NCBI GenBank assembly: GCA_020746875.1
Contig: JAGTJL010000003.1
Coordinates: 1,984,001 to 2,048,000, forward strand
Length of the DNA: 64,000 nucleotides
Direction of reading: 5' to 3'
Source: Rhexocercosporidium sp. MPI-PUGE-AT-0058
Lineage: Eukaryota > Ascomycota > Leotiomycetes > Helotiales
Shown: in pieces, positions 1-64,000 of the stretch
Layout: every line of letters begins with the position of its first letter
Numbering within the stretch: the first letter of the stretch is position 1
Program-made: the position numbers and the translations under genes
Notes under the pieces: model-generated
What the model was told of the DNA's origin: nothing
Databases searched by the model: none
Seen by the model: only the letters and a program-made list of their open reading frames with translations

Positions 1-72
1 ATTTCCACAAGATCAATAACACACACGTTAAAACTCCCTTCTTTTCAAACGTCTCCAATTATCTCGCGCAAA

Positions 73-915
73 ATGGCATCAGCTTCCCTACCCGGCGAGA
101 ACTTCGAAGTTCGCCAAACATCAACTACTGAAGATTGGCACCCAGACGTAAGTTTTCTCACAATGAACACAATCCCCTTTTGGAAAGTCGTTTAAACAGT
201 CCATACTTCCTACTCAACCAATTGAAATGCATGCTAAATCTCGCAAACAGCCTTCAAAGTCCCTTCCTCTCGATAAGGCGAGACAGGCTCTCCTCGATGA
301 CATTATTGCTCTGTACAGCTGCGAGCCTACGATTGAGAGAGTGAAGAGATATACACCCGACTGCGTGTACGATGACCAGTTTGTGTATGCCAATGATAGG
401 CAAGGTCTTCCCTTCTGACTGCCAAAATAATGCTAATAGTGTTTCAGATACAAGATGGCAGGCCAATGGTTCGCTCTTCCGAAACTGTTCAAAGCGTCCA
501 AGAACGAAGGCTATGAAATCGTCCGCAGTGATGATGAAGTTATTCAATTCAAGAACGAGCAGGTACACTCTACTGGCATTTACCGTCTCTGTAATTTACT
601 GACATCTCACAGTCCTGGACATTCAAGATCATCCCAAAGACCGCTATCATCAATGCCCTCGTAACTCTCTCGTTGGACCCAGAGACCGTTCACAGCGATT
701 TCATTCGGGTCAAGTACCACAAGGACCAGGCGAACGACAAAGACTACAGCCACGAAGGACTTGGCTTCACTTTCAAGAAGTGGCAGGCTGATCAGGTGGC
801 AAAGCACATGGATAGCAAAGAGGTTGAAGCTTTCGAAGCTGATAGAACCGCGGGCAAGGAGCACGTGAGAAAGTATGGTGATGGAAAGGGAGAGGCTCCC
901 GAAAAGAATCTGTGA
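73..915 (+). CDS. NTF2-like (SnoaL-like) conserved fungal protein, 213 aa
   Basis: Four exons: 73-147, 251-399, 448-562 and 613-915, giving 213 residues. The N-terminal half has the usual SnoaL/NTF2-like layout: a helix with LDKARQALLDDIIALYS, then ERVKRYTPDCVYDD and FVYANDRYKMAGQWFALP, followed by strands that include QSWTFKIIP. The C-terminal third is lysine- and glutamate-rich and probably helical. The family is a small cone-shaped fold used by both enzymes and binding proteins, so I cannot assign a substrate. The second intron is only in frame if it uses a GC donor (gcaagg at 400) with the cag acceptor at 445-447; the nearby GT would shift the frame and lose the ANDRYKMAG junction. The first ATG lies 72 bases into the window, so the promoter is mostly outside. 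An AATAAA follows the stop. The gene is secure; the fold call is from pattern memory. Confidence 0.82.
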
Positions 916-978
916 GGGGTGTGTGATGTGATGCCATCCGAACCAAGTGGTTGGACTGCATATACTGTAGCAGAATTC

Positions 979-984
979 AATAAA
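979..984 (+). terminator. AATAAA polyadenylation-type signal
   Basis: A canonical AATAAA lies 64 bases after the stop codon of the NTF2-like gene, a normal distance for fungal 3' end formation. It is seen in the sequence; its use is inferred. Confidence 0.5.
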
Positions 985-2114
985 GTTTATGATCTGACTT
1001 AAATATTCCGCAACAACATTCGAACTTAAAATGACCCTTAAGTAAACTCGTACACAGGAAAACGGCGTTAATGAGGTACGAAAACTTTCCACCTGAATGG
1101 TCAATTTCCATCGACTCCGTGCCTGGAAGTTGCATGGATTTATTACAAACAGCACAAAAATTCTGCCTTTGCCTTCGCTAAACCTCCTCATATGAATACG
1201 AAGTAATAATGCGATTTTCTAGGCAAGCCGTCCACCAGCTGAGACGACTTGGTCGCCGATTCAGATCCCGTCGAGAATTCGTCTTCTAGAATAATTTAAT
1301 CTCATATCATACATTACTGGATTATGATACTAGATTGCGAAGTCTTGCGGGTTTTTTTTACATTCAACTAAACGTCAATTAGCGAGGATCAACTGTCGAG
1401 AAGGGGTTGTGCCGGAAGGCATCTGATCGTTGGGCCTGTGGCTTTAAGCGAGGAAGCCCCCCTGATTATCCCAGCACTCTTCGGTCGAAGCCCGCCCGCC
1501 CAATAAAAATCTATCCGAGAGTGACCTTCAACATGCATATTACGTATATACACGGTGTCCTTCTACATAGAGAATTGAGATTCCACCGACAAAACAGCCT
1601 GATCGAGATTGGTCGGTAGCGAGGTACGAAGCTACACAGGCTGAGAATACCAAACATAACGCCCAAAAAGTCAGCGACCATCAGAGTAGAGGAGTTAAGT
1701 TCAGTTGCGAGGATATACATTAGAAACAGATGCTAGGTTCTCTGCGTGCGTACTAGTTAAATCCTCTGACGTCGAATTCGTGGTGCCGCTCTATCAGGTC
1801 TCTAACTTAGTGATGATCACGTTCAGTTAGGATTTATCTAGCTGTATTATGTAGTAGTAGTACAGGACAACGCCATGTTATAAAAACTAGAATTTAGCTA
1901 CTCTAGTTTTAAATATAAGGTGGTAGGTCTTGGGTGTAAATAGTACTGAATCTAGCCTTTTTTCCGATTCTCGGTAGGCTAAGACGTAGACGAATCGTCA
2001 AGTTACCGCACTATGACAGACATCCAACCCATGAGATTTGGAGTCACCCACAAAGCGTGCTAAACTAGAAAATTGGAACCCAGACTGGAAAACTACTTTG
2101 GTAGTATAGTCCAG
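985..2114. other. Intergenic, AT-rich, no gene seen
   Basis: No reading frame here has protein-like composition, and no intron signals link the short open stretches. The sequence is AT-rich with short homopolymer runs, such as T8 near 1351. The right end is the upstream region of the 450-aa gene. Antisense open frames over the preceding gene are shadows of its codons. Confidence 0.6.
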
Positions 2115-2121
2115 TATATAA
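2115..2121 (+). promoter_or_regulatory. TATA-like box of the 450-aa gene
   Basis: TATATAA is followed within about 15-45 bases by C-runs and CT-rich sequence, the usual setting of a fungal transcription start. That would give a 5' leader of about 250-280 nt before the ATG at 2424. The leader is CA-rich and contains a 12-base direct repeat (ACAATACCAAGC at 2198 and 2215). The element is visible; the start site is inferred. Confidence 0.45.
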
Positions 2122-2423
2122 GTCAACATTTCCCCCCCTCGCTTAATTCCTCCTTCTCTTCATTTTCAATTAGTTCACCTGCATAACACATCTCACAACA
2201 ATACCAAGCGAAGCACAATACCAAGCTGCAAAGCCACAACCACAAGCTCAGAGTTCAAAGTCTTAAATAAAAGGACTTCTTCAGCTCAAATTCAGTCAAC
2301 GCCTCGAAGCTTCCATCAAAAAGCAAAATCGTCAAACGTCCACACCCTCTACGTCAACGGCAAAGCAAGAAGCATCATCTCAACCTTCACACACTCGCAA
2401 TTCACCCGAATCCATCTATTAAA

Positions 2424-3776
2424 ATGAGCAAGCGAAAAATCGGCTCTGTCCAGGAGGCAGAGCATCCATCAACCAAGAAATCCTTCGTCACTCAACCTTC
2501 CAACTCGACAGAAGCGACTTTTCATCCAGTCATCAACAACGGCGAATCATCCAAGAGACAAAACCCGTCTCTGGACCAAGAAGCTGCTTCCAACAAGAGA
2601 CAGTATACTCCTCCATTATCCTCAATAACAAGACGTCATCAGACCAAAGTCCCTTACACCAAACCAAAACCCAGCAGGGAGTTTCTTGACCCTCTGTTCG
2701 AACGATGGAGGAAAATCAACCCACCTGCATTCAGAGGCCTTCCTCTCGTCCAAAAGCCTACCCCAAAGAACAGCCATCTAAGCGATAATAAGATGAATAT
2801 CGATGCCATCCCCTACAAGCCTCGTCCCAAGAAGACAAAGCAGAAGCGTGTCGTTCAGCCGCAATTTACCATATTCGAGGACAACACAGCAACCGAGGCC
2901 CGCAACCCAACACCAAACGAGAGGACAACCGATCCCAACTCGAGATTCTTCGAATACAATGACGAAGAAGCCATCGAGTTCTACATCTCCCGCATCTGTC
3001 TCGGTACTAAGCGAGTGATACAGAACGCGGGCATGAAATATGCTACTTTTGTCATCGACTGGCTCACTCCCTTGGCAGTCCACTTGGACACCATGACACC
3101 GTTCACCGGTCGAGGCTTCGAAGAGCGCGTGCTTTCTTGGAAGACGAATCAAGAAAGTGGCAAAAAGCATGGGGTTACTCACCCAAGGTGGTTCAAACAC
3201 GAGTTTCCTCCTGAAACGGAGGAATGGTTCACTGTTGAATGTGTGGAGCAATTGGAGGAGCTCATGATAGATGTCCACGACATGGTGACGGACTATACGA
3301 CAGCGGGCGCGCTTCGTGAGGGAGACGTCAAGCAGACCACAAAACACTCTCATCGAACTCTTACTTTGATTGCTGGGTACTGCCTCGGCTTTGGTGGTGG
3401 GATGGATATCGGGAGTCCTGCCTTTGGAGACTATCTCGAGGACGGGAGAAGAAACCCGGTGTTCTTCAGACGATTGACGGCAGCGTGGTCGAATATCATA
3501 AGGCTGTATCTGAACGAAGAATTTGCGAGTTTCATTTCAGCGCGTTCGGTGGAGTGCCATGCTCAGTGGGTGAGCATGGTACGGAAGAAGATTGGCGGCG
3601 ATGTGATTAATTGGGACGTGATGGAGCATTTTTGGGGTGATAGCTTCCCGCCATGTGATACCATGCGGAGCTTTGGAGTGGATGTGAAAAGAGGCGTTCT
3701 GAACAGAGGGGATGTGTTGGATAAGTACGGACCAGAGAGGTATCAGATGGGTGTTGATCAGCTTATGTACGAGTAA
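2424..3776 (+). CDS. Unrecognised 450-aa protein, intronless
   Basis: A single open frame with an ATG in a good context (AAAATGAGC). I do not recognise a family. Residues 1 to about 180 are low-complexity, rich in Lys, Pro, Ser and Gln, with several basic patches (KRKIG, RPKKTKQKR) that could act as nuclear localisation signals. From about residue 180 to the end the protein looks globular, with alternating hydrophobic and aromatic residues, many Trp, and conserved-looking blocks such as YISRICLGTKRVIQNAG, THPRWFKHEFPPETEEWF and YCLGFGGGMDIGSPAFGDY. There is no signal peptide or membrane segment. It sits alone in AT-rich sequence and is a likely lineage-restricted gene. A short FTIFED sequence occurs at residues 148-153. 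That it codes is supported by length and composition; its function is unknown. Confidence 0.72.
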   Translation: MSKRKIGSVQEAEHPSTKKSFVTQPSNSTEATFHPVINNGESSKRQNPSLDQEAASNKRQYTPPLSSITRRHQTKVPYTKPKPSREFLDPLFERWRKINPPAFRGLPLVQKPTPKNSHLSDNKMNIDAIPYKPRPKKTKQKRVVQPQFTIFEDNTATEARNPTPNERTTDPNSRFFEYNDEEAIEFYISRICLGTKRVIQNAGMKYATFVIDWLTPLAVHLDTMTPFTGRGFEERVLSWKTNQESGKKHGVTHPRWFKHEFPPETEEWFTVECVEQLEELMIDVHDMVTDYTTAGALREGDVKQTTKHSHRTLTLIAGYCLGFGGGMDIGSPAFGDYLEDGRRNPVFFRRLTAAWSNIIRLYLNEEFASFISARSVECHAQWVSMVRKKIGGDVINWDVMEHFWGDSFPPCDTMRSFGVDVKRGVLNRGDVLDKYGPERYQMGVDQLMYE

Positions 3777-4449
3777 GATGGTGGGCAGGAAGGAAGATAT
3801 CTGGACGACGAAGGGCCAACGAAAAGTTGGGAACAGAGGGGGAGAATAGGGGTCTATCATGTAGCTAGCATTCCAACACGATACTTTTTCTTTTTCTTCT
3901 CCGGAGAACTACAATGGATGCGAACCATGTGCTTGAAATGTGAAGCTTTCCTCCTCTTGACACCTTGCCATCCGAAAAAAATAGGTAGAGTAATTACAGC
4001 TAATTAAGCCTTGAATTTAGAGGCTAGGGTGATACTTGATGGTTTAAGATGGGACGAAGCTCTTAAGAAGTACTTTACGTCTTTAATATTCGTCCTGGGG
4101 TCGCAAAATTTTTGAACGATAACCATCAGAGTAGATGTGGGTACCACATATTTCAAAAGACTGAGTGGGTATTCGTACTCGCGACTGAAGTAAATGCAAA
4201 GAAGACAGGATGGATAGCAGCAGGATTGATGTGTGATAGGTGAAATCTTCAACGACTACTTGAAGTTGGTGGCCGAGAACCATGATCTTTCTCTAACGCC
4301 CCCAGTACTCTACAAGAATACAAACTAAGAACATGCTTTCATGCAGGCATACTTCTGGCTCGGTCTAGAATTCGGCTCAAACAGCGACAGCTTGTCTCTG
4401 AAGGCAAAGGAAATGTTTCAAATCGCGTTGTCTAATTTCACCTAAATGC
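3777..4449. other. Convergent intergenic spacer
   Basis: This is the 3' space between the 450-aa gene and the M18 peptidase gene, which converge here. It is AT-rich and short open frames on the minus strand lack protein-like composition. I see no RNA gene. Confidence 0.55.
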
Positions 4450-6148
4450 TTAATTCACCAAGATTCGCTCTTCCAACTTCCCAAAGTTCTCAAAGAAGCT
4501 CTCGAAGAGCCTCACTCCATGCTCTACATCATAAACACCGCTAGTCTCCCGGATACTATGCATGCTCAATTGTGCATTTCCCAAATCTAATGTCCGTACA
4601 CCAGTTGCTGCACTCAACATTGGCCCAATTGTACTGCCGCAACTGGAATCGTTCCTCACGACGAACAACTGTAGTGGAACACCCGACTTAGAAGTCGAGT
4701 CCGCAGAGGGTTTGGCACGGCGAGCAACTTCTTGGAGGAGTACGATGCCAGGGGAGTTGGTAGCGTAGCGCTGGTTGGCATTGACTTTGATAACGGTGCC
4801 CTTGTTCATCTCTGGACGGTGGTCAGACTCGTATTTCTGGCTGTAGTTAGGATTCACGCTGTGTGCCATGTCTGCGGAGATGAGGAAGGATGTGGCGAGG
4901 GTTTGTTCGTAGGCTGTTGCTAGGTCTGAATCGTGCTCCCGGATCTGCTCGTAGGAGTTGTCGGAGAGGGAATCTTGATGTCCTGGGAGGACTGAGAGAC
5001 GGCGAAGGACAGCAGGCAGGAGATTTGAAGCTGCTCCTTGCGCAGATGTACTGCCGATCTCTTCATGGTCAAAACACGTTGTTAAACGAATGCACGATTC
5101 ATTATCGAGGGCGGTTGGCGAGGTGAGGGATTCAATCAGACCTTGGACGGCACAGTAGGTCATCCCCAGGTTGTCCAGTCTTGCTGAGAAGATCAACTCA
5201 TTATTGATGCCTCCTATGCAGGCCTTCTGCGTATCGTAGAGAACCATCTCAAAATCAACAACGTCCTCGACCTCCACGCCCGCATGATCCGCAATAATCT
5301 CCAGAACGTATGGATGGTGTCTTTCGGTCATCAGCTTCAATGGCTTGAAATCACCCTCAGTCTCCGTATCCTCCTCTGTCTGCTCCTTCTTCCCTGTACG
5401 GTTCAACTCGGCTGCGACAAGCCCAGCGATAGGGAACAACTCCGTCTCTTTATTTGGGTCGAAAGTCGTACCGCGGTCGAGATGGATCGCTAATGTTGGG
5501 ATTCGCAGGATCGGCCTCTCTACCTTCACCAGCTTCTGCACATAGTTCCCCTTCCCGTCCTTCACCATTGCTCTGCCAGCAATACTCAGATCTCTGTCGA
5601 ACCAAGTATGCCAGATTCCCCCTCCGTAGGTCTCTACTCCCACTTGCATGAACCCCGCGCCAGTCTTCTTGCTCACAGGCTTGAGTCGAAGGCAACACGA
5701 ATCGGTATGTGCGCCAATCATGGCAATGGGGTTCCCTGGCTTCCACTTATGACCGATCGAGAAGGCGACGATGGAGGATCCATTTCGTGTAAGGTAGAAC
5801 TTCCCGCCTGGTCGAAGGGTTGAGGACCAGCTATCGCGCTCTCTGATTTCGGTAAACCCCGCAGCTGTGAGGCGCTTGATAGCAGAATGGACCGCATGGT
5901 AGGCTACTGAAGTATCAACACACATAAACAGGGTAGAATCCTCAGGACAGAGGGTTCAAGAAAGTATATTTACGGGTGGGGGATGCATTAACAAAGTCGA
6001 TGAAGTCGTTTGCTTTGGTGACAGCTGCAGAGACTTTCTTGGAAGCTGCCATATTGCCGGAGTTGGCTGTAGCGTATGATCGTCGGAGGCTTTGCGAGAT
6101 CTGGGCAATGTTCATACGAAGGATGTGGTCATAGACTCGTCCTGGCAT
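4450..6148 (-). CDS. APE4: Aspartyl aminopeptidase, M18 family
   Basis: Two exons, 6148-5974 and 5906-4450, give about 543 residues. M18 peptidases are two-zinc aminopeptidases that remove N-terminal Asp or Glu; fungal members are cytosolic or vacuole-targeted. Family blocks are clear: MIGAHTDSCCLRLKP with the first metal-binding His, ARLDNL with the bridging Asp, CFDHEEIGSTSAQGA with the catalytic and metal Glu pair, FLISADMAHSVNPNY, and the C-terminal SMHSIRE with a late His. The mature-type start NMAASKKVSAAVTKANDF is preceded by about 32 residues from the ATG at 6148, or 21 from the ATG at 6115; these contain RRSYATA, which looks like a mitochondrial presequence. Exons join as SPT-LAYHAV, close to the family's SPTPYHAV. 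Function is secure; the start and any dual targeting are open. Confidence 0.93.
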
Positions 6149-9100
6149 GTTTGTGAAGCTCTCACGGTGAGCCTACGCCAGCCCTCCAGCTCTGGAATCT
6201 CCACTATTCCCGAAAGAGCTTGGCTGCCGTCAGCTGAGTCGTGGCAGGAGGAGTCTACATCCAGTAAATAGAAGCCATTAAAGAGAGTCTTTAGTATAGA
6301 AATGTAGAGAGAAAGCAAAATGCGGATATAGAAATGAAATAAGTATGTCATTTGCCTAGGCTTTTCTTGTAGCGCCATGATAAGCATTGCTTACCATCCA
6401 AGAATCAAGAAAAGCAGGACAAGTGGGCACTGACACAGGAAAGCACTTACTCTGTATGAAAACGGTTATAAACAGAAATTGAAATATACTACCAACAGAA
6501 CATGGCTACGCCAACTGGTAGAAAGTGAAGTATAATAGAGGAACCGGTGTTCATTGATAGATGATGTTGGCAGACTAAGAAGTCAGGTTTATGAGATGAG
6601 CGCTAGGCTCCATCAGGCCAAGAGGCTTTCCTGCTGTCCAAGGTCACGATCAACTGAAGCTTGAGAATTTCCAACGTCGCCTTCTTGCCAGTTTTCGGTC
6701 CACTTGAGTTCCTGCAGTATTTCCAAAGACTCAAGCTCTCTTCAGAGCCCTTGAATTGTCATCCCATATTCGTCTCAGCTAGACTTTCGAGCTCCTGATT
6801 CTTTCCTCTACACTCTTACATAGCAGCGGTGAGGAGTCGAGAAGTTTGTCAAATTCTATGGGCACGATATGCTTGCAAGCGCAAGGATTCTACCCTCTGT
6901 TGAAGTATAGATACGAGATTTCAGAATCTAAAGCTTGTTGCGATCGGCAAGACACACGAGCCATAGCTACTGAAAACGTCGCTGAACCATCTCTTGGAAG
7001 GAACGGCTTGTCCCGAACGTATCCTGAGAGAACATTTGTCTAGATTTCAAGATAGTTTGCTGTAGAGACAAACTCTCCTCGCGGGAGTCACCCGGAAGAC
7101 GCGACTGTTTCTCGATTCCTGCACTTCATTCCGTTGTCTCACTACTTACTACTGTCATTATCTCCCCACGGGCGCGACGATCTCTCAACGCCTATCTTGG
7201 CGAGAAAGTCTCACACCGCGGGGATATATGTATGAAGATCCCTAGCAGTAGCTTTCACAGGAGTGCACTTTCAGAGTTTCAGTCTATGTTCACTGCGTGG
7301 CTTGTGGATGACAGCCGTCGACACCGAGGTTTTATTTTCGAAGTTCAGAATGCACGAGATAGAGACATGGTTTCTAATGGCCTCGACTCACAACTACCGA
7401 GGTGTTTTCACGACATAGAGTTTCGGTAGATGATGAGTCCTCGAGGGGTTACAGAAGCTGATCAATGGTGAGGAGGAAGTTCGAGGAGAAAAGAGTTTGT
7501 TTCACTAGTGCTGCACGAAGGCTAAGTCACGGAAGCTATCTGTTCTCCCCGCAGCCCTCAAGGCGAGGGGAAAGAAGGTGAAACCACTGCGAGGAGGTCT
7601 GGCAGAGACCATCGTCGTTCGGATATGCAACTTTCGCACACAAGACGTATATCATCCTACGTTGTTGTCTTTGGAAGATCTAAAAATATCTCTTGCTACC
7701 CGTTACCAGCAAATGCAGGACGTTCGCGTGCCAAGCAAGGTTCTTTTTGGCTGAATGGGAGATGTTTGACAATTATTTCCACTGCAGATGTGCGTCTATG
7801 GTGGCAGCAGAAATGAAGTACGGTGTGCTACACGACAGGAAGATAGGAACATATGAAATATGGCTTGGGGGTTGTGGGTTGGGACGAACAGTTTCTGTTT
7901 TCTTCATGCATGATGCCCAGACCAGATCGATGAACCCAAAGCATAAGATTCCGGCCGCCTGTATAGCGGTTCGTGTGAACACATCTCTTAAGGTTAATTT
8001 TCACTTGGATGCACAGAACGTTTGGTTTACCTAGAGTCTGGGCTTTGCTATGTGGGATCTTCGAATGAGCGGTGTTGGGATGATGGTTTGGTGTTATTGG
8101 ATCAACGCGAAGCAAAATTGTGGATGCCCCCTTAGCACGATGAATTTCCCGCCTCAACAGAAAGGGGGAAAATTGAGGGAAATGGCTGGTGTATATCACA
8201 TCCTGGTGATAACGCCTAGGTCTCGGTACTTGGTCTTCGGTGTTGTCTAAGACCAGAAGTGGATGAGGCTCGTGTTTTCGCAATTGGACGGTGGTTGGAT
8301 AGATGATCTGACTTGTCGTCCGGGTTTAAACTTATCGATCAGATTGTCATATCTTTCTACAGCGAGAGACGAGTTACAGGAATATCGTCGTCAGTGGTCA
8401 GATGAGATCTGGAGGTCAGACGATTTGGGCCGAGCGGAGAGGACATGACAGAAGGCTGGGGGTGGTCGGGTCTTCGATCTTTGGCGCGATGAAAAAGAAA
8501 GCAGCATCCGAGAGCTCAGATCGACCATCGATGGAGTTTTCCTTATTCCGGAGGATTTTCAAGGGTCATGGATAGGCTGTGTCAAGATGTTGGTGATTGG
8601 TGGTTGGAAAGGAGCGCCGATGGCTGGAAATGCGCGTGAAATCCGGATGTTTGTTTTGAATATTGTGAAGGTGGTTGGATTGATGGCTGGTGACTTATTT
8701 GATGGTTGTATGAGCGGGAGATTCTGAGGTTGATATTACTTTGGTGAGGCAATGAGCGTTTCAACGATTTCCCGACGGCGGCGGGAGCTTCCGTACGCTG
8801 TTTTCAGATATCACAAGTCAGGAGAGAGTTTTGAGTGAGAAGGAAATGAGCGGAGGATAATACCGAGGAAGAACTGTTGAAGTTGCTAGGTTTCCTCATG
8901 GCTCTGGCTCTATATGGCTGTGTACTAAGTTTGCAACAGTAGCACGGCGTCGCCAGCCTCGAAGTGTTCATATTGCAGCTTTATTATTGCTGCATTAGGA
9001 CGATCAACTCGACACGATGGACGATTAGTCGGCTGGTAAAAGGAAGGGGATGCATTATTTTGACACGGGAAGTCGGCGACCAGTTTTCAGTTCACATGCA

Positions 9101-10550
9101 AATATGGCAAGATCGACGTCATAAATATGTTTATTAATGAAGGTAAATCTGTTCTACCTTGCGAGTACGAGAAGTCGTCGAGGACCGACCTAGCATGCAG
9201 GCCAGACCATCTTGAGCTTCTTGCAGCCGACTGGGGAGCTCTGTCGGTACCAACAGTCCAACAAGTCGACCTCATCAGACCGACAAAGGTTCCAGAGGTT
9301 TCCAAACGAATTTATCCTATGCATCTGTTTGCAGCATCCACCGAATCCACTTTCACGTCTGCTCATCTGCTGTGCGAGTACTAACTAAGTCGGTCAACTC
9401 CATCTCTCCACTTGCTGTCAAAAGACCTCACGCACCACGATGATCTTGCCTAACGTAGCAAAACATGGATCGGGAGACTTTGGGTTCTTAACATGTATTA
9501 TTTGCGCCAGGAACTCGGCCAGAAACATACTTCAGGAACGGTCTCAAACTCAAAAGGCCCATCTAAGACATCACTATCGCCCTGGACCCTGAAAGCTCCT
9601 CTTCCAGCCTTGGCCGAGCCACCGAGATTCTCTTCTCAAGGACCTCCTTCCAGACCAGGTCATGCCTGTCTTTAATATAACTGGGTCTTCCTTCCTTCAG
9701 TGGGGAAACTGTGGACGAGAGATTCGACGACGAGGTGTGTGTGGAGCTTCCCATGATGCCGGGAAAAACGAACAGACTGGAGAAGAGAACGGAGCACGAC
9801 CACCCCCATCTCATCCCCATCTCACTCTGCCAGCCACCAACGTACGTGCGACTGCCAACCTTCATCCCTAACGTCAAAGAGCGATGATAAATGCGGTGGT
9901 AATAGTCCAGCCATCCGCGATGTCATTGAAGGACGTCAACGCAATAACATTGCTTTGATAATTTCAACAAGATCGATCGGTGTCTGAGGCTAGGTCAAGG
10001 GTCGATATCGTTATTAAAGTGACAGGCAGGGGCACTCTAGACACTGGCTTCTGATTTGCCAATTCGGCCTTCGGCCACAGTGAGGCTTTTCAACGGGCCA
10101 GGGTAACACAATTAACATACCCCTGCCTGCACAACTCCAGAAAGTTCAAGGCCAACTCCACTTCTTCCCCCCAGTGTTCTCTCACTACTGCAGCTGCAGC
10201 TGCACCCAAGCTTCATTTGTGATGTGATTGAGGATCTCCAATCTTCTGTGCGCCGCGGATGAGCCGTCCCTTGCTCGCTATCTTCGCGTCCAAAGAAATC
10301 ACTCTTCTGGTTGACGAGGTTTTGAATGCTACTGCATGCTTGCATATGGCTGTATGCGGAAACAGCTGGTCCGTCTGGACGGGTACGGACAAGAGAACGA
10401 GGACACATGCTCCGTAGCCAGGCAGCTTAGAGAAAAGACCCAGAAAGGACAACATCGGAGCTGCTGATTTTCTTGCAGATGCAGAATTCTCATTGGTCAG
10501 ATCGGTTGTGCAGAAGTATTCCGAGGGGCCACTACAGTATGAGCTCATTA

Positions 10551-10579
10551 TTATCTTTGATTATCTTTGATCATCTTTG
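10551..10579. promoter_or_regulatory. Triple 10-bp repeat with two GATA-factor sites
   Basis: TTATCTTTGA occurs twice in direct succession, followed by an imperfect third copy (TCATCTTTG). Each perfect copy carries AGATAA on the minus strand, matching the HGATAR core bound by fungal GATA factors such as nitrogen and light regulators. It lies about 3.6 kb upstream of the CRIB gene. The repeat is seen; binding is inferred. Confidence 0.4.
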
Positions 10580-13048
10580 CAGCTGCTGGATTGGTCCAGC
10601 TGCGGGCACTTTTTGCTACAAAGTTGCGTTCACCCGATCTCAGAACACAGCAGTAGCTGTGGCCTCGAAAGGGAAGCTCACATGAGAGAGAGCATGCCAG
10701 CCAGTCGTATTCATCCAAAATGGGACATTAATTGCTCCTCGTCTCCAGATCTCCTTCCAAAGACGTTCTCGATGGGGTGGGCCTAGAATTAGAAGGATGC
10801 AAAGAGCGAGTGGTACCGTAGGATTTTACTCCACGTCTTGGTTACAATATTGAGGATTCTCCCAGGGATGTCTTGTCCTTCCCAGTGTTGGAAAAGGGAA
10901 GGGATGAGGAATGATTGACAGCTCGCATTTACACGTTTCTGCGGTCCCCAAAGGCCAAAGGGCTAAAGAGGAAGATTACAGCATCGTGATGCTGGCACAC
11001 GCAAGCCCTGAAAATCGTGTCTGCCTCTTCCCCATCTCCCTCGCGCCGTTGCGAAGTTCCGAAGCCACGACATTGCTTTTATGGCTCTCGCCCCGACAGC
11101 TTTTCTTCTCCGCTGCGGGCCGCCGTTCGAGCTGTCTGCAGCTACAGATGCGGCTTTCTCGAACACGGCAAGGACGGAAGAACGGTTCTTGCGAAACCGA
11201 GACGGACGAGCCTTTTGGTGTAAGTTTGTGACGAGAGGTGGTGAAATTGCACCAACCACCTGCAAGTCTTCTCCAGGGGTTCACGTCAAGCGCGAGGGGG
11301 AACCAAAGCCGTGGGAAGACGGCGCAGTTTCGAAAGAAAAGGTTAGTTTAACGGGTCGAGACTCAAGAGGAACCGCGCTGCGTAAGTCTGCGTTTTTGTG
11401 GGCTGTGGCAGTTGAGCACATTGTTATTGCCGCAGAACCAACGGAGCAGAAAGTGTACTGGAGAGCACCTTGCATTGGCATTTGCGGCCCTGTGTGTTTT
11501 ATACGCTGTGCTGTGCTGTACTGTGCTTGCTCATGCTTCCTACTGCTGCAAGGCAGGCACACCGCTAGAGAGGCCCTATCACCCGGCTGTGGATAGCTTC
11601 ATGGTGGCTTCAATGCACGTACGCAAGGCGAAGCAGTTTACAGGCCTTACAGACGCCGGTGGAGCAGTAGAGACCACTGAGGTATTCGAGCAGCCCTACT
11701 GCAGGGCGCTGGTCTTGCTGTAGTCAGCCGGCACTGATACGGGTGTTGGATGAGAAGCTGCTGCACAGGGAGGGAAAAGGGGAGAAGATCTAGAAGCTGG
11801 GAAAGGTACGGACAGCAAGACCAACTGCGAAGGGGATCAGTTGCGAGCCCATCAAGTTGGTTGCCAGAACCAGCGAGGGCTAAGTGATTGGTGTTTCTTC
11901 ACCAGGGCAAGCGGATGGCAATATCTCACTGCCCACAAGGCAAGGCAATTCAGCCTTTATCAGAGCATTTTTGTAATTCGTTTTGGATAAGGAGAGGAGA
12001 GGAGAGTTTCTCCAGCCAAAGCTATGCCACATCGAATTCGGCAGCGCCTCACGGGTGCTTGCATTGCTTGTTTCTCTCCCTTTTCTCGCCGAGGCGACAC
12101 TCCTGTCTACGCCTGTGCCAGTCTGATTCTTTGATCTCCTGCATCAACAGGTCTTTTGTTCTAAGGAATCATCCCGAAGATAGTTACTCAAGACTCAAGG
12201 AAGCAAAGCTCTTATCGTGACCGGCCAGCATAATCCATCGAAGGAGATACGTCAACTGAAAAGTCAGTGCAAAGAAAGTCTCCGTGTGAGACATCTCACA
12301 ATCAACGGCGCCTGGCGTTCTTAAAAGCAAAATGGGGGAGGCAGAGAAGCATGGGTAGGGGGAGGGAAAAGACGAGGCCGCCGTTCCATTCTTCACCCCT
12401 CCTTTCAAGCCCCGCCCTCTGTGCAACCAGCAATTACTTTTCAGTACTTCGTACGGCGCTTGTTCTATGCCCTTGGTGTCACTTCTGAATGCCACGGCTA
12501 TCCCGTTCTCGCTGCACGTCCATCCCAAGTACCCAGAGGCTTTCGAGAGATGCATCAGGGGTAACTTCGGACCTTGCATGGACTCCTGTCAGAATAACCT
12601 CTGTAGCCCACCAACCACCGCGGTTGTTGTCTCGTTTCACAACAAATCATAGTTGCTCGCTAAGTGCCCCTGAACTCTGCTTGATTAATTGTGCTCAAGT
12701 CAGCCATTATCCCCTCACCAGTCACCACTGAGTTGAGTGTAGTCCACTGCTGCTCTCAAGTCAAATCCACTTTACACTCACAAAGCCACTCCGTTGCCTG
12801 CCATGCCTCACTTCACCGGCACCAAATTCCTCCCTCGAGAGGAAAGTACATCCCGCTGTCCCAGACATGGGTTTTGGTTCGCCAGCCCGGACGTCGACGT
12901 TGCCCCCTGGCATCTCTCTATCTCCTCCCTGTCTCCCTGTCTGTCTCTGCCTCTGGCCCTCAGGGCCGAAAGCACCAGGCCTTTATCCCCTGCTAGACCT
13001 GGTCCCAGAATCCCCCCCGGGTCTTGGGACTTTTATACCAGCATCATG

Positions 13049-13112
13049 ACCAGGACCAGGACCAGGACAGGGCCAGGAGCCAGAGAAAGCCAGTAGCCAG
13101 GCAGGCAGGCAG
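13049..13112. repeat. Short tandem repeats (CCAGGA)n and (CAGG)n
   Basis: About three units of a CCAGGA hexamer near 13049-13070 and four units of CAGG near 13097-13112. They are simple repeats in the presumed upstream region of the CRIB gene. Confidence 0.6.
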
Positions 13113-14169
13113 GTCCTAGCTTGTGCTGGTCCGCACAGGGCGAGCTGCTATCAGTGCCCCTTAGGCAATCCTTCCAGAAATAATATCGTCGACCAGAGAC
13201 GAATGTGACATTAGAAGTATTGTATCCTCACATCAAATCACTCGCAGCCGCCCAATCTTGTTCGGAGACTCATCTACTTTCATACCTCACACCGGACAAA
13301 TTACTATCCTGTCCATCTCGTCAACTCTTCGGTACCCTTCCCTTCAGTCAGCCTCTTTTGTGTGTCGACGGCCAGCGAGAAGCAGATCTGTTCGCGAGAG
13401 GCTCCTACTTCCGTCCTTGCATGAAAGAGGGCTTAATCCAATCTGCATCTTCCAGGAGAGCTCCCTCATAGCTGCAGCGTCCTCACAACAGTCCCTCTCT
13501 CGTATCTCACCCCACCAAACTTTTCTTACCTGACCCATTGGACTCGACTACGCACCGCATTGTCCTCTATATCTATATTATGTGGTGTTGAAACTATTTC
13601 TCCCCTACTCGAGGTACGAAAACTTTGACTCTTTGCTCCCGCCTGTCCTGCCCAACACCAGACTTCCTGCACTTGAAATGTAGCAGAGGAACACCTCGTC
13701 TCTTGCTTCTGCTTCCCTGCCCCATTCGGACACGATTATCCTTGTGGGTATATGACGGGGAATCAATTTCCTTAACATCGCTGTCCGATCACACCCATGT
13801 TATAGCACGATTGTTATAGGACCAGCATACTAAGAAGTCCCCCCAGCCAGAACGCCATCTTGTACAAGAGGAGAAGGATACCAACCCGTGCCGCCGTCTG
13901 GCTCGACAATCGAATGTGGAACGACCTTGATAAAAAAAATCTAAGATATATCCAAAGCAGCGCGTTCTGAAAGTAGTTGCCCGGCTGTCTAGACTTCTCG
14001 ACTTGTTGGAGCCGACACGCGACAGGAATATCCAACAAAATTCTTCCGCATATTGCTTGGGGTTCCCCGGCTTCCTCATCAATCCTTTAAATATACCTCT
14101 CCACCAGGATCCAATTATTCGCATTTGACCTCGCCAGTTGTCGCTCCTGCAATCTACTCGCCTATCAAC

Positions 14170-16695
14170 ATGTTTTCGTTTGGAGGTGGAAAGGCTCCTT
14201 ACCCCACCGTCTACACCGTCAGTTCACCGAAGAAGTCGTCTAAGAAAGACACTCATCCTCCGTCGCCTCTGAGAGAATCGCCTTCGTCTCCAGATTCCCT
14301 TGAACCTGCAATCGATGGACCACCGTCCCCCGAACGGATACGTGCCTATACTGAGCAGATGAAGCGAAGCTCAATATTCGGCAATAACTCTAGGACAAAT
14401 ACTCTTTCATCTGGTGCCTCTTCATCCCGCTCCCGCGAATCGACCATTGCTTCAACGGATAATGTGAGCCTGTCTCGACGTTCATCTAGTCGATCCAACA
14501 CCAGCAGTATGCTTCGCCATGACAGACCAGAGAGTGTTCAGATATTTGGATCGCTATTTTCTCGAAGTGCGAGAAAAACGAAACGAGACACCCAGAATGT
14601 CGGCTTGCGCAGTGCGTCTTCAATTGGTCTAGATGATATGGTAGTCGAAGAGGGTTCTGCGAAAGATCAGTACTATGGAAAAAAAGGCAGTTTCCGACGC
14701 CGGCACATGATTTCTAGTCCATACAACTTTCAGCATGTTACTCACACTCGGCAAGAACATCTGCCAGACCTTGGTCGAACGAGCCGGACCGAACTTGTCT
14801 CAGAGTTCTCAGCTATGCGAGCATCCCAAGTACCAACAAATGGTGAGCTAAAGGGTATCAGGGCTGAGGACTTGCACTTCGAGAACTTCTCTTCCGAAGC
14901 TTTGAGCGTTCCCCCCAGCGAAGAAGCTCCTGTTGCTACTTCTCCTCAGACAAGTCCTCAACGGCGGGGTGTCAGCAAGTCTGTTCAACCCCCTCAACTC
15001 TCCCCTCAGCGAGCAATGGGGTATGCCAAATCACATGACAATCTGAGAATAGCACCACCTCGACCTCCTCGCTCTCCACTGTCACCAACTTGTCCACTAG
15101 CACTGCCGGCGAGGACTTCCTCCCGCACAGCGTCAGTACTCTTCGATACTTTCGATCCTCTGGCTACGACAACTATTGCGAGACCACACACGAACGGAGG
15201 ATTCCGCAAGCCAGCGCCGTTTATTCTTCCTTCACCGCCATCAACTTCGGATGAGCAGGAAGATGGCACACATGCAGTGACAACACCCAGCGATGAGGCA
15301 TGGCCATTGACAGCATCATTGTCTGGAAATTTTGGCAATGAGCTGGCTGATGTCCAAGAGGAAGAAGAGGACGTAATGTCGAAGAGGTCGTCGCGATTGT
15401 CGACTGCTAGCGCCGAGCTGAGAATGTCTCAGTCTGTGCCAGCGCTTCGACTCAAATCCCAGGTGCAATCGCTTGATAGGTCAGAGGCACGCATGTCCAC
15501 GACTCTGGGACAACCTCTAACCGCGGCCACATTCTCAGCCCCCAGGCAAACACCAACATCGCCTGGCTTCCAATTCAGCGACTCATGGGAATCAGATATC
15601 GATTGGTGTTATGAGAATGGAGAAGAGAGCTGTGGCTACGACGTTTGGTCTGAAGGTTGTGGAAATGCTACAGAGACAAATGCAACCGCTGCTCAACCTC
15701 AGCTCCAGTTGAGTCTTCAGACCGAAGAGCGCACTTACCGTGGACGCTTCCGGCCTTCTCTCTTGGTGTCGTCAGCTTGCGATGCACCTGAGCTTTCACC
15801 AGGATCCTTCACATCCACCCCTTCTTCCGACCCTCGAACACCCGCGAACTTTTTGCGACCAAGCCATATCCGGTCCCCTTCGCATGCTTCGTCCTTCAAG
15901 GAGTCGCATGGCTTCCACCTCTCACCCACGCTTCTCATCCCTACTGATTTCCAATCACAGATGGAGCAGGATGCCATTTACACCGAGCATTACGGCAACG
16001 ACTCGTCCAACGGTGCGATTTTCATGCAGGACTCGTACGTTCATGCAATCTCTCCTGTCGACGAAGGCGAGTCAAGTACTTCTTCATACCGCTCATCTGA
16101 TTTCTCTCGTCGCTCTGCGCGAAGTTCATCGAGCACACGTGCCTCTGGCACATCTAGAGCAAGCCAGGACTCGATGATGTTGCTTCGCCGCTCATCGAGC
16201 ACGACCCATGCCCATCGTAGCATCGGGTCCAACTCCTCTCTTCCAGACCTTGTCCCTTCAACACTTCGTCAGATTGATCATGATTTGTCTACAAACATCT
16301 CTGTGTTGACGGGCTTGGATGATGTTGTTGACTCTGCTCCCTCTCCAGAAATCGGAGGATCAACCCCAACCCTCGCTTTGATACAACATCGCCGTAACAA
16401 GTCTCTCATTGTTGAGAGAGAACTCCGCAACGGGGAGACTCAATCCGTTCTTTCAACTTCCACTGCGCACAGCAAAGATGCCATTGATGTATCAGGCAGC
16501 TTGAGCCCAGTTGCAGAGGCTTTCCCCCATCTCCCCGCGGAGGGCAAGGCACCAAACCACGAACGAAAGACCTCGGCACCAGAGCCGGTTGCACCTCTCC
16601 GCGAGTTCAAAGGGAGAGCCCGAGCTTCGACTGCTGCTGCCGCCATGGTCAGTGGAAAGCGTCGGGGAAGCTACATGCTCTTTCCCCAAATATAA
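14170..16695 (+). CDS. CRIB-domain, Ser-rich putative Cdc42/Rac effector, 841 aa
   Basis: A single open frame. The ATG at 14170 (CAACATGTTT) is the first in frame; the frame is open a little further 5' but without an ATG. Residues 181-193, ISSPYNFQHVTHT, match the CRIB consensus I-S-x-P-x-x-F-x-H-x-x-H, which binds GTP-loaded Cdc42 or Rac. It is preceded by a basic stretch (KKGSFRRRH), typical of CRIB proteins that also touch acidic membranes. The rest is low-complexity, rich in Ser, Pro, Thr and Arg, with many SP/TP sites. A distinct acidic-aromatic block near residue 473, SWESDIDWCYENGEES, stands out as a likely conserved motif. No kinase domain follows, so this is a Gic-like or scaffold-type effector, not a PAK. 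The protein probably works at sites of polarised growth. Its upstream gap of nearly 8 kb suggests complex control. Confidence 0.8.
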   Translation: MFSFGGGKAPYPTVYTVSSPKKSSKKDTHPPSPLRESPSSPDSLEPAIDGPPSPERIRAYTEQMKRSSIFGNNSRTNTLSSGASSSRSRESTIASTDNVSLSRRSSSRSNTSSMLRHDRPESVQIFGSLFSRSARKTKRDTQNVGLRSASSIGLDDMVVEEGSAKDQYYGKKGSFRRRHMISSPYNFQHVTHTRQEHLPDLGRTSRTELVSEFSAMRASQVPTNGELKGIRAEDLHFENFSSEALSVPPSEEAPVATSPQTSPQRRGVSKSVQPPQLSPQRAMGYAKSHDNLRIAPPRPPRSPLSPTCPLALPARTSSRTASVLFDTFDPLATTTIARPHTNGGFRKPAPFILPSPPSTSDEQEDGTHAVTTPSDEAWPLTASLSGNFGNELADVQEEEEDVMSKRSSRLSTASAELRMSQSVPALRLKSQVQSLDRSEARMSTTLGQPLTAATFSAPRQTPTSPGFQFSDSWESDIDWCYENGEESCGYDVWSEGCGNATETNATAAQPQLQLSLQTEERTYRGRFRPSLLVSSACDAPELSPGSFTSTPSSDPRTPANFLRPSHIRSPSHASSFKESHGFHLSPTLLIPTDFQSQMEQDAIYTEHYGNDSSNGAIFMQDSYVHAISPVDEGESSTSSYRSSDFSRRSARSSSSTRASGTSRASQDSMMLLRRSSSTTHAHRSIGSNSSLPDLVPSTLRQIDHDLSTNISVLTGLDDVVDSAPSPEIGGSTPTLALIQHRRNKSLIVERELRNGETQSVLSTSTAHSKDAIDVSGSLSPVAEAFPHLPAEGKAPNHERKTSAPEPVAPLREFKGRARASTAAAAMVSGKRRGSYMLFPQI

Positions 16696-19600
16696 ACAGC
16701 CATATCCACCAAGATATGAACTGCGCCAAATTTTGCGTGACAAAAACGGTGCCACATAAGCACCAGCAGTGAATCCAGACAATATCTCCCTGGATCAACG
16801 ACGACCGAAATGTTTGATATGATTTGATGTATTTCCTTGTTATCTTTTCTCCCATTTGCACACATTTGTGTCAAAATTTTATCGTGTTGGCTTTTTGGAG
16901 TGTATCAGAAGGACGGGCATCAAGCTAAGCTGGACCAAGCTTGCAGGAAAGAGAAAAGCAGCATTGCGTTTTATATGGAAAGGAATCCGGAGACTGTACA
17001 ACTATTCTCTACTGTCTTTGACCGACCTCTTTTTGTTTCGAGGCTCTTCTTTCTTGCTCGTGTTTTCTTTTGTTTTATTGCCGCTTGTCTGAACGGATGG
17101 CAATTGTATGGTATGGATCTGGGAATTCATTGGGCAGGGCCTGGTCTAGGTCTGGATGGGACGGGCATCTTGGAACGGAAATTGGTGGGTACGAACACGA
17201 TACAGATGGAATCTGTTTGGGGATAAGAGTACAGCAGAGCGGGGATGATCACAGCTTCGATGAGTGGCTGGTTGATCGGCTTGCTGGTACCTTATATGGA
17301 AGCGGAGCGGGCATTTGGGATGGTGACGAACGAGACGACTTTCAAATACCTCTTTTACCACAAGGAAGAGTGGTGATGGACAATACGCGAGCCAGGCGAG
17401 CAAGCAGTCTCTTGTAGGAGGACTGACTACATGTGTGTGATAGGTGAAGAGCGAAGAGTGGAGATTTTTGTACAATTTCTTGTGCTACACGCACTACATG
17501 GGAAGGGCTTCTTGTTACTACTACGGTATAGAGAGACAGATGGACAATAGTAGATTCTACCCCTTGCCAGGGGAGCCTCTTTGGGCAAGATTTGAAAAAT
17601 ACATACCAAAATCGAAACAACCACCCCCTCCTATGTTTCCAATTGTTCTTGTGACACTAATTCCTCCGGGTTGAATTGGAAGTACCAAAGTACCTTCCTC
17701 AAAGTCTTGTCAATTACGCTCACTCGAGACCCAAGTAACCAACAGAGATTCCTTCCAGTAGATTGCTTCATTGGGCAATACTAGGCAGGTTACAGTGTAC
17801 ACCTCCCATATGTTGCAGTTCATCTAAGACAAAAAATCAATGTAGAGAGGCTCTGAAAATACTTCTCTTCTACCTACATCGCATTTATGTGTCAACTACC
17901 GCCTGCCGCTCCATCGACCTGTCATCGCCATCCCGTCAAATCCATATACCTCCACGTCCATCTCAAGCTCAAGCCACCTCCGGCAGAGCCATAATCAGAA
18001 AGTCTCATTTACTATACCGATAAATGAGGTATGCTACACTTCGTCTTATATGAATCTTCAATACTCCAATCCCCTCCCATCCTACTTGTCCCTCTCGATT
18101 TCTATCAAGCCATAAGAACCAAGAACGTTCCAGCCTTTAAGCACAAGACTAAAACAACCATGAATCCCGCACAGACTGACAGACCATGTCTCATCTCATC
18201 TCATACCAGCCCCATCCCACCCCAATCTCAATCCCAATCTCCATCCCGCCTCTAATCTTCAGCCTCAGACCAAATAATCCCCAAACAAACCCCCATTCCC
18301 CTTTCCAAAATGCAAACCTCCCCGCCCCCGTTCCATGCCCTCCCAGCCCTACCATAAACAGCAATCCCTTCCCCTTTGTCCCTACGATATGTACAAAAAG
18401 TACACGGCATCAGAATCGCGGGCTGGTATCAGATCCGTGGGGGGTTGCCTTTATTGTACGCATAGGTTAAGAGGCGGCTGCACTCACTCAGATAGCAGAC
18501 GGCCGAATCCATGATATCAATACAGTACCATCACACTGCGGCTCTCACTACTCATAGAACCGCACATGCTTGTCCATTCATCTCTTATCCAGTGAACAAA
18601 CCCAATGAGCTCCACCAATTCGTAAGAGAGAGAAAAGACGCCCTAGAGTAGCAGTATCGAAATCTTAAGTTGGCAAAGGAGACACATACTCAACCAACCA
18701 ACTCTTCTTTACTGTACCTACCGTCCGTACGTACATACATGGTACATACCAAGGTACATTATGCATCTATCTCAAGTAAGCTAGTCACCAAGCTTCATTT
18801 ATTGATTCTTTTCGTGAATGACTGCATCGAACGGATAGCGCAATAAGGTACATGAAACGAAACCCTGCTCGCCATCCCGACCCGCCCTGCGTTGCGTTGC
18901 GTTACGCTGTGCTTGCTGCATGGTGCGGCCGGCCATTGACCGGCCCTCCTTCCATGCGTTCTGTACCGACAACCTGGTCCCGCATATGTAATAGCAGGTA
19001 TATAAATCACACGCGGGCCAGGCCTGCATTCGTTCCGCATGGAAGCAGAGAAACGGTGGGGAAAAGACGGCAAATGGAAAAAAGAGTAGCAACAAGCAGC
19101 GGCTAAAAAGAAGTTGTCCGGAAAAGGAGTCTAGAGTCCAGTACTTTACCAAAAAGAAGTGATTCGGAAAGGCAACCAGGGAGCCCAGAATCTAGATCGA
19201 GTGCGCAAGGACTAGCCCTGTCAGATCAAAAAGCATTTGCTATCCCAAGAGGGAAGTTTCCAACCAACTTCACATGCACATGTCATGTCATGTATTATAA
19301 GCGAGGGAGTTATCTGGTCTGGCAGGTAGATAGGAACGTATGCAGGCAGGCAAGTAGGTAGGTAGGTAGGTATCAGAATTGAGGTTATATTGAGCTCCTG
19401 TTAAGATGAGACCAGCGCCCATTTCCCTCCCAAACCAGCTCGATCTCCAGATACTTTTACACCAAACAAAACATACATGTTCCGTCCGCCCATTGAGCTG
19501 CGACTCCGGAAAGGACGATGTGATGAGATGCAACCCAACGCAGCACTCAGCTGTGCAAGGAAGAAGCGGGGAGATGAGATTGCCAACAGACCGCGACGCT

Positions 19601-19728
19601 GTCTCCGATACTCCGGTCTCGCCCCCCAAATCCCAAATGAATGTCCAACTTACGATGGCAGCGTGACATCCGAGATCGCCATCGTGAACATTCCCCGTCC
19701 GAAATTTTTGACAAGGTAGTGGATATGT
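16696..19728. other. 3-kb convergent gap, no gene seen
   Basis: This lies between the ends of two converging genes (CRIB protein, + and CTR9, -), where a few hundred bases would be usual. Open frames are short and of random composition. Sequence features are CT/CA-rich stretches near 18.2 kb, repeated GTAC/TACATA motifs near 18.72 kb, GCGTT tandem units near 18.89 kb, and a GTAG microsatellite listed separately. I see no RNA gene. Confidence 0.55.
19354..19372. repeat. (GTAG)n microsatellite
   Basis: About four and a half perfect GTAG units, preceded by CAGG units at 19342-19350. Simple tetranucleotide repeats downstream of CTR9. Confidence 0.7.
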
Positions 19729-22700
19729 CTACTCGTCATCCGAGTCTGCCATAGGTGTATCAGCTGTATCACCGTTGGCCGTTGCAGGTGAGTCTTCTTT
19801 TGCAGGTGCGGGAGCGGCAGCAGCATCCTCATCTTCGTCGTCATCATCCGAATCGATCATTGCCCGTCGACTCTTGCGTTTCGAGGCTGCAGGAGCGGAA
19901 ACAGTCTCTTCCTCGCTTCCTGCATCGATGTCCATATCGTTGGCATCATCTCCAACATCATCGTCCATTTCCCTTGCCGCAGCGGCCTCACCATCACTAT
20001 CACTCTCCACCACAATCTCACTACTCTTGAATTTGTTGGGCTTCTCTTGAGCCGCCTTTCTCGCCAATTTCCTTTTCTTTGGCTTGGGCTTTTCCTCGTC
20101 GCTATCGCCACCACTGCCCCGGCGATTTCTGCGTCGGGGCTCCCCTCCGCTCTCATCATCATCTGTGATTCCGTCATCGTTCTTCTTCTTTCGCTTCCCA
20201 CCAGCGCCACCAGCGCGAGGCTTCTTCTTCCGCTTGACTTTGTCGCCAGTTTCGCTGTCGGTGGTGAGCTCTGCAGCTTCCCTAGCTCGTTCTTCTTCGT
20301 ATCGTGCATCGGCCAACTCTCGGTCTCTCTCAGCAATCTTCTGTCTCTCCTCGGCAATCTTGAGTTTACGCGCACGCTCGGCTTCTTCGGCAGCAACTCG
20401 GGCGTCTTCGCGTTTCTTGAGCTCAATTTCTCGGGCCTGCTTCGAAGCGAGCAATTTCTCGGCATTTTTCTCCTCAAACTCCTTCTGGGCCTGTATTGAG
20501 CGATCGAGTTGCTTACGCATGGTGTTTCGCGCCATGTTCGCTCGCTGTTCGATGTCGTGTTTTGGGTAAGGTGTCGAAGGATGTTGAGCAATAGCCTCCA
20601 GAGATTCAATGGCTTCCTCCAGTCCATCAGCGGCAGCTTGCACCTCGGCTAGTGTTCTTTGCATTTCGGTAAGACTGTAGACGGTCGCAGCAAGTTGGAT
20701 CTGCACAAAAGCAACGTTGAACTTGAAATGTATCTGATCGGGGGCAATTGCTAGAGCCTAGAACTTGTTAATGTGAAGTTCATTAGGTAGCGACTTCAAA
20801 CTCACCTTCTGAGAGTAGTCCAAAGCATTTCTGAATGCCTGTGAATTCTTCTCTGCCTTTCCCTTCAAGAGCCATGTTCGACCTAGACAAGCAAGTATTT
20901 GTGCATCGTGCGATCGGTCCTTCGACAATGCAAGCTCGTAATGCTCAATAGCTTTAGAATATTGTCTCAACTCCGCAAAAATGTGACCAAGGTTGACGAA
21001 GACGCTTGGATCCTTGACAGTGTCCCTGACCTTGATGAAGATCGTCAAAGCAGTCTTGTAATCTTTCTTGTCTTCTACCAAGGCAATAGCGATGCCTTGA
21101 GCAGCATATGCATTCTGGGGGTCCAGTTGCAGAGCCTTTTCGAAGAACTCCACGGCCTTAATGTACATGTTGCTTCGCTTTTGCTTCTCCTGTTCCGTCT
21201 CGCGACGCATTTCACGCGCGCTCATGAGGTAGAGATTACCCATGCCAATCAGAGCATATCGATCATGCTTCTCATATTGCTGTAGTGTGTGCTTGTAATG
21301 ACGAAGCTCGGGATCTTCGGAAACATGGCCCTTCTTCCTCGAGTTGACCTTCCCAAGATACCAGCCGTACAGTGCTCGCACTTCCAGATCTGCAGAAGAG
21401 TCTTGGTAGAGTTTGCCGATAGCCTTGGGACCATCTTCTGTTGGATTTTGACGCAGAGCGATGTATGCAAGCCGAGTTCTCGCATCGGTGTAGTCACTGT
21501 GACGGGTGAGCAGACCTTCGTAGACTGTTTTGGCTTCATCGAGTAGTCCACTGGCCTCGTAGGTTCGGCCTAGATTGTAACTGATGGTCGTTACAAGAGC
21601 ATCCGTGTCCATCTCCTCTTGCTTCTCTCCGACCTTAATACAAGCGCTCAATGCAACTTGAAACATGTCTCGGGCCTGTTCATACTTCTCGGCTTGATAG
21701 TAGAAACATCCAATGTTATTGAGGAGCTGAGGTGGTAGACCTTCGCGAAGAGTATTCTTGAAATTGGCTTCCTCTTCTGGGTCTTTGGGCTTCTCCTCTT
21801 CAGGAATCTGATCATATTCGAGTTGTTCGACTTGCTGCAAGCATTGCAAGCTTTTCTCGGGTTGATCGGTCTCGTAGAGGCGTGCCAGATTCAGAAGAAC
21901 GGATGCATCTGGTACAAGGTTCTTCTTTGAATCTTTCCAGGCTGTTCGCACACTCTCCAGATACCCAACAGCCTTCTTGAATTCGGTCGACTTTTCCTCT
22001 TTAGCACCGGTTGGCTGGCTATGAAATACCTCCTCGGCATACAGAGTGCCTAAGAGAATCATGGCTTCGACGTTTTTTGATTGTTGAATGATCTTCTCCA
22101 GTCTCAACTTGGCCTCTCCAAAGTCGCTCTTTAGCACGGACAGTTGAGCTGCGCCGAATTTTGCAGGAAGATATCCACGATCAGCTCCACCTCTGGCCTC
22201 ATCAGCTCGTCGGTAGTAGTCCGCTGCTCGCTCGTATTCGTCCTCGTAATGCTCCTTTCGAGCCAATAGATACCATCCGTCACTTGCAATAGCATTTACA
22301 TCCGTGTATTGAATGGCCTTGTGTGCGAGAGTATCGACATTGGGTAACGACTTTCGTGACAAAAAGTATCCAGCGAATGTGGCACAGGTTAATGGTAGGT
22401 CCTTATCCGCCTTGAACGCCTTTTGTGTGTATTCGGTCATTGCCTTCTTGTACAGCTTGAGGAACTCTGGTCCGTTTGTCGGTACATGGGAGCTCTGATC
22501 GAGGTAGAACAGACCGAGGAGGATATTTGCGATCTTCGAATCCGGATTGATCTCCAGGGCACGCTCCCAGGCATTCTTTGCGTCTTCCTTGAATCCCAAC
22601 ATCCAGAAGCAGCAGCCAATCCCAATTCGTGGATCTGGGTCTACCAATTCCGGCATCTTGAGAAGAGCGTCCTGGTAGCCTTCCAGCGCCTCCGCATATT

Positions 22701-23412
22701 TTCCCAACGAGAACAACGCCCTTGCCTTTCCCAGCTGTGCCATCATATTTCTTTGCCCAGAGACTCGAAGGGCATCTTCAAAAGACTTGAGTGACGCTCG
22801 TAGAATATCAGCCTTGTCTTGATCCAACGCGCCAGGTGCTGAAGACTTCGAAGGAGGCTGAAGAGATGCTTTGAGGAGCTGGAGGACACCGCGTGCCAGA
22901 AAAAGGGGAGGGAATCCAGGATTTATTCGCAGTGCCTCGTTGAGGGTTGATGTCGAGAGCTGCAGATAGTATTCCTTGGTCTTCGCCTCCGATACCAATG
23001 CGCCTTCTGGGGCAACTCGAGGAGCCTCTCTGCTTTTCCATAAATACATCCAGCATAAGCATGTAAGCATGCTGAGCTTCTCTTTTGGTCCGCCCTTCAT
23101 GGCCTGCCCACCCTTGATCAGCATCTCGATTGCGTGGTCAACCTTCTTCTGCTTCGCATATGCTAGGGACACAGTCATCCAATATGTTCGTGCAGCGCCT
23201 TCGTTTTCCAGCAGAGTACACAGTTCGGTCGGATCATCCAGCAGATCTTCGAGATCAACTTCCACAGCCTGATCATCATCTTCACCCTGAACCGGAATAT
23301 CTATCGCAGAGGGGATGTCCGAAAATCGTTTGCTCATGACCCTATGCCCCGGGGAAACAGGAGAATGCCCATTTGGCCCGCCATTCAAACCTACATTTTC
23401 AACTGCCGACAT
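19729..23412 (-). CDS. CTR9: CTR9, TPR subunit of the PAF1 elongation complex
   Basis: Two exons, 23412-20806 and 20757-19729, give 1211 residues, the usual size for filamentous fungi. The 48-nt intron (gtgagt to ctag) joins DYSQK to ALAIAPDQIHFKFNVAFVQ, a conserved CTR9 stretch. CTR9 is the scaffold of the PAF1 complex, which travels with RNA polymerase II and supports H2B ubiquitylation and H3K4/K36 methylation. Visible features: an acidic N-terminal block (VDLEDLLDDPTEL), then about fifteen TPR repeats spread over residues 80-860, for example YAEALEGYQDALLKMPELVDP and YSKAIEHYELALSKD. A long charged coiled coil follows from about 915 to 1030, and the tail is Lys/Asp/Glu-rich with KRKKK-type nuclear signals and alternating acidic runs. 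It stands in tandem with SNF2 upstream on the same strand. Confidence 0.96.
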
Positions 23413-24293
23413 TCTAGATGTGGATTCGTATGAGGCTTGGTGTCGATGGTGAGATGAGGTGATTTGAACTCGAGCGCGTCAAGGCGCAGACACTTGACGC
23501 AATTAGGAGAGTGTGTGTGCTAACAGGCGCGGGACATCTGATCGAAACTAGAGCGTGATCAATAATAAAGAAGAATTATCTGCGAAACCACCAAGAGATT
23601 GTAGTTGGGTGAAATGGTGTTCGAAAGGCTGTATGAAATTTGAATTCTTAGGATTGGCAAGGTCGCGATCTCGTTCAGCCTTGGAGCTAAGCCTATTCTG
23701 TCCAGCAACAACCAGCTTTCATCTCAAGACTGAAAATGAAAGGCCATGATACTCAAATTTCAGCTAGAACCATGGAGTAGAATTTCTGAGTATCCATACC
23801 AGCTGAGAAATCAACACAGGAGTGGTAGCAAAGAATGCGTCTCTTCCACAAAAATGACAGCGAGGCAGATCCTAGAGTAGCCACAAGTCATGCTCGGGAG
23901 CAGTGGCACATCCAAAGAACTCAGTACCGCTCAAAAGTTTAAGCACCTTCTAAAGTTATAGCTGGGAGGTTTGGGGGCCTTCCGCCCGCTTTATACCCCG
24001 ACAGCACACTCCCTTAGGAGAGTTGGCAGGTCACACTCAAAATGGTCTAGGCTCCACAAGTCATACATCTTCATTGTTTCTCTACTAAAGTACAATCTAG
24101 GCAAATTAGCCCAAAGCAAGTCTGCAATGCCCCACAGCAAAAGGTTTAATGAATCCCCAAGTGTGTTCGCCTGTGTAACGCCAGTTTCTTATCCACACTC
24201 CATACCAGCACCGAATATGCAAACTCCTCCCTCCAACGAAGCTATCGTAAAAACATAACCACCACCAGCCAATTACTGAGAACAAACTTGCTT
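23413..24293. other. SNF2-CTR9 intergenic region
   Basis: About 0.88 kb holding the CTR9 promoter and the SNF2 3' end, both on the minus strand. Open frames are short and unconvincing, and I see no RNA gene. Confidence 0.6.
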
Positions 24294-27200
24294 CTAGTCA
24301 CTATCGCTTTGACGGCCGCTGCTGCCACCGTTTGCAGTAGCATTGGCGTTGAAAACGAGCTTGATTTTGCCATTCGATGGACCTGGAACTGGGGTTCCTG
24401 CATTGGTCGTTGGAGCAGTTGAACCACCATTCGGTGAAGAATCATCTCCATCGCCAAGCTCAGGGTGGTCCCTAATCTCATCTTGGATCAGAGATTCGAA
24501 AGCATTCTAGCGATCGTTAGCATCCATAAGAAAGGAACAAGAGTCAGAATAAGACTTACTTGGATTTTGACAGCATCAATGCAGATAGCACTGGCTTCCT
24601 CATTGTATGTTTTCGCATTGGTGACCATTAAACGAACATCCTTCAGCAAATCGGCTAGGCTCGAATACTCTTCCTTGTTGATCTTCTTCTCCATGGTCTT
24701 GAGCGCAATTGGTTCCTTGATGATGCTATAGTAGTCTGCGAAAACTTTCTTCGATGGCAGGGAAACAAAAGGTCCGACGAGAACATATGGGCCCTTGTTT
24801 TCATCAGCTGGTCCCTCGTCGTCGCTATCCTCAGACTCGGAGTTCATGATCGTAATCTTCATAACTGCGTCATAAACTTTCCGCAGGCTGGCTTGAAGAG
24901 TGCTTCGATGCTTGGGGGTGATACTATCAGCATTCGAGGCGCCTCCCTTAGAGGGCCGACCAGTTGGGCCGCGCTTTCGCTTCGCAGGTGGCTCATCATC
25001 AAGATCATCTGCCTTCCGCTTCTCATTCTTTCCGGGCTTCCGACCACGGCCCTTCTTTGGTGTTGGCTCGGGCTCAGGTTCCTCAGTGCTGTCACGACTT
25101 CCAGCAGGAGAGTTCTCAATGGAACCTGGTAGTTCACCAGCTCTCTTAAGTCGATTTGTTTCCTTGCGGACTTTGCGAGCTTGCTTCCGAGCGGCAGCAG
25201 CCTCTGGCGAGTCCTCATCATCATCTACAGCTTGAAGCCACTGCTCCTCTGTAAGACCGTCATCGTACTTAACCGAAGTTCTCTCACGAGCACCGCGGCC
25301 CTTGATCTCCTCGGGCTCATCCGAAATTGGATTGCCATCAGACATGTAGATTTCTGGGAGTTCGCTCTCTGCCATAAGACGGGGCACACGTCTGCTTCCA
25401 GATGCGGTACCGTAGGTCATGTCTTTGGCTCGCTCCTTGTCCATTTCGTCGAAGATAGCCTTCTCGTGATCCCCACGAGCAAGGATCTCGTTGAGCTCCT
25501 CATCGTCCATCTCCTCTTGTTCCAGAGTCTCGGCAGCTTCAGCAGTCTCCAACATGACACGAAGCATGGCGTCACGATCAGTCTCGGAGGATTTGTTGTC
25601 GAAACGACCAGCCTGAATAACCTTGCCATCCATGTCCAGCTTGAACTTGGCACGCTCCAAGATCTTCTCCTCAACCGAATTTGAACTGATGAGTCTCAAA
25701 ATTCGGACTTCGTTCTTTTGACCAATACGATGGGCACGATCTTGGGCCTGAAGATCTTGATGAGGATTCCAATCAGAGTCGTAGATGATGACTGTATCGG
25801 CCGTCTGCAAATTCAGACCTAGACCACCAGCACGAGTGGACAGCAAGAACATGAAATAAGGCGAGTCGGGCGCGTTGAACTCGCGGAGAAGATCGGAACG
25901 ATCATCGGACTTAGTAGTACCGTCCAATCGCATGAACATGATGCCTCTGTATCTCAAGTAATCCTCCATAATATCCATAATGGCAGTCATTTGGAAGAAC
26001 ATGAGAACTCTGTGACCAGTCTTCTGGTATTTGGGCAGGATACGATCGAGAAGCTCGAATTTACCAGACGTTCTCCACAAGAGGTCGTTACTGGTGTTGA
26101 GAGGGTTCATCTGGTTCTCGACCTCGTCGAACACGAAAGGATGATTGCAAAGCTTTCGGAGTTGCATGATCATGTTACTGAGACCTCGGGCGCCAGTCTT
26201 TCCGCCCTTGCCATCACTGACAACAAGCTTGTTGTGGGTGACCATCTGCTTGTAAAGGCGAGATTGCAACGAAGAAAACTTGCACTTGATGACTTTCTCC
26301 GTCTTGTCTGGAAGATCCTTCTCGACATCCTTTTTCAGACGACGAAGCAAGAATGGGCGGAGAACCTTGTGCAGACGACGAATGACAAGAATTTGTTCTT
26401 CTTCTGTCAGTTCCATCTTGTCTTGGCCACCAGTATTGGCGAAGGGTGTGTTGAACCACTCATCAAAGGACTTGACAGACTTAAAGATGGTTGGAAGGAC
26501 GAAATTGAGAAGAGCCCACAACTCGGGCAGATTATTCTGTAGTGGTGTCCCGGTGAGAATGAGACGGTATCGAGTATTGTAGTACTGTGTCAAAGTCGCG
26601 CTGAGCTTCGAGGAAGAGTTCTTCATACGATGACCTTCATCAATGATCATATGAACCCACTTGATCTTGCTCAGAATAGGTCTGTCCTTGATGATGTACT
26701 CATAGGTTGTCAGGAGAACCTGGAAGTTACCGTAACGAATCTGCTGCTGCTGTTGCTTTCGAGTCGCAGGTGGACCCTTGTAGACAACCTTTGCCAGGGA
26801 CGGGGCCCACTTCTCAAATTCAAGGTTCCAATTGGTCAATGTACTGAGAGGCACGATGACAAGGAAAGGGCCGTTCTGCTTCTTCTTCTCAACGAGGTAT
26901 GTGAGCAAACTGATTGTCTGAATGGTCTTTCCGAGACCCATCTCATCTGCAAGAATTCCGTTGAGGTTGTTATTGTACAGCGATATCATCCACTGCAGGC
27001 CCTTAATTTGATACTCCTTGAGCGTACCACCGACAAGGATCGACGGTTGAGCGTTGATTTCTTCCTTGATACGATGAGCAACAGCATAGTAGTCGATCTT
27101 GCGGACGTCTTGCTCCTCTTCCTCGTCATCGTCGGATGAATCGTCCAGAAAATCGTCTGCGTTGTCTCCGTAACGCTCAGCAGCCTTTCTTTGCTGCTCC

Positions 27201-28699
27201 TTGACAGATGATGCAAGTTGCGACAGGAAGCCATCGGTCTGGCGGAGTAGGTGAGTGATACGAGTATCCTTTGCCTGATCGAGCAGCTTCAAGTATGCTT
27301 CCTCGTCATTGGACTTTAGGGCTTGGAGACGTTGCTTGGCCGTTCGCTCGATTCTCTTCTGCTCTTCCTTCTCGATATTCTGGTGTTGTGCAACCATCAT
27401 GCGGCCCAGCTTACCGATCTTCACTCTTTGGTTGTTAGCTGCAATGTTGACTTCGCGAGCATGATTAAGAACAGTTGTGAGGTAATCAACGTGCTTCTTC
27501 TTCTCACGAGACTCGCGAGCATCACGTTGCTGCTTCTCAAGCTTCTCTGTAATGCGTGCCTCTCGCAGAGTTTGCTTCTTCATGCGTCTGTAGTGGCTAC
27601 GATTGGCGGTCATAGCGAGATTATCATATTGGATCATTTGGCGTCCAATTCGCTCTCGCATATTCCGTTGCTTCTGAACCAGACCAAGCAGCTTCATCTC
27701 AATTAAAGCCTTACGCTTGACAGACTCTTCGAGGGTCAACTCATCGCCTCGAACTTCCAAGTGCGCCATGTTCGCAGGAAGCGCCTTGAGATCAGCTAGT
27801 CTGGCTTGAATGCGGTTGTAAATGACAATCTCTCGCTCCTGTCGAATCTTTTCAAGATTGACACCAGATGGCATGATGCTAGGAATGAGAGGTCTCGCTT
27901 CACGCTTCTGGTGGCTGGAGTAACCAATCTTGTCCTTGAGGCTGGTGCGTGGTGATTCAAAGCTAACATATTCGTGGACCTTGATCGCATCAATATCCTT
28001 TGCTCCTGTAGCACCATCGACACCATTTGTGGCAGGTTCCGCATCTGCCTTCGAGGTTGAGGTTTCGAGGGACCCATCGACTGAAGGGGCAGACTTCTTC
28101 TGGGATGCGAAGAGCTGTTGTTGTACGGCTTGTGGGATGCCCATATTCTTCGACAAGCACTTGAATGCAAAGATCTGCTGCTTGAGTATGCCCAATTGCT
28201 CTGGTGAGAAGAATCCTCCACTTGCTGCCGGTGCTGATCTCTGGACTCCTCCCTTTTGTGCAGATCCCAGTGATGCTGTCGCTGGAATGGCAGATGGTCC
28301 TAAAGAGGTTGTGGCAGAAGCTTGTGTGGTAGGAACGGAAATCGGTGCAGGAGCGGTTCGTGTACCGTTCGCGCCAATTGCTGCGGAGCTGGATGCGTTC
28401 TGCTGGTTCATCATCTGCTGCTGTTGCTGTTGTTGTTGAGCAAAGGCAGCCCGTTGTTGTTGGTAGATGCGTTGTTGCGATATCGAGTTAAGGTATTGTT
28501 GGACCTTCTGAAATTCGGGATCCTTCTCTGACATACCTGCATCCTTCATCTGCTTGTATCTCTTCTAGGAATTAGCATGTAGCTGATGTCCTGGGTCGTG
28601 TTGGACACTTACTTGAAGGTAAGTCTTCATATTTTCTGGATTCATTGGCATTGCTGAACCAGGCTGCTGGACAGCCGGCGCGGTCTGAACCGAAGCCAT
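24294..28699 (-). CDS. SNF2: SNF2/STH1-type chromatin remodelling ATPase
   Basis: Three exons, 28699-28613, 28564-24560 and 24506-24294, all in phase 0, give 1434 residues. This is the catalytic ATPase of a SWI/SNF or RSC complex, which slides and evicts nucleosomes. Domains in order: a Gln-rich stretch near 55-75, a QLQ-like block near 145-180 (SPEQLGILKQQIFAFKCLSKN without its last residue), an HSA region about 300-400, and the two-lobed helicase. The helicase has motif I DEMGLGKT near 569, DEGH near 671 and DRAHRIGQ near 973. A SnAC region follows near 1015-1080, then AT-hook-like patches (KKGRGRKPGK) and a bromodomain about 1262-1375. DEGH in place of DEAH is normal for Snf2/Brg1. The last exon supplies the end of the bromodomain plus a Gly/Ser/Pro-rich tail. 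SWI/SNF versus RSC membership cannot be told from sequence alone. Confidence 0.96.
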
Positions 28700-30554
28700 G
28701 ATTGCGAGGCAAGTGAAATTTCACTTGTAGTTGGATATCGTGGTTGTGCTGATCAGCTTGGGCGCATATCAGGACCCAGCCTTGCGCATCAGGTTAGATG
28801 TGACAGACGAGCTCGTAGGTTGGTGTGCTGGAGGGCGAAGGCGGCAAAGGCCAAAACGAGAGTCGATTTATGGGTTGGGGAGGTGGAGGATGGGTTAGCC
28901 TCGCGATGAAAGTGGTGCGGCGCGTTCTGTGTTGATGTTCAACAACTTTTTGTAGATGCACGAGCTTGGCGCGATGTCCTCCAGTCAGTCAGGACGTGGA
29001 TGGCCGAATCGTCGGATGTTGGGTGATGGATGGCCAGGCGCCCGTTGTAAAGGGAATATGGCGTAGGAGATGCGACCAGCAGTCGCGTGGAATGCGACGT
29101 GGTGAAAGTCGAAGTTCTGGATACAAAAGCTAGGGAGGGGGATTGGCGGCGCAAGCGGTCCTCGTCGCGGTTGAATGAATCTGCCTCCTGGTTTTGGTGG
29201 AGTTGTGATTGAGAACTGCTCTGGCGACTTGTGAGCATGAGTGAAGTGGTTTGCAGCACGCTAATTGCTTTAGCGCTAAGCTAAGCGATTACTTATGTCA
29301 TCCACAGTATCACGTGCTCTCCGGGCGATGGAATCGAAAGCTTGCCTTGCCTGCCCTCTCAAAGCAACCAAAATATTTTAGCACAATGAAAGAAAGTCAG
29401 GAGGATGCCTTTTCTTTAGCAAACACTAAGAGTAAATGATTCCCTAGTAAATGACAGTTTTTCGAATCTATTTGATAAATGTGATGTTAAGATAGAAAGT
29501 CTCATAAAGTTTGATTCACCTGGACGATCTTCACTGGTCAGGGGGCTGCAACTTTCTCCCACCCTGTACAGCACGTAGATGCGGCTCTGGAAGATTCACC
29601 CGTAGGAGACTCTACAAGGTGGCTCTGGGATCGGCGTATATACTACTTCGCTTGGGATGTGCGAGGTTCTATTGTGTCTCAAATTGTGGTGAGTGAGCCA
29701 TGCTATGTAAATGAGAAGGGCTCAAGACTCAAGGTGCATCAGTAAAGCAAGGTGGCTCAAATTCGTGTCCGGCGAAGCGCGTTACTACGAAACGACTCAC
29801 TTTGAAGATTAGACCGACTAGTTCCTATTTGGATCATTTTACAATAAGTAAATGTCCTGAAATCCTTCGAAGACTTTGGATAGGCTATAATCCAAGGACG
29901 TAGGAAAGAGAGCGAACGTTACCTAGTCCTTGCGTCGCTAGAGTCGAGTTTAGAAGCATTAGCATCGTCTACGATAGGCTTGGTGTATTATCACGTATCT
30001 AGGCTCCCCAACTGGAAGTCTTCTGCTGCTGAGGCCTGCTTAGCCTAGATGTGCTACTAAGGTTGCGACAAGCAATAAATGCTACGAGAGTTCATTTGTG
30101 CATTTGCCAATGGGACTGTGTAAATTTGTACGACAGACTATTTAAGGCATCTCAAGAATCTATAAAATAGACATTGCCAGATGAGCCCTCATAGTTCTGG
30201 TCATTCCATTCTGTCTCAAATGCCCCAAGTTATCTTATACCGGGAAAACGTTTGGACATTCCGCTACCTGCAAGAACTCGAAACAACAATTGGAAAAGGG
30301 GTAGCGAGAACATGCTGTCATCTTTCTGCCATTGTGTTCCCTTTCGGCCGCCCTATCAGACTATAATCCATGAACCTCAAAGCCTCCAACTCTCCCTATC
30401 ATCCAACAGCTCCAACTTTGATTCCACAATATATACTTGCATCTATTGCATCAAATTATACCCAAACTCTGGTACTGTAGACTATTCTGACAAAAAGAGG
30501 AAGCGGAACCAGAGCTTTAGTCTGCAAACCCCCTCACATTACCACCGAGCGACC
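28700..30554. other. Divergent promoter region of SNF2 and the hydrolase
   Basis: About 1.85 kb between two diverging genes. The first 0.5 kb is GT-rich, and the middle (29.4-30.2 kb) is AT-rich. An open frame runs into the hydrolase gene from about 30252 but begins without an ATG and has random composition, so it is taken as 5' leader. No RNA gene seen. Confidence 0.55.
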
Positions 30555-31730
30555 ATGTCCACCCAGCTGGCCCCTGGATCGGCTTCGCCAAATAGTACAA
30601 TCAACACAGCCTCTCAAATATCCATCCACGCCTCACCAACGTCATCCTCCACATCCCACCACCTCATATTCTTCATAACCGGTAACCCCGGACTCATCGG
30701 GTACTACAACACGTTCCTCCACCGTCTTCACAACATCCTTGTCACATCCCAGGACCCCCAGAATGCCTTCCATATCCATGGACAATCCCTCGCCGGCTTC
30801 GTAGATACAGACACAGAGACCAGAAAAACTCCGTACAGTCTAGAAGAACAAATCGAAATATCCCTCCTGGCACTCAAGTCTCAACGCATACCCTTCGGAT
30901 CAAAGAAAGACCAGCACTACGACAGCTTGATCCTGATCGGGCACTCCGTCGGCTCCTACATCCTTCTGGAACTCATCAAACGACTAGGAAAGTCCTCACC
31001 TGCAAGGATCTCAGCTGGCATCTTGCTCTTCCCTACCGTCACACACATTGCCAAGTCTCCGAGTGGAGTCAAAATCAGCACGCTCTTCCGCATTCCTAAT
31101 TTCGCCAAGAAGGTAGGAACAGTTGCAAAGGGTCTGGTTTATTTGGCACCGGGAGGTACGTTACAGTGGTTGGTGGGTTTGGTGGCGAGGATGCCGAGTG
31201 AAGCTGCGGAAGTCACGACGAGCTTTCTGAGAAGTCGGATGGGTGTTTGGCAGGCTCTGTGCGTCAAACCATGCTCCGAATTTAGTGGTGTAACATACTG
31301 ACTTGGACAAGGCACATGGCTAAGGATGAAATGGACTTCATCACGGAAGATAAATGGGACGAGGATATTTGGGGTATCGAGCATGAGGATCTAGACTCCA
31401 AGTCCAAAGCCCCAAAGCTGATTTTCTACTTTGGGCAAAATGTACAGCTAGTTGATCTTTTTACGGACACTGGGCTGACATTCTTAGGATCACTGGGTAG
31501 CAGACCACACTCGTGATGCACTTATCGCCGCCAGAGGAAGGGAAGCAGGAGCAAGACAGAGTTCAAAGCCGATCATGATGATTGATGAGAGTGGCATTCC
31601 TCATGGATTTTGCATTCGTGAGTTTCGTCCTTCTTTTTCATCTGCATTGGACTAATTCAGAGTAGGTCACAGTGAGACGGTAGCAGAGAAGGTTGGCGTG
31701 TGGATCAAGGAGATGATGGTGGATGCGTGA
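30555..31730 (+). CDS. LDAH: Lipid-droplet-associated hydrolase (LDAH-like), alpha/beta fold
   Basis: Four exons, 30555-31258, 31312-31441, 31488-31617 and 31666-31730, give 342 residues, the normal family length. LDAH-like proteins are serine hydrolases on lipid droplets that act in sterol and triacylglycerol handling; the natural substrate is still debated. The N-terminal strand and oxyanion region is FFITGNPGLIGYY. The nucleophile elbow is LIGHSVGSY with Ser131. The acid and histidine region is FYFGQNDHWV, reconstructed across intron 2, and a late IPHGFCIRHSETVAEKV is reconstructed across intron 3. Intron 1 joins QAL to HMAKDEM. All joins are in frame and restore family-like sequence. The ATG at 30555 is the first plausible start. 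There is no signal peptide, in line with lipid-droplet targeting by hydrophobic segments. Confidence 0.9.
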
Positions 31731-34700
31731 AGTGGCCGCCAATGCTTCTTCAAACAATAAGAGATTGAGATCATAGAAAAGAAACTGTATAGATATGTCC
31801 TACATTACTAGAGGTTAGATTCAATATATCTGTAGATCATTTGCCACAGATCTTTTGGGCATTTATCTTCGGTTCGTGAGCATATTTGCACGACAGTTTT
31901 GCGCCTCAAGCTGAGACGAGAAGAAACTTTTTAAGCGATGCAGAGTTCAAGGTATCACAGAGAATATCGTGATTTAATTCACGAAACTGAGCTATGAACG
32001 GTTTTGAGGCAGGAGGGGGGTATGAAGGTGCAGAAAATTGGTCGTGGTAGGCGCCTCAACTAGGGGGCATTGGGGACGGCCAAGTGACAACCAAGGCGAA
32101 TCAATTCGTGATGATGACGGTACAACAACTCAAATTCCACAGTCATTATCAGCTATATAATGGCTTATCAACTTTCTGGCCTCCTAAACCTTCGACCTAC
32201 CAATTGATAGCAATCACATTGACATTCTTCAGCGTGGCTCGAGGTGAAGAAAAACCTTGAAGTAATGTAAGACATGAGTTGCAAGTCGGAGGGAGAATTG
32301 AACAATCTGAGATACAGAACCTGCTATTCTTTGACTTATTCAGAAGCGTATCAAGATCCACCTCATTGAATCCTTGTCGAAGGCGTACGAATGTTCGGGC
32401 CCGCATGGGGTGTTTGAAGTCCTCTGCGGCAACCAAATTGCAGGCTGAGGAGGCTAGATCTGACCTAGGGCAAAGATTACTTGCGCTTTGTCGATGATGT
32501 AGTCTTGTATGTGTCTTAAAAGTCTACGCAGTTATGTTATAGCAAAATGATAGCTTGAGGAAAGGTCTTTCTCGTTTCCAAAAGCTGCTTGATAGAATGG
32601 CTTGGTCTGTACCAAAACAATCGACTCTCTCCATTGGGTGGAGCAACGCCACCGAAACAGCTCTCTGGTATTAGGAACAGGCCATTCCTAACAGCACATT
32701 ACACCTCCTCCCACTGAGCATTTGATCAATTTCGCGCGTCCTCGCAAGCAGGCGGCATTGTAGTCGCAAGCCGCCACCAGCCGAAATACTGCCGCATCAG
32801 AATAAGCGAGATCGCTGGGTCAACACCGGCAAAGAAAACATTCGACCACTAAGATCAACGACATGTCGACCATAAAACTGCGAAAATGAATTATGAGATC
32901 AATTCAATGACTACACTACTACTTGTGTTACACGCGATCCATCTAGGATGCATTACTGCTTCCTAAGGTACTCACTGGGGAGCCCACCAACCAGCGGAAA
33001 TGGGATGAAGTATCCGGAATCTGGACGACATCTCTTTCAGTCAGTCCAATCTGGATGGGAGATCTTTTCTCTTGGCATCGCCCTCAGAAATATCTCGGCG
33101 TGGTTGAATGCTCAGTCTGTCACAGAGAGAGCCCTCAATTACCTTTCATGAAGCCGAGAGCTATTTGTTCCTGATACGCCTCAATTGGTATCATGGCTTG
33201 CTTGAAGGCTTAGAGAATTATCTGGTGGGAATGTTTTCGGCCAAAAATATTGCAGTCAACGCAGCTGCAGAGCATCATTCGCTGTGACTGTTGATGAAGA
33301 ATCTCCGCCAAAAAGTACGCAAGTGAGGAATAATGCCGTCGCTGCCGGGCCCTTTCGTTGTGAGAATCGAGGCCCAAAAAAGCTAGAGGAGAAGAAAAAA
33401 GAAGAAAAAACTTTGAAGTTGGAATTTATGCGAATGGTTAGTATCACCATGTGTATGGAGAGGAGTCTTACCTGTTATTTTCAATTTCCCCGCTGTTTTT
33501 TGAATCGTGCCGTAGTTCACAGTCACCATAGGCCTCTTCACACTCAGCGATCCCCATATGTGCCCCCGCCCAGACATGTTTCTTGACGTCCATGAGCAAG
33601 ACATTGGGGTGCACTGCAAACCGGTATGAGACAGCGCCCGTATGGGTACGCCTCGCAACCTTTGACAGTTGACAGTGGGCGCTTCCCACACGGGTTTTGT
33701 GCTGTTAGATGTCAAGATTTCGTTTATTTTGGTATATGTTGACGCTTCGTATTTTCGCTTGACGGGCTACTTGGGTGGGAGACGAGACATTCCCCTATGG
33801 AACATGCGCTCGTCTCTTTGACCCAGCGCGGTCAAACCTGGGGTTCCAGCAGAGATCAATGCTAGATTATTGGGATCCCCTGTGGTGCCCTTTTGGATGG
33901 ATTTAGGTTGTCATTCAACTCTAGTACGACGCCATAACTTCGCCTCTTAGTTTGTATAACACCGAATTACCTATCCGGGTTTATGTACCATTTAGATTGT
34001 TCAGCATCATTGAACCCACGACTCGTGTGATGTACCATCGTGTCGAATTGACTTCTCAAAATGCCACACCAATACGAATGAACTACTGTCCGCAATGGCT
34101 GAGTCGCTGCTGGGTAGAACCTCCATCTCGAAATCCAGACCATTGTGAGCTGTCCGCCCGGACGTTGATACTAAAAACATATAAGGTGGCCACGATTCCC
34201 AAGATTTCGGCTGGGCGTCAATGGCCAGTCTCTGTCTTTTAGATGCTGTATTCGTAGTCTCTTGAAGCGTTGAGATATTGTCAGAATATCGGGTTTTCTG
34301 GGGATCATAGTTGGATTTCCACATTTGGTTGTCCGAGAAGAAAGCTTCAGGCTCAAGGCAAGTCCTTTCCAAGAATATTCATTTAGTCTTAGTTTCTAAC
34401 CAGTTAGATAGAATGATAAGGTTGAAGGACTGCATGCAACCCCAAACGTAAGCAATAAATGCAATGGCAGGTTATTGGGAAGAGATGCCAGCTGTTCCAA
34501 CTCCAGAGACGTTGTAACGCTTGCTCTGCTCGAAGAGCGGCCCCCATGTTCTCTGCATAAGCAATCCAAATATCCCCGTTTAAGGTCTGAAATCGATTTG
34601 GACATGGCTATTGTTATTGTAGGCGCAAAACTGGCATCAAAACTTAGCCTAGCTCTTCCACCCTTGGTATCCAATATGCCACTCATAGTTCTCAGGACGA

Positions 34701-35437
34701 TTGATGACTTTCGATAGTCACGAAACTCTTAGTACTTCTGTTGTCTGAGTCAGCAGACCTTCGGCACAACTCTGACGGGCTCACCAGCTGGTTGAAACAT
34801 CATTAGACATCAAATATCAGACAAAACCCCTTGTTGAGTGCCTCTTTTGGTGGCCAACAGAATGGTTTCCATCTACTCTACAAGTCTTTCAGTAATTATA
34901 TTGGCAGCTTTGCGTCAGTCTTGTTTCGTGATATAGCCAGTGCTCGCAGCTCCACAACCTCCCCAGAAAGGAGCAGCGTATACGTAACATATGTTGTTGC
35001 TCACGAAGCAAATGTCTGGAAGTACCGAAGACGATAGTGAGGCTAGTTTCACAACACAAGGAGAGTAATAAGCAGAGACGAAGTAGTGCTTTCATTCTGC
35101 AGAACACCTGCACGCGGGCTCCATATTCAACCGTCCTAAAGAACCCCCTGCCGTAATGCACCCACTCCCTCCATTTCGTTGTACACTTCTAGTAGTCCAG
35201 AGCAGATAACGCCATCCACTTCCACCATTGATATTTAGAATCTTCCAATGCGACGTGTATAAACACCAATGCGCCCCAGAATAACAAAAGTCCATGCAGT
35301 GGTATCATCTCCCATAACGCCTGGTGTAAATGCAGAAGAGATCCTCCCAAGTGAATGAAGTCAGGGGCATTAGAAGGTTAAAGGAAAAGCAAATAAATTA
35401 TCCTAGTTGACGTTGATGCGATATCAAAGTGCACTGC
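31731..35437. other. 3.7-kb intergenic region, no gene seen
   Basis: This lies between the ends of the hydrolase (+) and the large SNF2-family gene (-), again a long convergent gap. Open frames reach about 120 codons but show no protein-like composition. A purine-rich stretch near 33.37-33.42 kb (GAGGAGAAGAAAAAAG-like) is the only compositional oddity. Confidence 0.5.
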
Positions 35438-35767
35438 TTAGATGTCCTTGGAAGACGGGGCTGCAGAGGCAGATAGGCCTGCAGGACTTTTGCGTCTCAA
35501 GATTGCATCACCTGGGATGGGTTCCGCATCCCTAAGTTGTCTACCCGTATGATTTCCGCCATCTTTGTGAGGTCTGGATACCGGAAGAGTGCCTTTGGCG
35601 AGACGGTTTAGATCGACTTTAGCCATGGCTCTTGCATCATCATCTCTGATGCTAGGGTTGCCATTATTGACATTGCGATTGCGCTTGCGATTCTTCTGGT
35701 GGTTGACTGGTGTCTTCAAATTCTGGACCGGGTTGCGCGAGAACTGTCCGTTCATTGCAAGAAACAT
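35438..35767 (-). CDS. Protein-like open frame, possible last exon of the ATRX-like gene
   Basis: 109 codons starting at an ATG (35767) only 22 bases after the stop of the ATRX-like frame. The composition looks like real protein: an N-terminal FSRNPVQNL, a basic run KNRKRNRN, then IRDDDARAMAKVDLNRLAKGT and a Pro/Ser-rich tail ending in SKDI. A 34-nt segment (35803-35770; gttcga donor, internal gctaat branch-like site, tcag acceptor) would, if spliced, join the ATRX-like frame to this one exactly in phase and give a protein of about 2570 residues. Such an intron would be unusually short with a poor donor. Alternatives are a separate small gene or a lost or altered splice site. The coding character is fairly clear; its attachment is not. 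Confidence 0.45.
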   Translation of the reverse strand: MFLAMNGQFSRNPVQNLKTPVNHQKNRKRNRNVNNGNPSIRDDDARAMAKVDLNRLAKGTLPVSRPHKDGGNHTGRQLRDAEPIPGDAILRRKSPAGLSASAAPSSKDI

Positions 35768-35789
35768 AGCTGACTATATTCGACAAGGA

Positions 35790-38700
35790 TTAGCGCTTCG
35801 AACCCAGAAACTTTCTGATAAATCGGGTGAAGTTGTTGGTTATTTCGCGAGGAACAGAGTGGGCGATTGGAGCTATGGCAGATACAAAGTCTGCAGCAGC
35901 ATCTCCCACTGCGTCCTCAACATTCTTGTCATTTGAGACTTTGTGACCAATATCCTTTGCTAGGATCAAATCTTGCTCTCGATATTTGGAGCAATCAATC
36001 ACATCCTGACCGCTTTCAATGGCACCCAAATTGTTGTTACTTGTGCAACGCCCAAGCTCACTTTGGGAGACAGTATCGAAGACACGTTCTTTGAACGGGT
36101 CATTTATGTCTGATATTGGCTGTGAGGTTGAAGTCATCAGAATGCTCTGAGAGCTCACAACCTCGTGTGCCTTGCGTTGGGGGGAGGGTCTTTGTGAAAG
36201 AAGGGAAGTTGTAGGGATGCATACGTTTTGGGAATCAGAACCAATTTCTCGGAGGCTAAGACCTTGAACAAATTCATCTGCGCTCAATTCGCTGTCAATG
36301 AGTCGATGGCACATCTTGGGGTTGTTGCGAAGCACAGCGAAAGCGGAAGCCATCCTTTGTTCTCTATCAGCGCCCAATGGAAACCGCTTGTGGACGGCAG
36401 CTTTGATCTTGTCAGCAACATCTTGTGTTCTCTTGTGGACACTACTAGGAATTCCTGAGGTATCTGAGCCTGGTGGAGTCACAGAACCGCCAGCCATGTA
36501 TGCGTTTACGAGGACAGGGTACAGTCTGGCGCCAGGGTCCTTATAGGTAGTCAGTTTTTGGTTTATCATTCCGTTTGGGTCTATTATCACTCACAGTCTG
36601 TGGTTTTGACTGGCTGGATCCACTGTTTGCGTTTGACACAACCATGCTCTGACGGGGTGTGCTCTCGTAGCTACCGGGCTCTAGTACACCTGAGGTACGG
36701 GTAGCACGGCGAAGCTCATCCGACTGTTCGTGTCCTTGGTACCGAGACGGTGTATCAGGATCAAGAACATAACGTGAGTTAGCACGCATGATTGGAAGAG
36801 TGCCAATGGATGCCGAGTCGCTATGAACGCCGCCCGAATTATTCAATGAAGAGGCTCCAACCTGCGAAGAGCGACCAGCCTGTGAAGACGGAACTCGAAA
36901 GGATCCAGGAGGATACCGCGAAGGCGGTGGTAAAATTGGAGTCTGCTTCAAGGTTCCCAAGCTACCAGAACCAGTGAGCTGTGATCGAGGCGTCGTAGGC
37001 TGTATAGATGAATTTGGGGGCTGTTCTGGACGTTGTGTATTAGCCTGTGATATCGTAGATGGGCCATTTTGCATCAGGTAAGTAATGTGACGTTGTGCCT
37101 CAGCCTGTGGGATCATTGAGGGGGGAGGTTGCGTGAGGGATGGGTTTGGACGTTTAGACTGAGCCATTTGATAGGCTTGACGCTGGGCTTCAATGGGATT
37201 ATTTCGCCGGAGGTCAAGCTCCCTAATCATCCTATCAACCTCCTGCTGCTCCTCAGGCGTAAGACGATCCTCATCATCCATTTCGAAGGTGTCCGTCTGA
37301 ACAATTGAACGGATCGTGGCTATCTGGGCTTGAGAGGCTAAGATTTTGTCAAGAACTGCAGGGTCCATTCCTTGAAACTCGGAGAGATCCTGTTGGGGAA
37401 GATCCTTTGGTTTGAAGAGGAAATCGCCAAATTTCTTCTTTGCATAAGCCAAGGGGCTCTTCTTGTCGACCTGGAGGAAAAGTCAGTTATGTGTGGGGCG
37501 GAAGGTTACTGCAATTTGACGATCTCTCGCAGGTAGCATCGGGCAAGGAGATCAAGTCAGCTCTGTACGTACCACTCTGGACGCAAGTTGCGACTTGAAG
37601 ACTGTCTTATTGTGGACATTGTCCTCGAAGGTTCCTCCGCAGACAAAGCGATAGACGAATGTTGGCTTCAACTGCCCAATGCGGCTACACAGAAGTTAGT
37701 CGACTGTTCACATCTGTATCATGGGTCCATTGATATGGATAATCCATGCGCAACTACACAATATTCCGACTTACTATGCCCGGCCTACGGCTTGCTCCTC
37801 TTGAATCGGGTTGTATTTAAAGTCAAAAATGACAACCCGGTTCGCACTTTGCAGATTCAGACCAAGTCCACCGGCAGTCGTTGAAATGAGAAAAACCTCC
37901 TGGTTGCCACTATTGAAGGTCTTGATGAGACGTTGACGCTTTGCGATGGGAGTCTTGCCATCAAGACGAGCCAGTGAGCGACCTTGTCCCATGAAGAGTT
38001 TTTCAAGGAAGTCCAAGGTTGGAATCGAAGAAGAGAAAACCAATGTCTTATCGCCAGCCGACTTTGCAGCATCCAAGATCTGGCAAAGAACTACAACTTT
38101 ATTAGACAGGTTGGTCTGTGTGAGATCCTCGGCCGCAAAGAGCCTTGTGACCTCCTCGGCAAAGGCTGTTGTCAATCCTGCCTTTGATAGGGGAACGTCG
38201 AGCAACTGAGCAGTGACATTATCATCGAGAGCATCATTGTCTAGAGTATCGGCCTTTGGTAGATCTGCCTTGCCTTCTTGAATCTTGGTATTGAAACAAT
38301 AAGGGTGGTTGCAAAGCAATGAAAGAGTTGCGAGCCAAGACCAAAGTGTTGCCTGCTTAACCTCCCCATCCTTTGTGAGTTCGGTATCGTCTACCTGCAG
38401 AGACTGGACATATAATGTATAGACCTTGCGCTGAATATCTGTAAGCGGTACAGACATTACGAACTCCTTCTTTGGTGGCAGATCGTTTCTCAGCACTGAC
38501 AAATCGGCTCTGTTGACTTTGAGAGCGAGCTCCTTGTTTAAAACACCCAGCTTCTTCAAAGCCTCTCGGCGGTCTGTATCTGCGGAATCCGCGAAAAGTC
38601 CTGCCTATATCAAGAGAGTCTAGTCAGCTGATTGCTTTTGGGAGGGGAAGGGATTGTATGAGTCACGGACTATGAAGTGCTGAGCTTACCTCGATAGGTT

Positions 38701-41700
38701 CCTTATACTTGACACGGAACTCAACAACATCACCAAGGTATCCAGGTTGTACGAACTCAATCATCGAGTGGTATTCCTCGACGTTATTAGCAAGCGGAGA
38801 GCCTGTAAGAGCAATCCGACATTTAGATCGGAACTGGGAGGCGGCGGATGCAAGGCTGGATTTAGCATTCTTCAGTTTATGGGCCTCATCGGCAATGATA
38901 ATGTCAGGGCCACTCAGAAGCTCTTCAAGAACTCGCTTATGCTCTACTTCGGTAAGTGGTGCTTGACGGTTCGTAATTGCCTTGTTTTGAACCAGATTAC
39001 GAAGCATTTCGTAGCCAACAATGAGAACCCCACCAGCTCCATGCCAATCAGAAATGGTTTGCAACCGATCCTTGACCGAAAGGGTACTGCTGAGTTTCCA
39101 AAAATCTCCCAGCGTATTTCCGGGGGTCCAGAACAGAAGTTCATCCATCCAATTGTCGATCAATCCAGGTGGGCAAAGAACAAGAGTTCTCGACGTACCT
39201 TTCAAGCTGGACGGAATTTGAGAAGAGATGGTTGGATCCGGAGACGAGGCTGCTTCAGCAATTGCAACCAGTAGAGTGATAACTTGCATGGTCTTACCAA
39301 GACCCATTGTATGTGCCAGGAGGCAGCCTTGCATAGCGCCCTCGTTGGTGACTGCAACAACCTGGTTCCACATGAAGCGCACCCCATCAACCTGATGCTG
39401 CTTGATACGATGGCCAATCTCCTCATTGACGTGGATGTGTCCTTGTTCAAGTGCAGCGGCATCATTAATAATGTGCTTTGTCTTGCCTTGACCAAGGGTC
39501 ATTCCAGATTCAGCAAGCTTAGCCTTAAGGATGGCGCGACGACGGGCTTGTTCATCCAACCGCTCCTTATTCCTAGCTCGAGCCTCTCGAGCATCTGCAT
39601 CCTCAACAACCGGTCTCTTGCGTGTGCTGTGAGGCGACAATATGACCGGAACATCATCATCGTCGGTATCAGCAGCGTTTCTGATGCGCCGACGCTTGGT
39701 GGGGCCTTCGTCATCCTCATCGCTCTCGGTGATCTGGCGTTTGGTAGACTTCCTAGCCTTGGCTAACGGCGAAGGAGATGAAGGCTCGGGCGAAGACGAA
39801 GCGTTCAAGTAGCCATCCATGCAAGAGCAGAGCTTGTAAAATCTGTGGTACCAATAGCTCTTGGAATTTCTTAAGATTTTGAGCAAAAGGGAAGGTAGCT
39901 CTTCACCCCACTTGTGGAATTTGCAGCTCATGAACATGTTCCCTAATTGAACAATCTCGGTGAGGTGATTGAAGGTGCGAGACTTCATGCCGTCGACGTT
40001 ATCGTACCCGGTCTGAAGTGCCATCATGACTTTGCACAAATGCTCCCAAAGCTGCTCTTCGGAATAACGCTCGAAGAACCGAAGGAGGGATTGTGGGTCT
40101 TGCAGCTTGTACAAGACTCTGATCAACAATCGATCTGCGTCTCCAGCCTTTTCCCAGAATTCGTAAGGGAACTCTGCAATGGCAATGGGGTTATCGTATG
40201 GGGGCAGATCACCTACAGACCCACTGGAAATAGCGAGAGGACTAATGCTTCGATTCGTCAGCATCAACTTACGTCCCTTTGGCGTAGTAGTTGAATTCTT
40301 CTCTGGAGTGGTGAGATCAATAACAGCAGTAGTGTTTGCAGAAAAGGCTGCCGAAGGTGGAGATTCTGTTAGATCAATGACCTTTGAAATTGCCTTTGTG
40401 ATCTTAGATTTTCGGACGGGAGTGCTAGCGACTTCGCTCGCATCCGAGGGGGTATGTGTAGTGTCCATGACTGATTTATCAAGGGGAGAACTACTCTTCG
40501 CAGAGCGATCAATTTCTTCAAGATCATCTTCTGAATCCTCCATGTCATCGACCCTTTGCTCCTCTTCTCTGCCATCTTCCTCATCTGATTCTTCATCACT
40601 GACAATGAAGCCTTCCAGATCATCGTCGTCGTCAAACTCTGTCTCCTGACCAGGCACGCCATTGTTGGCGACGTCTCCTGCCTCTTGGGCAGCCAAGGGA
40701 GCTCTGGCCTTCTTTCTAAGAAAGCTCTTCGATTGCGGCGGATCAGGCTTGTCGGGGCAAGTCTTCTGTCCAAGTGTATCGATCTTCCATTTCAAAAATT
40801 GGATATCGATTACAGTAGGTTCAGTGTTTCGGCAGCCTTTGAGAGCCTGAACCGAACTAGACCATGGGACAAGTAGAAACTTGGCGCGGTGGCTTGCAAT
40901 ACGAGCCTCGAGAGTTTGAATGTCGTTTTGAGCAGCTCGAATCTGAATTCGCTTCGTACGAGTTCTCCGAGAATCTATCCATACTCTGTAGGCTTTTGCA
41001 TTTAGCGTTGGCAGATTCTGGACTTGAAACTTCTCGATGAATTTTTCAATGGCCTGGTCAAAGATATACTTGAGCTGCGGCGGACTAAGTTGAGTGCCTC
41101 CTCGTTCAATGCGGCGGCGCGGACTGTATTGTTGCTCTTCGTGGGTGGCCGGATTATCCTCTGCGTCGGACTTTGCAACAACGGGAAGAAGTTCATCTTG
41201 TCCACCTATGTACTTCTGCTCCCAGTGCAAGTAGTATTCAGGTGGTGGCACAGGTCGAGAGCCTATGAGTTCAAGAGGAGAGAGAGCTACGAAGTCATTG
41301 GGGTCGTTTTCTCCCATGAGTTCAGGCCAGTCGATAAGTTTCTCGCGTCTAGCACGAACCTCCCCATCTTCGGTGGTATAGTAGAGAGTGAAGGATGGAG
41401 TGGAAAGCCAAGTCATGAGGCCACTGTTTCCCTTGCCTTCATGGTAAGTACGCACGGCAGTGTATAAGGTGTGTGCATCGTCTTTCTCGTCTTGCTTCTC
41501 TACTTGGTTCTCGCCAGACTCAGGTGCCTCAGAAACCACTTCAGGAGCTGATTTCTGCTGAACACCTCCCAGTACAAGACTAGAGCCCTTCGAAGCCGCG
41601 ACCTCATTTGTTGTTATCTCAAGTGCTGGCTGGGATTCTTCCTCTGGTTCTTGTACGAAAGGCGTGCCAATATTGTTTTTTAAAATTTGTGGGTCTAAAC

Positions 41701-43624
41701 AGAGGTCTGGAATCGGCTTTCCGTCTCCATCGCGCAAAACGTCGGTGGTTAGCAAGTCTGTCGAGAACTTTGGACGCGAGGGTCTTCGAGTTCTGTCTAA
41801 ATCCTGCTTGCTTAACAAGAAGTTGCGTATGATCTTGCTGACATAGCGGATTTGGCCAGATGGGACTTTCCGACGGTTTGTGTGGCTGAAGTATTTGTCG
41901 TCAGATTTAATGACGTTGACAGGAATATTCGCACCGAAAGCAACTCCCTTGTAGAAGAGATCATCTACAGGTAGCGCATCCTTCCTAAGATAGGTTGTAA
42001 CCCGAGCACGACGAGGACGTGCAGGCCGAGAACGATGGCTTGCTGCAGATGTATCCAGACTATCAGAGTCAGGGGCTTGAACGGAGTTTTCTTGCAGAAG
42101 CTGATTAGCTGCCTCGACATCGGATTGATCGCTGTCATGGTCATCTCCAACTGGATTGACCTGAGGAGAATTCGAGGTTTCGTGTGTATCAATGAGGTGA
42201 GAAACCGTGGTAGTAGGATCAGGAATATCAAGCACAAGGATATCATCACCGTAGCTAGGAACAGCTCGATTTCTGTTTGGGTCAATAACACCAATCTGAG
42301 TAAGCATTCCGAGAGCCAGTCTCTTCGGTGCCTTCTGGACTGTGGTAAGGTCAGCCTCAGGCTGCGAGACCGTTTCTTGATCATCGCCTTTGACGTGATG
42401 AAAGGGAAGCTCGACTCCGGCCTCCGAAACCAATAGAGTGCTTAATCCTGGGCATGGAACACGAAGTTGCTCATCAATTTCAGTGGAGGTATTGACATCG
42501 CCTTCCACGAGGAGATCCGGCAGCTCAGCTTCAATTTCTGGATCCATTAGAGTATTAGGTTTTGGAAATAGAACAAGAGCTTGGCCACTATCTTCCGTGT
42601 CAGCCATGACATCGCCTTCGACTCGGAGATCAGACAGCTCGTCTTCAGTCTCAGGAACTAGTGGAGTGATCAAGTCCGGTGATGGAACAAGAGCTTGGTC
42701 GTTATCTTCAGTGTCGACATTGGGGCAATCGACACTCTGTTCTGGACTTGAAGACGTGCTAGGTTCAGGTGATGGAACAAGCGTGCTCTCGTTATCAGCG
42801 CCAGTCTCTTGGTCTTGGAAGCTGCCCTTAAATTTGGAAACAGCCTGGCCCGCAGGGTCTGTACTGCTAGCCTTGAGTCGCTTCGCGGCAGGCTCATCGA
42901 AAGCTTGCTCAATATTGATGTCTTGCTCGTTACCGGTACTCTGCCCGCTCGCGTCGACGAATGTGGCCTTTGATGAGGCTGGAGAGGTAGAGGCAGCTTC
43001 TGCGGGTGTAAGAAGAAGAGTCCGGGGGACAATTGTGCCGGGAATTGTGGTAGGAGAGACAGTAGTATTTGGACGTGTATAGAGAATGCGCTTGGGCCCT
43101 GGTCGTTGAGGTAGATGCAATGGATTTTCTGGGCCAGGCGAACCGGGACCAAAAATCACCTCATTTAACTTGCGAAGACACAGATTGAGCTCCAACTCAG
43201 TAGTCCCACGAGAAGCTGGTGCAGCATTTTGTGACAAGTATTGAGGGCTTCTCAGTCTGAATTGTCTGATTGCCTCGAGAAGCCAGGTTTGGTGATTCAG
43301 GACAAAGATAGAAAAAATCTCGGTCACATCCTTTCTGTGGTTAATCTGGGTAAGGAGAACTTGTCCGTTGACAATATGATTTCGTAGAGATTGACGGAGC
43401 AAGTTGAGGTCGGGCGATGATAAGGTACCAGGCTGCCATGATCGCTGGGTTGTGGTGAGTTCCTGAGCCACTTGGTCCACAGTCCAGTTCCATGGATCAT
43501 CCACAATATCCGTAGCCATTGTGTGGGGTGCCCATGAGACTGAAGACTCTGTGGGAAGGTGTATTTTGTCAAGCCAAGGAATTACTCTTGAGCTCTCTCG
43601 ACCTGTGGTGCGAAAGTTAACCAT
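35790..43624 (-). CDS. Large SNF2-family ATPase of the ATRX/ARIP4 (Rad54-like) type
   Basis: Five exons: 43624-38690, 38604-37775, 37684-37573, 37470-36595 and 36539-35790. The start is the ATG at 43624 (2500 aa) or 43519 (2465 aa, MATDIVDDPWNW); the latter begins a compact helical block resembling a SAM-like domain. The helicase lies in the C-terminal half: motif I HTMGLGKTMQVI near residue 1405 and DEAHKLKN near 1540 (numbered from 43519), and lobe 2 with LVFSSSIPTLDFLEKL, STTAGGLGLNLQSANRV and GRAYRIGQ, the last rebuilt across an intron. The order and spacing fit the ATRX/ARIP4 branch, which remodels chromatin, often at heterochromatin. The N-terminal 1300 residues are mostly disordered and acidic, with a 38-residue tandem repeat. 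The C-terminal exons are Gln/Pro/Ser-rich. It diverges from GSH2. Confidence 0.9.
42370..42800 (-). repeat. 114-bp coding tandem repeat in the ATRX-like gene
   Basis: About three full units and one partial unit of 38 residues, each of the form DTED-x-x-QALVPSP followed by an x-LVPETE-x-EL block and VEGDV. Full units start near 42718, 42604 and 42490, with a degenerate partial copy upstream. Divergence between units is high, so the array is old. Confidence 0.7.
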
Positions 43625-44451
43625 GGTTGTCCAATATGTAAAACACCAGACAGGTAGGGAGATTGGAGTGGAGGCAGACGCAAAAGTGGATGGACTGGAC
43701 TGAAGGGAGGAATATGAAGCTGAATGATTGCTCGAGTCTGCGAAGGTGAGGTGAAAGAGGAGGAGGCAGTTGTGGAAGATGGGGATTGAGAAGTTGCAGA
43801 TGGCGACGGAGCGGGGTTGAAGGCGATGGTAGGGATCGCATTGTCTAGGTAAGGAGTGTGTGAACGTACTGTGAGTAGGGTCTCGAGATTTCTGCAAGAC
43901 TTGGCGACTTCATGCAGGTATCCGTGGAACAGCGTCGATGCGCTCGAGTCTTGTCTTGTCTAGGGAGTATGAAAACGGAATTGCGCAATATGGTGAAGCT
44001 GCCGACGAAACAAACAGTGGGAGCGCAGGCGCACAGCGTATGCAATTCGTAATTCGTAAGGGTCCTAAGAAGGAAAGAGTATTCGTGCTGTCTAGGAACA
44101 GAATGAAGGTGGAGGTTGGTCAAAGGAGAGAAAGAGTGTGGTGTTTTGTATTTGGAGAAGAGGATGGCTCGGTGTTGAGGGCAGTCAGCCTTGCCAAATT
44201 CACAGCGCGGTCGCGTCCTCGATAAGAGCTTATCTGAATAGCGTCATCACATGACTCTTCCACTTTTCCTATTTTGTGGAGACAAAGCCAGGCTCTAGAT
44301 GTCTTACAAATCAGCCTCAATTTGGACGTCGTCAAGCCTTCACTTATCGACCTTGAATGTACAATTTTCTATTCGGGTTCCGTGAGAAGAGATTTAGGAG
44401 AACATAGACGCCATCGTTTTTGCCCATCCATCACCTTCAATTAGATTCAAA
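43625..44451. promoter_or_regulatory. Divergent promoter of ATRX-like gene and GSH2
   Basis: About 0.83 kb between two diverging genes. A direct repeat of AATTCGT occurs near 44044-44057. The GSH2-proximal part carries the GATA and bZIP-like sites listed next. The open frame continuing upstream of the ATRX-like ATG lacks an ATG of its own and looks like translated leader. Confidence 0.55.
44221..44257. promoter_or_regulatory. Inverted GATA pair next to bZIP-like half-sites
   Basis: GATAAG-AG-CTTATC (44221-44234) is a perfect inverted pair of GATA-factor cores with a 2-base spacer. Within the next 25 bases are GCGTCA (TGACGC on the other strand) and TGACTC, both half-sites of the kind used by Gcn4/CpcA- and AP-1-like factors. 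They lie about 195-230 bases upstream of the GSH2 start. In yeasts, glutathione synthesis genes respond to AP-1-type factors, which makes the placement plausible. Sites are seen; use is inferred. Confidence 0.4.
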
Positions 44452-46206
44452 ATGGCGCCAAGTAGAGCTGTTGTAGAGGCTTACCCCCCAAATTTGAAAC
44501 CATCGGAAGCTGAGCAACTGCTTGCTACCATCAAGGACTGGTCGATAGCCCACGGCCTGGCCGTAAGACCTCCCCCAGCAATCATCTCGGCCGAGGTAGA
44601 TCCCCATGGAATCCTGGCAACAACGGTTCCTGTTACACTATTTCCCAGCCCTTTTCCTCGAGTATGCTTTGAACAAGCCATGTCCATTCAAAAGGCATAT
44701 AATGAGCTCTATGCTTCTATTGCTCAAGATGAAGAGTTTTTGAAAGACATTGTCCACCAGTAAGTTTCTCTTTGCACGAGTATATGTCTCGCTTTGGTGT
44801 AACATACCATTGCCACGCGAAATCATTCGACTAACGGTTCCAGAATCATCGAAGTCGACGAATTTATTGCTGAGCTGTGGCAAGTGCATCTGAAAGTCAA
44901 GGAGGAAGGCTATGTTCAGGTACCTCACAGCTCTCTTGCTTGACATAACTCTTATTAACATCGGGTAGAACATTTCTCTTGGCCTCTTTCGCTCCGATTA
45001 CATGGTCCACCAAAGCACGGCCGAGGAGACACCTACAATCAAACAAGTTGAATTCAATACCATTGCATCTTCCTTTGGTGGTCTATCATCTCAGACGTCA
45101 AAGCTTCACAAGTACAGTATCCTTGGATATTCCATGAGCCTCGAAACCCCCAATTTATGGTGTTAGACTAACTTCTTTCAAGATACCTTTCTGTTAGTGA
45201 TTATCCTTTGCTAGAGAAATCGCTTCAGACTGCAGATTTGAACCTCCCAGACAACGAGAGTACTAAGTCTCTAGCTTTGGGACTACGTACCGCGTACGAC
45301 ACTTACATCAAATCTGAAACCACGCAGCCCTGCTGCATTCTCTTCGTCGTACAAGACCCTGAACGGAACGTCTTCGATCAGCGTCACCTCGAGTATGAAC
45401 TGCAGCAACACGAATCACCAATACCAGTATTTCGTCTTCCATTTGGAGAGACCCTCTCCCGGACATCTATTGTGGAGACACCGAAGCGTCAGCTTCTATA
45501 TCACTCGCCAAGCAATCCAGCAAAGGTCTTCGAGGTTGCAGTTGTTTACTTCCGAGCAGGTTATGGACCAGGAGATTACCCAGATGTGGCCGCATGGAAA
45601 GCTCGTCTGCAGATTGAGCGCTCCAATGCTATCAAGTGTCCAACCATCCTCACACAGCTTGCGGGTGCAAAGAAAGTTCAGCAAGTCCTCGCAACGCCTA
45701 CCTCTTCCTCTACCCCCTCAATCCTCAATCGCTTCATCAAGACCGACGATTCTTTAATTCAAGGCCTCGAGGAAACATTTACAAATATCTTCCCGCTTGA
45801 TGAAACTCTAGCCGGTCTCGAAGCCCGCAACCTCGCTATCGATGCCGAAAAATGTCAAGGTTATGTGCTGAAGCCTCAGCGAGAGGGAGGAGGAAACAAC
45901 ATCTACCGCAGTGCCATCCCTCCGTTCCTAAAATCTCTCCCAGAATCGCACTGGAAGTCTTTCATCCTGATGGAGATCATCATCCCACCTCCAGTCCACA
46001 ACATCATCTTGCGTAACGGCGCGCTGGAGCAAGGCGGCGTCATTTGTGAGCTAGGAGTCTATGGCACATGTCTCTGGGATCATGCCACGAAGGAAGTCCT
46101 GCATAACGAGGAAGCCGGATACCTACTACGGACCAAGGGTGACAAGAGTGAAGAAGGAGGAGTCGCTGCAGGATTCGGAAGTATGGATAGTTGCCGCTTG
46201 GTTTAG
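44452..46206 (+). CDS. GSH2: Glutathione synthetase
   Basis: Four exons, 44452-44759, 44844-44919, 44969-45111 and 45183-46206, give 516 residues. The enzyme joins gamma-glutamylcysteine and glycine with ATP to make glutathione, the second step of the pathway, in the cytosol. Family blocks in order: an N-terminal helical region, FRSDYMVHQ with substrate contacts, IKQVEFNTIASSFGGLS with the metal-binding Glu and Asn, YFRAGYGPGDYP, CPTILTQLAGAKKVQQ, and the Gly-rich ATP loop KPQREGGGNNIYR near residue 405. ILMEIIIPP follows, and the closing EEGGVAAGFG loop is intact near the C-terminus. All introns rejoin in frame; the third joins KLHK to YLSVSDYPL. Length and motif order match eukaryotic GSH2. 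It is divergently arranged with the ATRX-like ATPase. Confidence 0.96.
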
Positions 46207-49025
46207 ATGCGTGGGGTCGCAATGCGGCTCTGCGGGAAAGCATGCAAGTTAGACCCTTGGACGGTGACTTAATTGCAATTATATATCTCCGAAAAAGTAG
46301 TGAGTTGACAATCTATTAATTTCGTAGATGACAATTCCCACCCATAATCACTGCACAGAAATCCGACTGCCACACATTCAAAGACTCCCCAAAAGTAATG
46401 ATCACCGCTTACTGATTCGCTTTTTTCTCTTGGATAGTTCCAAATTTCCAGTTGTCTGCTTCTTTTGCTGCTCTATGTTGATAGTTGTTTGCGAGTTACA
46501 TCTTATCTATTTCCATTGATCTACCATTTATCTGCCATCTGTTACATCGCATCTCATCTTTCCACCTGACGCAAGCGTAGCATGTCGAGACAAGGCCTAA
46601 ATGCTGCAAGGTACAAAGGCTGCGTCGCTGCGTCCCAGTCATGTCCCATCTGTAATACCACCACGCAAATTATATTATGCTCTTGTTTCGATCTCGTTGC
46701 ATGTCACACTCGTTCCTGGATGTTTCTGTAGGAGGGGGGCTACGTAGACGAAATTCCCACTTTACCGTTCATCTAGCAGCTAGTTCGCTCACCCAGCCCA
46801 GTCTTCCCACCTCGGAAAATTTATTTCAATTACTCCTTTGAGGTGGGGTACTCTTTGCCGCATGCAAAATGTCCGAAACGTACGCTCGTCTTAGGACGAC
46901 TTGATACTGCGTCGCAGCAAGATTGATGTTAGTCAACATGGGCTTGTAGTGTACTGTATAAGCCAATGATGAAAGATGGAATATTCCTATTCCTTGTTCC
47001 TCATCAGCAGTAGGCGAAGAGCCCAGCTTCACAGAAGCAAATTTAAGGTCATTCATCCCATGTTTACAGGGTTCATGACCCCAAAGAAAGCCGATTATCA
47101 AATACACAACCCACAGCCCCCCTTTGTTCCTTTATTTCATATCAGCAGTAGGCTTAAAGGTCAGACCCAAATGCTTTACCAGTCCCTAGTCGCAAGCTGT
47201 GAGTGCTCGTGCCAATCAGCGATCCATCCACGAATGAGACGTCCTTTCAGCATCTTTTGTTGCATGTCGCTCTAGGCCTAAAAGTAAGGAAAAGTCTACT
47301 TGGTTATTTTTATCATTCAAAAGACTGTGTGTACACTGTTGTAGGCTGAGATTGAGCACCTGAAGATCCGACGTCACAGTGCGCGCCGTGTGGCTACGGA
47401 ACCCAAAATCTTGTTTGGGCAGCCCCCGGAGTGGCTGGTTATGCTTGCAGCCTGTGACTTTGGCTCAATCTCATTACTTTTCCTAGTGAGCAGTAGAGAG
47501 CCGTGTCGCAGTTTTCTTCGGGGTTTTCAAATGCCATCGCGGTCGTCACTTCCCTCATAGCCCGAGATCGTGTGAGCAAAAATAAAATGCGTCAGCTCTA
47601 ATTTGCCTCCCTATTCTATACCGCTGCTGGAAATTAGAAATTGCTTGTTTTGCTAGGCTTCAACCCCCCCCCCCCCCAAAAAAAATCGCGGTCGCTATAC
47701 AGATACCCATCATTTGAGAACTCCTTGAGATACATGGGCAGAAATAATTCGGCATCACGCTGAACCAAAACCGCTACAAAGATATCATAATCCTGGGGGG
47801 TTATACGGCTATTGCTTCTACCTCCTTCCATGGTGACGCTTCATCATATCAGAATAAATGCCAGCACATGACACCCCTTTAATCCTCAATTCTCGCGTAA
47901 AATGCCTGCTGGAGTCTGAAGCATCCGTCAAGGAGAGACAAAACAGAAGCACATCCATCGTGTAATTATGTAATTCATACTCAGTATCCTGTGTAGGGTC
48001 TGTCGTCCCCTTCTTGCGTCATCAGCCGATTTTGCAGGCCGGTTTCTCCCCATTCCTTCCTCGAAACCCTCATCATCGTGGGATTGTGCTCAGAGTCTGC
48101 GAAACCCTCAAAGTTGATCTCTGGTAGCCTAGAATCTCGGTTATTTCTGAGTCATCTTCATTGAAAGGCTTGTTATACTCCTATATCGCTAGCTGCATTG
48201 TAATGGTGTGAGGCCAGCCTCAACACTGGTTGAACCCCACAAATCCCTCGCTTGAGTTTTCGAACTGTCACATTATTCAGAACACAGACGGGCCACAAGC
48301 TGTAGGTCCGAAGCCTACAATTCGCTCGTACAATGTTCGGAAGAACGAGTTTCTAAGACGGATTATCTGTAGTAAATAAAGCTGTTGATGTCATGCTCCA
48401 TCTAATTCCATGTGAGATTCAAGATTCGAGAGCTTGTACAACCGAATCATCTCCGATATCGTCATGAGCTTCCCATCATTGGAAAACCACCCCGAAAGGG
48501 ATATCAGTTGATGATAAGCTTCAAGGTAACTCCCTTTGACCCTCGTTCGTCATCGAAATTTCCATGTATCTCCGAAGTCATCAGATGCTTCGATATGAAA
48601 ATAGACTGCTTAGTTGATTCTAGCATCAACCCGCCCAAGTATAGCAGCACTCTACGCAGTCGAAATCGAAATCACGACCACGCTTCTCAAGCGAGTCAGT
48701 TCAGATCTCAACCACCAAGCCAAAAGCAGGCAGGTTCACCGCACAAATCTATTGTGATTAGGAGATAGGAACCTGAACTACGACGATGGTGCCAGTTCAG
48801 ACTCAAATCACATTGCACATATTAACAGGAGGCCGCTCCTGGATTCCAGATATTTTTTCCTCAACCACTTTCAACATTATATCTTCAGATACCTGCTCAC
48901 ACACTCGATACATTTCAATCCCAGTCACACACAATACACTACCTGTACCACCACCACTATCTCCATCAACACCACAATCATCGCCGCGTACCCTTCATCA
49001 AATATATTCTTCAAATACCTTCATC
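46207..49025. other. 2.8-kb intergenic region, no gene seen
   Basis: AT-rich and without protein-like frames. It contains GSH2 3' sequence, a C14A8 homopolymer junction listed separately, and the upstream region of the repeat-containing gene at 49026. The open frame beginning at an ATG at 48786 and continuing into that gene is CA-rich and reads like translated leader. A motif ATCAGCAGTAGGC occurs twice (near 47003 and 47143). Confidence 0.5.
47664..47685. repeat. C14A8 homopolymer junction
   Basis: Fourteen C directly followed by eight A. Such tracts are length-unstable and hard to sequence, so the exact count should not be trusted. Confidence 0.85.
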
Positions 49026-51020
49026 ATGGCTCCAAACTCTACCAGATCCGGATCCGGTTGTACAACCAGAACCCCGTTCACTACCAAATACGTACCAAAG
49101 CCTCTGGACTATTATCTTCCGGGTTTCGGGATCGCGGAGAGCCAAGCAAATTCTCGACGAACTCCACTCGAATATCTTTACAAAAGCAACCTCCCTTTCT
49201 CTTACGACTTGAATCTTTCCTGGCGTACAAAAACAGGGAAATATGCGCAGCGCGGCCCACGTCCAGGGCCCAATACTCCAGCCTATGAAATATCGTTCAA
49301 TTCCAAGAAACAAGTACAAGAGAAGTTTGTTGAAAAGGAAGGGGCAATTGCTCATGATCCAAAGGTCTGGCTGGAGAATAGGCCGATCAAAGGCATGCCA
49401 AAGGCAGAATACATGAAGCCCATACCGGATCCTAATCCAGTACAAGGTCAAGGACCGTACGACATTGGAATGGGCCAGCACGTCGAGGATGCATTCCTCG
49501 CAGCAGACCTTGCAGGCGATGTTAGCCGCAGGGCCCGAAAGAGCCATCCTCAAAATCAACTGGAGCCAGGAGGCATATTTGCCTCGGCCTTCTACCCAGT
49601 TGGCTCCAAAAAGGCAACGAAGCAGTTTTTCCTAGGTCAAAAATTCCACCTTGACAATGAGACCAAGGAAGCTGTTTTCGAGCCGATGTTTAGCCTGAGT
49701 GAAGGAACCATTTGGGTGCAGGATCCGGCTTATTCCAGCAGATTTGTGTCCTCCATGGTTCCGGCCCCGTACGCTGAAAGCCTTCGATATCAGCCACCAC
49801 TTACTAAACAAAAGAATGAAAAGCTAAAGCGAAATAAAAGCGCCACGACTAAACGTTTGAGGAAGTGTAAATTGAGAACACCCTTGCCGTCTGCCCGGCC
49901 TCCTCCCGTTGAGGTCGCTCCAAAACTGCCTGATACTTCAAAAGCTGGCAGGATCCGGAAGCCCACTAAGAAGTTTGCAGATTCGGAGTTTTACAATGTC
50001 CAAAAAAAACCAAGGACATCTGCAGTTCCGTTGAAGGAAAAGAGCGCACCTTCAACATCCTCCAAAAGGAAGGTGGCTCACGAACCATCTGCCAATGTCC
50101 AACAAAAGCAGAAGACATTGGAAGTTCCGTCAGCTAAGAAGAAAAGGTCACTTGATCCATCAGAGTCAACCGACGAACTATCTGCCAATGTCCCAAAAAA
50201 GCAGAAGACATTGGAAGTTCCGTTGAATGAAAAGAAGCAAGGGTCTCGTAATACACCAAAAGCAAAAACACCTGCCAATGTTGCCAGTCAATCTCAGACA
50301 TTGGCTACTTCAACACCTTCGTTCCCGGGGTGGTTCGCCCCCTCTAGTAATCCGACAATTGGGCCCATTTTCAATGAAGCGACACCTTCAAGACCAGACT
50401 TCCTCGACCAGTACAAGCCGGGTAATCTGGCATACTTCGGTCTTGTGCAAGATTCGTACGCGAATGACAATACGCCAACACCACCGAACAAGTTTCCCCG
50501 CAGCCGTGGACCTAAAGACGATGATGACATTCCCTCATGGCCTTGGATATGCTGGACAATCCTCGCAAAAACACCCAACAATGTCTCCTTGCCCTTGGAA
50601 GTGATCAGGGGGACCGCATACGAGTGGATCACCGCAGTCCCAAGAAAAGACCAAACAGTCAGATCGGCTCTGACTGGTCCGTCGAATGGTACTGGGAGCT
50701 TTATTCGAGGCAGCGACAAGCGCTGGAGGCTGAGAAACACAGACGAGGAGATTGTGAAGAAACCCGGCGGTGCCAAGTCCAAGGCTGTAGAGGCAACATC
50801 AGAAAGCCTAGATAGTTCAAAGTCCCCCAAATCCAGGGCTACAAAGAAAGCATCGAAGTGCCCACAGAGTTCAAGCCCCACCAAGTCCGAGTCTGACGCG
50901 CCTGATAAGCCTGATAAGCCCGACGAACCTTACGACGAGGATACAAAGATGTCGGAGGTACCAGAGAATGCAAGTGTGCCAGAGAATACAGAGCTGGCAG
51001 AGGATGCCGAGATGTCGTAG
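49026..51020 (+). CDS. Unrecognised 664-aa basic protein with internal repeats
   Basis: A single open frame. I take the ATG at 49026 (CATCATGGCTCC) as the start because the 80 codons further 5' (from 48786) look like untranslated CA-rich leader. No known domain is recognised. Residues 1 to about 260 look folded, with aromatic and Pro-rich blocks (PKPLDYYLPGFGI, YDIGMGQHVEDAFLAADLAG, GTIWVQDPAYSSRFVSS). Residues about 320-420 hold four units of a 30-33-residue repeat built around ANV-x-x-KQKTLEVP and followed by KKK- or KRK-type basic patches, which are likely nuclear localisation signals. A second folded block lies at about 490-590 (WPWICWTILAKTPNNVSLPLE and following). The tail is Lys/Ser/Pro-rich and ends in an acidic run. 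A nuclear role is inferred only from the basic patches. It is likely lineage-restricted. Confidence 0.7.
   Translation: MAPNSTRSGSGCTTRTPFTTKYVPKPLDYYLPGFGIAESQANSRRTPLEYLYKSNLPFSYDLNLSWRTKTGKYAQRGPRPGPNTPAYEISFNSKKQVQEKFVEKEGAIAHDPKVWLENRPIKGMPKAEYMKPIPDPNPVQGQGPYDIGMGQHVEDAFLAADLAGDVSRRARKSHPQNQLEPGGIFASAFYPVGSKKATKQFFLGQKFHLDNETKEAVFEPMFSLSEGTIWVQDPAYSSRFVSSMVPAPYAESLRYQPPLTKQKNEKLKRNKSATTKRLRKCKLRTPLPSARPPPVEVAPKLPDTSKAGRIRKPTKKFADSEFYNVQKKPRTSAVPLKEKSAPSTSSKRKVAHEPSANVQQKQKTLEVPSAKKKRSLDPSESTDELSANVPKKQKTLEVPLNEKKQGSRNTPKAKTPANVASQSQTLATSTPSFPGWFAPSSNPTIGPIFNEATPSRPDFLDQYKPGNLAYFGLVQDSYANDNTPTPPNKFPRSRGPKDDDDIPSWPWICWTILAKTPNNVSLPLEVIRGTAYEWITAVPRKDQTVRSALTGPSNGTGSFIRGSDKRWRLRNTDEEIVKKPGGAKSKAVEATSESLDSSKSPKSRATKKASKCPQSSSPTKSESDAPDKPDKPDEPYDEDTKMSEVPENASVPENTELAEDAEMS
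49994..50300 (+). repeat. Four-unit coding repeat, 90-99 bp period
   Basis: CAATGT-anchored units begin near 49994, 50093, 50186 and 50276. The middle two are nearly identical over about 45 bases (from ATCTGCCAATGTCC through ACATTGGAAGTTCCG), which suggests recent duplication or gene conversion. The outer two are diverged. Confidence 0.75.
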
Positions 51021-52689
51021 TTTTTTCTCCCAATAGCTTTGAGCAGATTGTGCCAAGTGCTCTCACAGAACCTCGATTCAGCGGAAGCGCTATCCTACTG
51101 AGTATCCTCCCTCTTCAACATTCACGGTGTCAACTTCTATACCGATGATGATCGACCAAACATATCACTCGACTGATATTCGCCCCCAGCGATGCAGCAA
51201 ATTCAATTCTCCTCTTTCAGCTTAAGGTTCTTCGGCTTGCTGTTGCTAAACCTCTCTCTTCACTGAGTAGAGGTGCAGGTTGTATCCCTTCCAGTACTAA
51301 CATAGATAAAATAACATTGGCCTCGAGGTTGGCATGCCTATGAAATCCCGGACTCAATATCACCCCGTCTCGGCAAACGGCGCCAAGTACTTCATCAACA
51401 ATCATCAATCAGTATTAGCTGATCATGCCGAGCTCAGTCAAAGTCCCCAAAAAAACTCGAAAAATTCGAAAAACGATCACTAAAAGATTTCCTTGTTTCT
51501 ATCTTCATTCGTTCGAGCACTTCCTATTCAATTTTACGGACTCCCAACCTGCCCCAAGAGTAGCAGCACGGAACAACAAAACTATAGAGAGGTTGAGTGT
51601 GCTTTTCTCTGTATTAATTTCATTTTCTCCCTTGTTTGTAGTCGCATCATGTTCTGTTCCGGTCCCACTTCTCGGAAATAATAAAACTACCAAAAAATGC
51701 GTAAAATATAAATGCTAGATGAGAAAGAATCGGATTTGGTGGATTGAACACTATCACTTTGGACTTTGTTGGGCTTGGTGGGCGAAGGGTAGTAGATCAA
51801 TCAATATCATTCTGATAATCTTCTTGTGCCTTTCATTTGTGATGAACTGTGATTTGATCGAGATTCAGTATTTGCGAGAATTGATGTCTTTGCTCTTTGG
51901 TTTTAATCTCGATATTGATCACGAAGCGAGATGCTTGCTGGCTGGGCAACGTTTCCTTGCTAACGAGAGCTCTTCAGCCTCAGGGGATGATGCACTGTAG
52001 CGACAGGAAAAATGCTTACCTGCACTCTATGACTTCGTAAAAGTTTGCACGCCGCACTTCCTGCTTCCAGAAAACTGCAACACTGGATACTGACTGGAGT
52101 GGAATTGTAGATTTCAAAATTACCCTCACATATCTCAAAATATCCCAACCCTACCTGCTACGGTTCTGTAACAAATCTCTAGCTGACAAAAGTACCACCT
52201 ACGAAATGTCCTTCCCCCAATCATGTCTGCCGTTCAGCTCTCTCCATCTTGTCTGGCCTTCCGTTCCCTGGCGAAAACCCTTTCCAGCTCGGAACACTCA
52301 ACGTACTGTAGGCTCATCACATCACATCTCATACTTTACGCCTCACCGTCGGCAAAAGGACCTCTTCAGACATCGTGGCGGGCGGGAACGTACTCTTCTT
52401 ATCCAAGCCGTGCCACCCAAGCCTGCACGTCCGCGCCCATCCGACCCGCGCCAGCATCCTTGCTGCAGCTGAGTGCAAGCATTCTAGAGGGTGGGATAAG
52501 TTAACAGTCCCGAATCCGATCTGTGCTGCACTATAGCGGCACGCTAAAAGCTTCCATTGCAGGGGGAGCTTCAAATTATTTCAAAGCAGGAAGCATTGAG
52601 CTGACTTTCATCCCACCAACGAGCAAACGCTCTTTCTTCCTTTCAAACCTTCTCTGATCTGTGAAATTCATTGGAAAGCTTGAGCGTAA
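51021..52689. other. 1.7-kb intergenic region, no gene seen
   Basis: The space between the repeat-containing gene and the MFS gene. It is AT-rich with short open frames of random composition. I see no RNA gene or mobile element. Confidence 0.55.
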
Positions 52690-52695
52690 ATATAT
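52690..52695 (+). promoter_or_regulatory. TATA-like element of the MFS gene
   Basis: TATATA in AAATATATACATAC, 105 bases before the ATG at 52801, at a plausible distance for a short 5' leader. Seen in sequence; use is inferred. Confidence 0.3.
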
Positions 52696-52800
52696 ACATA
52701 CATTCCCGTACAGTATCGGATGCCGCCATCGATGTAACGACCTCGACTTTCTCGGCTCTTGTACAACCACACGCTACAACGAAACAGCAACAAGAAGAAG

Positions 52801-54941
52801 ATGGCACCTTCAAAAACTGAGACCATCGAGCCCACAGAGCGGACATCACTGCTCAGCAAAACCAGCAACTTCAAGACAAATGATTCATCTTCAAGTGACG
52901 AGATCACAACGGATGAAAGCCGAAGCAGTAGCAGTAGCAGTAACGAAAATGGGAGCATTCTCAAAAGTGGGGATGAGAATGTAGTGGACGAAGAGGCCGG
53001 GGAAGTGGAAGAGGATGATAATCCATTGTTTGAGGGGAACCCGGACATCAATATGAGATTTCTGTTTCCTGCTGTGGCCCTTGGTGTAAGTGCTTCTCAC
53101 CCCCCCTTCCCAAACTTGGTAATTGTATTTACTTTGTGATATGAATGACAGCTTCGCCTGACAATTGCGTTGAAATGTAGATATTATTGAGTGCAGCCGA
53201 CCAAACCATCATCGTCAGCTCATACGGGAAAATCGGGAGTGATCTCCAAGCTCTGAATAACACAAGCTGGATTGCAACTGCGTAAGCCATCCCCCACCCT
53301 CTCACCCTCTTAATCCCTCAAACTTCCATGCTTTGCTAACACTTTATGCAAAGCTACTTCCTCACGCTTACAAGTTTCCAACCCCTCTACGGCAAACTCA
53401 GCGATATCTTCGGCCGCAAACCATGTCTCCTCTTCTCATACACCATCTTCGGGCTCGGATGTCTGTTATGCGGTCTAGCGAGGAATCTGAATGAACTTGT
53501 TGCTGCAAGAGCTTTTGCTGGTACGTTTTTTTCTTTCTTTCTATATCCTATATGTTTCGCCTCTTAAATTCTTGATAAAGACTGGGAACCTCAATTTGGA
53601 TATTTAATTGACGATTATATCAAACAGGTATCGGAGGCGGTGGCATGACAACAGTCGTCAGCATCCTCTTCAGTGATATCATCCCCCTCCGCGAGAGAGG
53701 GACATGGCAAGGGTATATGAATATAGTATATGCCACAGGAGCCTCACTGGGTGCGCCGTTAGGAGGTCTTCTTTCCGATAGTATTGGATGGCGTTGGTAA
53801 GATCTGATCCTGCTCTTCTCCCTCGCATACTTTCCGAATTGTCCGTTTCTGACCTCCAACCTCCCCAACCCATCACAAATCAAAACTCTCAACCAAGGTC
53901 AAGACCAAATACTAACAACAACCAGGGCATTCATCATCCAATTCCCCCTCACCCTCCTCGCCTCCCTAATCCTCCACCTAACCCTCACCCTCCCAGCACC
54001 CCCCAAAACAGCCTGGCTCTCCAAGCTCCAGCAGATCGACTTCCTCGGTGCCCTAACCCTAATCCTCACCATCACCCTCCTCCTCCTCGGCCTCGACCAC
54101 GGCTCCAATACCAGCTGGTCCTCCCCCTAACCCTCGCCTTCCTCCTCCTCACCCTCCCCTCACCCTCCTCTTCCTCTTCATCGAAACCCGCCTCGCCACC
54201 CACCCCTTCGCACCCGGGCACATCATCCTCTCCCCGACCCTCTTCTCCAGCTACCTCTGCAACTTCTTCGCCCTGAGCGCACACATGGGTTCCATCTTCT
54301 ACATCCCCCTCTACCTGCAAGCCGTCGACGGCATGTCCGCCACGCGCGCCGGGCTGCGCTTCATCCCCGTGATGGTATGTTCCGTGTCCGGGAGTCTGTT
54401 CGGCGGGAGAGTCATGCAGAAGACGGGGAAATACTACTATCTAACGCTCTCCTGCTTGAGTCTGAGCGTGCTAGGTGGAGTAGTGATATTCGCCTGCTCC
54501 GGCCTCTTGACAAGTTCCTCGTGGTTAATCGTCCTTGGACTCAGCCTGTCAGCATTCGGCGGCGGTGCGGCAATAACAACGACACTGATCAACGTGATCG
54601 CGAACGCGGATCCGAATGATCAAGCTATTGCTACGGCTTGTACGTATCTTTTCCGCTCGCTGGGGAGCGTGGTCGGTGTTAGTCTTGCGGCGACGGTGGT
54701 GCAGCAGAGTCTGCGGACGAGGTTGAGGGGTGCGTTGCGGAGTGGGAGGGAGGCTGATAGGATTGTGGAGGGGGTGAGGTTGAGTTTGGATTTCATTGAG
54801 GGGTTGGAACCGGGGGTTAGGAGGGTGGTGAGGGAGTGTTATCAGGGGGCTACGAATGCGGCGTTTGGGATGGGGGTTGGTGTTATTTGTTTGGCGTTGG
54901 TGAGTGCGTGTTTTATTAGGGAGAAGAAGTTAAGCAAGTAG
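52801..54941 (+). CDS. MFS transporter (DHA2/VBA-FNX1 type), frame broken in exon 5
   Basis: Five exons: 52801-53085, 53181-53281, 53354-53520, 53628-53796 and 53926-54941. The N-terminal 80 residues are acidic and Ser-rich and carry ERTSLL, a dileucine vacuole-sorting signal. Helix 1 begins with LSAADQTIIVSSY, and GKLSDIFGRKP is the MFS loop motif. Helices continue through IGGGGMTTVV and GASLGAPLGGLLSD, the antiporter-type motif C. These are hallmarks of the 14-helix DHA2 family, closest in style to vacuolar basic amino acid exporters. In exon 5 the frame meets TAA at 54128-54130, after 308 codons. Family-like sequence resumes in a second frame and then, from FIETRLATHPFAPGHI to the end, in a third. 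Each step fits one missing C in a C-run (54123-54127 and 54156-54159). Restored length would be about 579. It is either a young pseudogene or carries base-call errors. Confidence 0.82.
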
Positions 54942-55341
54942 AAAAGTGGATATATGCGAGCCAGAAATTGTACTGAAAAGCACTTTGTGCCATGACAAGA
55001 CAGCCACTTCACTAAAGTCACAATCACTTACGAACTCAGCAACAATACTGGAAATCAGTTCTCATTTTGGATGCTACAACCCGGACTTCTTTCTCTGTAA
55101 AGGTGCAATGCAACCCATGGATTCCATCCCAACCATCCCACCCATCCAGATTCGAAAAGTAGTAGTAGAGTTCAGAAACGCTAAAGCCATGTCTCCAATG
55201 GCAGCAGAATGCCTATCCATCACATCACATCACATCGCATGACAACATGTTTTGTGGTATAAAGCAGATTGAACGCCTCCAAATGCACAAATCGTTTCAT
55301 AAAACTTGCACTCGTCCCTTTTGCCAAATTCCAGTACATTC
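54942..55341. other. Convergent 3' spacer, MFS and LOS1
   Basis: About 400 bases between two gene ends, with no coding character and no other feature seen. Confidence 0.6.
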
Positions 55342-58300
55342 CTAACCTCTCTGACGGAGGAAACCCTGGAGATAACCTGCAAGACCCTTCCTATCAGCGG
55401 ACGTGGTCATCGATTTGATGAAATCGGTTCCGTTGAAGCCCATAGCGGGGAAGAATGATTGCTGGAGGTGGTCAAGGAACATCTGGCCGGTCTTCATGTA
55501 AATCATCTGCTCTAAGCCTGCGATCTCGTTGAGAACTTGCTTAGCTTGGGCGTCGGTTGCTGGGCGGAAGGTTGGTTCGCGGAGGACGACCCAGCAGATA
55601 GGGTGGAATCGTTCGATGAGGAAACGATCGAATCCGTCGAATGCTGGTGTTGGAGGAACCGCGGCACTGAGTGCTTGGGGTCCAACACTAGCGATGCTAG
55701 GGCCACCCCATAGGTCTGCCATGCGTGTGATGACAGAGAACGCCAGTCTGCTCGCAGCAAGATTTCCGGTTCCGCTGGTGACAGTCTCGGCTAAGCCTGT
55801 AACGGATGCAACCAGAGATTCAAAGAATGCTTGGTTAGAGGCACTCACAAGAACGGCTCCAAGGTCGTTGTTGAGAATGATTTGGACGAATGTCAAATAT
55901 TCACGGCGAAGCTCGGCAAGTTGGACCTCGTCATCCGTTCCAGTAATTGGCTCAGCTAGGCCAGCAAAGACACGTTGGAGGAGAGGAGTAAGAAGCGAGT
56001 CAAGAACATTGTAGATCTCCTTCTTGAATCCAAAGACCACCTGGTCCAGCAAACGCAAGAACATAGCCATCTCATCCTTGGATGAGCTTTGCGAAAGTAG
56101 ACCATCGATGTAGCGGGGAAGGAAAGGTAATATTCCAACTCCCAAGACACCCATAAGTCTGGAGAAGGAAGCTCTGGCTGCTGAGCGAACATCAAAGGAA
56201 CTCTTGAGAGCTTCGAGAGCGATGAGAATGGCTTCTGCGGCACGGCTGAATTCCGCAGAGACTTCGGTCTTTGGTGCATTCTGAGCCGTTGATGAACTAA
56301 CAGGAGTCCAGTCTGAGAACCCATGAGCTAGTGTCCCCAGAGCCATGATAACATGATGGATTTGCAAGATGGCTTGAGCGTCGCCAGACTTGGCTGGTTC
56401 CAAGTTTCTCTCTATGTCGGAGAACAGTGGGTTCATAATAGTACGAATATACAGAATTTGCTTCTCGACCGGGGTGGTAGTGGTTGAGGAGATGCAGCCG
56501 ATTGCTTCGAAAAGGTACAGCTGTCCATTGAAAGCAGCATCGGCAGAGTGGTCGCTCTCATCAGATGACATGTCGTCATCCGCAGTCTCATTTGGGACTT
56601 CGGCTTTGATAGGAAGAAGATCGCTGATGGACTGAATAACTGTCTCGGCGACATTACCAACATGAGCTCGAAGATGCTTGACAAATCGATGGAACAGATA
56701 CCAAGAGCGAGTCTTGACTCTGATATGCGAATGATGAACAAGGCGAACAAATTGCTCAAGAACTGGTTCAATGAAGTCAACTTGATTCTCAAAGAACGAA
56801 CAATAGCGAACGACAATCTCCATGTATTGTAGTTGAATTGCAGGATGTGCGAAAGTTGCAATACCTGAAAGATGTCAGCTAGTAGCCCCCAAGTGCAAGG
56901 TATGTTTTAGCCTTACCAGACTTGACCATCGTCGACATCATGATGATCAGACGCTCAGCTGCAACGCTAGAAGGTTGGCTTTTCGCATACAGACCACCAT
57001 TAGGGACGGTCAGCTCTCCAAAGAGATACATCTCATGAAGTGCCAAGTCGAGATCACGCCAATCCATCTGGCCGCCTTGCTGCTCAAGGTTTTGGAATGT
57101 GGTACCCACGACATTGCTAAGGATTTCAACGTAAAGAGCCTCATCAACAGCAGCGACACTCTTCTGCAAGACCTGTAATCTCTTCCGCAATTCCTGGAAT
57201 TCGGCTTCGTCTGTCTGCTCGTCTTCGTTGCCCCAAGAAGAGGTCTCGTCATATCTCATCTTCTGGATTATGGCATTAAGGACTGGTGGCAACATAGCCG
57301 AGTATGCTGGTGGTAGAGGTTGAGCTTTCCGCAAAAAGGTAAGGAGGTCGGTGAGGGATGGGATGACTGTCGAGCATATCTCGTCGTACTCGTCTGAGAA
57401 GAAGCGCAGGAGAAGCGGTAAGAAAGACTGGATGAGCTGCTCTGCTTGTGCCCGAGTAGAAGCCTCAGCCTGCGGATCCTCCAGAACCTTTACAATATCA
57501 AACACTACGTTGTTGACAAGCTTCGCAACAGCCTCCGCCAGATCGGTATCATAGCTAGAAGTTGTCCGCAATTCGTGCAAGGCTGGGCTGGCGATAAGTT
57601 GAGAGATGACTGTTCCGAGGTTCAAGAAGACAATCAATCCAATCTTGTCCGCGGGCTTCATCTTCTTGGCCACGATCTCGGTAAAGGTGTCAATAGCGGC
57701 ATCCCGAACCTTGTCCTCTCCATTTCCGGGGTTGACTCTGCCGGCAAGATCGAAGAGGATGTTGAGAGTACCGCGGTGCACAATTAAGGAGATATCGATC
57801 CAGCTGACCCATTTGCCAATGACCTTGAGGCACATCTCCACAACAGCATCACTCTGGCCTCTCCACTGGCTCAAGATCTCTTCCCACGCAGAAGCCACTT
57901 TATCAACGTCCCGAGCTCTCATAATATCCTTCAACTCGGTATTCCGCTTCGTGTCCGCCGCCGAGCGGGATATGATAACATCCGCAATCTCATCATGAAT
58001 AGACCCAAGAATTCGAAGGTACAGAACCGTGCCTGCGATATTATCCCTTGATCCACTATTCTGAAGGCTCGTCAAGCTTAGAAAATCGTCCATGAAGTTC
58101 TCCCATCCTTGTTTGTACAAGGCCATGAATAGGAAGGTCAAGGTCTGCGTGAGCTTGTTCTGCAAACTGGCGGCGTCGACCTGGTCCTGGCTGCCCGAAC
58201 CGTATGTCCGCTGAATATACTCCAACAGAGTCTCCTTGATGTAGTTCAAGCTCTGAGGATCAAGCTGCTGCGTCTGGATAGCATTGTTGACGACGTCCAG

Positions 58301-58610
58301 CGAGACGAGACGGACGACATCTGCGCACTTTGGGATTCTGGTGAAGAGGGTAACGCATGCTTGCCGGCCAGAGGCGTCTGTTCGAAGTTGGTTGAGGAAA
58401 TCGAAGGCTTGGGCTTTGAGGGCTTGGTCAGAAGCAGGGTTCCATGCTATCTCGATGGCATTTTCGACCTGTCACACACACAGACTTGTCAGTCCAAGAA
58501 CAAAACAACACTGCAGGCGTGTGGAGTTGGGTCCCCATTTGGTGGTTATGCACCCCGCCATCAACAAACCCGGTGCTGCATGGGCTGGTCAAACGTACCT
58601 GAGTGTCCAT
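55342..58610 (-). CDS. LOS1: Exportin-T, tRNA nuclear export receptor
   Basis: Three exons, 58610-58599, 58468-56917 and 56864-55342, give 1028 residues, near the 1000-1100 of fungal LOS1. The protein is a karyopherin of HEAT repeats that carries mature-ended tRNA out of the nucleus with Ran-GTP. The first coding exon is only 12 nt (MDTQ), joined by gtacgt and gacag to VENAIEIAWNPASDQALKAQ, the conserved N-terminal helix pair. An exportin-1-like region is seen at about 80-270 (LNYIKETLLEYIQRTYG, FLFMALYKQGWENFMDDFLSL, VEMCLKVIGKWVSWIDISLI). Exon 3 begins with IATFAHPAIQLQYMEIVVRY and contains VRLVHHSHIRVKTRSWYLFHRF, typical of the family. The C-terminal HEAT region ends with FLRQRG. All joins are in phase. 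Confidence 0.95.
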
Positions 58611-59464
58611 GACGGCCCACTCTAGAACTGTGGCAGATCGAGAGCAGATAGGTATGTTAGCAGACGGTGGTTGAAATCGCTGCTATAATGTTCGAAGGAG
58701 CGGTTTGTGCATGTATCATGCTCTTCGAAGGGTGGCTATCGAATCATAATTCTTTGTAGGAGGGGCGGTGACGAGTTTGTTTTGGTTTTCTTCTTTTGTA
58801 TTGTTGACCTTAGCAGGGGTTTTGCCGCCAAATTAGAAAGTGAACTGCTGTTCGAGGTTGGTGGGCTTTTAATTGAGGGGAATTCACAAGGTGAGTTCGA
58901 GGTGACAGCAAATTGGGCGGTGATGTTGGCGGTATAATTTCAGTGAGTGCCTGAACACCCCCACCACCGGATTGAGTGGCATTTATGCCAAGACCCCGGC
59001 CTTCCCACTTTGAAGTTGGAAGCACGTGAGAAGTCGCGTGCTGGCCATGGTGACCAGCCGTGTTCTCTTTCCAACTGAGCTACAAGAGGGAGATGTTTCA
59101 TTAGGTCTGTAATACGATACTGCATTAAGTTTAATGGTTCCTTAGATAGCATGTCCTGCGATCCACAACCTTTATTTTCTTTAACGCTCGCTAACTTTAG
59201 CAAAACAAGCTTAGGGGGGCTACTGTAAACACTTCATTCATCCATTATATCGAAAGCATCTTTCTTTTAAGAAGTAGACACAGTCACACAAGTAGCAGCC
59301 TATAGAGTTCAGTTTGAAGAATTGTACATAAAATTTAATTATCTGTCCAGAACAACCCACCCTCTCCAGCAGTAAAGGTTGCAGGGTAGGTGAGCCGCCA
59401 AATGCGGACCATTATTGAACGCCGGCAGTGAGAACTGTGAGATCTATCCCTCCCAATCTATGGA
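58611..59464. other. LOS1 upstream / TPR-DnaJ downstream region
   Basis: About 0.85 kb with no coding frame. It contains a degenerate tRNA-like segment listed separately. The sequence beside LOS1 is its promoter; the part next to 59465 is 3' sequence of the TPR-DnaJ gene. Confidence 0.55.
59039..59090 (-). pseudogene. Degenerate 5' half of a tRNA gene
   Basis: On the minus strand, TAGCTCAGTTGG (59082-59071) is a perfect internal A-box, followed by AAAGAG and a possible anticodon arm with a seven-base loop GTCACCA, reading CAC as anticodon. No B-box (GGTTCGA-like) and no matching 3' acceptor strand follow, so it cannot be a working tRNA. It could be a relic or chance similarity. Confidence 0.3.
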
Positions 59465-59749
59465 TTACGAAGCGCTGCTAACCATCATCGTCATCATCTT
59501 CTGCCACGCATAACGAACAGTTCCGAGCAAAATGTAGAGCACTGCACCCAGGACAGCCAGGAAAGCCAGGAGGTCGACAGGAACAAAGATGGCTGCGAGC
59601 AAGAGTCCCATCCCCATCTTCCGCATCCATTGGATACGGGCATCTGAGATATCCTTGCCAGAGAGCTGGTCCTCCTTTGCAGTGGTCCTCCTGGACTGGG
59701 TATCATAGTCTGAGTCCTGAGATGGGTCGTGACTCTCCTCGTCATCTTG
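59465..59749 (-). other. In-frame 94-codon extension after the TPR-DnaJ stop codon
   Basis: Directly after the TGA at 59752-59750 the same frame stays open for 94 codons to TAA at 59467-59465. I checked this codon by codon. The peptide starts acidic and polar (QDDEESHDPSQDSDYD), passes a basic patch, then DARIQWMRKMGMG. A hydrophobic run of about 32 residues follows (LLLAAIFVPVDLLAFLAV and onward to GTVRYAW), ending in a basic-Met tail. This is a strong membrane-segment pattern with basic flanks. Codon choice is protein-like. The stop context is CAA-TGA-CAA. No GT donor in the preceding exon pairs in phase with the best downstream acceptor (59715, ctcag), so simple splicing does not remove the stop. 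Readthrough, a separate small gene, or a mutated sense codon are the options. Confidence 0.55.
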
Positions 59750-61894
59750 TCATTGGAATGAGAAGCCGCCGGGGAAGCCTTGTGGACCGCCTCGTTGTCG
59801 TCCTCCTCCTCCACCTGGCATTCCTCCTCCAAAGCTGTGGAAACCACCTCCTCCACCTCCACGTCCACCACCCATCTGTGCGCCGAACATTTGCATCAGA
59901 ATCTCGGGGTCGATGTTCATACCGCCGCCCATACCACCTCCACCGAATCCTTCCATTGGATCCATGAGGTCTTCGCCACTATCATATCGAGCTCGCTTTC
60001 TGTGATAACATTAGCACTTGTTACATATACCCAAGATCATCATTGCCAACTTACTCAGGATCACTCAAGGTCTCATAAGCCTCACCAATATCCTTGAATC
60101 TCTCCTCAGCCTGCTCGTCATCTCTGTTCTTATCAGGGTGATGAATGATAGCCGCCTTACGATAGGCCTTCTTGATCTGGTTCTCGTCGGCATCCTTCTC
60201 AATACTAAGAATCTTGTAGTAATCCTTCCGCTTGCTCTTCTTCAGCTCCAACTCAGCGTTCCGGACTTCCTTTGCAATACTGCCATCCGAAGGATCTTGC
60301 TCTTGCAGTTCCTTGAGTTCGCGAACAGCTGCTTCCCAGTTACCCGATTGGCCCAGAGCATTTGCCTTGGTCTTCTTGGCTTTGGTGTATGTAGGATCGA
60401 GAGCAACAGCACGTTCGCAGTCTTCGATTGCACCATTGTAGTCCTTAAGCTTGATTTTACACAGAGCTCTGTTTTGAAGGAGTTTTGAGTTCGTTCCCTT
60501 GTTCAAAGGATCAACCTCGAGTGCCTCAGAGTACTTGTCGATAGCTGCCTGCCAACGTCCAGCCTTGTAGTCCGTGTTTCCGTCAGACTTCATCCGGTCG
60601 AGCTTCTGAACCATTCTCAGATACTTGACGGCATTGCGGAAGTCTGGGTCGTAGTTGAGAGCTTGTCGGAAATGTTGAATGGCCTTCTCGTTGTCGCCTT
60701 GTGCATAGAGGGCTCGGCCACGCAGTACCAAAGCCTCGGGGTCTGCGCTGTTGTTTCTTAGTAGTGACATGGCCACATTTTGAGCATCGCCCAGAGCATT
60801 AACATTCCCCATCTTGAGATAGGCCTCTCCTCGCATCAGTTGCCACTTTCTAGGCTTCTGTGCTCCCAAACCAAGTAATTTCTCAGCCTGATCAAGAGCA
60901 TGCAGCGCCATAGAACCAGTGGTACCGTTTTTTAGAGCATCTTCCGCGACACCGATATGATGCAGCATAGCCTTCGCAGGAGCAATATCTTTCGCTGACG
61001 CAGGAGGCTGGATGCGGGCGTATGTGTCAAGAGCCTCTTGGGCACGGCCTAAACTGGTATAAATTCTTGCTAAACGGAGGAGGATCTTCGGATTGTTGGG
61101 ATCCAGCTCGTCGGCTCTGGTGCAGTCCTCCAAGGCATTGATGTATTGGCCATTTGAAATATATGCAGCTGCTCGATTGCTGAGATATGTGGCTGATGAC
61201 GGCTGTGCTTCAACGGCTATAGCAAATTTACATGTCAGCTGTGACTCTGCGCACAATTCAACTGCGGTGGTAGCATACCTTTGGTATATTCTTCAATGGC
61301 CTTCTTGTACTCCTTTGCCTTGTAGAACTTATTCCCGGCAGCCTTGAACGCTTCAGCGTCCTCTGCCGTAGGTGGGGACGCCGCTGCAGGACTCGTAGGA
61401 TTGGATTTATGAGGAGGAGGAACTGGACCTTCCCCATTCGAAGCCTGAGCAGGTGTCCCATTCGGCTTGGGCGAGTCGAAGGCACCGGGCATGTTTGCTT
61501 GTGGTGGGGGTGAGGTTGGAGCACCGTTGAGGCCCTCGCTGTCAATGTCCATTCGATCAGAGTCGGACGACATATTGGCAGCGCGCGCAGAGAGTTTCCG
61601 CAACTGATCTGGAGGCAGGTTTAAGGGGTGGGTATTCGGGTCGTAGGGGTGTCGTGGTGTTTTTGTGTTGGCTTTGGGGAAGCTGCGGCTGCTTCTAGAA
61701 GATCCTTGCCCTTGCTTGGAATTTTCTTCGCGGGCTGCCTTGGAGGGTTTCGAGGACGAGGAGGATGAGGTTGCGGGTGTCGTAGATTTCTTTATGGGCG
61801 ACCGCGACCGGGATGAGGCAGAGGCAGTGTCGTCGTTGTCGCTGTCGGAGGTCTTCTTGGAGGATTTCTTGGGTGACTTGGAGAAGAAGTTCAT
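59750..61894 (-). CDS. TPR-DnaJ co-chaperone (DNAJC7-like)
   Basis: Three exons, 61894-61279, 61216-60055 and 59999-59750, give 675 residues. Proteins of this type bind Hsp70 and Hsp90 through TPR repeats and stimulate Hsp70 ATPase through the J domain. Residues 1-170 are Ser/Pro/Lys-rich and disordered. TPR units run from about 175 ([23 protein letters not shown], spanning intron 1) to about 500, in two groups, the second beginning [20 protein letters not shown]. The J domain is at about 536-605, with KDYYKILSI, the HPD triad at 564-566 and [15 protein letters not shown] rebuilt across intron 2. The tail is Gly/Met-rich ([20 protein letters not shown]) and ends PGGFSFQ. This is a plausible natural end, but the TGA is followed by a 94-codon in-frame extension described separately. 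Length and order fit the cytosolic DNAJC7 class. Confidence 0.93.
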
Positions 61895-62106
61895 TTGAAA
61901 TAGCTCCCGCAGATGGTTCGTGTGGGTAGTGTAGAAGATAGTGTCCGGGTCAGATCAGGTTCGGCGGTGGTGTGGATTGGGGTGCAGATGTGGTTTGGTG
62001 TGGTCAGTCCAGGTAGGGGAGACGGGTAGACAGGTCGACAAGGCAAGGAAGGCTCTCCGAGCGCAGGCAAGCAGCCGGTTTAGGTTCCGTGGGCACAGGA
62101 TAGGAG

Positions 62107-62130
62107 GGATGGATGGATGGATAGATGGAT
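62107..62130. repeat. (GGAT)n microsatellite
   Basis: About six GGAT/GATG units with one interrupting ATAG, in the 5' flank of the TPR-DnaJ gene. Confidence 0.7.
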
Positions 62131-62240
62131 GTAAGTGGGAGGATAATATGGAGCGTGGTTGGCTCAATCCATGCAATTAGAAACGATCTGTCGGATTTTA
62201 TATCGGCGGCGCTTTTCGAAGGGCAAAAGAAGCAATGCAG

Positions 62241-62264
62241 CAGGCAGGCAGGCAGGCAGGCAGG
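62241..62264. repeat. (CAGG)n microsatellite
   Basis: Five to six CAGG units grading into CAAG units, in the 5' flank of the TPR-DnaJ gene. Similar CAGG tracts lie near 13.1 and 19.34 kb. Confidence 0.7.
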
Positions 62265-63820
62265 CAAGCAAGCAACGCAGTAAAGGGGGAACTGGGCAAG
62301 AGAAGTGAAGTGAAGATGGTGGGAGAGTGGGAGAGGAGATGAGAGGAGACGAGAGACAGCGAGCTGAAAAAGGGTGCGTGTGTGTGTGTGAGTAAAAGGC
62401 AGAGGTAAATAAGGTGATGGCTGGAGCCTCCCTCGATGGTCACGACAACAGCAGCTTTTTGATGCAGTGCAGTTCGAGTGCAGTACGCACGAGGGCAGCA
62501 GCTTGCAGCAGGTAGGTAGCAGGCGTTAATTGGATTTCTGTATCTGTCTGTCCAGTTCTCTCCAACCCAATGGCTGATCGTCAGGGCTCTCATTGGGGAA
62601 ATCTGCCCGACTTTGTGGGGGGTGCCCGGCCACTTGGAAAAAAAAATTACTTCGGCTCACGATGCCCCCAAGGACAAACAATTCTAGAAGCTTCCAAGCG
62701 ATAAAAATGGGTGGATTACACAGACTCAACAAGATTACTTGAGTACGAAAAGCGCCGTAAATTAGCGAGAAGGGAATACTAGAAGTAGGAGGGCTGGAAA
62801 GTTTCATATTGATTGTCTCTCGTCGGACGAAATTCTGCCCCGAGTCGCTTTGGTAGACATTTGTAGAATGTTCTGTGGAGTTTTATCTGATGTTGATGTC
62901 ATCGTTGTCGTCGGATAACCCTGTTGGCAGTTGAGCTTATCTACAATGCCTGGTGGCCTTTGGTCTTCATTCAGCCTCGTCCCGCTTTCAATTCGAGAGG
63001 CTGAGGAACCACGTCAACAATGTTACCAAGCAACAACGCCGTTATTTGCTCTCTGAAGGTGGGGGTTATTGACGAGAGCGAATACGCAATTATATTTCAT
63101 TTTTTTTTAATTTTTATCCTCCAAATTTCAGCAGCCTTTATACATGTCTTACTTCTAATTAGTGTTCAATATCCCGTTGCCAGTGTTATCTTGTTTATTT
63201 ACCCCTTTTGCTATCTACCCGAGCCCCTATCCGTGAGCCATGCTGTCCGTCCGTATCAGACCCTCGAGGTCCGAGGGACCAAGTCACAAATTCGTAACTT
63301 GCAAACAATCACCAAGATACTAAAAACAATAACATATTGGAACAATCGCTGATTGGTTATCAAGTGTAATACCACGCTTCGAAAAAAATCATCAACAAAC
63401 AGGTGGTTGGCTCTGCAGCAACGAAACTCTGGCCAATGAAGCCAGCCAGCCAAGCGACCAAACGCCCCAACACAGCAACACCGTCGCACTCTTGTAACCG
63501 CACACCATAAGTGGAAGCTCGAATCGCAGTTGTGTCATTTCCTAGCCTTTCATCTCACCTCGTCTCCAGGCTTCAAGCGGGCTTTGCTTGTGACTTTGTG
63601 TCGAACCGTTTTAAATGCAAAATCGCAACGCTGGAAAAAAAAATTGGTGTGCACGAAAGGCCAAGTCTTGCCGTGGATAATATGAGGGATGCCCTGCCTT
63701 TACTGATGAAGATACAATACATTCCACTCCATTCCCTCCCTCTCTTTCCAATGATTTCTCTAAACTCCAATTCTAATCCAACAGGCACTCCAGAATTCCC
63801 TAGGCCACACCATCCAACGC

Positions 63821-64000
63821 TCATCTAAAATACACCGGAACACCATAAACACACACAGCCGCCGCATTCAAATACCTCAAATGACAAGCGCTCCTCCCCC
63901 TCGCCACAGCCTCGACAAGACTCACACTCCCACTCCCAGTCGCACTCCTCTCCCTAACCTCCACCTTCCTCTCCCTCCCCTTCCCCTTCCTCCCCCCACC
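63821..64000 (-). CDS. Possible 3' end of a gene running off the window
   Basis: The minus strand is open from the window edge for 59 codons to a TGA at 63823-63821. The start of this stretch is Gly/Arg/Lys/Glu-rich, then it becomes more protein-like (SVSLVEAVARGRSACHLRYL, then AAAVCVYGVPVYFR). The G-rich composition could also be chance, since a pyrimidine-rich plus strand keeps this frame free of stops. No family can be named from so short a piece. Confidence 0.35.
   Translation of the reverse strand, partial: GGGRKGKGRERKVEVRERSATGSGSVSLVEAVARGRSACHLRYLNAAAVCVYGVPVYFR

Follow-up and report, generated by a model that had tools for sequence, protein, structure and literature searches.

In fungi, the functional stop-codon readthrough described in the accounts used here adds short peroxisomal signals to proteins (PMC4207609, PMC9549241), and the relevant parts of these sources report peroxisomal isoforms of PGK and GAPDH that arise in this way (Freitag 2012, cited in PMC9549241; Stiebler 2014, PMC4207609). 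The locus that we analyse here would follow the same plan, with a leaky UGA that allows one gene to produce, at a minor level, an isoform that is extended at its C-terminus and goes to a new location. As those reports present them, however, the fungal PGK and GAPDH extensions carry a PTS1 behind a UGA CU core, whereas the extension proposed here has 94 residues with a membrane segment, stands behind UGA CAA and would be reached by putative readthrough. The readthrough extensions of Drosophila and mosquitoes, as far as the cited portions describe them (PMC3840789, PMC5100048), share with our locus a conserved coding frame past a conserved stop; their support comes from comparative genomics and ribosome profiling, while ours comes from protein comparison and the DNA of one species.

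In its domain order the protein resembles DNAJC7/Tpr2, in which TPR repeats are followed by a J domain. To our knowledge, the classical soluble DNAJC7/Tpr2 has no membrane tail. Tom70, Toc64 and OEP61 are known as permanent membrane proteins and are not known to have a J domain. As in these proteins, to judge from the sections of the literature available (PMC7583919, PMC3315527), the TPR repeats of the extended form proposed here would dock Hsp70/Hsp90 at a membrane, but, unlike theirs, the anchoring would be optional and depend on a leaky stop. Among the papers listed by a literature survey, none describes a membrane-anchored isoform of this kind in its title or the opening of its abstract.

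The window, i.e. the whole stretch of 64,000 nucleotides of Rhexocercosporidium DNA that was analysed, contains on its minus strand a gene for a TPR-J-domain protein of the DNAJC7 type, which our gene model divides into three exons encoding 675 residues between the ATG at 61894 and the TGA at 59752-59750 (Table 1). Pfam recognised a TPR array (TPR_1, 1.2e-32) followed by a J domain (DnaJ, 9.1e-23). Among the matches listed, the nearest named homologs are proteins of Cadophora, Rhynchosporium and Diplocarpon with 85-92% identity, which places the window in a helotialean fungus, and several homologs were named DnaJ subfamily C member 7 by their source. The sequence bears out two features on which the original prediction was built: the TPR-DnaJ frame ends in TTC CAA TGA followed by CAA GAT, with CAA on both sides of the stop, and beyond the TGA the same frame stays open for 94 codons, up to the TAA at 59467-59465.

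Table 1. Features of the TPR-J-domain gene and of the frame that follows its stop codon (positions in the window)
Feature	Position	Strand	Basis
Exon 1 (start ATG)	61279..61894	-	Gene model; first 20 residues the same in P0001, P0002 and P0003
Intron 1, 62 nt, GTATGC...CTGAC...TAG	61217..61278	-	Gene model, splice signals
Exon 2, encoding the TPR repeats and the larger part of the J domain	60055..61216	-	Gene model, Pfam
Intron 2, 55 nt, GTAAGT...CTAAT...CAG	60000..60054	-	Gene model, splice signals
Exon 3, encoding the last part of the J domain and a Gly-rich C-terminus, ...GFPGGFSFQ, the normal end of the soluble form	59753..59999	-	Gene model, homolog C-termini
TGA in the context CAA TGA CAA GAT, proposed readthrough site	59750..59752	-	Sequence; yeast context ranking
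Extension residues 1-27, acidic linker	59669..59749	-	Gene model, alignment, charge count
Extension residues 28-44, ...ISDARIQWMRK conserved in Helotiales, basic residues abutting the core	59618..59668	-	Alignment
Extension residues 45-78, hydrophobic core with central P-V-D-L	59516..59617	-	Hydropathy; AlphaFold2
Extension residues 79-94, C-terminal end, first 12 residues net positive	59468..59515	-	Charge count
TAA, second stop in frame	59465..59467	-	Sequence

All the parts that had been described for the extension were found, namely a linker, basic residues, a 34-residue stretch without Lys or Arg and a basic end. The linker has a net charge of -6 up to the N-side flank of the core, and Kyte-Doolittle hydropathy in the core reaches a maximum of 2.71 over a 19-residue span. 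AlphaFold2, run on 11 sequences, modelled one helix at residues 36-54 of the tail and another at 58-93, interrupted at F-V-P (55-57), with 10-residue pLDDT means of 84-92 across the core and low values elsewhere (mean pLDDT of the modelled C-terminus 62, pTM 0.28). With a proline in the middle of its core and basic residues near both ends, the tail as modelled could be a single span with a kink, or else a hairpin whose two ends lie in the cytosol. The predicted membrane-anchor architecture is supported, and it is the term ‘tail-anchored’ that may be slightly off, since the mid-core proline and the helix-break-helix model are also compatible with a hairpin. A structure search of the PDB with the modelled C-terminus returned no match at E <= 10, and the tail alone hit no Pfam family. 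Direct search of the protein database gave five candidates, none at E <= 0.01, and thus no relative, while PDB sequences gave three weak matches (best E 0.072). Within its own genome (62.7 Mb, 60 contigs) the tail matched itself alone, with no second copy; a search of genome contigs gave a single cyanobacterial locus at 31% identity, and one of viral contigs gave nothing.

The length of the open frame is not remarkable as evidence on its own: in 264 kb of the genome, three of 25 long-ORF ends have 94 or more open codons in frame behind them, and in one of these three cases the frame crosses an intron. Its codon use, however, is protein-like, as had been proposed. The log-odds of the tail, 0.17 bits per codon, exceed those of every one of the 181 wrong-frame ORFs (94-250 codons) that lie within long genes and are above those of 72% of 256 chunks of the same size (94 codons) taken from long ORFs. 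We also scored the continuation past 81 coding-like ORF ends, a set from which the TPR-DnaJ gene is absent because its last exon is shorter than the cut-off, and found a stronger continuation than the tail at two of them (window 23478-20760 and L029); from their sequence we take both to be ordinary introns in phase, 48 and 75 nt long, with the stop inside.

These two loci and a third deserve a description of their own. At 20760-23478 of the window, on the minus strand, a 906-codon ORF runs to a TAG and is followed by 342 in-frame codons with a strong coding signal; an ordinary-looking 48-nt in-phase intron, GTGAGT...TAG, at 20758-20805 on the same strand has this TAG at its 3' end. In L029, a 418-codon ORF in a J-domain region reaches a TGA that 475 coding-like in-frame codons follow, and a 75-nt in-phase intron at 8528-8602 (GTAAGT...CTAAC...CAG) explains the continuation. 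In L011, near 2592, a 123-codon J-domain ORF is followed by a TAG and 26 coding-like in-frame codons.

To see how far the tail is shared, we searched for homologs of the whole protein; of 7996 candidates scored, 939 passed E <= 0.001. We read the last 110 residues of each of the 120 matches listed and sorted the types of C-terminus by our own judgement. At this protein level, 102 have the normal C-terminus, seven are truncated and 11 have other ends. Ten of these 11 have a tail made up of a linker, a hydrophobic core and an end with positive charge. Two of these, from Coleophoma (P0010) and a member of the Mollisiaceae (P0030), belong to what we take to be Helotiales (Leotiomycetes); the other eight are presumably Sordariomycetes and come from Xylaria (P0065), Colletotrichum sojae (P0084), Monosporascus (P0092, P0096, P0105, P0120), Corynascus (P0099) and Tolypocladium (P0107).

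As a null for the tail scores we used 1000 block shuffles in which linker, core and end each retain their composition. The window tail scored 53.5 bits against P0030 and 46.7 bits against P0010, where the best shuffles reached 24.3 and 14.7 bits, respectively, and since both scores exceed all shuffles, the sequences make homology of the tail within the Helotiales firm. This conservation also makes it very probable that the tail is real coding sequence. Among the Sordariomycetes, P0099 (17.4 bits) and P0107 (17.6 bits) scored above all 1000 shuffles, and P0084 (16.0 bits) and P0065 (9.6 bits) above 999 of them. The Monosporascus tails showed no excess over the null against the window tail, with 36, 80, 48 and 37 of 1000 shuffles scoring as well; they were retained for their architecture and their by-eye likeness to the Xylaria tail. 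A further candidate, P0100 from Apiospora phragmitis, was rejected as tail-bearing, 108 of 1000 shuffles matching its score against the window; it has a Gly-rich region and then a hydrophobic C-terminus unlike the other tails, which an error of the gene finder or a shifted reading frame in the tail may explain.

The ten tails have much of their layout in common. The linker is net negative in nine (P0099 has +3), all ten carry a net positive flank behind the core, and the core spans 31-35 residues without Lys or Arg in seven, an Arg at one and the same place splitting it in P0092, P0105 and P0120. In the seven tails with an unsplit core, a Lys or Arg always precedes the core immediately, and five of them have a net positive flank ahead of it (P0010 has 0 and P0107 has -1). 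A P-x-[DEQ]-[LV] motif is present in eight of ten tails, all except P0099 and P0107, and Y-[IV]-[CS] in nine, P0030 having F-I-S and the window Y-I-L. Because four of the eight comparisons (four of nine when P0100 is counted) exceed the null and the architecture is shared, homology across the two classes also appears likely from the sequences. The extension is thus conserved beyond chance at the protein level, in the Helotiales first of all. Nor is the normal end a sequencing error, as judged from its being common to 102 of the 120 listed homologs; by the same protein-level count, a stop is kept at this place in relatives. The order of TPR-J region, stop and tail in one frame was verified in this species, and the relatives were compared as proteins.

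Among the 102 homologs with a normal end, the last residue is Gln in 30 and Gly in 53, and it largely follows the clade: those ending in Gln are, we assume, mostly Leotiomycetes and those ending in Gly mostly Sordariomycetes, with another end in the powdery mildews. Where the last codon is one for Gln, the stop has C at -3 and A at -2.

A ribosome-profiling study in yeast (PMC8087045) ranks, in its Table 2, the states of the stop context by permissiveness at each position. By this part of the study, CAA UGA CAA GAU has the most or joint most permissive yeast state at every position from -3 to +6, so that in this stretch the context is better than the original prediction had stated. Further on, the same ranking finds the favoured U missing at +7, a second-ranked state at +8 and, with U, the least permissive one at +9; the effect of A at -1 and -2 is absent from the study's own genome-wide medians, in the portion consulted. 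The resemblance to the tobamovirus-type stop-CARYYA holds for its CAR part and fails for YYA. The UGA CU core of fungal readthrough, as given in the relevant section of PMC4207609, is absent at the window stop. UGAC alone is not rare in this genome, since it closes six of the 81 coding-like ORFs, and five folds of the RNA after the stop gave no stable structure (z +1.6, +1.7, -0.8, +0.6 and -0.7). Because the context is permissive by the yeast ranking and no CTRAY accompanies the 17 AGs beyond the stop (see below), readthrough is our first choice for the link between the TPR-J protein and the tail, and we give it about an even chance.

The main rival, a serious one that we nevertheless disfavour and consider less likely than not, is a facultative intron with a donor in the Gly-rich end and an acceptor past the TGA, whose splicing would give the anchored form and whose retention the soluble one. 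In-phase splicing had been considered unavailable with the obvious acceptor, which turned out not to hold in general: counting GT/AG pairs of 45-400 nt that are in phase and remove the TGA, we found 72, of which ten fit GTRNG...YAG (e.g. GTATGA at 59922 to GACTCAG at 59709). The GT sites in exon 3 are in phase 1, with one exception. The ten consensus pairs, however, span 213-393 nt as against 52-130 nt for real introns. The shortest in-phase pair (59814 to 59745, 69 nt) has a CTCAT that lies 13 nt ahead of the AAG, and with this pair the frame would resume right past the stop; against it stand a poor donor, GTGGAG, and the AAG acceptor itself. The tails of P0030 and P0010 seem to resume just past the place of the stop, as this pair would have it, and both share an acidic D-D-D with the window; this agreement is a point in favour of splicing. 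More generally, the ten tail-bearing proteins look intron-joined, nine of them without the usual last residues and P0099 keeping F-H-F-S, and judging by their sequences the tail of these public proteins seems to be joined by an intron that skips the normal end. That both of the stronger continuations among the 81 ORF ends read as introns favours splicing too.

Other observations speak against an intron. CTRAY is the intron branch consensus, and the introns here fit it: it occurs 10-20 nt before the AG in all four real introns considered (two of the TPR-DnaJ gene and two of the neighbouring exportin-T gene), whereas none of the 17 AGs past the stop has it 6-60 nt upstream. Its chance in a random 44-nt stretch is 0.12, and the looser YTNAY, as CTCAT, does lie upstream of the first acceptors past the stop. 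The tail junctions vary even within Monosporascus, P0092 differing from P0096, P0105 and P0120. Proteins from jgi/lgn sources make up 21 of the 120 listed homologs; 18 of them reach the C-terminus across the exon 2/3 junction, and all of these end normally, with the tail in none. Fifteen of the 18 are on contigs of at most 4.4 kb (P0076, P0083 and P0089 are on longer ones), which suggests that these 15 are transcript-like, although the jgi/lgn proteins could also come from a splice-aware caller on genomic DNA and would then tell little about transcripts; they are moreover cluster representatives, among which a rare isoform could escape. A search with the C. sojae tail (661 candidates) found, at that sensitivity, C. 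sojae itself alone at E <= 10, and C. trifolii (P0109) has a normal end among the matches listed. Since the C. sojae tail stood alone in that search, tail-bearing gene models look sporadic, and we lean to the view that gene finders invent introns in these models to reach a conserved frame.

As a separate observation on the jgi/lgn homologs, P0007, P0012, P0014, P0015, P0016, P0019, P0023, P0024 and P0028 share an inner start Met, M-D/E/S-V/I-D..., which lies about 110 residues inside the annotated proteins.

The remaining alternatives are much weaker. The tail could be a relic, in which an ancestral anchored protein gained a stop and the sequence behind it is decaying, or the likeness could be that of generic membrane tails, and it is true that the four Monosporascus tails and the Apiospora C-terminus are indistinguishable from block shuffles when compared with the window tail. 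We hold this to be improbable in view of a tail that is recognisable in other families and coding-like here, of a normal end found in 102 of 120 listed homologs, and of two best tail matches that top all composition-matched shuffles by more than 29 bits. Still less probable is a tail translated on its own as a small membrane protein, either through re-initiation or from a transcript whose start is internal or separate: an ATG within the tail would give a 53-residue membrane peptide, but the conserved segment begins 5' of this ATG and no start codon is kept besides the Met of the GMG motif, which P0010 and P0030 share and which, among the eight Sordariomycete tails, P0065 alone has. No stand-alone relative of the window tail was found among proteins of 0.55-1.75 times 94 residues. 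A-to-I editing in sexual tissue, which would change the stop from UGA to UGG, is very improbable, for although the sections consulted describe stop-loss editing in Sordariomycetes (PMC11156358, PMC6794485), fungal editing strongly prefers a U 5' of the edited A and so favours UAG and UAA (PMC11156358), a preference that this UGA misfits because a G precedes the A, and, according to the part of PMC11156358 that concerns it, no genome-wide editing was identified in the apothecia of the Leotiomycete Botrytis cinerea.

If readthrough is the link, most ribosomes would halt at the leaky UGA, giving the soluble TPR-J protein of 675 residues, while a minority would insert an amino acid at the UGA and append 94 residues, made up of a flexible acidic linker, a short helix and the 34-residue hydrophobic segment with its adjoining basic residues. 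The extended form would be fixed to a membrane that faces the cytosol, the endoplasmic reticulum or the mitochondrial outer membrane, the choice between them being a guess, and there its TPRs and J domain would dock Hsp70/Hsp90 together with their clients. The data themselves show the gene with its stop, the open and coding-like frame, the likeness of the tail to tails of other Helotiales proteins and the conservation of the normal end; that readthrough joins the two parts, that the extended form sits at a membrane and what it does there are what we infer. The original prediction that one mRNA yields both a soluble and a membrane-anchored protein stands as regards a conserved, coding-like extension with the architecture of an anchor; as regards readthrough as the route to it, we consider the odds evenly balanced. 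More tentatively, and with somewhat less than even confidence, we propose that a programmed readthrough older than the split between Leotiomycetes and Sordariomycetes adds a conserved hydrophobic hairpin or anchor and so turns a soluble co-chaperone into a membrane-docked one.

Should this hold, readthrough would have a wider role, in that it supplies a core chaperone adaptor with a conserved membrane anchor of about 90 residues, and the fidelity of termination would be linked to membrane proteostasis. If the readthrough is indeed ancient, the efficiency of termination would set the share of chaperone capacity that is placed on the membrane. Even if splicing turns out to be the link, there would be a hidden second, membrane-bound form of this co-chaperone that is missing from most of the annotations listed.
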